A stretch of 37,684 bases of DNA. Origin: an uncultured Bacilli bacterium. GTDB lineage: Bacteria; Bacillota_I; Bacilli_A; RF39; UBA660. Position 1 is the stretch's first letter. Each line of letters begins with the position of its first letter. A program made the position numbers and the translations under genes. The stretch covers positions 1 through 37,684 of the forward strand of contig CALVRZ010000015.1 in the NCBI GenBank assembly GCA_944358875.1, given 5' to 3'. Positions 1 to 37,684 of this stretch are shown here, piece by piece. Below the pieces are notes generated by a model. The model did no database searches and was not told where the DNA came from. It saw only the letters and a list, made by a program, of their open reading frames with translations.

Positions 1-72
1 ATTAGCTCAGTTGGTTAGAGCACTTGCCTTACAAGCAAGGGGTCATAGGTTCGAGTCCTATATCGCCCACCA
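1..72 (+). tRNA. tRNA-Val (anticodon TAC), 5' end cut by window edge
   Basis: The D stem, anticodon stem-loop with TAC in the loop CTTACAA, T arm and 3' acceptor strand ATCGCCC plus A and encoded CCA are all visible. The first five bases of the acceptor (expected GGGCG) lie outside the window. It is the first of five closely spaced tRNA genes that probably form one transcript ending at the terminator near 678-711. Confidence 0.93.
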
Positions 73-82
73 TTATTTTTTT

Positions 83-389
83 GCCGAAATAGCTCAATTG
101 GTAGAGCAACTGACTTGTGGGATAGATGATATTAATATCTTGAACTATCTTGCACCTTTAATGGGAAACTATTAAAGTGGACGTCGCTAATTCGGGGAAA
201 CCTTCACAAATAATTTGTATGGCAATCCCGAGCTAGGTAATATACCGAGTGTAGAGACTTTATACGACGAGCCTAAATCGTAAGACATGGCTAAGAGAAA
301 GTCCAGACTACAAACACTTAAACGTGGTAGTGAAAACTATAGTAGTATGAATCAGTAGGTTGCGGGTTCAAGTCCTGCTTTCGGCACCA
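83..389 (+). tRNA. tRNA-Thr (UGU) interrupted by a group I intron
   Basis: The exons are 83-118 and 350-389. Joined, they give a normal cloverleaf: acceptor GCCGAAA/TTTCGGC, anticodon stem ACTGA/TCAGT, loop CTTGTAA with anticodon TGT at 116-118, T arm and encoded CCA. Left unspliced, the sequence at 111-120 looks like a His (GTG) anticodon, but that reading gives an eight-base loop. The junction after U36 that restores a seven-base loop also gives the splice-site U and the intron-terminal G expected for group I splicing. Confidence 0.93.
119..349 (+). other. Group I self-splicing intron (IC3-like) in tRNA-Thr
   Basis: I could pair every canonical helix by eye. P1 is 116-125 with 145-154, ten contiguous pairs including the splice-site wobble U118-G152. 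P2 is 156-162/171-177. P3 is 182-186/265-269. P4 is 191-196/227-232. P5 is 201-202/221-222, with a small extension at 206-210/214-218. P6 is 236-239/243-246. P7 is 256-260/299-303. P8 is 270-273/289-292. P9 is 307-311/327-331. The intron ends in G349. Core motifs GGGGAAACC, GGCAATCCCGAG, GTAGAGACT and AGAAAGTCC closely resemble the cyanobacterial tRNA-Leu intron as I recall it. There is no ORF, so any mobility would need a protein supplied elsewhere. Confidence 0.93.
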
Positions 390-397
390 TCTTTTAT

Positions 398-481
398 GGA
401 GGGATAGCGAAGTGGTCAAACGCGGCAGACTGTAAATCTGTTCCTTCGGGTTCGATGGTTCAAATCCATCTCCCTCCACCA
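398..481 (+). tRNA. tRNA-Tyr (GTA)
   Basis: Acceptor GGAGGGA pairs with TCCCTCC. The anticodon loop CTGTAAA carries GTA at 432-434. A long variable arm typical of bacterial tRNA-Tyr is present, followed by a T arm and encoded CCA. Confidence 0.96.
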
Positions 482-506
482 CTTTATGTTATGCCACACT
501 GTTGAT

Positions 507-581
507 TGCCTCGTAGCCAAGCGGTAAGGCACCACACTTTGACTGTGGCATTCGCTAGTTCGAGTCTAGCCGAGGCAGCCA
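507..581 (+). tRNA. tRNA-Gln (TTG)
   Basis: Acceptor TGCCTCG pairs with CGAGGCA. The stem CCACA/TGTGG encloses loop CTTTGAC with anticodon TTG. Discriminator G and encoded CCA are present. Confidence 0.95.
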
Positions 582-589
582 CTATTTAT

Positions 590-665
590 GTTCCGTTAGC
601 TCAGTTGGTAGAGCATTTGACTTTTAATCAAAGGGTCATGCGTTCAAGTCGCATACGGGACACCA
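590..665 (+). tRNA. tRNA-Lys (TTT)
   Basis: Acceptor GTTCCGT pairs with ACGGGAC with one G-U pair. The stem TTTGA/TCAAA encloses loop CTTTTAA with anticodon TTT. CCA is encoded. It is the last gene of the cluster, directly before a terminator. Confidence 0.95.
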
Positions 666-677
666 TTTAAGAAATGT

Positions 678-711
678 ACAAATCCTTATAAAATAAGGGT
701 TTGTTTTTTTA
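678..711 (+). terminator. Terminator of the tRNA cluster
   Basis: A 12-bp stem (678-689 with 693-704, one T-G pair) and a very short loop are followed directly by a run of T. Confidence 0.9.
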
Positions 712-743
712 TGTATAAATTAACATAAATTGCTTAAAAAAAA

Positions 744-1181
744 CTAGCAATTACTAGTTTCATTTATATTATTTAAATTTTTTATATTCATTTTTACTTT
801 GTTTTCATATCTTAATTCTATTATCAATCTTATCAGCTCATCAAAAAGTTCTTCATCTACTCTTGCAAACACATAATAGTCTATCTTACTTTTATCAAAA
901 TAAAATAGTTGGTCAGCTTTAATATATCCATCTCTACCATTTTTAGTATTTGATATAATATTGTCACTTCTAATTTCTAAATTTTCTTTATGAGATAATT
1001 TTTTTCTTTTATGTTCCTCATCTTTAAAGCTTGACATAACATTCGTAACTAAATCATATGAAATACCGCCTACACAATCAGCATTATCATCAATGACAAC
1101 AAAAGAATGTTGCTTATCAATAACTTTCCCATCATCACCAATATATTTTTTTATCACTATGATATCTCCAATATTACACAT
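744..1181 (-). CDS. Possible PemK/MazF-like toxin, 145 aa
   Basis: I do not recognise this firmly. The start (GDIIVIKKY), a conserved SFVVIDDN strand, a later LVTNVMSS segment and an acidic C-terminal helix resemble the layout of PemK/MazF-fold mRNA interferases, where GDI at the N-terminus and a central valine-rich strand are typical. The length is a little above the usual 110-130 residues. It starts six bases after the stop of a 52-aa ORF, and its ribosome binding site (AGGAAG) lies inside that ORF's 3' end, so the two are co-translated. A toxin-antitoxin role is inferred mainly from this layout. Confidence 0.5.
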   Translation of the reverse strand: MCNIGDIIVIKKYIGDDGKVIDKQHSFVVIDDNADCVGGISYDLVTNVMSSFKDEEHKRKKLSHKENLEIRSDNIISNTKNGRDGYIKADQLFYFDKSKIDYYVFARVDEELFDELIRLIIELRYENKVKMNIKNLNNINETSNC

Positions 1182-1187
1182 AGACTA

Positions 1188-1346
1188 TCACTTCCTTTTT
1201 TTTGCTAATTCTACCTTTATTTTTTTATTATTATTTGTTTTTTTCCATTTAATTGGAATAATTTCATCATCAGGATTATCTGTAGGTTTAGCAATAGGAC
1301 TAGGAATTGAAAAAAAACCTTTTGGAAATTTCTTCATAAATTCCAT
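1188..1346 (-). CDS. 52-aa basic protein, first gene of a two-gene operon
   Basis: The ORF begins MEFMKKFPKGFF, has a proline/serine-rich middle (IPSPIAKP) and ends in a lysine-rich tail (KKIKVELAKKRK). A good ribosome binding site (AGGAGCG) lies about ten bases upstream of the ATG. It ends six bases before the start of the 145-aa gene. If that gene is a MazF-like toxin, this could be the antitoxin, but it is shorter and more basic than known MazE or PemI antitoxins and I see no DNA-binding fold. Function unknown. Confidence 0.6.
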   Translation of the reverse strand: MEFMKKFPKGFFSIPSPIAKPTDNPDDEIIPIKWKKTNNNKKIKVELAKKRK

Positions 1347-1540
1347 TTATCTACGCTCCTTTTCCTGTTATATAATTACAATTAAATTTATTATAATCAA
1401 ATTATAACATACAATTTCTAATTACAATAATAAATTTTATATACCATATTATACATTATTTATTAAATAAGTCAATAATATCACATAAAATCACATAAAG
1501 TTATATATTTACCCATATATTTAAAAATTAAAATATATTA

Positions 1541-1568
1541 AAAAGTGAACTCGCAACTCTAAGTTCAC
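1541..1568 (-). terminator. Terminator after the coiled-coil gene
   Basis: Arms at 1545-1551 (GTGAACT) and 1562-1568 (AGTTCAC). On the minus strand the stem is followed by TTTTAAT. It sits nine bases beyond the stop at 1577. Confidence 0.6.
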
Positions 1569-1576
1569 ATTTTTCC

Positions 1577-2338
1577 TTATAAAATATCATTTAATTTATT
1601 TTCAAATCCATCAATTAAATCCTGTAATTTCTTTGAATTAGCTTCAATTTTCTCTCTTTCTGAAGCTAATCTTTTTTCTTCTTCTTGACGATATGTATTA
1701 AAATCTTTTCTTTCTTTCTCAAGTTCTCTACGTTCAATTTCTAATGCATCATTAGATTGATTCAAATCTTCTTTCATTTTCTTCAAATCATCAATATACT
1801 TATTAGCGCCATCAACCCTTTTAGCCAAGCGATCATAAATTTCATCAAAATTATCTAAAACATAACTATTCTTAACTGGTTTAAATATTTCATTATTACT
1901 ACTAGTAGCAACTTGTTTCTCCATTAAATTTTTAAGTTCTTTTTTACTATCATAAATCTCCGTACCAAACATCTCTTTCTTACCTTCTTTCTTCTTTTCA
2001 TATTCATTATACATAAGCCTATATTCAACCCATATTTGTTTCAAACTACCAATACTAGGCTTAACAGCCAAACCCTTTTCCAAATAATTATCCAAATATA
2101 GTACATTATCAATTTCATTATCGATAGGTTTAATTCCCTCTAAATTACTATATAAACTTTTAATTCTACTCCGATAATCCTTATGATCTTTATAAGAAAC
2201 ATAATTAGCTTTTGGGGCATCAATATTAAAATATTTTTTCATACCATTAATAACATTATCGCTTACATGGATTACCCTTTTGGCATTAGTAGGATTAGAA
2301 AAAACAATTTTTGTACTATCTAAATTACTATTTATCAT
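1577..2338 (-). CDS. Coiled-coil protein of unknown function
   Basis: The ATG start MINSNLDS at 2338 is chosen over an upstream TTG at 2347 because GAGG lies at a suitable distance from it. The first 150 residues are mixed. From about residue 165 the protein is a strongly heptad-like, charged coiled coil (LEIERRELEKERKDF, EEEKRLASEREKIE). There is no signal peptide or membrane segment, so it is probably cytoplasmic. It overlaps the end of the DUF1292 gene and is likely translated with it. I recognise no family. Confidence 0.7.
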   Translation of the reverse strand: MINSNLDSTKIVFSNPTNAKRVIHVSDNVINGMKKYFNIDAPKANYVSYKDHKDYRSRIKSLYSNLEGIKPIDNEIDNVLYLDNYLEKGLAVKPSIGSLKQIWVEYRLMYNEYEKKKEGKKEMFGTEIYDSKKELKNLMEKQVATSSNNEIFKPVKNSYVLDNFDEIYDRLAKRVDGANKYIDDLKKMKEDLNQSNDALEIERRELEKERKDFNTYRQEEEKRLASEREKIEANSKKLQDLIDGFENKLNDIL

Positions 2339-2615
2339 TATTATCAACCTCTAAACTATATTTGGCCATTTCTCTCATAATTTCCTTAATTCGGTTCCAT
2401 TCCTTCTCATCATCGATCGCCGTTAAATATTTCTTATCATCCTTAACTGTTATTTTACCCGAATATATAATAGCGTTACCTTCTCTATCTCTTTCATTTT
2501 TAGTATAAATAATATATTTACTATTAAACTCACTTATTTCAAAAGCACAAATTAACTCCACTTCAACCAAATTATTCTTCCCATCAATTAAAGTAATCAA
2601 TTTATCGCCTCGCAT
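2328..2615 (-). CDS. DUF1292-family (YrzB-like) protein
   Basis: The 95 residues follow the DUF1292 pattern: an N-terminal ITLIDGKNNLVEVELICAFE, a strand with YIIYTKN, and the acidic AIDDEKEWNRIKEIM block near the C-terminus. Family members are small conserved Firmicute proteins of unknown function. In Bacillus the homologue lies near alaS and yrrK, but that context is absent here. The RBS is AGGAGGATT. An extended -10 (TGTTATACT) lies at 2644-2649, so this is probably the first gene of the pair with the coiled-coil protein. Confidence 0.75.
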   Translation of the reverse strand: MRGDKLITLIDGKNNLVEVELICAFEISEFNSKYIIYTKNERDREGNAIIYSGKITVKDDKKYLTAIDDEKEWNRIKEIMREMAKYSLEVDNNDK

Positions 2616-2708
2616 TTTTCTAATCCTCCTATACTACTATAAAAGTATAACATATAATTTTTTGTGATTCAACCCTATTTCTATTTTTTTACTAAAAAAT
2701 TTAAACGT

Positions 2709-2733
2709 AAAAAAAGAAGAAAATCATTTCTTC
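2709..2733 (-). terminator. Terminator overlapping the stop of the yutD-like gene
   Basis: Arms 2716-2722 and 2727-2733 (GAAGAAA/TTTCTTC) enclose the TGA stop. A T run follows on the minus strand. Confidence 0.7.
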
Positions 2734-2999
2734 TTAACAATAAAATATTTACAATCAACTGCACAATTTTCTTTAAGATATTTATCTTTATTATCAAAAT
2801 TATTAATCTTTTTAACCTTTTTATTACTACTATCATAAAAACCTTTTAATCTTAATTTACCATAAGCAATATCACCAATAATATAATCAAAATCATAAAA
2901 ATAATCCGTACATTTACTTACAAAATCATCTAAATTAAAAGCATCTTTATAATTATAAATTAATTCATATTCAATATCTTCAACCATAATTTTACTCAT
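2724..2999 (-). CDS. yutD: YutD-like (DUF1027) protein
   Basis: The DUF1027 signature is clear: a YNYKDAFNLDDF segment, then DYIIGDIAYGKLRLKGFY (the family's YDYIVGDWGYGQLRLKGFY region) and the C-terminal KENCAVDCKYFIVKK, matching the family's cysteine-bearing EYCNFGCAYFVL end. Function is unknown in Firmicutes. The start is uncertain: ATG codons at 3005, 2999 and 2987 are all possible after AAGGAG. I chose 2999 for spacing. It overlaps the end of the upstream glycosidase-like gene, so the two are co-transcribed. Confidence 0.85.
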   Translation of the reverse strand: MSKIMVEDIEYELIYNYKDAFNLDDFVSKCTDYFYDFDYIIGDIAYGKLRLKGFYDSSNKKVKKINNFDNKDKYLKENCAVDCKYFIVKKK

Positions 3000-4740
3000 T
3001 ATCATTATACTCCTTCAAATAATCAATTTCAAAAGCACCTTTTTGTTGTTTATACTTACTCAAACTAGATGATGAATTCCAAGTAATATATCCCCCATAT
3101 AATCCCGCATCATAAAGCCCTCTTATTTCCTTTTCTAGTTCAGCACTATTATAATCAATACCATTAGCATCAACATATTGCAATACATCATAAGCTTGAA
3201 TCCAAGTACGAACTATTGCTGGTGTTGGACATTCTTGTTGTCTTTGATATGCATCATCACCCCAAGCTTTCATAAGATCATATGGATTATTCCAAGGTTC
3301 ACTAATACCATAATAACCTCTTGAAAAATGGTCTGGATAAGGCATACCGGAAATTACATCCGCAACATTAGAAATCGCAGGCCAGTATTGTCCATAAGCG
3401 GTTGTATAACTACCATTGGTAGATTCACCAAAAACGTCGATTGAAACATAAACATTTAATTTATGTAATTCATCTGTTGCATATTGAACAAATCGTTGAA
3501 TGGCTTGTACCTTATCTTCGTTATAATTATTGTGCAAATCAACCAAATCAGAAACTGATGTCATTCGATCAGGAAAGCGAACATAATCATATTGAATTTC
3601 ATTAAATCCAAATAAATTAACTGCTTCTTTAGCTAATTCTACTTTATAATACCAAACATCTCTCGAATAAGGTGTTGGCCAATAAGCACCTGTATGATAA
3701 TAAGGTTGGCCTGTTGTTTTCGAAGCAATTGAATTCTCTGGATGATCTTGAACATAATAACTATCTTTAAACGCTGTTATTCTTCCAATAACATAAAATC
3801 CAGCATCCTTAATTTTTTGAATAGCCGCCTTATATGTTTCAACATCTAAATTACCATGTTCATAAGTTGTCGGACTAAATTCTTTCATCACATCCGAACT
3901 ATAAGCAATCGCTGTATCATCCATAATATCGACGACAAACGTATTAATTTTTGTTTCCTTAGCAAAAGCAATATACTCATCGACACTACCTAAAACACCA
4001 GAATTAAGATATAGTGAATAAACAGCTTCAGGCATAACATTATCTTCAAATTTAGGTTTATCAACTGGATAGAAATCCAAATTGATAGCTTCTCCTCCCC
4101 CATAAGAGTTCTTTATCGCTGAATGAATAGGATCATAAACTTCTGCATTATAATTAGCTTTAGCATCTTCTTCATTAAAGACCATATACTTACCATAAAC
4201 ATAACCAGTTATATCACCACTTTTAACTTGATAAGCATTAACGGTCCCATCTTCTTTTACTTCATCATAACCTAAAACTTCTAATTTATCTCCTTTATTA
4301 GCTAATCCTAAAATTTTAGGTTCTTCCGTACTTTCTAATATTGAAGAAGTCGTTCTTACATAAACCTCTTTTTCTAAAACAACATCTTCTTTTTTATCGA
4401 CTAAATTATCACTATCAACATAATAACTATCATCATCAATTTTAATTTTCACATACTCATTATCATCTTTCGTAATAACTTCTGACATAAAAGCCTTAAC
4501 TTCTTGTCCTCTAGATACATCTTCTTCTATTAAAATTATCTCTTTGCTTTCACTATCATAATTATATAAATCAACACTAACTTGATTATTAGCCAAATAT
4601 TTAGTAACCTCTTTACTAATTATTTTTCCACCTTGTCTAACTACTATAAAGACCAAAAGTGCTATAACAACCAAAATCACCAAAGCTAAAATAAACCTTC
4701 CCTTTTTAAGTTTTCTTTTTCTTTTCTTATTTTTACTCAT
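2992..4740 (-). CDS. Membrane-anchored putative glycoside hydrolase (DUF4015) with SH3-like domain
   Basis: Residues 1-15 are strongly basic and 16-37 form one membrane helix, so the rest is extracellular. Residues about 120-190 look like a bacterial SH3 domain (YVRTTSSILES, GDKLEVLGYD, GYVYGKYMVF). From about 230 the protein follows the DUF4015/GH-like TIM barrel: GVLGSVDEYIAFAKET, NTFVVDIMDD, FYVIGRITAFKD, FNEIQYDYVRFPD and VYVSIDVFGEST. The acidic residues in QYDYVRFPD and SIDVFGE are the likely catalytic positions by family analogy. The substrate is unknown, perhaps cell-wall glycan. An extended -10 (TGGTATACT) at 4763-4768 lies upstream, with RBS GAGGTG. Confidence 0.85.
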   Translation of the reverse strand: MSKNKKRKRKLKKGRFILALVILVVIALLVFIVVRQGGKIISKEVTKYLANNQVSVDLYNYDSESKEIILIEEDVSRGQEVKAFMSEVITKDDNEYVKIKIDDDSYYVDSDNLVDKKEDVVLEKEVYVRTTSSILESTEEPKILGLANKGDKLEVLGYDEVKEDGTVNAYQVKSGDITGYVYGKYMVFNEEDAKANYNAEVYDPIHSAIKNSYGGGEAINLDFYPVDKPKFEDNVMPEAVYSLYLNSGVLGSVDEYIAFAKETKINTFVVDIMDDTAIAYSSDVMKEFSPTTYEHGNLDVETYKAAIQKIKDAGFYVIGRITAFKDSYYVQDHPENSIASKTTGQPYYHTGAYWPTPYSRDVWYYKVELAKEAVNLFGFNEIQYDYVRFPDRMTSVSDLVDLHNNYNEDKVQAIQRFVQYATDELHKLNVYVSIDVFGESTNGSYTTAYGQYWPAISNVADVISGMPYPDHFSRGYYGISEPWNNPYDLMKAWGDDAYQRQQECPTPAIVRTWIQAYDVLQYVDANGIDYNSAELEKEIRGLYDAGLYGGYITWNSSSSLSKYKQQKGAFEIDYLKEYNDNE

Positions 4741-4821
4741 TACATATCACACCTCTATCATTAGTATACCATAATCTATCATTTTTTACTATTTATTTTT
4801 TCACAAAGAAGAAAAAGAAGC

Positions 4822-5700
4822 CTAAGCTCCTATTCCATAATATCTAATAAAGAAATAGATAATCGTTCCACATATTGCTATTCCAAACAATAAAAACATA
4901 ATTTTAAGAAAATAATGATTCCTTTTTTCTGGTAGAAATTCATCACTCATACCACCATCAAAATCTTTCTTAGAAAATTTATAAGAACCACTATAGAAAG
5001 ATTCTTCACTTTCTTTGACTTCATCTTTTTTACCAATCGGATCCAAAACAGGAACATCTTCTTTCTTAATCGCATCATCCTGATTAATTGGCTGTGTCAC
5101 AATTGTATCTTCCGTTGGTTTCAAATCACTGAGTAAATCAAGTGGTGACGAATTCGTAGGTATAAGTTGGTCGACTGTAGGATCATCGAGAACTCTCTTT
5201 GTCTGATATTTACGTTCATCAATTTTATTCACATTTTGTTTATTCTCAAGTGCTTCTTTAGCCTTCTCTATTTCCGAAATAGATAACTCACTATCCTGTA
5301 ATGTTGATAAAAAGTTATAATTAGTATCAATTAATTTTTGACTAGCTTCTTTAAGTTTCTTATTATCATTTTTAGCTTTTTCTAACAATTTATTAATATC
5401 ATATATTTTTTGTTCTTGTTTTCTTATTTCATCATCTTCTTTTAAACTATCATAATTAATTTTCGAACCTGAAGTTCCAACATTAGACTCATGTGCTTCT
5501 TTAGCTTTATGATAATCATCACGACTTTCAATTATCTGCTTTAATTTAGTAATATCAATTTCATTAGTATTATCAGGAATAGGCAAATTATCTAAATTAC
5601 TATATTCCCCATATACTTCCTTATATAAAGAGGCATTTTTATTTGTTCTTTTAAACTCTGACAAATCTTGCTTATAATACTTCTCCATCCTACTTTGCAT
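4822..5700 (-). CDS. Tail-anchored coiled-coil protein, unknown function
   Basis: This 292-residue protein has a long charged, helical N-terminal part (coiled coil about 85-165), a proline/serine/threonine-rich linker about 165-235, and one membrane helix at about 266-286 (MFLLFGIAICGTIIYFFIRY) with only four residues after it. That makes it a C-terminally anchored, mostly cytoplasmic protein. The start MQSRMEKYY follows RBS AAGGTGG. An extended -10 (TGGTATGAT) lies about 35 bases upstream. I recognise no family. A role in cell-envelope organisation would be a guess. Confidence 0.7.
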   Translation of the reverse strand: MQSRMEKYYKQDLSEFKRTNKNASLYKEVYGEYSNLDNLPIPDNTNEIDITKLKQIIESRDDYHKAKEAHESNVGTSGSKINYDSLKEDDEIRKQEQKIYDINKLLEKAKNDNKKLKEASQKLIDTNYNFLSTLQDSELSISEIEKAKEALENKQNVNKIDERKYQTKRVLDDPTVDQLIPTNSSPLDLLSDLKPTEDTIVTQPINQDDAIKKEDVPVLDPIGKKDEVKESEESFYSGSYKFSKKDFDGGMSDEFLPEKRNHYFLKIMFLLFGIAICGTIIYFFIRYYGIGA

Positions 5701-5801
5701 ATTACCACCTTATTTCTTTACAATATCATACCATATTTTTTACATAAAAGGAAGAACTTTGTCGTTTTTTTTAATTTAAATTAAAAATTAAATCAAAAGT
5801 A

Positions 5802-5831
5802 TTGCCGAATTTCTTATTTTGATGTTATTAT
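5802..5831 (+). promoter_or_regulatory. Promoter of the ferredoxin gene
   Basis: A -35 TTGCCG at 5802-5807 and a -10 TATTAT at 5826-5831 are 18 bases apart, followed by RBS AGGAGG and the ATG at 5854. Confidence 0.65.
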
Positions 5832-5853
5832 ATAGATATAAGGAGGGATAAAC

Positions 5854-6048
5854 ATGAAGTTAGAAGTTAAACAAGAAACATGTATTGGCTGTGGTGCTTG
5901 TGTATCAACATGTAGTGAAGTCTACGATTTTAACGACGATGGACTTGCTCATGTTATTGAAACACCTGTCAAAGATGAAAACATTGCCAAAGCCACTGAG
6001 GCTAAAGATGCTTGCCCTGTTGGAGCTATTGTTGAAGTTGATGAATAA
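5854..6048 (+). CDS. Ferredoxin, [4Fe-4S]
   Basis: A 64-residue acidic ferredoxin carrying low-potential electrons in the cytoplasm. Cys10, Cys13 and Cys16 form the CIGCGAC motif and Cys54 in ACPVGAI is the fourth ligand, the arrangement of single-cluster ferredoxins of Bacillus type. An extra Cys20 follows the first motif, but the second CxxCxxC of two-cluster ferredoxins is missing. It stands alone with its own promoter and terminator, so the partner enzyme cannot be read from context. Confidence 0.93.
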   Translation: MKLEVKQETCIGCGACVSTCSEVYDFNDDGLAHVIETPVKDENIAKATEAKDACPVGAIVEVDE

Positions 6049-6053
6049 AAATT

Positions 6054-6085
6054 AATATCTTTAAAAAACTAAAGATATTTTTTTA
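6054..6085. terminator. Bidirectional terminator between ferredoxin and SOD genes
   Basis: Arms 6054-6062 and 6071-6079 (AATATCTTT/AAAGATATT) are flanked by T runs on the right and by A-rich sequence on the left, so the hairpin can serve both converging genes. Confidence 0.85.
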
Positions 6086-6674
6086 TTTCCTTATTTATAT
6101 TAGCAAAATCTATAATATTTAAAAAAGCATTAATATAATCACTTCTTTTATTACGATATTTTAAATAATAAGCATGTTCCCATAAATCGAGAGCCAAAAT
6201 AGGTTTAAAACCATAATATAAAGGATTATCCTGATTTGAAGTATTCATAATAAATAACTTATTATTTTTATCCATCGTCAAGAAAGTATAGCCACTCCCC
6301 TTCAAGTTATTTGCCGTTTTTATAAATTCCTTTTGAAAATTACTATAATTACCATAATCCCGATTAATAAGCCTTAATATTTCCCCCGTTGGTTGATTAT
6401 TAATTTCTCCCATCGAATTAAAATAAAGTTCATGATTTAATACTCCTCCAAGATTATAAAGAATTTCGCCACGATCATTCATATCAAACATACTAATATT
6501 ATCAACTAATTTTTCTTTACTATCACTAAAATTATAATTATTCTTCTTTAATAAATAATTAAGTTTATCCAAATAACTTTTATAATGAGCATTATAATGA
6601 ATATTAATCGTTTCTGCATCAATATAAGGTTCTAATCCATCATAATCATATTTTAAATCTATCATTTCGTACAT
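6069..6674 (-). CDS. sodA: Superoxide dismutase, Fe/Mn family
   Basis: This 201-residue enzyme dismutates superoxide to oxygen and hydrogen peroxide. Metal ligands are visible as His26 (NIHYNAH), His81 (LNHELYF), Asp163 and His167 (DLWEHAYYLKY). The gateway His30 and Tyr34 are also present. GG at 76-77 and NQD at 148-150 match the manganese or cambialistic subtype rather than strict iron enzymes. RBS GGGGATGAT precedes the ATG. A -10-like TATAAT lies in the AT-rich upstream region. The gene implies exposure to oxygen in an otherwise anaerobe-like setting next to a ferredoxin. Confidence 0.92.
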   Translation of the reverse strand: MYEMIDLKYDYDGLEPYIDAETINIHYNAHYKSYLDKLNYLLKKNNYNFSDSKEKLVDNISMFDMNDRGEILYNLGGVLNHELYFNSMGEINNQPTGEILRLINRDYGNYSNFQKEFIKTANNLKGSGYTFLTMDKNNKLFIMNTSNQDNPLYYGFKPILALDLWEHAYYLKYRNKRSDYINAFLNIIDFANINKEIKKYL

Positions 6675-6827
6675 TATATATCATCCCCATTTAATTATAT
6701 TCTTATAAATACCATAATTTTACATAATTCTTTGGTAATTCCTCTATTATTTTAATCTATACTTAGTATCAAGAAGGGAGATGATAGATGTAAAAAGCGT
6801 GTGGCACTAGAAAAAAATTACTTTTAG

Positions 6828-6836
6828 TGATATACT
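6828..6836 (+). promoter_or_regulatory. Extended -10 promoter of the two-component operon
   Basis: TGATATACT about 20 bases before the ATG. No good -35 is seen at 17 bp, as expected for an extended -10 promoter. Confidence 0.5.
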
Positions 6837-6855
6837 AGAATACGGTGGTGATAAT

Positions 6856-7512
6856 ATGTATAATATCGTCTTAGTAGAAGATGAAAAAGATTTAAATGAC
6901 TTAATTAAAACCTATCTAACTAAAGAAGGATATAATGTTATTAGTTACACAAATGGCGAAGATGCTATAAGTAATGTTAATTGTAATGCCCATTTATGGA
7001 TCTTAGATATTATGTTAGGATCAGACATAAGTGGTTATGACATTATCAAAAAAATTAGAGAGACTAATGAACAAGTTCCTGTCATTTTCACTTCTGCCAG
7101 AGACAAAGATTTAGATAAAATCATCGGGTTAGAATTAGGAAGTGATGACTATATAACCAAACCGTATTCACCCAAAGAACTAGTTCTTCGTGTCAACAAA
7201 ATTATTAAAAGAGTCTATACCAAAGGTGCTCAAAAAATCAGTTACGACTCCTACAGTATTGATTTAGAGAAACGCTCCGTTACTGATGATGAAAAAGATA
7301 TTGACCTTACTACTCTTGAATTCGATTTACTATATTTATTTGTTAGTAACAAAAACAAGTCCTTCTCAAGGGATGATATCTTAACTCAAGTTTGGGGCAA
7401 TGATTACTTTGGTACTGATCGTGTTGTTGACGATTTAATTAGAAGACTAAGAAAAAAAATGCCAAAATTAAATATTAATACAATATATGGATTTGGATAT
7501 AGGTTGACATAA
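6856..7512 (+). CDS. OmpR/PhoB-family response regulator
   Basis: Residues 1-115 form the receiver domain: acidic pocket EDE near residue 8, phosphoacceptor Asp51 in WILDIML, Thr/Ser in IFTSARD and Lys102 in TKPYSP. Residues about 125-218 form the winged-helix DNA-binding domain (LTTLEFDLLYLF, FSRDDILTQVWG, RVVDDLIRRLRKK, IYGFGYRL). It should be phosphorylated by the kinase that follows; their stop and start codons overlap by one base. Target genes are not evident from the context. Confidence 0.95.
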   Translation: MYNIVLVEDEKDLNDLIKTYLTKEGYNVISYTNGEDAISNVNCNAHLWILDIMLGSDISGYDIIKKIRETNEQVPVIFTSARDKDLDKIIGLELGSDDYITKPYSPKELVLRVNKIIKRVYTKGAQKISYDSYSIDLEKRSVTDDEKDIDLTTLEFDLLYLFVSNKNKSFSRDDILTQVWGNDYFGTDRVVDDLIRRLRKKMPKLNINTIYGFGYRLT

Positions 7513-8783
7513 TGAATAAAATTAATTTAAAACAACAACTATTCCTAATTTATATATTAGTCATTGGGATATTAATAATATCCTTAGGAATCATACTTCC
7601 TACAAACTTACTTCCTATCTATGAGGATAACCTATACAATTATTTAAAACAACCTCTTAATTTTGTTGTTGATACCGATGAATTTAGTGAAAATAAAATT
7701 AATACAGAAGTTGCCTATATCTATATTGATAAAACAGATGGCAGTGTTAAAGCTACTAGTAATATTTTCTCTATCATTGATGTTAATAATGTTAATGATG
7801 TTTTAAACAAAATGACTGATGACTATGGAAAGTTTAAATACCACTTAAAAACTTATTATTATAACACCTCAAAAAGTGATACTGAAACCAAAATAGCCAT
7901 CACTAATGATGAATACATTGAAACAATGCGTACTGACATTTTAAAAATAATTATAACCATTGTTGGTCTTGCATTAATCTTCATAGCAATTATTATTGTA
8001 ACATGGTCAACCAATCTAGTAAGCAGAATCAATAAATTAAAAGAAAAAATTGATAATATTAATAATGATAACTATGATCATAAAATCAAGCATTATTACG
8101 ATGATGAATTATTAACACTAGATACGGCTTTAGAAAATATGCGTATTTACTTAAAAGAGCAAGAAGAATACAAAAATCAAATGTATCAAAATATATCTCA
8201 TGATTTTAAAACTCCTATTACGGTCATGAAATCATATATTGAAGCAGCTGAAGATGGTATTGAAACCAAAGAAAAAACTCTTGAAATTGTTAAGGAACAA
8301 TTAAATAAATTAGAAATAAAAGTTCACTCCTTATTATATTTAAATAAACTAAATTATATCCAGGATCAAAAAGATTTCTTGAAAGTACAATATGATGTTA
8401 GCAAGACGATATATGCAGCAGTTGAAAAATTTCAAGTATCACGTCCTGATGTTGAATTCATTGTAGATATCGATAAAAAAAATACTATTTTCCGTGGTAG
8501 CTCTGATATGTGGGAAGCTATTATTGATAATATCCTTAATAACTTTACCAGATACGCTGTTAAACAAATAAAAATAACTGTCAAAAACAACAAAATAATT
8601 TTATATAACGATGGACCAAATATTGATGAAAATGTTTTAAATAATATCTTCACTCCTTATGAAAAAGGTGTCAAAGGAGTCTTTGGTTTAGGCTTATCCA
8701 TTGTTAAAAAAACGTTACATTTCTTAAACTATGACATTTCTATTGAAAATGTTAAAAATGGTGTTAAATTTATTATTAAATAA
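7512..8783 (+). CDS. Sensor histidine kinase, partner of the preceding regulator
   Basis: Membrane helices at about 9-31 and 145-168 enclose an extracellular sensor of about 110 residues. HAMP-like residues 170-220 are followed by the dimerisation domain with phosphoacceptor His230 (NISHDFKTPITV). The ATP-binding domain carries the N box (IIDNILNNFTRYA), a short G1-like NDGPNIDE and the G2 GVFGLGLSIVKKTL. The length of 423 is normal. Signal unknown. Confidence 0.94.
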   Translation: MNKINLKQQLFLIYILVIGILIISLGIILPTNLLPIYEDNLYNYLKQPLNFVVDTDEFSENKINTEVAYIYIDKTDGSVKATSNIFSIIDVNNVNDVLNKMTDDYGKFKYHLKTYYYNTSKSDTETKIAITNDEYIETMRTDILKIIITIVGLALIFIAIIIVTWSTNLVSRINKLKEKIDNINNDNYDHKIKHYYDDELLTLDTALENMRIYLKEQEEYKNQMYQNISHDFKTPITVMKSYIEAAEDGIETKEKTLEIVKEQLNKLEIKVHSLLYLNKLNYIQDQKDFLKVQYDVSKTIYAAVEKFQVSRPDVEFIVDIDKKNTIFRGSSDMWEAIIDNILNNFTRYAVKQIKITVKNNKIILYNDGPNIDENVLNNIFTPYEKGVKGVFGLGLSIVKKTLHFLNYDISIENVKNGVKFIIK

Positions 8784-8816
8784 AGGAAATAGCATTACTC
8801 CCTATTTCCTTTTCTT
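8784..8816 (+). terminator. Terminator of the two-component operon
   Basis: Arms AGGAAATAG (8784-8792) and CTATTTCCT (8802-8810) are followed by TTTCTTATT. Confidence 0.85.
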
Positions 8817-8824
8817 ATTAAATA

Positions 8825-8833
8825 TGTTATAAT
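8825..8833 (+). promoter_or_regulatory. Promoter -10 of tRNA-Leu
   Basis: Extended -10 TGTTATAAT, 12 bases before the mature tRNA. The -35 overlaps the preceding terminator and is weak. Confidence 0.6.
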
Positions 8834-8844
8834 TAAAAAGAAGT

Positions 8845-8931
8845 GCAAGGATGGCGGAATTGGTAGACGCGCTACTTTGAGGGGGTAGTAATCATATGAT
8901 TGTGGGAGTTCAAGTCTCCTTCTTTGCACCA
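8845..8931 (+). tRNA. tRNA-Leu (GAG)
   Basis: Acceptor GCAAGGA pairs with TTCTTTGC's last seven bases. The anticodon stem CTACT/GGTAG encloses GAG. A long variable arm and encoded CCA are present. Confidence 0.94.
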
Positions 8932-9010
8932 TTATGTTTATTAGTTCAAAATTATGAACTTTAATATATATTTCAACTTTATAAAGTTGATTTTTTCTAC
9001 AAACAAATAT

Positions 9011-9039
9011 TTGACTAAACCATATCTTTTTGCTATAAT
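9011..9039 (+). promoter_or_regulatory. Promoter of ssrA
   Basis: TTGACT at 9011-9016, a 17-bp spacer and TATAAT at 9034-9039 with an upstream TG. This is one of the strongest promoters in the window. Confidence 0.88.
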
Positions 9040-9052
9040 TATATATGTAAAC

Positions 9053-9405
9053 GGGGTCGTCTTGGCTTCGACGGGAATAACAGGGATTTAAATAGCAAGT
9101 CGCTTTATCTACGTCACAGATTAAAATAAAAATAACTGGAAACAGTAGAAACACAGCTGTTGCTTACGCCTAGTTTAAGGTGCAACAGGTTCCTCTATTC
9201 TTTTGCTTACGAAGAATAACAGGGACTCATAACTAGTAAGCTATATTATGTAGATGACTATAATACATAATGAATACTATAGTCTAGTAATTATTAATAT
9301 TTGTTAGTTAATAAAATAATTATGAAACCATTTAACTAACTAAACTTGTAGAAGTTTAAATTACTTTATTTTCGGACAGGGGTTCGATTCCCCTCGACTC
9401 CACCA
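9053..9405 (+). ncRNA. ssrA: tmRNA
   Basis: One-piece tmRNA of about 353 nt that rescues stalled ribosomes and tags the product for proteolysis. The acceptor GGGGTCG pairs with CGACTCC, with discriminator A and CCA. The 5' TTCGACGGG and the 3' T arm GGTTCGATTCC are typical. The likely resume codon is GGA at 9138, giving tag GNSRNTAVAYA before TAG at 9171-9173. The frame is the only one open here, but the exact resume codon is inferred from the preceding TAACT. Confidence 0.95.
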
Positions 9406-9418
9406 TTATGTATTTTAT

Positions 9419-9445
9419 CCTTATTATATATAAGGTTTTTATTTT
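9419..9445 (+). terminator. Terminator of ssrA
   Basis: CCTTA (9419-9423) and TAAGG (9431-9435), extended by AT pairs, are followed by TTTTTATTTTAT. The rest of the gap to 9552 holds nothing I can identify. Confidence 0.8.
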
Positions 9446-9551
9446 ATCTACACCAAAGGCCAAATAATTTACAAACAAAAATTTCCAATAAAAAATCACC
9501 TCATAATGCAAAATAAAAGAACGACTTTATCTCTATTCTATAAAAGCCATT

Positions 9552-10061
9552 CTAAATCACACCCTTATATCTTAAAACAGAAGCAATAAAATCAATATAT
9601 AGAATACCTAAGAAAATTAAAGTTGCCTTTTTAGGTATTTTTTTTATAAACCGATCCATAAAAGGTTTAACAATATAAATAAATATAACGGACCCAATCC
9701 CCCACACTAAAGAAAGTTCTAAACAAGCATACTTACCCAAGCTAAATTGCTTATTCGAATAATCCCACATTTCTATACCTAGAAAATGTTCTAAGAATAG
9801 TCCTCCTAACATTTCAATTAACGAAAGTAAAATAGCAAAAATAAAGAAACTAATAATAATCTTAACAATTTTATTACAAGATATCTTCTGAATAATAAAA
9901 CGATTGATTATTAAAATACAAAGTACACCAAAACCATATACCGGTGTAAAAGGTCCAAATAAAAAACCACTATAACTATCAATACTAAGAATCTTATACC
10001 AGGTAGACTCTAGTAAAAAACCTAATACTGAATAAACTAAAAAAGAATTAATATAATACAT
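9552..10061 (-). CDS. CmpB-like multi-spanning membrane protein (DUF1113)
   Basis: About five membrane helices are visible. The family marks are the N-terminal FLVYSVLGFLLEST, the GFLFGPFTPVYGFG loop and the WDYSN motif, all typical of the DUF1113 group named putative ABC transporter type IV CmpB, whose function is not established. I start at Met 10061 (GGTGA five bases upstream). The longer ATG at 10121 lies inside the terminator hairpin of the upstream gene and is unlikely to be used. Confidence 0.75.
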   Translation of the reverse strand: MYYINSFLVYSVLGFLLESTWYKILSIDSYSGFLFGPFTPVYGFGVLCILIINRFIIQKISCNKIVKIIISFFIFAILLSLIEMLGGLFLEHFLGIEMWDYSNKQFSLGKYACLELSLVWGIGSVIFIYIVKPFMDRFIKKIPKKATLIFLGILYIDFIASVLRYKGVI

Positions 10062-10103
10062 ACATTTCACCAATAATAATATGCTCATTATCCAAAAAGA
10101 TAT

Positions 10104-10135
10104 ACAAAAAAGATAGTTCATTAATTTGAACTATC
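10104..10135 (-). terminator. Terminator of the 433-aa anchored-protein gene
   Basis: A perfect 9-bp stem (10112-10120 with 10127-10135, GATAGTTCA/TGAACTATC) is followed on the minus strand by TTTTTT. The arm includes the gene's TAG stop. Confidence 0.85.
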
Positions 10136-11432
10136 TCCATTCACTATTACCTGTTGCTTTATAACCATCTAACGATGTCGCTGTTGACCATTTCGTTTGA
10201 TTATTATCAACATAAGTATATGTCTCATTTTTCGTTTTAGTACCAACCAAACTATATCCACTCTTTACTTCATTAGTTGAAGTCTCATAACAATTACTAC
10301 GATTAGTATATTCAACTTGAAAATGTATTGGTACAAAGTATATATTACGTTTTAAATAACTATCATAGAAAGGTGTTACACCAGAAGTATTTCTAATACT
10401 CATATTAACTCTAACATAGTAATAATAACCACTCTTATAAGGTGAAGATAAACTAAAACTAAAGTTACTTCCACCATTATCCGTTGCTTTTAATGAACTA
10501 TTTTGAAATCTAGAAACACTTCCACCTAATGAAGAAGTATTAGCATTGGCATTATCATTTAACATTTTTAAATCATCTTCATTACGATTATAAGCATTAG
10601 AGAAATCACTATAAGTTCTAAGACCATTTTTCTTTGAAATAGATACATTAGAAATATTACTTGGAAGATTCATAAGTCTTAAGGTATAATCCATACTCTT
10701 ACTAGAAGTATCGCTTACATAAGGAATAGAATAATAATCCTTATATTCTATCTTACAATAAGTATTATAACTAACCTTTCTCGTTCCCGTAACTAACTTA
10801 GCATACTCATAATAAATCTTTTTACCTTTGTTATTAGTATTATTAGAATTATTATTGCTACTGCTACTATTATTACTACTATTAGTATTAGTAGAACTAT
10901 TGTCATTCTTATCATCAGTTGCCGCTACTTTATCATTACTATTATCAGCAGCAGCACTATCATCATCATCATTATCATCAGTTGTATCAATATCACCAAT
11001 AACATTATCACAGTCTTCACAATCTTTTGTACCTAATGTCGTATAAATATAATCTTCTTTATCACCACATTTTAAATTTACCTTGATCGTATAATAATCA
11101 TCAGTTTTTTCTGCCTCAGCATAACTATCCTCTGTATCACAACTCTCTCCATCACTAGTAAACGCCGAAACAAGGCCCATATCGATCATTTGACGTAATG
11201 TTAATTTAACTTTATCACCATCATTTTCTGGTAAATTCTTACCATCAAAATACTCTAAAGCAACATTTTTCATTGTTTGTAAGTTATCACTAAAAGTTGC
11301 ATTAATTTCATCTTCATTTTTAAAAGTAATTCTTGAAATCAACCAAACAGCAAGTAAAATAAAGACAACGAAAATAACAACTTTAATAAATAAACTTACC
11401 CAATTAAAGTTATATTCCTTTTCCTCATACAT
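10131..11432 (-). CDS. Membrane-anchored, pilin-like exported protein with Asp/Asn/Ser linker
   Basis: The start at 11432 (MYEEKEYN) follows RBS AAGGGGGAG; the upstream TTG start is unlikely. Residues 11-34 form one membrane helix. The segment after it (TFSDNLQTMKNVALEYF, then a two-cysteine strand pair with YTIKVNLKCGDKED) resembles the globular head of type IV pilin-like proteins, but no prepilin cleavage site is obvious. A low-complexity Asp/Asn/Ser/Thr linker follows at about 145-200. The C-terminal 230 residues are unique and tyrosine-rich. It is likely a cell-surface protein; no assembly genes lie nearby. Confidence 0.7.
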   Translation of the reverse strand: MYEEKEYNFNWVSLFIKVVIFVVFILLAVWLISRITFKNEDEINATFSDNLQTMKNVALEYFDGKNLPENDGDKVKLTLRQMIDMGLVSAFTSDGESCDTEDSYAEAEKTDDYYTIKVNLKCGDKEDYIYTTLGTKDCEDCDNVIGDIDTTDDNDDDDSAAADNSNDKVAATDDKNDNSSTNTNSSNNSSSSNNNSNNTNNKGKKIYYEYAKLVTGTRKVSYNTYCKIEYKDYYSIPYVSDTSSKSMDYTLRLMNLPSNISNVSISKKNGLRTYSDFSNAYNRNEDDLKMLNDNANANTSSLGGSVSRFQNSSLKATDNGGSNFSFSLSSPYKSGYYYYVRVNMSIRNTSGVTPFYDSYLKRNIYFVPIHFQVEYTNRSNCYETSTNEVKSGYSLVGTKTKNETYTYVDNNQTKWSTATSLDGYKATGNSEWR

Positions 11433-11489
11433 TTTAATCTCCCCCTTCAAATATACTTAAAATGCCCCTTTTCTTTAAAGTTGCCATAT

Positions 11490-11518
11490 ATTCTAGCACA
11501 TTAACATTATTTTGTCAA
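11490..11518 (-). promoter_or_regulatory. Promoter of the 433-aa anchored-protein gene
   Basis: On the minus strand TTGACA (11518-11513), a 17-bp spacer and TAGAAT (11495-11490), about 58 bases before the start codon. Confidence 0.85.
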
Positions 11519-11644
11519 CTTTTTATAGAACATTTGTTAAACATTCTGAATTATCATAGTTACTATTTTATCAAAAAATAATATCTCCAATACTTTCCCA
11601 CTTAACTAGTTATATTTCACCCAAAAATAATCAACTATCTAAAA

Positions 11645-11664
11645 AAGTATTCTTTCAAATACCC
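11645..11664 (-). terminator. Weak terminator after the Smr-domain gene
   Basis: A short stem (GTATT/AATAC plus G-U pairs) is followed by TTTTTT on the minus strand, next to the stop at 11664. Confidence 0.5.
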
Positions 11665-11933
11665 TAATTCTTCTTAAGCCACACAATTGTACATCCTGTA
11701 TTAAAATTATCCAATTGATATTTCTCTACATACCTATTTTTCAACAGAGCCTCATGGACACTATTCTTAACAATACCTGTTCCAATACCATGAATAATAA
11801 CGATCTTATCATTATTAAGTAAAACATTATCCATCACAAAATCATTTGTCATAACTCTAGCTATATCTCGATCATATCCATGTAAATCAATCGTTGGCAA
11901 ATTATCCAAAAAAATATTACCTACTTTTCTCAT
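11664..11933 (-). CDS. Stand-alone Smr-domain protein
   Basis: The 89 residues are essentially one Smr domain, the nuclease-like domain found at the C-terminus of MutS2. The DLHGYDRD motif lies near residue 16 and VIIHGIGTGIV near residue 46, with the terminal strand GCTIVWLKK. Smr domains cut or bind branched DNA or RNA on stalled ribosomes. There is no MutS2 ATPase or KOW domain here, so the partner is unknown. It overlaps the end of the PfkB gene by 17 bases and is co-translated with it. Confidence 0.88.
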   Translation of the reverse strand: MRKVGNIFLDNLPTIDLHGYDRDIARVMTNDFVMDNVLLNNDKIVIIHGIGTGIVKNSVHEALLKNRYVEKYQLDNFNTGCTIVWLKKN

Positions 11934-12819
11934 ATATCATCATTACCTCTTTTAATTCAGGTATCCCCTTTCTACCACCATATGCTCTAACCGATAATCC
12001 CGAAGCAATCGTAGCAAGTCTAATAACATCCTCATAATCATATCCCATAATTAAACCATATAAAAAGGCTCCATGAAAAACATCTCCTGCCCCAGTTGTA
12101 TCCTTAACATCATGAATATTTAAAGCAGGCATTATCTTAACAATCCCCTTATCCTTATATAAACAACCATCATCTTCTAAAGTAATAACTATATTATTTT
12201 TAAAAATCTTCTCTAAAAATTCATAAAAACTAAGTAAACTATTCCTATCACTACTATCAAGTTTCATATCACTAACCTTTTCCGCAAACTCTAAAGAACA
12301 TACCAAATAATCAACTCGCTTAGCCATCTCAATATTTAGACTATCAGTCCTACTAGCATCCATCACGCAAATAGCCTTTCCCTTATTTTTTAATACTTCT
12401 GTTGCATAATCAATTTCTCGACCATCAACCAAAATATAATCAAAATCATCTAACATTTTCCCCTTTTCAATCTTAAGTAAAGGATTCCTATAAGAAACAA
12501 TTGTCCTACTATTATTTTCTAGAGAAGTAATAATTAAACTAGTTGTACTTTTATATCTATCACTAATAAATACATTACTAACATCAACATTTACCTTCCT
12601 AAAATCATCTAAAATACAACTACCAAAATAATCATTACCAACAGAACCAGCAAAAGAAGTATCAATTCCCCATTTACCAAGTAAATAAGCCGCATTAGAG
12701 GAAGGCCCACCGGGACACATTACCATCTCATTCGTATTATACTTAATATTTTCAACAGGATATTTATCTAAAATCATCGTAATATCATATGTGGCATTAC
12801 CAATGCATAAAACTTTCAT
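11917..12819 (-). CDS. PfkB-family carbohydrate kinase
   Basis: A 300-residue ribokinase-type kinase that phosphorylates a sugar or nucleoside using ATP. The N-terminal GG motif PGGPSSNAAYLLGKWG at 36-51 and the C-terminal DTTGAGDVFHGAF at 240-252 with catalytic Asp246 are intact. The lid strand begins at about 20. The substrate cannot be decided from sequence; lone kinases of this type often act on ribose, fructose 1-phosphate or nucleosides. A promoter TTGGTT-18-TATACT lies just upstream. Confidence 0.9.
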   Translation of the reverse strand: MKVLCIGNATYDITMILDKYPVENIKYNTNEMVMCPGGPSSNAAYLLGKWGIDTSFAGSVGNDYFGSCILDDFRKVNVDVSNVFISDRYKSTTSLIITSLENNSRTIVSYRNPLLKIEKGKMLDDFDYILVDGREIDYATEVLKNKGKAICVMDASRTDSLNIEMAKRVDYLVCSLEFAEKVSDMKLDSSDRNSLLSFYEFLEKIFKNNIVITLEDDGCLYKDKGIVKIMPALNIHDVKDTTGAGDVFHGAFLYGLIMGYDYEDVIRLATIASGLSVRAYGGRKGIPELKEVMMIYEKSR

Positions 12820-12922
12820 CTCTCATCACCTTCGTACTATAAGTATAACACAACTCCTCTAAAATAACCAAGTAATTTATTTATTTTTTATGTTAACCGC
12901 ATAGCGTCCCTCAGAATAAAAA

Positions 12923-12947
12923 AACAACTTATAATTAATAAGCTGTT
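12923..12947 (-). terminator. Terminator of surface gene A
   Basis: A ten-pair stem with one G-U pair (12923-12932 with 12938-12947) is followed on the minus strand by TTTTTTTA. Confidence 0.85.
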
Positions 12948-12953
12948 TCATAT

Positions 12954-14537
12954 CTATTGCACAACAAATGGATCTTGCATTGTACCTGTTCCTGTTAAAA
13001 TTACCGAAGATTTTAAAGATATAACTGGTCTAACTCCAGCATTTAAATCAACAAAATAATAACCAACTACATTAGCACTTGCTACTGAATAACCAATAGA
13101 GGCAGTTCCATCAAAAGATCTAGGACTCATTGTATGATAATCTTTACCAGTACTTAAATAATTATTTTCATTTCCGAACATACCACCAGCAACAACTTCA
13201 TCAACAGTAACTAATCCAATCGGATATTCTAAAGCACCATTACCATAGATTGTATCATTTACCGTAAAGGCATCATTTTTCTGACTACATACCATCTTTA
13301 TTTCTTCAACATTTTTCCATGTCCATTCCGAAGTAAAAAGTCTATTTGTAGGCATATACACAGTTGCACTCGTTCCATAACCTAATATACCATAATTTTG
13401 ATAGTCAGATATTACTTGTCTATCATTACAATAGATTGCATCTGCCACTTTATCGCTATAACCCTTATCCACGATATTTGTTTTATACCAGTTATCTAAT
13501 ACCTCTTTTATCGTACTATCATTAATATTGGCATGTGTCTCACTATAACTACTTGCACCAACTTTACCATACATATATCCGACATATGCATTATCGCCAG
13601 TTTTTTCATTATATGCACTTGTTCCGATTTGTCTATCATCACTACTTTCACCATTGGCATGCGCTACTGTTCCATCATAGATTAATCTTATACTTCCATC
13701 ACCATTTATTCTTACTATTCTCCAGTAATATCCTGCAAATTTGACATAATTATTTTGGGCGGCTCCTCTAAAATAATACGTTGTTCCATAATTATCTTGC
13801 GTCTCCCACACTGATTCATCAATTGTCACAAAATCATTTAAATAATTTTTTTCACCCATTGACATTTTTTTTATTAAATTTCCTAGTTCAACACCATTAG
13901 TAACAACAGGATTACCAATTTCTTTATTTGTATAGCAATAACAAATTTCTCTAAGCTGACCATCTACAATTTTTTCTATACATTTACTAGTACATTCAAT
14001 GGTTGCTGTACAACTATCATTCCCGGCTTCTTCATTTGTTTGAAAACTAGTTATAGGTATTTCTCCTTCATTATAAATGATATCATCTGGTCCTTGACTA
14101 TCTGTTGCATACCCTGTTCTTACTCCTATTTCTACCGTTATCTCACTATCTGATGTATTCTTTATTACCATTGGGACTGTTTTAGAAGCCCCACTATCTA
14201 GTTGACCTTTAGCAAGGACTGTTAAATCATCTGATACTTGCGCTATTATAGCACCACTTGGTAAGGTTGTAGGACTTATCATCTTATAATATAATCCATA
14301 TGATATCTTACCATCCATACTATTTTTAACTATGGCATTAAATCTTAATTTTGATCCTGCACTTACTTTTAATTCTTGCGTTCCATTTATATCAAATGTA
14401 TAATTCATATACGTATCCATATTGACCATATTTGTTTCGACACTTGATGTAAACATCGCATATGTTCCATATATTGTTGCCCCTGCTAAAGTTATAATCA
14501 ATAATAACAATAGATAATATTTCTTAATAAATTTCAT
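12954..14537 (-). CDS. Surface protein A: camelysin/TasA-like N-terminal half, lectin-like C-terminal half
   Basis: The start MKFIKKYY at 14537 fits RBS AAAGGG. Residues 4-25 form a signal or anchor helix ending ATIYGTYAMFTSS, which resembles SipW-type signals of TasA/camelysin proteins. Residues about 30-165 are beta-sandwich-like, followed by a cysteine-rich hinge (SCTATIECTSKC, ICYCYT). From about 230 the type-2 C-terminal half is shared with gene D: YYFRGAAQNNYVKFAGYYWR, YWKTNIVDKG-like segments and a final YHTMSP...GVRPVISLKSSV block resembling DUF6273/FGE-type C-lectin folds. Here the final block uses AT-rich codons like the rest of the gene. Function unknown; adhesion or ligand binding is inferred. 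Confidence 0.7.
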   Translation of the reverse strand: MKFIKKYYLLLLLIITLAGATIYGTYAMFTSSVETNMVNMDTYMNYTFDINGTQELKVSAGSKLRFNAIVKNSMDGKISYGLYYKMISPTTLPSGAIIAQVSDDLTVLAKGQLDSGASKTVPMVIKNTSDSEITVEIGVRTGYATDSQGPDDIIYNEGEIPITSFQTNEEAGNDSCTATIECTSKCIEKIVDGQLREICYCYTNKEIGNPVVTNGVELGNLIKKMSMGEKNYLNDFVTIDESVWETQDNYGTTYYFRGAAQNNYVKFAGYYWRIVRINGDGSIRLIYDGTVAHANGESSDDRQIGTSAYNEKTGDNAYVGYMYGKVGASSYSETHANINDSTIKEVLDNWYKTNIVDKGYSDKVADAIYCNDRQVISDYQNYGILGYGTSATVYMPTNRLFTSEWTWKNVEEIKMVCSQKNDAFTVNDTIYGNGALEYPIGLVTVDEVVAGGMFGNENNYLSTGKDYHTMSPRSFDGTASIGYSVASANVVGYYFVDLNAGVRPVISLKSSVILTGTGTMQDPFVVQ

Positions 14538-14558
14538 ATTTAACACCCTTTCTTACAC

Positions 14559-14617
14559 AAAAAAACTACAAAGAAAATAACTTAGAATATTATTTCTAAA
14601 TCTTTCTTTGTAGTTTT
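14559..14617 (-). promoter_or_regulatory. Attenuator-like terminator hairpin before surface gene A
   Basis: A perfect 15-bp lower stem (14603-14617 with 14562-14576) and an upper TTAGAA/TTCTAA stem are followed on the minus strand by a T run that ends about 20 bases before the gene A start. There is no room for a second promoter, so gene A expression must read through this structure. Confidence 0.82.
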
Positions 14618-14639
14618 ATTAACCATATTCTTCTTATAA

Positions 14640-14705
14640 TTATCTAGGAAGTAATTTATACCCCCCCCCCATGACGAACATAGGTTTGTTAATGATTTTA
14701 ACCAT
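14640..14705 (-). CDS. 21-aa leader peptide with G10 tract (locus 1)
   Basis: The peptide is MVKIINKPMFVM-GGG-YKLLPR, with RBS AGGAGG eight bases before the ATG. The glycine codons come from an uninterrupted run of ten G (14661-14670). The block ATTAACAAACCTATGTTCGT is identical to the second leader at 33409-33474. The 0-frame stop is about 25 bases before the hairpin. Loss of one G opens the frame through the hairpin's 5' arm, with the next stop TAA in the apical region. This is likely a regulatory leader rather than a functional protein. Confidence 0.75.
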   Translation of the reverse strand: MVKIINKPMFVMGGGYKLLPR

Positions 14706-14737
14706 ATTTATTACCTCCTAGGTTATTATCTATTAAC

Positions 14738-14767
14738 ATTATACCATAAAGATCCCCGATATTACAA
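14738..14767 (-). promoter_or_regulatory. Promoter of leader 1 and surface gene A
   Basis: On the minus strand TTGTAA (14767-14762), an 18-bp spacer and TATAAT (14743-14738), giving a short 5' leader before the RBS. Confidence 0.75.
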
Positions 14768-14779
14768 TACTATTTTAAA

Positions 14780-16000
14780 TTATTTTATTGGAAGTTCAAT
14801 CACCACTGTCGTTCCTTTACCCACTTTTGATTTATAGTTCATAACGCCACCATGAGCTTCAATAATCTCATTAGATAAACAAACGCCAATTCCACTTCCC
14901 TTTTCTTTTGTTGTATAAAACATATCTTTAACCTTACTTAATTCTTCTTCACTCATTCCAATCCCATTATCTTCAATTCTAATTACAAACCTATTCTTAA
15001 TTCTTTTTCCTTCCAAAACAATCTCCCCTTTATTCTTAATTGCCTCTTTACTATTTTTTACCAAATTAATAATAACTTGCTTAAGTCGATTATAATCTCC
15101 CATAACATAAATTTCATCTTCATTTTCTATATATTTAAGTTTAATATTATGATCCTTAATCAAAATATTCAAACTATCATAAACATCATCAAGTAATAAA
15201 TTAACATCAATAATTTCCTTTTCAATCTTAATCTTACTAAATTCCATAAAATCTGTCATAATATTTAAACTACGATCAATCTCTTGTCTAACAATAGGAA
15301 TATATTTAACTACCTTTTTACTATCATTCAAATCAAGCATATCCAAATAACCCTTGCAAACCGCAATTGGATTCTTAATTTCATGAGTTAACTTAAATAA
15401 AGAATCCATAATAACTTTCTCTTTCTCTAATTTCTTAATTGTAACATGTAAAGATGTAATCTTATCTGCTGTCTTAATCAAATATAAAGCTAAAAAAGTA
15501 ACAAGATAGAAAATAATAACTACAATAAACAAATCCACAAGTAAGTTAATATCATAGCCCCTTTTAAAGAAATATTCAAAAGAAATAAAGAAACCTTGAA
15601 TAATAGCAATTACAGCTAAGAAACTATCACTACTAATTCTTTTCTTTAAAGCAATCAAATAACAAATAAAATATCCCAAATATTTAAATATCATAATACT
15701 AACATTATAATCAAAGACAAAATAACAATACAATATGGCAAAAATTGATAAAATAATACCAAATAATCCCTCTTTTTTTAAATAAGCTACAATAATAGGA
15801 ATATTACAAAATAATAATACCTTATCATTTTCATAAACATTACCATATTTAAAACATAAGTATAAAGAACTAATAAGTAACATAATAAAAATAATCCTAT
15901 TATATTTCTTATTCTTAACTTCAACATAACAACTATAAACAAAATAACAAAGAATTGGAAACATTATCAAAATAATATTAAGTAAAATATCTTCAAACAT
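14780..16000 (-). CDS. Orphan membrane histidine kinase, KinB-like
   Basis: The N-terminal 185 residues hold about six membrane helices with almost no extracellular sensor. Then come a short linker, the dimerisation domain with phosphoacceptor His206 (LTHEIKNPIAVCKGYLDML), and an ATPase domain with N box VIINLVKNSKEAI, G1 IEDNGIGMSEEE and a compact G2 KGSGIGVCLSNEIIEAHGG. The architecture and the His-box sequence resemble sporulation kinase KinB and its relatives. No response regulator gene is adjacent. Three Spo0A-box-like sequences lie just upstream. Confidence 0.88.
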   Translation of the reverse strand: MFEDILLNIILIMFPILCYFVYSCYVEVKNKKYNRIIFIMLLISSLYLCFKYGNVYENDKVLLFCNIPIIVAYLKKEGLFGIILSIFAILYCYFVFDYNVSIMIFKYLGYFICYLIALKKRISSDSFLAVIAIIQGFFISFEYFFKRGYDINLLVDLFIVVIIFYLVTFLALYLIKTADKITSLHVTIKKLEKEKVIMDSLFKLTHEIKNPIAVCKGYLDMLDLNDSKKVVKYIPIVRQEIDRSLNIMTDFMEFSKIKIEKEIIDVNLLLDDVYDSLNILIKDHNIKLKYIENEDEIYVMGDYNRLKQVIINLVKNSKEAIKNKGEIVLEGKRIKNRFVIRIEDNGIGMSEEELSKVKDMFYTTKEKGSGIGVCLSNEIIEAHGGVMNYKSKVGKGTTVVIELPIK

Positions 16001-16049
16001 ATTATCACATTCCTTTTTCTTTAATATACACTAAAGTAATGTCATAATT

Positions 16050-16084
16050 TGTCGAAAAATGTCGAAAAAGAAAAATTTGTCGAA
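16050..16084. promoter_or_regulatory. Three Spo0A-box-like TGTCGAA sequences
   Basis: TGTCGAA occurs at 16050-16056, 16060-16066 and 16078-16084, all in one orientation. The first two are exactly ten bases apart, as tandem 0A boxes are. A minus-strand -10-like TATATT follows about 20 bases nearer the kinase gene, with no good -35 at 17 bp, as at Spo0A-activated promoters. The third box overlaps the terminator of the upstream gene. Confidence 0.6.
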
Positions 16085-16085
16085 A

Positions 16086-16110
16086 AAAAAGTAACTTTGT
16101 CAAGTTACTT
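16086..16110 (-). terminator. Terminator of the EIIB-like gene
   Basis: Arms AAGTAACTT (16089-16097) and AAGTTACTT (16102-16110) with a minus-strand T run. Confidence 0.85.
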
Positions 16111-16419
16111 TAAATCATCAATATATTTCTTCATTCTTTTAGCATTATTACCAAGAATTATCTTAAGTTGATCATCTATTTCAACTACCCCTTTAGCTCC
16201 TAATTTCAAAATTCCTTCTTTATTAGCTTTATTAATATCTTTCAATGTTACTTTAAACCTAGACATTTCAACTTCTGTATCTAAGATATTATCTTTACCA
16301 CCAAGATATTCGACTAGCTTATTTAATTCTAATTTAGAGTCTTTCTTATTACTTTTAACAATAGCTAAAGCAATAATTAATAATACAATAATTATAATTA
16401 AATACTGATAAAGTTCCAT
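16105..16419 (-). CDS. Membrane-anchored PTS EIIB-like domain without the phospho-cysteine
   Basis: Residues 4-22 form one membrane helix. Residues about 32-104 follow the glucose-type EIIB fold: LVEYLGGKDNI, RFKVTLKDINKANKEGILKLGAKGVVEI and LKIILGNNAKRMKKYIDDL. In active EIIB the segment after KDNI carries the phosphorylated cysteine before TRLR. Here it reads DTEVEMSRFKV with no cysteine, so it cannot act as a normal phosphocarrier. There is no EIIC domain. It may be a sensory or structural relative of EIIB. Confidence 0.75.
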   Translation of the reverse strand: MELYQYLIIIIVLLIIALAIVKSNKKDSKLELNKLVEYLGGKDNILDTEVEMSRFKVTLKDINKANKEGILKLGAKGVVEIDDQLKIILGNNAKRMKKYIDDLK

Positions 16420-16531
16420 TATATCTCTCCTTTTTCTTACTTAATAAGTATACTACAAAATAAGACATATATCAATATCTTTTCTTATTTTTTGTTTATC
16501 GCATAGCGTTCCTCAGATTAAGCCCCTTATA

Positions 16532-16557
16532 AAAAGTAACCGACATTGGTTACTTTT
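16532..16557 (-). terminator. Terminator of surface gene B
   Basis: A perfect ten-base stem (AAAAGTAACC with GGTTACTTTT). The same hairpin with its flanks recurs after surface gene C at 31789-31814. Confidence 0.88.
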
Positions 16558-16607
16558 ATTATTAATATACATCTTCTATATTTCTCTATATTTATTTAGT
16601 TTTTACT

Positions 16608-17942
16608 TTAACCCAAGATGAACGGATTACTAGAACTACCATCTCCAGAAGTTATTTGTACACCTGATTTTAGATAAAGAGCCGGGCGTGTTCCATGACT
16701 ATGAGAAACATTATTGTGACCACGAATAGTACCATCAGAAAATACATGAAATACATCGTTAGCAACACTACTAAGAGGTGTAATAGTCCATTGATATGTA
16801 CTATCATCTTTTAACCATGATGTATCAGAGCAACTATTATTCCAGTAATATCCATCATTACTACATTTTGATAAATCACTAGCATACATATAATCAGATG
16901 GATATATTAAAGCTATTTTACCTATCCATGTAGTACTATTTCCAGTGTATACTTGGGTACCCCTTTCAAAAGTATAATAATCATTAGCATATAAACCTTG
17001 TTGAGTTGAACTTCCACCTAAGTTCCATAAAGCAACCCCAATCATGTCTTGAGCATTTGATGTTAAACTATTTAGGTAATCACCATTCAAATAAGTATTT
17101 AAAGTTGCTACTGACCAATCATTAGAATCATTATCGAATGCATAATTTCCTATGCTTTCATTTCTAGCTATTTTTATTCTTATTTCTTTCTTACCCGTTC
17201 CATCATCGATATTATTAAATACGCCAATTATTCTCCATAATTCATTATTAAATGATACATAGTTATTAGGATCTGTTCCATAATATCTAATATTTCCTCC
17301 AATATCTTCCATCATTCCTACTTCAGTTGCATAATTATAAGTTACATCATTATTAACTACTTCTGTTTTATCAGCCGTTGTATAGATATCTGTTATTGTA
17401 TCTGCACCAGTAGGTGGTTTCTCATCAGTTGCTTCTGCATTTAATCTAAATTCAAAATTTTGATTATACATCGTATTAGGATTACTCATATTTCCATCTA
17501 TCCAAATATATAATGTATATGTTGTTGGTGTACTATTTACTTCTACTCCACTTAGTAATGCTATATTATCTCCAGCATTACTATTAGCAAAATTACCACC
17601 AGTTACTAAATTACTGCCATTATATATTTCATATTTAAATGAAGCATCTTTTAGTCCATTATCTAATGTAACTACTGCCATATTTAAATCTAAATATACT
17701 TGTCCCGTACTACTAACGGTAATATCCTTACTAATACCTTTTTCCTTAGTAGAAGTTGGTATTAAATTATTATTCGTAATATTCTCTCCGTCTTCATAAT
17801 CGATTGTAATACCTCCAACTGTTACTACAACATTAGTTTGTTCATTACTACTTGTACTCCATGTCCACCATGCTAAACTACTTCCCACCATTATGGCGCC
17901 TATTACCAAAATACTTCCTACGATAATATGTTTCTTATGCAT
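16608..17942 (-). CDS. Surface protein B: type-A anchor half, type-1 lectin-like C-terminal half
   Basis: 444 residues. A basic start and membrane helix at about 5-25 end in SSLAWWTWSTSS. A beta-rich domain to about residue 175 (VVVTVGGITIDYEDGENIT, GQVYLDLNMAVV, YTLYIWIDGNMSNPNTMYNQ) resembles TasA/camelysin sandwiches. Then comes the type-1 half shared with gene C: NNYVSFNNELWRIIGVF, RIKIARNESIGNYAF, ANDYYTFERGT, SDYMYASDLSKCS, and the terminal WTITP...TRPALYLKS block of DUF6273/FGE type. RBS GGAAG. Expression must pass the attenuator-like hairpin directly upstream. Confidence 0.72.
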   Translation of the reverse strand: MHKKHIIVGSILVIGAIMVGSSLAWWTWSTSSNEQTNVVVTVGGITIDYEDGENITNNNLIPTSTKEKGISKDITVSSTGQVYLDLNMAVVTLDNGLKDASFKYEIYNGSNLVTGGNFANSNAGDNIALLSGVEVNSTPTTYTLYIWIDGNMSNPNTMYNQNFEFRLNAEATDEKPPTGADTITDIYTTADKTEVVNNDVTYNYATEVGMMEDIGGNIRYYGTDPNNYVSFNNELWRIIGVFNNIDDGTGKKEIRIKIARNESIGNYAFDNDSNDWSVATLNTYLNGDYLNSLTSNAQDMIGVALWNLGGSSTQQGLYANDYYTFERGTQVYTGNSTTWIGKIALIYPSDYMYASDLSKCSNDGYYWNNSCSDTSWLKDDSTYQWTITPLSSVANDVFHVFSDGTIRGHNNVSHSHGTRPALYLKSGVQITSGDGSSSNPFILG

Positions 17943-17966
17943 TATTTAACTTCCTTTCTTCACACG

Positions 17967-18015
17967 AAAAAAATTACAAAGAAGTTTAGCCTCTTACTAA
18001 ACTTATCTTTGTAAT
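17967..18015 (-). promoter_or_regulatory. Attenuator-like hairpin before surface gene B
   Basis: Lower stem TCTTTGTAAT/ATTACAAAGA (18006-18015 with 17973-17982) and upper stem CTAAACTT/AAGTTTAG are followed on the minus strand by TTTTTTT. It ends about 25 bases before the gene B start, with no intervening promoter. Confidence 0.8.
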
Positions 18016-18044
18016 TTGTAATTCTTTAATCTTAGTGATGTTAG

Positions 18045-18107
18045 TTAATTTATACCCCCTCCCCCTAGTATACAATAAGTTAACATTTTAAAATTCAATT
18101 TTTGCAT
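18045..18107 (-). CDS. 20-aa leader peptide with interrupted G tract (locus 3)
   Basis: Reads MQKLNFKMLTYCILGGGGIN. The tract is GGGGGAGGGGG, so it is broken by one A. It shares the TATAAATTA that follows the tract in the other two leaders but not their peptide start. An internal ATG at 18086 is an alternative start. Gain of one G would open the frame to a TAA just past the hairpin apex. RBS AGGTGG is about nine bases upstream. The call rests mainly on its position and likeness to the other two leaders. Confidence 0.5.
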   Translation of the reverse strand: MQKLNFKMLTYCILGGGGIN

Positions 18108-18206
18108 AGGGAGGCACCACCTTTCTTAAATTTGCGAATTAAAATGTACTCAATAATTACGAATTATTTTGTACTTCCTTACAATATAATATTGCCATAT
18201 TGTTAA

Positions 18207-18232
18207 TATTTTTTCAAGTACCTATTTAACCA
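18207..18232. repeat. 26-bp direct repeat, left copy
   Basis: Identical to 19029-19054. The right copy includes the last codons and stop of the flippase gene. Together they flank the RelB/YafQ module, an integration-like signature. Confidence 0.85.
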
Positions 18233-18339
18233 TATTTTTCTTTTTCTTTATAAATACATACCTTCCATAATGTATCATAAACTTAAAATTGCATATAATA
18301 TGAATATAACTATTATCTATCCAACATATACATAACAGA

Positions 18340-18368
18340 TTGACAAATTATAAAAAATATAGTATTAT
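18340..18368 (+). promoter_or_regulatory. Promoter of the relB-yafQ module
   Basis: TTGACA at 18340-18345, a 17-bp spacer and TATTAT at 18363-18368. Confidence 0.82.
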
Positions 18369-18398
18369 CTCTATATAAAAAGAAAAGAGGTGTTATAT

Positions 18399-18692
18399 AT
18401 GAAAGCATTAACAAATAGTGTTATTAACGTACATGTTGATCCAAGAGACAAAGAAGAAGCAACAAAAATTTTAAAAGATTTAGGCTTAAATATGACCACT
18501 TTAATCAATATGACCTTAAAACAAGTTATTAAAAGAAAAGCTGTACCATTTGAAGTTGCAAACCCTTTATATAGTGATGAGTTAGAAAACGCATTAAAAG
18601 AAAGTGTAATTATAGAACAAGAGTACAAAGAGGGAAAAAGAAAAGGTTATAATAATGCTAATGAGATGATGAGGTCTATTTTAGATGATTAA
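18399..18692 (+). CDS. RelB/DinJ-family antitoxin
   Basis: The 97 residues begin with a ribbon-helix-helix domain (VINVHVDPRDKEEATKILKDLGLNMTTLINMTLKQVI), which dimerises and binds its own promoter. A C-terminal acidic and basic helical tail should wrap the toxin. The ATG at 18399 is preferred because the GTG nine bases upstream is part of the ribosome binding site AGAGGTG. Its stop overlaps the toxin start by eight bases, typical of toxin-antitoxin pairs. Confidence 0.9.
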   Translation: MKALTNSVINVHVDPRDKEEATKILKDLGLNMTTLINMTLKQVIKRKAVPFEVANPLYSDELENALKESVIIEQEYKEGKRKGYNNANEMMRSILDD

Positions 18693-18993
18693 TTTAGATT
18701 TAAACACAAAGTGTAAAATAGATTATACTAGTGATTTCAAAAAGCAATTTAAAAAAATTGTTAAACAAGGTAAAGACATTAATTTATTACTAGAAATAAT
18801 AACAAGATTAGCAAATTATGAAGAATTAGAGCCAAAATACAAAAACCACCATTTAGTAAATGACAAAACCTATAGAGACTGCATGGAGTGTCATTTAAAA
18901 CCAGACTGGCTACTAGTATATAAATACATTAATGATAATTTAGTATTATTACTTGTTGCAACTGGTAGTCATAGTGAAATATTAAATAAATAG
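18685..18993 (+). CDS. YafQ-family (RelE-like) mRNA interferase toxin
   Basis: A 102-residue RelE/ParE-fold toxin that cleaves mRNA on the ribosome. Residues matching YafQ catalytic positions are visible: His55/His56, His70, Asp74 and Trp75 in HLKPDWLLVY, and His96 in TGSHSEI. The N-terminal helix FKKQFKKIVKQGKD is typical. It is translationally coupled to the antitoxin and followed at once by a terminator overlapping its stop. Confidence 0.9.
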   Translation: MINLDLNTKCKIDYTSDFKKQFKKIVKQGKDINLLLEIITRLANYEELEPKYKNHHLVNDKTYRDCMECHLKPDWLLVYKYINDNLVLLLVATGSHSEILNK

Positions 18994-19014
18994 AGGGTAT
19001 ACCTCTATTTTTTA
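18988..19014 (+). terminator. Terminator of the toxin-antitoxin operon
   Basis: AAATAGAGG (18988-18996) and CCTCTATTT (19002-19010) are followed by TTTT. The first arm includes the toxin's TAG stop. Confidence 0.85.
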
Positions 19015-19027
19015 GTGCATTATTCTT

Positions 19028-20545
19028 TTATTTTTTCAAGTACCTATTTAACCAATTCTTCCCTAAATAAAATACTACTGCAATAATCATATATACTAGT
19101 ATTACCCCTAAAGCTTGTAATCTATTATTAACATAAGTACTAATTACTAGCTGTAATAATACCAATATCAAACCTAATAATATATTTTCATATATAATTG
19201 TTAATGTCTTATCAAAACACTTACTAAAATTAACATGACATTTATTATTTATTAAAATAATACTTACAATACTAGCACATAAATAAGCCATCATACTAGC
19301 TACTATATTACCATAAATAAGTTCATATCCCATTCGATAAAATGAACCAATCATAGGTATTGTAAAAACAATTTTAACTAGTAATAATATACCTATAACT
19401 AATCCTAACATTTTCTTATTATTAAAGCTAGCTATCACTTGAATAAGTAATAAATATATAATTAAAAATAAACTCATAATAAATAGTAACATTAATATTG
19501 TTGCCCCATTATAATCTCCATATAAAAGCATCCATATACTACCAGATATAACACTTAAAGTAATAACAATAGGTAACAATATCTTAAGCAAATTATTAAA
19601 ATAACTAGCAAAATATAAAGATATAATATCATAATTTTTATCAATTATTTCTTTTTTAATATAATTAAATTTATTTCTAACTAAAAGATAAACGCCACTT
19701 ACTAAAAAATAAATAACAACATAACCATACAAGTAAGTAATATTAATAACTCTAACCGTATCATCATATGGATACCCAAAATGATTAACTAAACATACAT
19801 AAAAGAGAATAATAGATATATAAGGAATAAAATTAGTTACTATCATAATCATACTATATCTAATATTATCATTAAATATCTTCTTAATATCTTTCTTTAT
19901 ATCAATTTTAACTTCTTCTCTTTTAATAATATATTTCTTCTTAAATCCCTTATTCTTCATATACCACAAAATCATTACTACGATAAATAACAAACATAAA
20001 ATTGTAAGAGGAGCCATAAATAATCCCGTAATTGATATATAACTAGGTAATTTTAATTTCACAAAAGAAATATAACTAACTAATAAAACATACACATCAA
20101 TCATAACAATATAAATATGAATAATATATTTACTTAATGTTTTAAAATTATGAATAACTAAAAAACTCTTAAGCAGTCTAAGTAATGGAATAGCTATCAC
20201 ATTAATACACATAATGGTCATTACTAATAACATATTATCAATATGCATAATATTTTCTAGTAATAAACTAAGAAGCACTGTAACAAGTACAAGTATTAAC
20301 CCAATGCCCACAATAATTAACAAACATATTTTAAATATTTTATCTCTTGTATAATAATATTCCCTATTACTATATTTTTTCATTACCTTAAGTACATCAA
20401 TATGACTAAATAAACTTACCAATATCATAAATAAAGACAAACCCAAAGTAAATAAGAAAATATCATCATTTTTAACTATTACATAAAAGAAAAAAATAAG
20501 TAAAAGACTAATAAAACTAATAATTATCAAACTATTCTTTTTCAT
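19028..20545 (-). CDS. Polytopic membrane protein, probably MOP-superfamily flippase
   Basis: 505 residues with about 14 predicted membrane helices and short charged loops. The layout, with two similar halves and a basic central loop (KNKGFKKKYIIKREEVKID), resembles polysaccharide or lipid II flippases of the MurJ/YtgP/RfbX type, but I see no decisive motif, so this is a topology-based call. It starts seven bases after the ZIP transporter gene and shares its operon. Its last eight codons are duplicated on the far side of the toxin-antitoxin module. Confidence 0.6.
   Translation of the reverse strand: MKKNSLIIISFISLLLIFFFYVIVKNDDIFLFTLGLSLFMILVSLFSHIDVLKVMKKYSNREYYYTRDKIFKICLLIIVGIGLILVLVTVLLSLLLENIMHIDNMLLVMTIMCINVIAIPLLRLLKSFLVIHNFKTLSKYIIHIYIVMIDVYVLLVSYISFVKLKLPSYISITGLFMAPLTILCLLFIVVMILWYMKNKGFKKKYIIKREEVKIDIKKDIKKIFNDNIRYSMIMIVTNFIPYISIILFYVCLVNHFGYPYDDTVRVINITYLYGYVVIYFLVSGVYLLVRNKFNYIKKEIIDKNYDIISLYFASYFNNLLKILLPIVITLSVISGSIWMLLYGDYNGATILMLLFIMSLFLIIYLLLIQVIASFNNKKMLGLVIGILLLVKIVFTIPMIGSFYRMGYELIYGNIVASMMAYLCASIVSIILINNKCHVNFSKCFDKTLTIIYENILLGLILVLLQLVISTYVNNRLQALGVILVYMIIAVVFYLGKNWLNRYLKK
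19029..19054. repeat. 26-bp direct repeat, right copy (3' end of flippase gene)
   Basis: Perfect copy of 18207-18232, covering codons for LNRYLKK and almost all of the flippase stop codon. Confidence 0.85.
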
Positions 20546-20552
20546 CTTAAAC

Positions 20553-21287
20553 CTACTCTAAAAATATACTTATCATTAAAACAATAACACCTAAAAGAAC
20601 CCCAATTATTGTCATCTTCTTATCTTTATTACTCATAATATGTGGTAATAATTCAAATATAACAATATAGATAATCATACCTAATGTAATAGCTAAAATA
20701 ATACCTAAACTAACTTCACTTAAGAAAGTACCACTGAAAATTAACGCAACTAAACCACCCAAAAACGTTGCTAAAGATACAATTAAAGCCATAGCAATAG
20801 CTCTTCCTTTACTTTTCTTTTTATAGAAAAATGATGTAATACTCATACCTAAAGGAATATTGTGTAAAGCAACTCCTAAAGCTAACATTATTCCTAAATT
20901 AAATGAACTATTAAAGGACGTATAAACCGTCATTCCCTCTAAAAAGTTATGAATAAATAAAGCAATCGAAGTCATAACACCAACGTGCATTAAATTATCT
21001 TTATCGTGTGTATCGTGGTCAGGGACAAAATGATCTAATAGTTTTAATATGCCTATTCCAAGGAAAATCAAAACCAACATTAAAATAATCGTAATAAATA
21101 CCGAAAACTTAGTTTCCAATAATTCAATTGACTCTGGAATTAATTCAAAAATAACAAGTGATGCTAATACTCCAAAACCAAGACTAATAGCAAAATCAAC
21201 AACTTTCTTATTATTCTTTGTAAATATAATAATTAATCCCCCAAGTAAAATAAATAATCCTACGACTAATGTCATTATAAGTGCCAT
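20553..21287 (-). CDS. ZIP-family metal transporter
   Basis: A 244-residue, eight-helix transporter for zinc or other divalent metals. The ZIP signatures are present: IHNFLEGMTVYTS in helix 4 and LHNIPLGMSITSFF in helix 5, supplying the metal-binding His and Glu. A histidine/aspartate loop (VPDHDTHDKDN) precedes helix 4. RBS GGAGGTG. It is co-directional with truB upstream and the flippase downstream. Confidence 0.9.
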   Translation of the reverse strand: MALIMTLVVGLFILLGGLIIIFTKNNKKVVDFAISLGFGVLASLVIFELIPESIELLETKFSVFITIILMLVLIFLGIGILKLLDHFVPDHDTHDKDNLMHVGVMTSIALFIHNFLEGMTVYTSFNSSFNLGIMLALGVALHNIPLGMSITSFFYKKKSKGRAIAMALIVSLATFLGGLVALIFSGTFLSEVSLGIILAITLGMIIYIVIFELLPHIMSNKDKKMTIIGVLLGVIVLMISIFLE

Positions 21288-21341
21288 TATAACACCTCCA
21301 TATCTACCCTTATTCTATCATTTTTTTATCAAATATACAAG

Positions 21342-22199
21342 TTAAAACATCTTAAACACTTTTGCTTTATCACAAACATTCTGATAAATAGCAATACAAT
21401 TACCCATCTTATCTTTAATTAATGCCATATCACTATTAAAAAACTTATCCAAAACTACCCCATTTTTAATTTTAAATAACAATTCATCATCGACAACTAC
21501 TTGAGGTAAATCCCTAAGTACTTCATCGATTGCTAATAACTTATAATTCCCCTTTTCTATATCACTAATTTTATAAGCCATATCAATCGTAAAATTACCT
21601 TGTTTAATTCTTCTAAGTTCCTTCATCGTTCCATAGCTACCTAAACTATTACCAATATCTCTAATTAAACTTCTAATATAAGTTCCCTTACTAACTAAAG
21701 TTTTCATCTCAAATTCATAGTAACCATCAACTTCTTTGATTTCACTAATAAGTTCTAACTCATAAATTTCAACTTCTCTAACCGGAAGTTCAACATCTAT
21801 TCCTTCTCTAGCATATTCATACAACTTCTTACCATTAATCTTAACAGCAGCATACTTAGGAACTTGTTGTTTAATCTTACCTTTAAATCTATCCAAAACT
21901 TTAAGAACATCATCTCTTGTTATCTTAATTTTCTTTTCATGAGTTTTTTCACCTGTAACATCTAAAGTATCTGTCTCATAACCAATAATAACTCTAGCTA
22001 TATATTCCTTATCTTCACTAACTATAAGCTCACTTATTTTTAAAGCTTTACCAATAGGTAATACTAATACCCCCGTCGCAATAGGATCTAATGTCCCAGT
22101 ATGACCTACCTTTTTAGTACCTAATATCTTACCTACTTTATTAACAACATCTCTACTCGTACATCCCTTATCTTTATCGATAACAATTACACCATTCAT
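21342..22199 (-). CDS. truB: tRNA pseudouridine-55 synthase
   Basis: TruB makes pseudouridine 55 in the T loop of tRNAs. The N-terminal KGCTSRDVVNKVG, catalytic Asp38 in GHTGTLDPIATGVL, YEFEMKTLVSKGTYIRSL and the LRRIKQGNF block are intact. The length of 285 is normal. It overlaps the end of nrnA by four bases in the conserved order rbfA-nrnA-truB. The usual ribF neighbour is missing downstream. Confidence 0.97.
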   Translation of the reverse strand: MNGVIVIDKDKGCTSRDVVNKVGKILGTKKVGHTGTLDPIATGVLVLPIGKALKISELIVSEDKEYIARVIIGYETDTLDVTGEKTHEKKIKITRDDVLKVLDRFKGKIKQQVPKYAAVKINGKKLYEYAREGIDVELPVREVEIYELELISEIKEVDGYYEFEMKTLVSKGTYIRSLIRDIGNSLGSYGTMKELRRIKQGNFTIDMAYKISDIEKGNYKLLAIDEVLRDLPQVVVDDELLFKIKNGVVLDKFFNSDMALIKDKMGNCIAIYQNVCDKAKVFKMF

Positions 22200-23122
22200 A
22201 AATCTTTTTCTATCTCCATGATTAATTTATCTTTAAGTTCGGCCATTTCCATTTTAATTGTAAAACCAGCCGCACTAACATGACCACCACCCGCAAAAAT
22301 AGAAGCAACTTTAGCTACATTAACATTACCACAAGAACGAAGTGAAGCAATAACCCCATCATCACTATCCATAAGAAAAATAGCTACCTCAATTCCTTCA
22401 ATATTAAGTATCATATCAACTATTCCCTCATGATCTCCTAATTCTGCATTTAATTCTTCTAGATCATTTCTTTTAAGATAAGTATAAGCAATTCTATCAT
22501 TATCAAAAAACTCTGTTCTCTCCATTGCTCTATTCAATAAAGAAAATTGTTTTTTAGTTTTAATAACTACTGTTCTATTACATATATCTTTAACATCTAC
22601 GCCAATCTTACTAAGTTCATAGATCATTTCATAACTTTTACTAGTCAAATTACCCACTCTAAAACCATTCGTATCCGTAACTAAACCATTCATTAAACAA
22701 ATTCCTATTTCCTTACTAACATCTATATTATTCTCTTTAAATAAATAATATAATATTTGACACGTCGCAGGTTCCATATCATAGACAAAATTATGATCAC
22801 AATATTTAGTATTACTTGGATGATGATCAATACCAATACTATGTTTAGCTTTCTTAAATAAATCAATATGACTAAGTCTATCCATTGAAGAAGTATCAAG
22901 AGCAATTACTAAATCAATATCTTCTATCTTTTCTTTTTGATCCATTATTCCAGGTAAAAAAGAAAAAGACTTAGCATATTCATCAAGAACAAAAGAAACT
23001 TTTTTTCCTTGTTCCTTCAAATATAAATACATTGCCAAAACACTCCCAATAGCATCACCATCAGGTCTTTTATGAGCCATAATTAAAATATTATTATAAT
23101 CCATTATATAATTATTTAACAT
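22196..23122 (-). CDS. nrnA: Oligoribonuclease/pAp phosphatase NrnA (DHH family)
   Basis: Degrades nanoRNA and dephosphorylates pAp. The manganese-binding motifs are present: AHKRPDGDAIGS, LVIALDTSSMDR, the DHH motif GIDHHPSN, and VTDTNGFRVGN. The C-terminal DHHA1 domain ends with the substrate loop GGGHVSAAGFTI. I start at Met 23122 because upstream ATG codons touch the ribosome binding site AAGGATG. It overlaps the end of rbfA and is co-translated. Confidence 0.95.
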   Translation of the reverse strand: MLNNYIMDYNNILIMAHKRPDGDAIGSVLAMYLYLKEQGKKVSFVLDEYAKSFSFLPGIMDQKEKIEDIDLVIALDTSSMDRLSHIDLFKKAKHSIGIDHHPSNTKYCDHNFVYDMEPATCQILYYLFKENNIDVSKEIGICLMNGLVTDTNGFRVGNLTSKSYEMIYELSKIGVDVKDICNRTVVIKTKKQFSLLNRAMERTEFFDNDRIAYTYLKRNDLEELNAELGDHEGIVDMILNIEGIEVAIFLMDSDDGVIASLRSCGNVNVAKVASIFAGGGHVSAAGFTIKMEMAELKDKLIMEIEKDL

Positions 23123-23465
23123 TATCATCATCCTTGTTTATTTCATCGATAATATGTTCAATCTTATTACCATATTCAACTGACTCATCATAAACAAAAG
23201 TAATCTCTGGCATTTTTCTAATATTAACTCTTTCACACAATTCTTTTCTAATAAAACCACTAGCTTTATTAAGTTTATTTAATATAACTTCTCTCTTACT
23301 ATCATCCAAACATGTAAAATAAACTTTCGCATAAGATAAATCACTAGATATTTTAGCAGCCGTAATGGTCACAAAAGATATCTCTTTATCTTTTATTTCA
23401 TCTCTAATAATCTTACTAATTTCTTCTGTAAAAGTATGACCTAATCTTTCTAATTTAATACTCAT
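23112..23465 (-). CDS. rbfA: Ribosome-binding factor A
   Basis: RbfA helps 16S rRNA 5' maturation on the 30S subunit, notably in the cold. It carries the single KH-like fold with SIKLERLGHTFTEEISKII at the start, VTITAAKISSDLSYAKVYFT in the middle and ELCERVNIRKMPEITFVYDESVEYG near the end. The start at 23465 gives proper spacing to RBS GGAAGGGA. Confidence 0.96.
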   Translation of the reverse strand: MSIKLERLGHTFTEEISKIIRDEIKDKEISFVTITAAKISSDLSYAKVYFTCLDDSKREVILNKLNKASGFIRKELCERVNIRKMPEITFVYDESVEYGNKIEHIIDEINKDDDNVK

Positions 23466-23541
23466 ATTAATCATTCCCTTCCATCTAATTATACCACAGG
23501 AAGAAAGAAAAAAATAGCCTTATTCTAGGACTATTTACATC

Positions 23542-23898
23542 TTAATATCTTTTCTTATAACCTTTGATTAACTTTTTTAATAAATTATTATTTTTCTTTT
23601 TTACTTGCATACTTTGCATATGTAATTGTCGGTAATGTAATTCCATCAACTTAACAAAGACAATATTACTAATTAAATCTGGATGATTAGCACTAACAAC
23701 AGCCATATATTGTTCACAAGTTAAATTATCATCAAAATAAATTTGTGATAATTCTTGTGCTACTTTTTTTATTTCATCATTATTTTTCATAAATAGACTC
23801 TTTACATATAATTCTCTAAGATTTTTCTCATGACTCTCTTCTCTAACACAAGATTTAACATTAGCACTCAAATAATTAATATAGCCTCTTTTTCCCAT
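23542..23898 (-). CDS. Small paralogue 3 of a tandem family of unknown function
   Basis: 118 residues, basic and predominantly helical, ending NNLLKKLIKGYKKRY. It shares with the next two genes upstream a central block of the form (A)xxLSxIYFDDxLTxxxY and the LLKKLxxxYxxR tail, but is the most divergent. RBS GGAGAT overlaps the previous gene's end. The three genes lie between hisS and rbfA, where conserved Firmicute order would place other translation genes. Function unknown. Confidence 0.7.
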   Translation of the reverse strand: MGKRGYINYLSANVKSCVREESHEKNLRELYVKSLFMKNNDEIKKVAQELSQIYFDDNLTCEQYMAVVSANHPDLISNIVFVKLMELHYRQLHMQSMQVKKKNNNLLKKLIKGYKKRY

Positions 23899-23900
23899 TT

Positions 23901-24287
23901 CTATTTATCTCCATGTCTTCTTTCTCTATAAACTAAAACAAGTTTCTTTAATAATTTTTTACTATTCTCTTGCTTTTGTAACCAAATTCGATATAACTCT
24001 CGGTATCCTTGATCAAGAAAAATATTAAAAGTATAATTATCTTCATATTTAGGATAATCCCTAAAAACTTTTCTTTTAAACTCTAAAGAAGATATACCAT
24101 CACTAAAATAAATTTTAGCAATTTCCAAAGCCATATTTTTTAGTTCAATATTATCTTTTTCTAATAGTCTACTCCTACTTAATGTCTTTAAAGTTCTTTC
24201 TTGACTTTCTTCACTATAAATTTGATAAGTTGCCCTCGTCTTAACATTATACCTTATTATTTTTTCTTTTGCTTTTGACATACTCAT
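23901..24287 (-). CDS. Small paralogue 2 of a tandem family of unknown function
   Basis: 128 residues. Shares MALEIAKIYFSDGISSLEFKR, KYEDNYTFNIFLDQGYRELY and LLKKLVLVYRER with paralogue 1, so the pair is a recent tandem duplication. No signal or membrane segment is present. RBS GGGGGA. Confidence 0.72.
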   Translation of the reverse strand: MSMSKAKEKIIRYNVKTRATYQIYSEESQERTLKTLSRSRLLEKDNIELKNMALEIAKIYFSDGISSLEFKRKVFRDYPKYEDNYTFNIFLDQGYRELYRIWLQKQENSKKLLKKLVLVYRERRHGDK

Positions 24288-24300
24288 AACTTAATCCCCC

Positions 24301-24666
24301 TTATTTATGTCTTTTCTGATAACTTAAAGCAAGTTTCTTTAAAAGTTCCTTTTCTCTTAAACTCTTACTATACAATTTACGGTAATATTGTCCTAATAAA
24401 ACGTTAAAAGTATAATTATCTTCATACTCCGGATAATCCTTTAAAATATTTTCCATAAATTCTCGATAAGTAATACCATCTTTAAAATACGTATTAGCAA
24501 TTTCTAAAACTAACTTTTTAAGTTTATCATTCTTATCTTCAAATTGGTTATATTTACTCATCATTTCTAAACGACGTTCTTCACCCATATCTTTAAAGAT
24601 AATACCCATTCCCATATTATTTATCTTATAATTCAAAACTTTTTCATCAACATGTGATTTTCTCAT
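24301..24666 (-). CDS. Small paralogue 1 of a tandem family of unknown function
   Basis: The start MRKSHVDEK at 24666 is set by RBS AAAGGGGGAT, giving 121 residues. Core LVLEIANTYFKDGITYREFME and EYEDNYTFNVLLGQYYRKLY match paralogue 2. The protein is helical and basic. I recognise no known family. It follows hisS closely and may be transcribed with it. Confidence 0.72.
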   Translation of the reverse strand: MRKSHVDEKVLNYKINNMGMGIIFKDMGEERRLEMMSKYNQFEDKNDKLKKLVLEIANTYFKDGITYREFMENILKDYPEYEDNYTFNVLLGQYYRKLYSKSLREKELLKKLALSYQKRHK

Positions 24667-24712
24667 ACTTATCCCCCTTTTCAGATTGCCCATTATTATA
24701 ACACACTTTCTT

Positions 24713-26017
24713 TTATTTAGCAAATTTCATAATATCTAACATCTTATCAATATCATCAATCTTAACTTCTTCTTCCATTGATTCATTCATCTTCTTAATT
24801 TTAATTACCCCATCATCAAGTTCATTTTCACCAATAATAATTACATAAGGAATATTATTCTTATTAGCATAATCCAAAGACTTCTTCATCTTTCTTTTAT
24901 TCATCTCAACAATAACTTTAACCCCATATTCTCTTAAATTATTAGCTAATTTCAAACATTCAATATCTGTATCCATTGGAATAATCATTAAATCATAAAA
25001 AGACTTCGTATCATCATTCATATCCATCTTTATTATTTCATAAATAGGAACTAATCCAAAAGTCATACCTACCGCCGGATAACTATTACCATCATTAATA
25101 AAATTAGTAATTATCTTATCATATCTTCCCCCTGCTCCAATACTAGAAGTAATTCTTTTCTTCTTATCAAATACTTCCCATACTGTACCAGTATAAATCT
25201 CTAAACCTCTAGCTAAATAAGGCCTAAAAACACATTCCCTAAGACCTAATTTATTTAAATAACTGCTAAGTTCCTTAACTTCCTTAATTCCCTCTTCTAA
25301 TAATTCATTATTACTATCTTTAAACATATCTTCAAGTTCTAAAATATCCATTTTAAAATAACCAAATAATTTCTTAATTTTATTACTATCTAATTCCTCT
25401 AATTCTAAAAGAACACCATCTTCTCCTATCTTAGCTAACTTATCAACAGATAAAATAACTCTAGATATATTTTCTTCATCAATACCACATTCCATAATTA
25501 ATCCTGATAGTAATTTACGATTATTCCATTCAATCTCTATATCGATACCAAGCTTATTATAAGCATTCTTAGCCATCGCCATAAATTCCGCTTCTACTAA
25601 TGAACCCTCAATACCACAACAATCAACATCACATTGATAAAATTCACGGTCTCTACCTAATTTAACTGGACCATCACGATATACCTTACCAATTTCATAT
25701 CTTCTAAAAGGTAAAGTTATTCCCTTATTCATATTCATACTAATAACTTTAGCAAAAGGAACAGTTAAATCATATCTAAGTCCAAGCTTACGATCACCTT
25801 GATCCTTTAATTTATAAACTTCTTTTAAAATTTCTGCTCCTCCAGCATACTTACTAGCCAAAAGATCATAATAACATAAAGTAGAAGTCTCTAAAGGTAA
25901 ATAACCATAACTATCAAAAACACTAGTTAAAGTATTAATAATTTTATTTCTAATAATTTGTTCCTTAGGTAAAAAATCATTGGTACCTTTAATATTTCTT
26001 AATATATTCTTATCCAT
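24713..26017 (-). CDS. hisS: Histidyl-tRNA synthetase
   Basis: Class II synthetase charging tRNA-His. Motif 1 region NIKGTNDFLPKEQIIRNKI, motif 2 RRYEIGKVYRDGPVKLGRDREFYQ, the histidine-A motif LARGLEIYTGTVWEVF and motif 3 SIGAGGRYDKIITNF are present. The C-terminal anticodon-binding domain begins at about 330 (DLMIIPMDTD). The length of 434 is normal. It has its own promoter and only a short 5' leader, so no T-box fits. Confidence 0.97.
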   Translation of the reverse strand: MDKNILRNIKGTNDFLPKEQIIRNKIINTLTSVFDSYGYLPLETSTLCYYDLLASKYAGGAEILKEVYKLKDQGDRKLGLRYDLTVPFAKVISMNMNKGITLPFRRYEIGKVYRDGPVKLGRDREFYQCDVDCCGIEGSLVEAEFMAMAKNAYNKLGIDIEIEWNNRKLLSGLIMECGIDEENISRVILSVDKLAKIGEDGVLLELEELDSNKIKKLFGYFKMDILELEDMFKDSNNELLEEGIKEVKELSSYLNKLGLRECVFRPYLARGLEIYTGTVWEVFDKKKRITSSIGAGGRYDKIITNFINDGNSYPAVGMTFGLVPIYEIIKMDMNDDTKSFYDLMIIPMDTDIECLKLANNLREYGVKVIVEMNKRKMKKSLDYANKNNIPYVIIIGENELDDGVIKIKKMNESMEEEVKIDDIDKMLDIMKFAK

Positions 26018-26038
26018 AATATCCCTTCTTCCTAAAAT

Positions 26039-26067
26039 ATTATATAATATATAGTTAGAAATTGCAA
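26039..26067 (-). promoter_or_regulatory. Promoter of hisS
   Basis: On the minus strand TTGCAA (26067-26062), a 17-bp spacer and TATAAT (26044-26039). Confidence 0.75.
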
Positions 26068-26080
26068 TTATCTAGAAGAA

Positions 26081-26108
26081 AAGTACTAAGTAAAATTACT
26101 TAATACTT
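26081..26108 (-). terminator. Terminator of the Fic gene
   Basis: An 11-pair stem (26081-26091 with 26098-26108, one G-U) is followed on the minus strand by TTTTCTTC. Confidence 0.8.
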
Positions 26109-26111
26109 AAA

Positions 26112-26972
26112 TTACTTTAATTTACTTAATACCTTACCAACTTTTTGCATATTCTTATTACTTTGATATAATTGTTCCTCATACATATAAATAATAAAAT
26201 CTAGCCATCGATTAACCCCAAAATTAATATCGGCATTCTCTTTAAAATCAATTTGCGCTAATCTTGAAAAATAAGAATCTTTATTTATATATAAACTAGA
26301 AGATATATTAAGTGGTGATAAAACAAAATCTGTATGATAAGTATTATTAACTAAAGAAGTAAATTTCTGATTATGCAAAGTCCTTGCTACTCGACCATTA
26401 CCATCAATAAATGGATGGATTTTAACAAATAATAAATGTAATAATGCGGCTTTAATGAATGGATCATTGTGCATTAAACCATCATCACTCATATTATAAA
26501 ACTTAATAAAACGTTTCATAAATTTAGATACATCACTAGGTTGTGGTGCTACATAAACTATCTCATTATTCTTTCTTACAAAAACTATTTCATCACGATA
26601 TTCACCCGTTGGATAAGGACAAGTTGTATTTTCTAAAATCTTCTTTTGAAGTTTACAAATATCACTCTTCGTCAAATTATTCTTTTTAATTAATATTTGT
26701 TGATCTAACATTTCAATAGGCGATAAAACTCTATCCGTTTCAATCTGATTAGAATATAGTAACTCATTATATAAAGAAAGTAATAAATAATCTAAAGCTT
26801 TATTATGACCATATTTCTTTAATGTCTTCAAATACACATCAAATTGTTCTTGTAACTCCGCTAAATGTTCTAATACGCCTTGTTCAATCTCAACTGAAGA
26901 AATATACTTAATAATATCAAAATACTCTGGAATCATAGCACTATCAATTTGCTCATTAATCATTTTTTCCAT
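26112..26972 (-). CDS. Fic-domain protein (adenylyltransferase type)
   Basis: The start MEKMINEQ at 26972 follows RBS AAGGGGG, giving 286 residues. The Fic motif HPFIDGNGRVAR is complete, with catalytic His186, so the protein should transfer AMP (or another nucleotide group) to a hydroxyl on target proteins. The N-terminal helix ELLYSNQIETD matches the inhibitory (S/T)xxxE motif of self-inhibited class II Fic proteins. A C-terminal helical domain follows. It has its own strong promoter and terminator, so it is a single-gene unit rather than an adjacent toxin-antitoxin pair. Confidence 0.9.
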   Translation of the reverse strand: MEKMINEQIDSAMIPEYFDIIKYISSVEIEQGVLEHLAELQEQFDVYLKTLKKYGHNKALDYLLLSLYNELLYSNQIETDRVLSPIEMLDQQILIKKNNLTKSDICKLQKKILENTTCPYPTGEYRDEIVFVRKNNEIVYVAPQPSDVSKFMKRFIKFYNMSDDGLMHNDPFIKAALLHLLFVKIHPFIDGNGRVARTLHNQKFTSLVNNTYHTDFVLSPLNISSSLYINKDSYFSRLAQIDFKENADINFGVNRWLDFIIYMYEEQLYQSNKNMQKVGKVLSKLK

Positions 26973-26997
26973 TTCTATTCCCCCTTTGATGACCAAT

Positions 26998-27026
26998 ATA
27001 ATAACACATTTGTTTGCATTTGTCAA
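26998..27026 (-). promoter_or_regulatory. Promoter of the Fic gene
   Basis: On the minus strand TTGACA (27026-27021), a 17-bp spacer and TATTAT (27003-26998). Confidence 0.85.
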
Positions 27027-27039
27027 ATTATAGAAAAAG

Positions 27040-27063
27040 AATTACTTAATCTCTAAGTAATTC
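27040..27063 (-). terminator. Terminator of the HAD phosphatase gene
   Basis: A perfect ten-base stem (GAATTACTTA/TAAGTAATTC) is followed on the minus strand by TTTTTC. It overlaps the end of the gene. Confidence 0.85.
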
Positions 27064-27582
27064 CCACTTATCTACAAATGTAATTAATTCTAATAAATCC
27101 GTAATTCTAATCACATCATCACTAGTTTCTTTACCTGCAAATTTAATACCAATACCACCTTCACTATTAAAATCGACAACATTAGGTAAAAAATCATCAA
27201 CTAAAATACTATTCTTAACTTCAACCATTTCTGTCTTTTTGGTATCTTTAGGAACAGTTATCACTTCAATATTAGGAAGTAATTCAGCAAATAACTTTTC
27301 TTTAGCCTTTGCTTCCTTATCTGAAATAACATGTGTCAATATCTTAATATTAAAAATATTTTTCTTATCTAACTTTTTAATCTTATTAACACTATCATCA
27401 AGGATTGGAATTAATTCAATCTCTTCTTCCCAATTAAATTTATTTTTTAAGAAATCTTTCATAAACGGTTCATTTTTACTTTGGCCCTTATAAGTATATC
27501 CAACTTTCTGCAATGCTTTATCTATCGCTGGTATTGTATCTAAAATAACACCATCACAATCCAAATATAAATTAATCTTCAT
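27046..27582 (-). CDS. HAD-superfamily phosphatase, 5'-nucleotidase-like
   Basis: The ATG at 27582 puts the catalytic motif at the N-terminus: MKINLYLDCDGVILDT with the two aspartates of DxD. Motif II is probably the ILTHVI strand and motif III/IV the lysine region KTEMVEVKNSILVDDFLPN with acidic DD. Its size (178 residues) and layout resemble the NT5C-type deoxyribonucleotidase branch; the substrate is unproven. It starts inside the last codons of the upstream membrane protein gene, so the two are translationally coupled. Confidence 0.82.
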   Translation of the reverse strand: MKINLYLDCDGVILDTIPAIDKALQKVGYTYKGQSKNEPFMKDFLKNKFNWEEEIELIPILDDSVNKIKKLDKKNIFNIKILTHVISDKEAKAKEKLFAELLPNIEVITVPKDTKKTEMVEVKNSILVDDFLPNVVDFNSEGGIGIKFAGKETSDDVIRITDLLELITFVDKWELLRD

Positions 27583-28111
27583 CACTAAATTCAATCGTAA
27601 GAATCGCTTCTTCTCCTTCATAATATTCCGTAATTTGATCATTAACAATCTTAACTATCGTTGGACTCTTAACTTTCAAATCTTCTAAAGTCTTAGCATC
27701 TTTATTAGTCGTATCACTAACATAATTACTATTTAAAGCATCACCTGTATCAACACGATATATCTTATCACTAATACCACTTATATAACTATCAATTGAT
27801 GTATTACTTTCATCAAAATCATAAAAATAAACATAATATTCTTCTTCTGTTTGTCTAAAAATAGCAGATGCTAATATCGCATTACTTGGTTTATTAATTA
27901 CTTCATTTTCATTATCATTACTAAACCAATCAATCTCTTTTGTAACTACTATTCCAATAAATAAATATAAAATGATAGCAATAAGAACAACGACACCTAA
28001 AATAATCAATAACTTCTTCATTGACATTTCACTATCATTATCATTTTTTGAAAAATCTCTTACATTTTGTCCATTTTTTTTAGCTTGTTTTCTTTTTAAT
28101 TCTCTTCCCAT
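27572..28111 (-). CDS. Single-pass membrane protein of unknown function
   Basis: The start MGRELKRKQ at 28111 follows RBS GAGGGTGAT. About 30 charged cytoplasmic residues precede one membrane helix (LLIILGVVVLIAIILYLFIG, about 33-54). The outside domain of about 125 residues contains YYVYFYDFDESNTSIDSYI and resembles thioredoxin-fold tails seen in other Firmicute anchored proteins, but no CxxC is present. Coupled to the HAD phosphatase. Confidence 0.7.
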   Translation of the reverse strand: MGRELKRKQAKKNGQNVRDFSKNDNDSEMSMKKLLIILGVVVLIAIILYLFIGIVVTKEIDWFSNDNENEVINKPSNAILASAIFRQTEEEYYVYFYDFDESNTSIDSYISGISDKIYRVDTGDALNSNYVSDTTNKDAKTLEDLKVKSPTIVKIVNDQITEYYEGEEAILTIEFSDED

Positions 28112-28131
28112 AAATATCACCCTCGTTTATA

Positions 28132-28160
28132 ATTATACAAAAACCACCACTAAAAGTAAA
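28132..28160 (-). promoter_or_regulatory. Promoter of the membrane protein-HAD operon
   Basis: On the minus strand TTTACT (28160-28155), a 17-bp spacer and TATAAT (28137-28132). Confidence 0.75.
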
Positions 28161-28176
28161 GAAAAAACATCATAAT

Positions 28177-29031
28177 TTACTTTTTTTCTAGTAAGTTATC
28201 ATTATCTTTATATTGATAATTAAGACTATTTTCATTATTAATAATAGATCTACCTAACTTTTCTTCAATATCTATTCTCGTATTATTAGCAATTTGTCCT
28301 CCCGTTTTAGCTATTTTTTTATTTTCATTAAAACCATATGGTTTATGTTCTCTAGCAAGTTCTCTAGTTGTTGTTTCCCCAATATCTGTAAGTAATACTT
28401 CCAAATCTGACATATTATCTCTTAAACTTTCTTTTCTAAGTCCTTTATACTTTTTATATTCTTTTGCCGTCATACCAGACCATTCTTTATATATTTCATT
28501 AGTTAATATAGCATATTCCAAGTTACTTTCTACACCATTATCTTTCCAAACATCAGTTAATTTCTTTCTATCCTGAATACCTTTAATTCTTTTGATAATC
28601 CATTCCTCATCATATCCTTTAGCTCTATAAGTATCAATAGCCCTTTGCACCGCGATTGATGGATCAAAAGTTTCATCTATTCTTTCACTACCTAAATGTG
28701 CTAGCCATTGTTTAATAGGTTCAGCATTTTTACTAGGAATAGATTCAATAATTCTAAACATACCTTCAATATCAACAACATCTGTCATACGATATTTACC
28801 ATCAGAAGCTTTTAATTTCAGTTGGTTACAACTTGTAACCGACTCATTTCCTTCTTGTTTTAATCTTTGTTTTAGTTTGTTCCAATACTTTCTACCATCT
28901 TTACTTTCTGAAATAACTCCAACTATATCCACAACGCTTATATAATATTGTTCTTTTTCTTTATCCCAAACAACTCTTATTGTTTCGTTATTAAATATTT
29001 TATTAACTAAATGCATTTTACTTTGATTCAT
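28177..29031 (-). CDS. BRO-N/DinD-like phage-antirepressor-type protein
   Basis: Residues 1-115 form a BRO-N domain: KIFNNETIRVVWDKEKEQYY, SVVDIVGVISES, RKYWNKLKQRLKQEG, VTSCNQLKLKASDGKYRMTD and VDIEGMFRIIESIPS. The C-terminal part (PIKQWLAHLGSERIDE, the AIDTYRAKGYDEEWI stretch, MTAKEYKKYKGL, and ELAREHKPYGFNENK) matches the DinD/Bro antirepressor family, which acts in DNA-damage responses or as phage antirepressors. The codons for SVTSCN form a perfect palindrome centred at 28832. Two decayed partial copies lie directly upstream. Confidence 0.87.
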   Translation of the reverse strand: MNQSKMHLVNKIFNNETIRVVWDKEKEQYYISVVDIVGVISESKDGRKYWNKLKQRLKQEGNESVTSCNQLKLKASDGKYRMTDVVDIEGMFRIIESIPSKNAEPIKQWLAHLGSERIDETFDPSIAVQRAIDTYRAKGYDEEWIIKRIKGIQDRKKLTDVWKDNGVESNLEYAILTNEIYKEWSGMTAKEYKKYKGLRKESLRDNMSDLEVLLTDIGETTTRELAREHKPYGFNENKKIAKTGGQIANNTRIDIEEKLGRSIINNENSLNYQYKDNDNLLEKK

Positions 29032-30075
29032 AACATCATCTCACTTTCTATAAATATTTATTAATATTAACTTTCTAATTTCAGTTGGTCACAAATTGTG
29101 ACCAACTGATTTCCTTCTTGTTTTAATTCATACTTTAAAATTCTCCAATAATTTCTTGAATCATCATTTTCTAAAACAACACCATCAATATCAACTACAT
29201 CAGTAATACGATATTTACCATCTTTAGCTTTAAGTTTCAAAGCGTTACAATTTGTAACGTTTTCATTTCCTCCATCTTTAAGTCTTTTTTTAGTACTCTC
29301 CAATATGTTTAAGGATTATTACTTTCAGAAAAAATACCATCAAACTACATCTGTCATACGATATTTACCATCAGAAGCTTTTAATTTCAACTGTCTAGTA
29401 ATACTAGACGTTTCAAAATTTTCTTCATTTTTTAGTTTATTTTTTAACCAATTCCAATATTTTCTAGGCTCACTACTATCAGCAAGTACTCCAACAATAT
29501 CAACAATACTTATATAATACTTTTCTTTTTCTTTGTCCCAAACAGTCCTTATTGTTTCATTATTAAATATTTTATTAACTAAATGCATTTTACTTTGATT
29601 CATAACATCATCTCACTTTCTATAAATATTTATTAATATTAACTTTCTAATTTCAGTTGGTGACAAATTGTCACCAACTGATTTCCTTCTTGTTTTAATT
29701 TATGTTTTAAACCTTTCCAATGATTTCTTGAATTATCATTTTCCAAAACAACACCTTCAATATCAACTACATCAGTAATACATATTTACCATCTTTAGCT
29801 TTAAGTTTCAAAGCGTGACAATTTGTCACAGTTTCATTTCCCTTCTTCTTTTAATTTTTGTTTTAAAACTTTCTAATAACTTCTTAGACTATCACTTCCT
29901 AAAGCAACTCCAAAAATATTAACAAGATAACTACTGTAATATTTAACATCAGAAACTTTCAATTTCAATTGGTGACAATTTGTCACCAATTTATTTCCTT
30001 TCATTTTTAATTGTCTTTTTAATCCATCCCGTAGTGCTTAGAATTTTTACTATCAACTGGTTACAATTTGTAACC
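28820..30075. repeat. Eight palindromes, one per BRO-N module, with co-varying arms
   Basis: Centres are at 28832, 29095, 29251, 29401, 29667, 29822, 29979 and 30067, mostly 150-157 or about 265 bases apart. The inner half-sites are GTTACAA (28832, 29251, 30067), GTCACAA (29095), GTGACAA (29667, 29822, 29979) and GTCTAGTA (29401), each followed by one base and its exact reverse complement. The copies at 29095 and 29667 are perfect over 29 bases. Changes in one arm are always matched in the other. Confidence 0.88.
29067..29603 (-). pseudogene. Broken BRO-N copy 1 built of three tandem modules
   Basis: It begins with an intact N-terminus (MNQSKMHLVNKIFNNETIR) nearly identical to the complete gene, then reads VVDIVGVLADSS, RKYWNWLKNKLKNEEN and TSSITRQLKLKASDGKYRMT. 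The frame then breaks near 29340 (small deletion plus stop) and two further modules follow with VTNCNALKLKAKDGKYRITD and LVTICDQLKLES before a stop. The DinD C-terminal half is missing. The repeat joint is the VVDI(V/E)G sequence that occurs at both ends of each module. Confidence 0.8.
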
Positions 30076-30120
30076 GTTTCCAACTTTAGTTTCAATTGTC
30101 CGATTTTTCCGAACCGTTGA
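29640..30120 (-). pseudogene. Broken BRO-N copy 2, several decayed modules
   Basis: Five module traces read from right to left: VRKIGQLKLK, VTNCNQL, LVTNCHQL-like with KLKVSD, TVTNCHALKLKAKDG and LVTICHQLKLES. They are separated by frameshifts and stops. No N-terminal start is left. Its left end and the short spacer repeat the same arrangement as copy 1, so about 240 bases at 29600-29840 nearly duplicate 29028-29270. Confidence 0.75.
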
Positions 30121-30208
30121 AATTCCCCTATCCTTTCTCTTACCTATATTATTCTATCTATTACTTTCATTTCCTTTTAAAAGTCAAAAAAAAATGCACA
30201 TTTGTGCA

Positions 30209-31399
30209 TTATTTAGATACTGGTAAAACACTTATACTTCTAGCTACCTCAAGTAACTCCGAAGTTTCAACAACATCACTAATAACATAGTACTCAATAC
30301 CATTACTTACCCAGTTAATTGAATTATCACTAACTACACCAATCGTATCAACAAGTAAATCAAAATCACCACTAGTAGGAACAATCAAATGCTCATCTAA
30401 AGCATTTACCGTCTCTTCAATTAACATAAATGGATTATCACCACCAAAGGTAAGAATTAATCTTTCTCCATCTTCTGTCTCTACCGTTTCCTGATTAGTC
30501 AAATACGTATTAGTGGGCAAATACATTGGATAAATAACATCTTCTATTGTTGCCGTTGTTTTAGTTTCCTCAGTACTACTACTTTTGGTATCAGTATTAC
30601 TATCAGTACCTGTTTCAGAATTATTATCAGTATTAGTATTACTATTCGTATTACTATTAGTATTACTATTCGTATTATTATTAGTGTTACTATTAGTATT
30701 TTCTTTATCAGTATTGGTATTGTTAGTATTATTACTATCAGTATTACTATTAGAACTACTATTATTTTCTTCCTTAACTAACTGATCTAAATCAAAATAA
30801 TTATCATTAAACTTAGCTTTTAAATCAATTTTATCAAAAACCATCTTAATTTGTGTATTATCATTTTCATCTAATACATTAACTTCACTAATATTAAGTT
30901 TTTTATCCATATAAACTCTTTGTTTAACAAGTTTCTGATTATTAGGATAATTAACTGATGAAGTAAACAAATAACCATCATCATTTTCCTCAAACTTCCT
31001 ATTATCATCACTTGTCAAATCTTCTAAAATACTACCTAACAAATATACTTGTGAATTATTATAAGGCCAATCACTTTGAAATTTAAAACTCTTATTTAAA
31101 GAAGGCGTAACAACATAAACACCATCACTATTTCTTAAAATAACCTGTTCATGATCATTAGCTAAATTCATTAAACTAATCTTATAATTATCCTTTTCCA
31201 TATATCCAACATTTACACTGTAAGTATAAACATCCTCATTATTCGTAATCTCCATTGTTCCCGTAATTTCATAAGCCTTAGCATTTTCAATTTTTTTCGT
31301 CAAATCCTTAATAATATCATCCTCAGTATATTTACCACATCCCGAAATCAAAAAGATTCCACACATTATTATTCCTAAGAATAATTTTTTCAATTCCAT
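30209..31399 (-). CDS. Lipoprotein with LolA-like domain, Asn/Thr/Ser repeat linker and DUF4367-like end
   Basis: The N-terminal signal ends with lipobox LISGCGK, so Cys21 should be lipidated. Residues about 25-200 form a LolA/GerS-like beta domain (AYEITGTMEITN, YKISLMNLANDHEQVILRN, YVVTPSLNKSFKFQSDWP). Residues about 205-280 are almost only Asn, Thr, Ser and Asp in short tandem units. The C-terminal 115 residues (YPMYLPTNTYLTNQE, RLILTFGGDNPFMLIEE) resemble DUF4367-type domains. RBS GAGGTGA. Probably an envelope lipoprotein; its role is unknown. Confidence 0.8.
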   Translation of the reverse strand: MELKKLFLGIIMCGIFLISGCGKYTEDDIIKDLTKKIENAKAYEITGTMEITNNEDVYTYSVNVGYMEKDNYKISLMNLANDHEQVILRNSDGVYVVTPSLNKSFKFQSDWPYNNSQVYLLGSILEDLTSDDNRKFEENDDGYLFTSSVNYPNNQKLVKQRVYMDKKLNISEVNVLDENDNTQIKMVFDKIDLKAKFNDNYFDLDQLVKEENNSSSNSNTDSNNTNNTNTDKENTNSNTNNNTNSNTNSNTNSNTNTDNNSETGTDSNTDTKSSSTEETKTTATIEDVIYPMYLPTNTYLTNQETVETEDGERLILTFGGDNPFMLIEETVNALDEHLIVPTSGDFDLLVDTIGVVSDNSINWVSNGIEYYVISDVVETSELLEVARSISVLPVSK

Positions 31400-31503
31400 T
31401 CACCTCATTTTCTTTCTGATAAATTATATGGATAATTTTTACTATTATGAGAATAAATATCAAAAAATTGGTAAAAATAACATTAGAAAAAAGGAGGAAC
31501 GAT

Positions 31504-31701
31504 ATGAATATAATTTTAAAAACATGCTTAGCTCTTGTCATTATTGGTGCCATTAACTGGGGCTTAGTAGGATTATTTGACTTTAATTTAGTTGAATATC
31601 TCTTTGGTGATGGCTCATTACTAACAAGAATTGTCTATGTCTTAGTAGCGGTATCTGGTTTAGTAGATATAGCTATCTTTACTAAAAATTTAGATAGATA
31701 A
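31504..31701 (+). CDS. DUF378 small membrane protein (YuzA-like)
   Basis: 65 residues with two membrane helices. The family pattern is complete: CLALVIIGAINWGLVGLFDF, then LVEYLFGDGSLLTRIVYVLV and a short end. Function is unknown. The ATG at 31504 directly follows RBS AAAGGAGG; the upstream ATG at 31447 has none. It is the only rightward gene in this part of the window. Confidence 0.88.
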   Translation: MNIILKTCLALVIIGAINWGLVGLFDFNLVEYLFGDGSLLTRIVYVLVAVSGLVDIAIFTKNLDR

Positions 31702-31730
31702 TCTATAAATATTATTAACTATATATTTAA

Positions 31731-31760
31731 AAATACCCTTAATTTTGGGTATTTTTTTTA
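31731..31760 (+). terminator. Terminator of the DUF378 gene
   Basis: AAATACCC (31731-31738) and GGGTATTT (31747-31754) plus T run. Confidence 0.9.
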
Positions 31761-31788
31761 AGTTAATCGCATAGCATAGCCCCTTATA

Positions 31789-31814
31789 AAAAGTAACCGA
31801 CATTGGTTACTTTT
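31789..31814 (-). terminator. Terminator of surface gene C
   Basis: Same AAAAGTAACC/GGTTACTTTT hairpin as after gene B, with the same flanks (AGCCCCTTATAAA before, ATTATTAATATACA after). Confidence 0.88.
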
Positions 31815-31855
31815 ATTATTAATATACACCATCCACTAAACTTGACAAGACCATA

Positions 31856-33208
31856 TTATTCGACTGATAAAGTGAATGGATTATTTTGGCTGCCATCTCC
31901 CCCAGTAATTTGGACATTAGATTTTAGAAATAAGACCGGGCGAGAGGCGCGAGTGTTGACGACGTTATTGCGGTCGACATAACCCGCGTTGTACACGATA
32001 AACACGTAGTCAGAATTACTAGCATTAGGAGTAATAGTCCATTGCATAGCACTTGTATTTCTTAGCCATGATGTATCACGGCAATTAATTTGGTCATCAT
32101 TCCAGTTATATCCATCTAAACTACATTTAGATAAATCTCCAGCATACATATAATCAGATGGATACATTAATGCTATTTTTCCTGTCCATGTTGTACTTCG
32201 TCCTGAATATACGGTAGTGCCCCTTTCAAAAGTATAATAATCATTGGCATATAAACCTTCATATTCAGAACTTCCTCCTAGGTTCCATAGAACATCGCCA
32301 ATCATATTTTGAGCATCAGTGGTTAAAGTTGGAAGATAGGTTCCATTTAAATAAGTATTAAGGGTAGCAGTTGGCCACTCGTTTACATTATTTGAATCCC
32401 ATGCATAATTACCTATACTTTCACTTCTAGCTATCTTTATTCTTGTTTCTTTAGTACCAGTTCCATCATCAATTTCTTTAAATACGCCAATTATGCGCCA
32501 TAATTCATCATTAAATGATACATAGTTATTAGGATCTGCTCCATAATATCTGATATTACCTCCAATATCTTCCATCATTCCTACTTTGGTTGCATAATTA
32601 TAAGTTACATCATTATTAACTACTTCTGTTTTATCAGCAGTTGTATAAATATTTGTTATTGTATCAGTTGCAGGAATAACTGGTTTCTCATCAGTTGCTT
32701 CTGCATTTAATCTAAATTCAAAGTTTTGATTATACATTGTATTTGGATTACTCATATTGCCATCGATCCAGATATACAATGTATATGTTGTAGGACTACT
32801 GGTTACTTCTACTCCACTTAATAATGCTATATTATCTCCAACATTACTATTAGCAAAGTTTCCACCTGTTACTAAATTACTACCATTGTATATTTCATAT
32901 TTAAATGAGGCATCTTTAAGTCCATCATCTAAAGTAACTACAGCCATATTTAAATCTAAATATACTTGCCCTGTACTACTAATGGTAATGTTTTTACTAA
33001 TACCTTTTTCCTTAGTAGAAGTTGGTATTAAATTATTATTAGTAATATTTTCTCCATCTTCATAATCAATTGTAATACCTCCAACTGTTACTACCACATT
33101 AGTCTGTTCATTACTACTTGTACTCCACGTCCACCATGCTAAACTACTACCTAAAGCTATAGCGCCGATTAGTAAAACAACCCCTACAATAATATGTTTC
33201 TTTTTCAT
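31856..33208 (-). CDS. Surface protein C: type-A anchor half, type-1 lectin-like half with hypervariable end
   Basis: 450 residues, a close paralogue of gene B over the first 390 or so: anchor helix ending SSLAWWTWSTSS, VVVTVGGITIDYEDGENIT, NNYVSFNDELWRIIGVF and YANDYYTFERGT. The terminal WTITP-to-SRPVLFLKS block differs sharply from gene B at almost every position except a VF-V-G-NNV framework. In DNA, 31937-32014 is GC-rich and uses no codon ending in A (26 codons by my count), unlike the rest of the gene. It has its own promoter as well as the upstream leader and hairpin. Confidence 0.72.
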   Translation of the reverse strand: MKKKHIIVGVVLLIGAIALGSSLAWWTWSTSSNEQTNVVVTVGGITIDYEDGENITNNNLIPTSTKEKGISKNITISSTGQVYLDLNMAVVTLDDGLKDASFKYEIYNGSNLVTGGNFANSNVGDNIALLSGVEVTSSPTTYTLYIWIDGNMSNPNTMYNQNFEFRLNAEATDEKPVIPATDTITNIYTTADKTEVVNNDVTYNYATKVGMMEDIGGNIRYYGADPNNYVSFNDELWRIIGVFKEIDDGTGTKETRIKIARSESIGNYAWDSNNVNEWPTATLNTYLNGTYLPTLTTDAQNMIGDVLWNLGGSSEYEGLYANDYYTFERGTTVYSGRSTTWTGKIALMYPSDYMYAGDLSKCSLDGYNWNDDQINCRDTSWLRNTSAMQWTITPNASNSDYVFIVYNAGYVDRNNVVNTRASRPVLFLKSNVQITGGDGSQNNPFTLSVE

Positions 33209-33251
33209 CTTTTCCTAACTTCCTTTCTCTACCCATCTATTATATATAATC

Positions 33252-33272
33252 TATGACAAGAAATATGTCATA
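33252..33272. promoter_or_regulatory. Operator-like inverted repeat in the gene C 5' region
   Basis: TATGACA, seven bases, TGTCATA, lying just downstream of the -10 of the gene C promoter and about 44 bases before the start codon. Confidence 0.55.
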
Positions 33273-33287
33273 TTTTATCATAATTAA

Positions 33288-33316
33288 ATTATAACAAATA
33301 ATTAATTAACTTACAA
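33288..33316 (-). promoter_or_regulatory. Promoter of surface gene C
   Basis: On the minus strand TTGTAA (33316-33311), a 17-bp spacer and TATAAT (33293-33288), between the attenuator-like hairpin and the gene. Confidence 0.75.
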
Positions 33317-33335
33317 CACATTTGTAGTAAGACAC

Positions 33336-33384
33336 AATAAAAACTACAAAGAGATAAGCCTAACTAGACTTACCCTTTGTAGTT
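33336..33384 (-). promoter_or_regulatory. Attenuator-like terminator hairpin between leader 2 and gene C
   Basis: AACTACAAAG/CTTTGTAGTT (33375-33384 with 33342-33351) plus an upper GTAAG/CTTAT stem, then TTTTTATT on the minus strand. Same sequence family as the hairpin before gene A. It also serves to end the cdaA-cdaR transcript. Confidence 0.82.
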
Positions 33385-33408
33385 ATCTTTATATAATTAT
33401 CACTATTG

Positions 33409-33474
33409 TTACTTAGAAGGTAATTTATAACCCCCCCCCCTGACGAACATAGGTTTGTTAATATGCTTCAACAT
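33409..33474 (-). CDS. 21-aa leader peptide with G10 tract (locus 2)
   Basis: Reads MLKHINKPMFVR-GGG-YKLPSK. RBS AGAGGAGG lies only about 10 bases after the cdaR stop, so it is translated from the cdaA-cdaR transcript. The pure ten-G run is 33431-33440. Peptide and DNA match leader 1 across INKPMFV and YKL. Loss of one G opens the frame to a TAG inside the hairpin's apical loop. Confidence 0.75.
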   Translation of the reverse strand: MLKHINKPMFVRGGGYKLPSK

Positions 33475-33495
33475 TTTAATTACCTCCTCTAATTT

Positions 33496-34860
33496 TTATT
33501 TTCTAGAAATTCTAACTTTAATCTTCGTTGTCTTAGGTGTAAAGCTTGCTCTTACATCATCACCCGTAACAACCACTTCAACTTCATAATCTCCCTCTGA
33601 ATAACCAGATAAATCAACAGTTGCTTTAATTGTATCTGCATCAATACTATCAAGTACTTCTTGTGTACCCTTGACAATAACTGAAGTCTTACTAGAATTC
33701 TCACCTATAGCAACCGCTTTATAGTTAGAATCCAAATTCGTTGTTTCAATATAAACATCCGGTATTTCTTTTGTAACTTCATCACCTAATGTTACCGATA
33801 CCACCGCACTTGTCGTTGAAATACTAGTAACACCACTAGGTTTATTAATAATAACATTATATTCCTTATCACTATCTAAGTTTGTAACATCTACTTCAAT
33901 AGGAATAAATTGAAGTTCATTAATAACATTCTCATCTCCATAAACGGTAACATTAGTAACATCTGCCGTAATAGAACTAATAGCTTTACCAAACACCACA
34001 TTACCTTTTGGAATAACCTTAACAGGTACTTCCTTACTAGGAGATACAATACTAATTGTAGCTTTAACCTTATTAGGTACCATTTCTACATCAACAACTT
34101 GACCTTCACTATCGTATGCCACTAATTGAACATCCTCTAAAGTTGTAACACCAACTTGTGGATCAACAATATTACTAACATCTACTAAAGCTTTAACTGT
34201 AGCAACTTCTTTAAGCGTATGCTCAGCACCCTTAATAATTATTTGATCTTGATCAACTTTAACATCTTGAATAGATAATTTAGAATCAAGTTTATCTTTA
34301 TTAATAACATCTACTTCTACGGTTCTATTCTCAGATACCTTAGGATAAATATAAATCGTAACAGATGAAGGATCTAGCTTATAATCTACTGAATTAATTG
34401 GACTCTCATAATTAAGATTAACTTTATGTTGTCCCTCTTTCAAATTCGAAATATCCACATTAATACTACCTGTAGATAATTGTTTAGCTAAATACAAATC
34501 AACTTTTCTACCTATCAAAGTAACATCTGCCGTCTCTGGTAAACCTTCAACTACATAAGCTTCTTCATTATAAATAACATTAACTTTTTGATCATATAAC
34601 ACTTCTGCTGAAGAATCAACTAAAACCATTGATTTACTATCGACAATAAAGAAAGCAAATAAAGCAATTATAAGTGATAAAAAGATTAACGTATTCTTCT
34701 TCGTAAGCCACTTCTCTAACTTACCAGTCTTCTTACCCGTTTTCTCGGTAATCATCAATATAAACTTCGTAATGGGAACAATAATTCTTCTATCAATCCA
34801 TCTAAAGATAGCTTTAAATAGTCCTGATATACTACTACCTATTTTCTTAAGCATTTTCAT
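33496..34860 (-). CDS. cdaR: CdaR, YbbR-domain regulator of diadenylate cyclase
   Basis: About 35 basic/helical residues and one membrane helix (LIFLSLIIALFAFFIVDS) precede four extracellular YbbR repeats of about 80 residues, marked by the VDVSNL, VDVSNIV, VDVTNLDS and VDLSGYSEGD strands. CdaR binds CdaA at the membrane and tunes c-di-AMP synthesis. The ATG at 34860 is chosen; the gene overlaps the end of cdaA. The usual glmM gene does not follow: the leader 2 ORF does. Confidence 0.92.
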   Translation of the reverse strand: MKMLKKIGSSISGLFKAIFRWIDRRIIVPITKFILMITEKTGKKTGKLEKWLTKKNTLIFLSLIIALFAFFIVDSKSMVLVDSSAEVLYDQKVNVIYNEEAYVVEGLPETADVTLIGRKVDLYLAKQLSTGSINVDISNLKEGQHKVNLNYESPINSVDYKLDPSSVTIYIYPKVSENRTVEVDVINKDKLDSKLSIQDVKVDQDQIIIKGAEHTLKEVATVKALVDVSNIVDPQVGVTTLEDVQLVAYDSEGQVVDVEMVPNKVKATISIVSPSKEVPVKVIPKGNVVFGKAISSITADVTNVTVYGDENVINELQFIPIEVDVTNLDSDKEYNVIINKPSGVTSISTTSAVVSVTLGDEVTKEIPDVYIETTNLDSNYKAVAIGENSSKTSVIVKGTQEVLDSIDADTIKATVDLSGYSEGDYEVEVVVTGDDVRASFTPKTTKIKVRISRK

Positions 34861-35686
34861 TATTATCCACATCCTTATCTAATTCTTCATCCTCTAGTTC
34901 ATCATCTAATAATGTTTCGCTTTTAGGTTTTAATTCTTCAATTAACATCATTCTAGCATCATCTAAAGAAAGATTATAATTCAAATTACCATTAAGAGCA
35001 ATTGATATCTTACCAGTCTCTTCACTGACAACTAAGACAATAGCATCACTCTCTTCACTAATACCAATCGCTGCTCTATGTCTTGTTCCAAGTCTCTTAT
35101 TAATCTTACTATTAACACTAATAGGAAAAACAGCACCTGCACTAGTAATTGTATTACCTTGAATAATAACACCACCATCATGAAGTGGATTTCTAGGGAA
35201 GAAGATTGAAATCAATAACTCTGATGAAATATCAGCATATATCTTCTTACTCCTTTGAATATATTCATTTAAACTAATATCTCTTTCAATAACAATTAAA
35301 GCTCCAATTCTAGCTTTTCTTAAATATTCAACAGCATTCATAATCTCATATACTAACTTTTCTCTTTCATCCAAAGTAAGTATCTTATGGCTACCCAAAA
35401 GTTGATTTCTACCCAAATGCTCTAAAATATTTCTAATCTCCGGTTGAAAGATAATAATAAGAGCTAAAGGTCCCCACATAATAACATATTCTAATATAAG
35501 ACCAATAGTAACTAAATTTAAAGCATCACTAATTACCTTTAATATAAGTATTAATAAAACACCCTTAAATAATAATACCATTTTTACATTATTTTTAAGA
35601 TTCTTTAATACAAAATAAATAAGCATCCATACTAACGATATATCAACAATCTTTTGAATAATTGTTAGCACACTATTGATTGTCAT
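34847..35686 (-). CDS. cdaA: Diadenylate cyclase CdaA
   Basis: Makes the essential second messenger c-di-AMP from two ATP. Three N-terminal membrane helices end at about residue 80 (LIIIFQPEIRNILEHLGR). The DAC domain carries the DGG motif at 170-172 (NPLHDGGVIIQ) and RHR at 202-204 (LGTRHRAAIG). The acidic C-terminal tail (LLDDELEDEELDKDVDNN) is longer than usual. RBS AAGGATGG. Confidence 0.97.
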   Translation of the reverse strand: MTINSVLTIIQKIVDISLVWMLIYFVLKNLKNNVKMVLLFKGVLLILILKVISDALNLVTIGLILEYVIMWGPLALIIIFQPEIRNILEHLGRNQLLGSHKILTLDEREKLVYEIMNAVEYLRKARIGALIVIERDISLNEYIQRSKKIYADISSELLISIFFPRNPLHDGGVIIQGNTITSAGAVFPISVNSKINKRLGTRHRAAIGISEESDAIVLVVSEETGKISIALNGNLNYNLSLDDARMMLIEELKPKSETLLDDELEDEELDKDVDNNENA

Positions 35687-36026
35687 TTTTACACCATCCT
35701 TACTTATTAATAATTATATCATAAAAAAAGTAAAAATTATCATTAAAAAAAAGAAATAAGTTAATTTTACATAACTATATCTCTATAAACTCTTATTTTA
35801 TAATAAGTTATACCCTATCGGGGACAATGTAAAGAAAATTTATCAAAATTTAATGGCTATATTAAAAACGTGTTACTTTTGCCAAAAGTATCTATCAAAA
35901 ACGTGTAATTTAGTGAAAAAATATCTATCAAAAACGTGAAAGTTAAAAGTTAAAATTAATCATGAATTCTATTTTTTTATAATAAAAGTCTTATTTTAAA
36001 AGAAAAAAAGACCTATTAAAGATCTT
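35687..36026. other. Gene-free region before cdaA with 33-bp-spaced repeats
   Basis: About 340 bases without a gene. It holds an extended -10 TGATATAAT (minus strand, 35713-35718), a CCCGATAGGG element near 35815-35822, three AAAAACGTG repeats 33 bases apart (35864-35872, 35897-35905, 35930-35938; the last two within a 17-base identity) and the terminator of the 166-aa gene at 36006-36028. Confidence 0.65.
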
Positions 36027-36028
36027 TT
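36006..36028 (-). terminator. Terminator of the 166-aa gene
   Basis: AAAAGACC (36006-36013) pairs with GATCTTTT (36021-36028, one G-U). A T run follows on the minus strand. Confidence 0.75.
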
Positions 36029-36527
36029 AAACAACTAAGAAAGAATAAGTTAAACTATTATTACCATAATCTGTACTATTATCATCTAAATATACTAAGT
36101 AAGAAAAATCTTCTTCTTCATTAATCTTATCACTCTTAAGTAAATAATAATAGTAATTATCATCTTCTCTATCATAAATATCATTTAAAGTTAAAATCTC
36201 ATTATTAAATTTAATTTTAACTTTACTAATATCAATTGTTGAATCTTTTCTTACTCTTAAGTATAAATCATAATCATATTCCTTATCTTTCTTATTAACA
36301 ATAGAGAAAAGATTATCATTACTTTTATTTAATACTTCTTCATCACTTAAAGCATATAATCCAAAACTATTATGTTCCATATTAGTAATGATAATATCAT
36401 CATTACTAATTTTCTCTAATGAATTATTATAATTACTACTAGCACTAACAAAGATTGGAACACAAATAACTAAAAGTAAGACAATAAAACTAATCTCTAT
36501 TACTATAGATTTAACTTCTTTATTCAT
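36027..36527 (-). CDS. Membrane-anchored extracellular protein, TasA-like in outline
   Basis: 166 residues. One N-terminal helix (IVIEISFIVLLLVICVPIFVSA) then a beta-rich outside domain with YDLYLRVRKDSTIDISKVKIKF and a C-terminal SLTYSFLVV strand. The layout resembles small camelysin/TasA-type proteins, which would fit the neighbouring surface genes, but no signature is decisive. RBS AAGGGGGAATGAGG. Confidence 0.62.
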   Translation of the reverse strand: MNKEVKSIVIEISFIVLLLVICVPIFVSASSNYNNSLEKISNDDIIITNMEHNSFGLYALSDEEVLNKSNDNLFSIVNKKDKEYDYDLYLRVRKDSTIDISKVKIKFNNEILTLNDIYDREDDNYYYYLLKSDKINEEEDFSYLVYLDDNSTDYGNNSLTYSFLVV

Positions 36528-36575
36528 ACCTCATTCCCCCTTAAATGCCCACTATTATAGCACAAAATAAAAAAA

Positions 36576-36602
36576 AAGCAACTTATTTTCATTAAGTTAC
36601 TT
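36576..36602 (-). terminator. Terminator of surface gene D
   Basis: AAGTAACTT pairs with AAGTTGCTT (36576-36584 and 36594-36602). A long minus-strand T run follows. Confidence 0.85.
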
Positions 36603-36603
36603 A

Positions 36604-37684
36604 TTAGTTAATTTGTACTTGATAAGGGCTATCTATAGTACCATTACCTGATAGTTCTACTGAAGATTTGAGAGAAAGCACGGGCCGCACACCGAACGTG
36701 TTATTCACGTTGTAGCTGTAGTTGAGGAAACCATCATAGTCCAAGTACCACACGTAAGCGTAACCACCACTGAAGTAGTCCGGGCTCATTGTCCAATAAT
36801 ATTGACCTGTGTATAAATAATAGCTACTATTGTTTGTACCTCCCTTTCCTCCGCCTGCTAATGCTTCATCTACTGTTAATAATCCTACCGGGTATGTTAA
36901 TGCTCCATTTCCTTTTTCAACATCATCTACGGTAAAGGCATCATTCTTTTGACTACACGTCATCCTTATTTCCTGAGTACTATCCCATGACCCACTTGTT
37001 GTATATAATCTACTTGCTGGGGCATATGCTGTTGCATTTGTTCCATAACCTAAACTTCCAAAACTACTCATACCTGATGTCGTTTGTCTATCATTACAAT
37101 ATATTACATCAGCTACTTTATCACTATAGCCTTTATCTTCAATATTTGTTTTATACCAATTATCTACTACTGTTTTTACAGTACTATTATTGGTATTTTC
37201 ATGCGTCGCACTATAACTACTTGCTCCAGCACTTCCATACATATATCCTATATACGCATTATCATTATAATTACTATTATATTCACTTGTTCCTATTTGT
37301 CTATCTTCGCTACTTTCGCCATTGGCATGCGCACTTGTTCCATCATATATTAATCTAATTGAACCATCACCATTTATTCTAACTATTCTAAAGTAATATC
37401 CTGCAAATTGCACATAATTATTATCTACATCTCCTCTAAAATAATATGTTGTTCCATAATCATCTGTCGTTTCATATATCCCTTCATTTGTTGTCGCGAT
37501 AGCCGTAACACTATTTTTTTCTCCATTACTTGTTAGATTTAAATAACTTAACATTTCAGCTGAAGTCCTAGTAGTAACTGCATTACCTGAATTTTCATCG
37601 GTAGCACTAGCATTTAATCTAAATTCAAAATTTTGATTATACATTGTACTTGGATTTGGCATGTTTCCATCTATCCATATATAT
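36604..37684 (-). CDS. Surface protein D (5' end beyond window): type-A anchor half fused to type-2 lectin-like half
   Basis: The frame stays open to the window edge; upstream of the first in-window Met the codons read YIWIDGN, as in genes B and C, so the true start lies outside. The visible N-terminal part NPSTMYNQNFEFRLNASATDE is type A. The rest matches the type-2 half of gene A (YYFRGDVDNNYVQFAGYYFR, DNWYKTNIEDKGYSDKVAD, CNDRQ). The last block, YYWTMSP to GVRPVLSLKSSV, is hypervariable against gene A, GC-rich and has no codon ending in A over 36 codons by my count. Gene D is thus a natural chimera of the other paralogues. Confidence 0.75.
   Translation of the reverse strand, partial: YIWIDGNMPNPSTMYNQNFEFRLNASATDENSGNAVTTRTSAEMLSYLNLTSNGEKNSVTAIATTNEGIYETTDDYGTTYYFRGDVDNNYVQFAGYYFRIVRINGDGSIRLIYDGTSAHANGESSEDRQIGTSEYNSNYNDNAYIGYMYGSAGASSYSATHENTNNSTVKTVVDNWYKTNIEDKGYSDKVADVIYCNDRQTTSGMSSFGSLGYGTNATAYAPASRLYTTSGSWDSTQEIRMTCSQKNDAFTVDDVEKGNGALTYPVGLLTVDEALAGGGKGGTNNSSYYLYTGQYYWTMSPDYFSGGYAYVWYLDYDGFLNYSYNVNNTFGVRPVLSLKSSVELSGNGTIDSPYQVQIN

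Follow-up and report, generated by a model that had tools for sequence, protein, structure and literature searches.

In the genome of an uncultured Bacilli bacterium (1.31 Mb in 56 contigs; G000 below), we find 23 copies of an element in which a leader ORF with a strong Shine-Dalgarno (SD) sequence carries a run of G and is followed by an intrinsic-terminator-like hairpin. Twenty-one copies have an intact tract of 9-12 G and two an interrupted one (locus 3, below, and C32:7441). We propose that the element is a phase-variable, translation-coupled transcription attenuator, a reading that we hold to be probable. Under this model, transcription would begin upstream and a ribosome would initiate the leader ORF at its SD. 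Slippage would change the length of the poly-G tract and thereby set the frame of the leader 3' of it. In two of the three frames the ribosome would stop short of the terminator, so that folding of the hairpin makes RNA polymerase terminate and leaves the downstream surface gene OFF. In the third, the ribosome would enter the 5' arm and block the hairpin, and transcription would reach the surface gene (ON). The parts of the element, a frame logic that holds in 32 of 33 copies, a depletion of stops in the read-through frame and tracts that differ between near-identical copies are all established by the DNA sequence. Slippage in living cells, translation of the leader, terminator function, ribosome-mediated antitermination and a role for a helix at the SD are inferred, and no reads, RNA or protein data stand behind the attenuator reading.

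Architecture of the element

Three copies lie in the window, that is, the whole 37,684-nt stretch of DNA that was analyzed: locus 1, another intact copy with its tract at 33440-33431, and one whose tract, at 18065-18055, is interrupted. The features of locus 1 are as follows.

14559-14767, minus strand: locus 1 element (promoter-like site, leader ORF, G10 and hairpin, before a surface gene)
14738-14767, minus strand: promoter-like site TTGTAA-18-TATAAT with extended -10; 10/12 matches, consensus match only
14714-14719, minus strand: leader SD, AGGAGG
14640-14705, minus strand: leader ORF in the 10-G frame, MVKIINKPMFVMGGGYKLLPR, with ATG at 14705 and 21 codons, then TAA
14661-14670, minus strand: run of exactly ten G
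14582-14705, minus strand: leader ORF as read with 9 G (read-through frame)
14644-14655, minus strand: anti-SD segment ATTACTTCCTAG, which pairs with CTAGGAGGTAAT (14721-14710) around the leader SD
14559-14616, minus strand: intrinsic-terminator-like hairpin (14616-14563) and T7 (14565-14559)
12954-14537, minus strand: surface gene A, 527 aa, with an N-terminal hydrophobic segment and a C-terminal variable-region-like domain ending RPVISLKSS

The hairpin folds at -21.4 kcal/mol against -6.0 for shuffled sequence (z = -7.3), with no shuffle equally stable, and about 21 nt separate the terminator-like T7 from the start of surface gene A, a protein with no NCBIfam family and no Pfam family above cut-off. 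A sequence-only reading of this DNA had described a leader with a strong ribosome-binding site, ten G and a terminator-like hairpin before surface gene A, and the 21 codons, the AGGAGG, the tract of exactly ten and the z-score confirm it. The promoter that it also placed here is less secure: a site with 10 of 12 matches does exist, but it rests on the consensus alone, and six promoter-like sites around locus 1 against a shuffled mean of 5.0 make it only suggestive. The three frame outcomes bear out what had been said of them. With 10 G the leader stops 27 nt upstream of the hairpin (predicted OFF); with 9 G the ORF enters the hairpin and ends at a TAA at 14584-14582, just beyond the apical loop (predicted ON); and with 11 G there is an immediate stop at GTA TAA.

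The other two copies in the window have the following features.

33431-33440, minus strand: locus 2 run of ten G
33409-33474, minus strand: locus 2 leader ORF in the 10-G frame, MLKHINKPMFVRGGGYKLPSK, then a stop; the leader starts at 33474, directly after a ybbR-like gene
33338-33386, minus strand: locus 2 terminator-like hairpin, -22.2 kcal/mol, z -7.3
33288-33316, minus strand: promoter-like TTGTAA-17-TATAAT between the locus 2 terminator and gene (long form), 10/12 matches; similar sequence in other long-form copies and in a sister species
31856-33208, minus strand: locus 2 surface gene, 450 aa, with a DUF6273 match and a C-terminal variable region
18055-18065, minus strand: locus 3 interrupted tract, GGGGGAGGGGG, in a type-B leader with ATG at 18107
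16608-17942, minus strand: locus 3 surface gene, 444 aa, with a DUF6273 match

Locus 3 retains the frame logic despite its interrupted tract, which is probably less slippery, and its hairpin stem has T-A in place of a C-G pair. A further variable-region surface gene (36604-37683, with the variable-region anchor GTGCGGCCCGTGCTTTCTCTC at 36690-36670) is truncated by the end of the window, and its upstream region falls outside.

A repeated element in two species

Every run of at least nine G in the G000 assembly (21 loci) falls inside this element. At about 14% G, a simple expectation for 1.31 Mb is about 0.05 such runs, and in the window 0.08 runs of eight G were expected against six overlapping matches seen, which come from the two G10 runs. 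These counts bear out the earlier view that a ten-G run is unlikely by chance; the description as a single locus has the right coordinates but concerns one of 23 copies. Perfect CTACAAAG..CTTTGTAGT hairpins in the genome likewise all lie within copies of the element. The leaders are of two types, A (M-K-INKPMFV[RM]GGG...) and B (MQKLNFKSLTYCILGGG...), and the same-genus genome G001 (a sister species; MAG uncultured Bacilli bacterium E24__bin45) has 11 copies with a diverged B-like leader. Hairpins of -15 to -22 kcal/mol formed in 30/30 copies folded. Covariation by alignment was uninformative for these hairpins, as the arms are too conserved and the inner stems too variable in length. Loss of mismatch repair was rejected as the cause of the G runs, given a full-length MutS in G000 and in nearly all of its family.

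Several observations concern the placement of the copies. At apparently orthologous sites the two species carry different leader types (L070/L137, L051/L130 and L057/L136), suggesting that the element has been replaced or gene-converted at fixed places. Numerous contigs break off at most a few hundred bases from an element (C1, C10, C32 and C34 of G000; C16, C23, C34, C77, C79 and C80 of G001), probably because the copies are near-identical or heterogeneous in the population. The copy at C32:7441 of G000 (L067) is degenerate: its tract reads GGGAGGGGGGG and its hairpin is of another sequence (ACAAAAGGTAAAAC..GTTTTACCTTTTGT). What follows is no more than the 3' end of a variable-region gene, which looks as though the remainder had been lost by recombination. 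Spread by viruses was set aside after a search of viral contigs with two patterns gave 0 matches.

Frame logic across the copies

We located the first stop in each of the three post-tract frames in 33 copies from the two species. In 32 of them one frame's first stop lies 17-88 nt past the start of the hairpin, the exception being L256, whose longest frame stops 5 nt before it. The remaining two frames stop no more than 22 nt after the tract in all 33 copies, and the distance from stop to terminator in these two OFF frames is 24-44 nt in nearly all. Between +22 and 14 nt into the hairpin, stops occupy 1 of 352 codons in the read-through frame, and 43 of 351 and 85 of 346 codons in the others. 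As the read-through frame was picked as the longest and the copies are related, Fisher's p (6e-8) is overstated and partly circular, and we used a comparison with shuffled sequence instead. With one representative for each of 10 spacer clusters, the counts are 0/109 for the read-through frame versus 39/218 for the others. A fraction of 0.505 of shuffled segments have any open frame, so an open frame in 10 of 10 clusters has a probability of about 0.001. The logic holds in at least three leader/spacer sequence types, and this comparison of sequences supports the earlier interpretation, which was drawn from locus 1 alone. Moreover, types A and B hold different frames of the common core TATAAATTA open, which argues that the logic is more than inherited sequence.

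The leader codons show no third-position bias, and the case for translation of the leader thus rests on the SD, the start codon and the frame rather than on coding constraint. The same evidence bears on whether the leader might be a functional micropeptide in which the G tract merely encodes glycines. Peptide cores do recur (NKPMFV-GGG-YKL and LTYCILGGG), but differences between codons are about as frequent at each of the three positions (108/92/101 and 363/296/329) and are mostly non-synonymous, GGG is the only codon used, L065 has a frame-changing indel, and types A and B share a layout with unrelated peptides. In the absence of coding constraint we dropped this explanation, which we regard as very improbable.

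Tract length and predicted expression states

Under the attenuator model, the length of the tract predicts the state of each copy. The copies L132 and L135 of the sister species share 99.4% identity across 157 nt, tract excluded, and carry 9 versus 10 G, predicted ON versus OFF. Tract lengths among paralogues range from 9 to 12 G, which is variation between copies and not between cells; the collections hold one genome per species, so no strain comparison could be made and instability is inferred from paralogues. Only 1 of 22 copies scored in G000 is predicted ON (C54), and nearly all OFF copies have one G too many. Free drift would not give such uneven states, which counts against the model. 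In the sister species five of 11 copies are predicted ON and six OFF.

These lengths also bear on a variant of the model in which the attenuator is the same but the frame is set by slippage of the polymerase or ribosome during expression, giving a fixed low read-through (noise or a rheostat) and no heritable ON/OFF switch. Slippage is conceivable whenever a template with an uninterrupted stretch of 9-12 G is copied, and nearly all tracts of G000 exceed an ON length by one G, which would fit a leaky OFF as the maintained state. Against this, near-identical copies have tracts of different length in the DNA itself, and five ON and six OFF tracts are found in the sister species. We consider this variant unlikely.

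Short-form and long-form copies

The copies differ in the sequence between terminator and gene. Locus 1 is a short-form copy, with no promoter-like sequence there. Long-form copies (locus 2 and about half of the others) have some 100 nt extra, with a promoter-like TTGTAA-17-TGTTATAAT that is conserved in the two species, and several of their leaders lie directly behind a ybbR, thioredoxin-like or trpS-like gene without an evident upstream promoter. For the long form it is therefore possible, though in our judgment the less likely case, that the gene is transcribed from a promoter of its own after the terminator, with the leader and terminator insulating it from, or interfering with, upstream transcription. 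Against this, the short-form copies, including locus 1, lack such a sequence and have only a 20-30 nt stretch from T-run to gene, and the frame logic is kept equally in both forms. With promoter-like sequence after the terminator in about half of the copies, the simple attenuator model suits locus 1 better than locus 2, and the long-form tracts may modulate upstream read-through or may matter less. The promoter-like sequence of the long form (33316-33288 at locus 2) is often followed by an ATGACA..TTGTCAT inverted repeat.

Pairing at the Shine-Dalgarno sequence

In many copies the leader SD is complementary to the sequence directly 3' of the tract. At locus 1, the two segments form a 12-bp helix in the minimum free energy fold, with a duplex energy of -17.3 versus a shuffled mean of -4.8 kcal/mol. 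The mean duplex energy is -14.1 kcal/mol in type A and -9.9 kcal/mol in the sister species. Most mismatched combinations of SD and post-tract sequence give about -4 to -8 kcal/mol, with the exception of the B-type SD with the G001 post-tract sequence (-10.3 kcal/mol). In type B the pairing is weak. When type B leaders and those of the sister species are folded, a CCTCCC-like sequence just upstream of the ATG is the pairing partner of the G run. We infer that the SD helix, or the pairing of the tract, may limit initiation to a pioneer ribosome that follows RNA polymerase closely and loads before the tract is transcribed.

Surface genes and diversity-generating retroelements

With the exception of degenerate L067, all copies with enough readable downstream sequence are followed by a gene whose product has an N-terminal hydrophobic segment. 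Most of these proteins end in a variable region with the motif RPV[LI]xL, and some match DUF6273. The assembly breaks two attenuated surface genes (L148, L142) into pairs of ORFs (409 + 115 aa and 361 + 196 aa). Not all variable-region genes are associated with a G tract.

G000 has two reverse transcriptases (RTs), and the one on contig C3 is accompanied by a bAvd-like gene and a template repeat:

G000:C3:14500-24000: diversity-generating retroelement L152, with RT (3555-4583 of L152), bAvd-like gene, template repeat (5405-5517) and target gene (about 6669 and higher)

This RT matches RVT_1 (E 1.7e-14) and its closest solved RT is 8ub7, which we take to be the RT of a diversity-generating retroelement. 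The partner gene matches bAvd over its full length (E 5.8e-9), below Pfam's cut-off. Compared with the C3 template, the target gene on C3 has 16 of 18 mismatches at template adenines and an attenuated gene on C30 (L160) has 21 of 23. At least one attenuated gene, that on C30, is thus a clear target of the diversity-generating retroelement. The variable region of locus 2 does not fit the C3 template (13/34 mismatches at template A). A second class of variable region, which includes those of attenuated genes on C8, C12 and C20, has constant anchors and variable NNC/NNT codons; no template repeat for this class was found in the assembly, and the variable region of locus 1 lacks the signs of the class. 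We see about an even chance that surface variation here has two layers, in which some 23 poly-G attenuators choose which surface lectin-like members are expressed, most being OFF at any time, and retroelements rewrite some of the binding regions. If so, every lineage would bear a combinatorial, hypermutable surface.

Comparison with known systems

The closest precedent that we found is in Streptococcus gallolyticus, where GCAGA repeats in a leader peptide switch the Pil1 pilus via ribosome-induced destabilization of a terminator, with a parallel in Pil3 (Danne et al. 2014, PMC3894217); proof for Pil1 came from terminator deletion, a start-codon change and stop insertion (PMC3894217). As in Pil1 and Pil3, a short repeat sits in a leader ORF, a change of frame shifts the stop into or past a terminator, and the genes governed, here by prediction, are for surface structures. 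The OFF stop lies 39 nt before the terminator in Pil1 and mostly 24-44 nt before it here. The repeat is a GCAGA pentamer in the pilus loci and a homopolymer of G here; there are two pilus loci there and 23 copies with unrelated leader sequences here; and the pairing of SD with anti-SD, and downstream genes that include targets of diversity-generating retroelements, are additions here. The coupling of tract length to termination, which had been put forward as an unusual design, is indeed unusual but thus not without precedent. We conclude that the GCAGA repeat is a trait of the first example and not of the mechanism, and that the poly-G element is a variant that works alike, not a homologue. 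Within an open-access collection, literature searches covering leaders, G runs and retroelements in phase variation gave no G-tract example of such an attenuator. In the literature that we found, repeat-controlled attenuation has so far been shown in one species at two pilus loci. The homopolymer form and the 23-locus scale are new, and the same logic is seen here in a distant uncultured Bacilli lineage, again in its sister species, with related layouts in further genera of the family. This suggests that such attenuation is under-recognized, the switch being outside the gene, where scans for in-frame repeats do not look. The element also links a phase-variation switch with retroelement-diversified surface proteins, and expression state would be predictable from tract length in metagenomes.

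A variable G run in an mRNA leader also tunes the downstream gene at Helicobacter pylori tlpB, which acts via the antisense RNA RepG and has no leader ORF or terminator frame logic (PMC8295292). By that precedent a C-rich small RNA might bind the G run here, but no Rfam family scored above its gathering threshold at the element, the window yielding tRNA and tmRNA alone, and the frame logic would be left unexplained; we give this explanation next to no weight.

In E. coli trp-type attenuators, the position of a ribosome on a leader ORF decides whether the terminator forms, with stalling upon amino-acid starvation. The control of a terminator by ribosome position is common to these and to our model; the trp type, however, has no frame set by a repeat, and we saw in the element no competing antiterminator helix overlapping the terminator. 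Attenuation by glycine starvation was also set aside, on the inference that a ribosome stalled on GGG would be about 40-50 nt before the terminator and unable to melt the hairpin.

Poly-G tracts elsewhere in the family

Runs of at least nine G occur in 53 of 98 sampled genomes of the family, and the loci sampled fall into three uses: as promoter spacer (G013, G093, G028 and G095), in ORFs, internally or at the start (L199, L207 and L208 among others), and in a leader with hairpin. The last is found in G076 with a B-like leader and in G116 and G007 with unrelated sequence, where the longest frame ends at the hairpin or just short of it. Poly-G promoter spacers in other genera use the same G9-14 substrate in many copies, and in several of the sampled cases they adjoin genes whose products are exported or envelope-like; such a tract sits between -35 and -10 and would alter promoter strength, not a leader frame. 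With G10-14 between TTGACA and TATNNT in those genera (for example, TTGACAAATATGC-G10-TATCCT; L216-L219, L228, L229), the tract of our element might also be read as a spacer that sets the -35/-10 distance, with the TATAAA directly after it as -10. The hexamers 17-18 nt 5' of the TATAAA (CCTATG, CTATGT and TTATTG) are, however, unlike TTGACA, transcription would begin only about 30 nt before the terminator, and the SD, leader ORF and frame logic would have no explanation. Lacking a -35, this reading was dropped for the element as highly unlikely.

Two further observations come from these genera. In G013, tracts of G10-G14 lie in TTGACA-AATATGC-Gn-TATCCT promoters (L216-L219), apparently many phase-variable promoters in another genus. 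In L205 (G099:C2), a G9 tract in a leader-like ORF is followed a few bases on by CCCTCCTCC, which is complementary to the tract.
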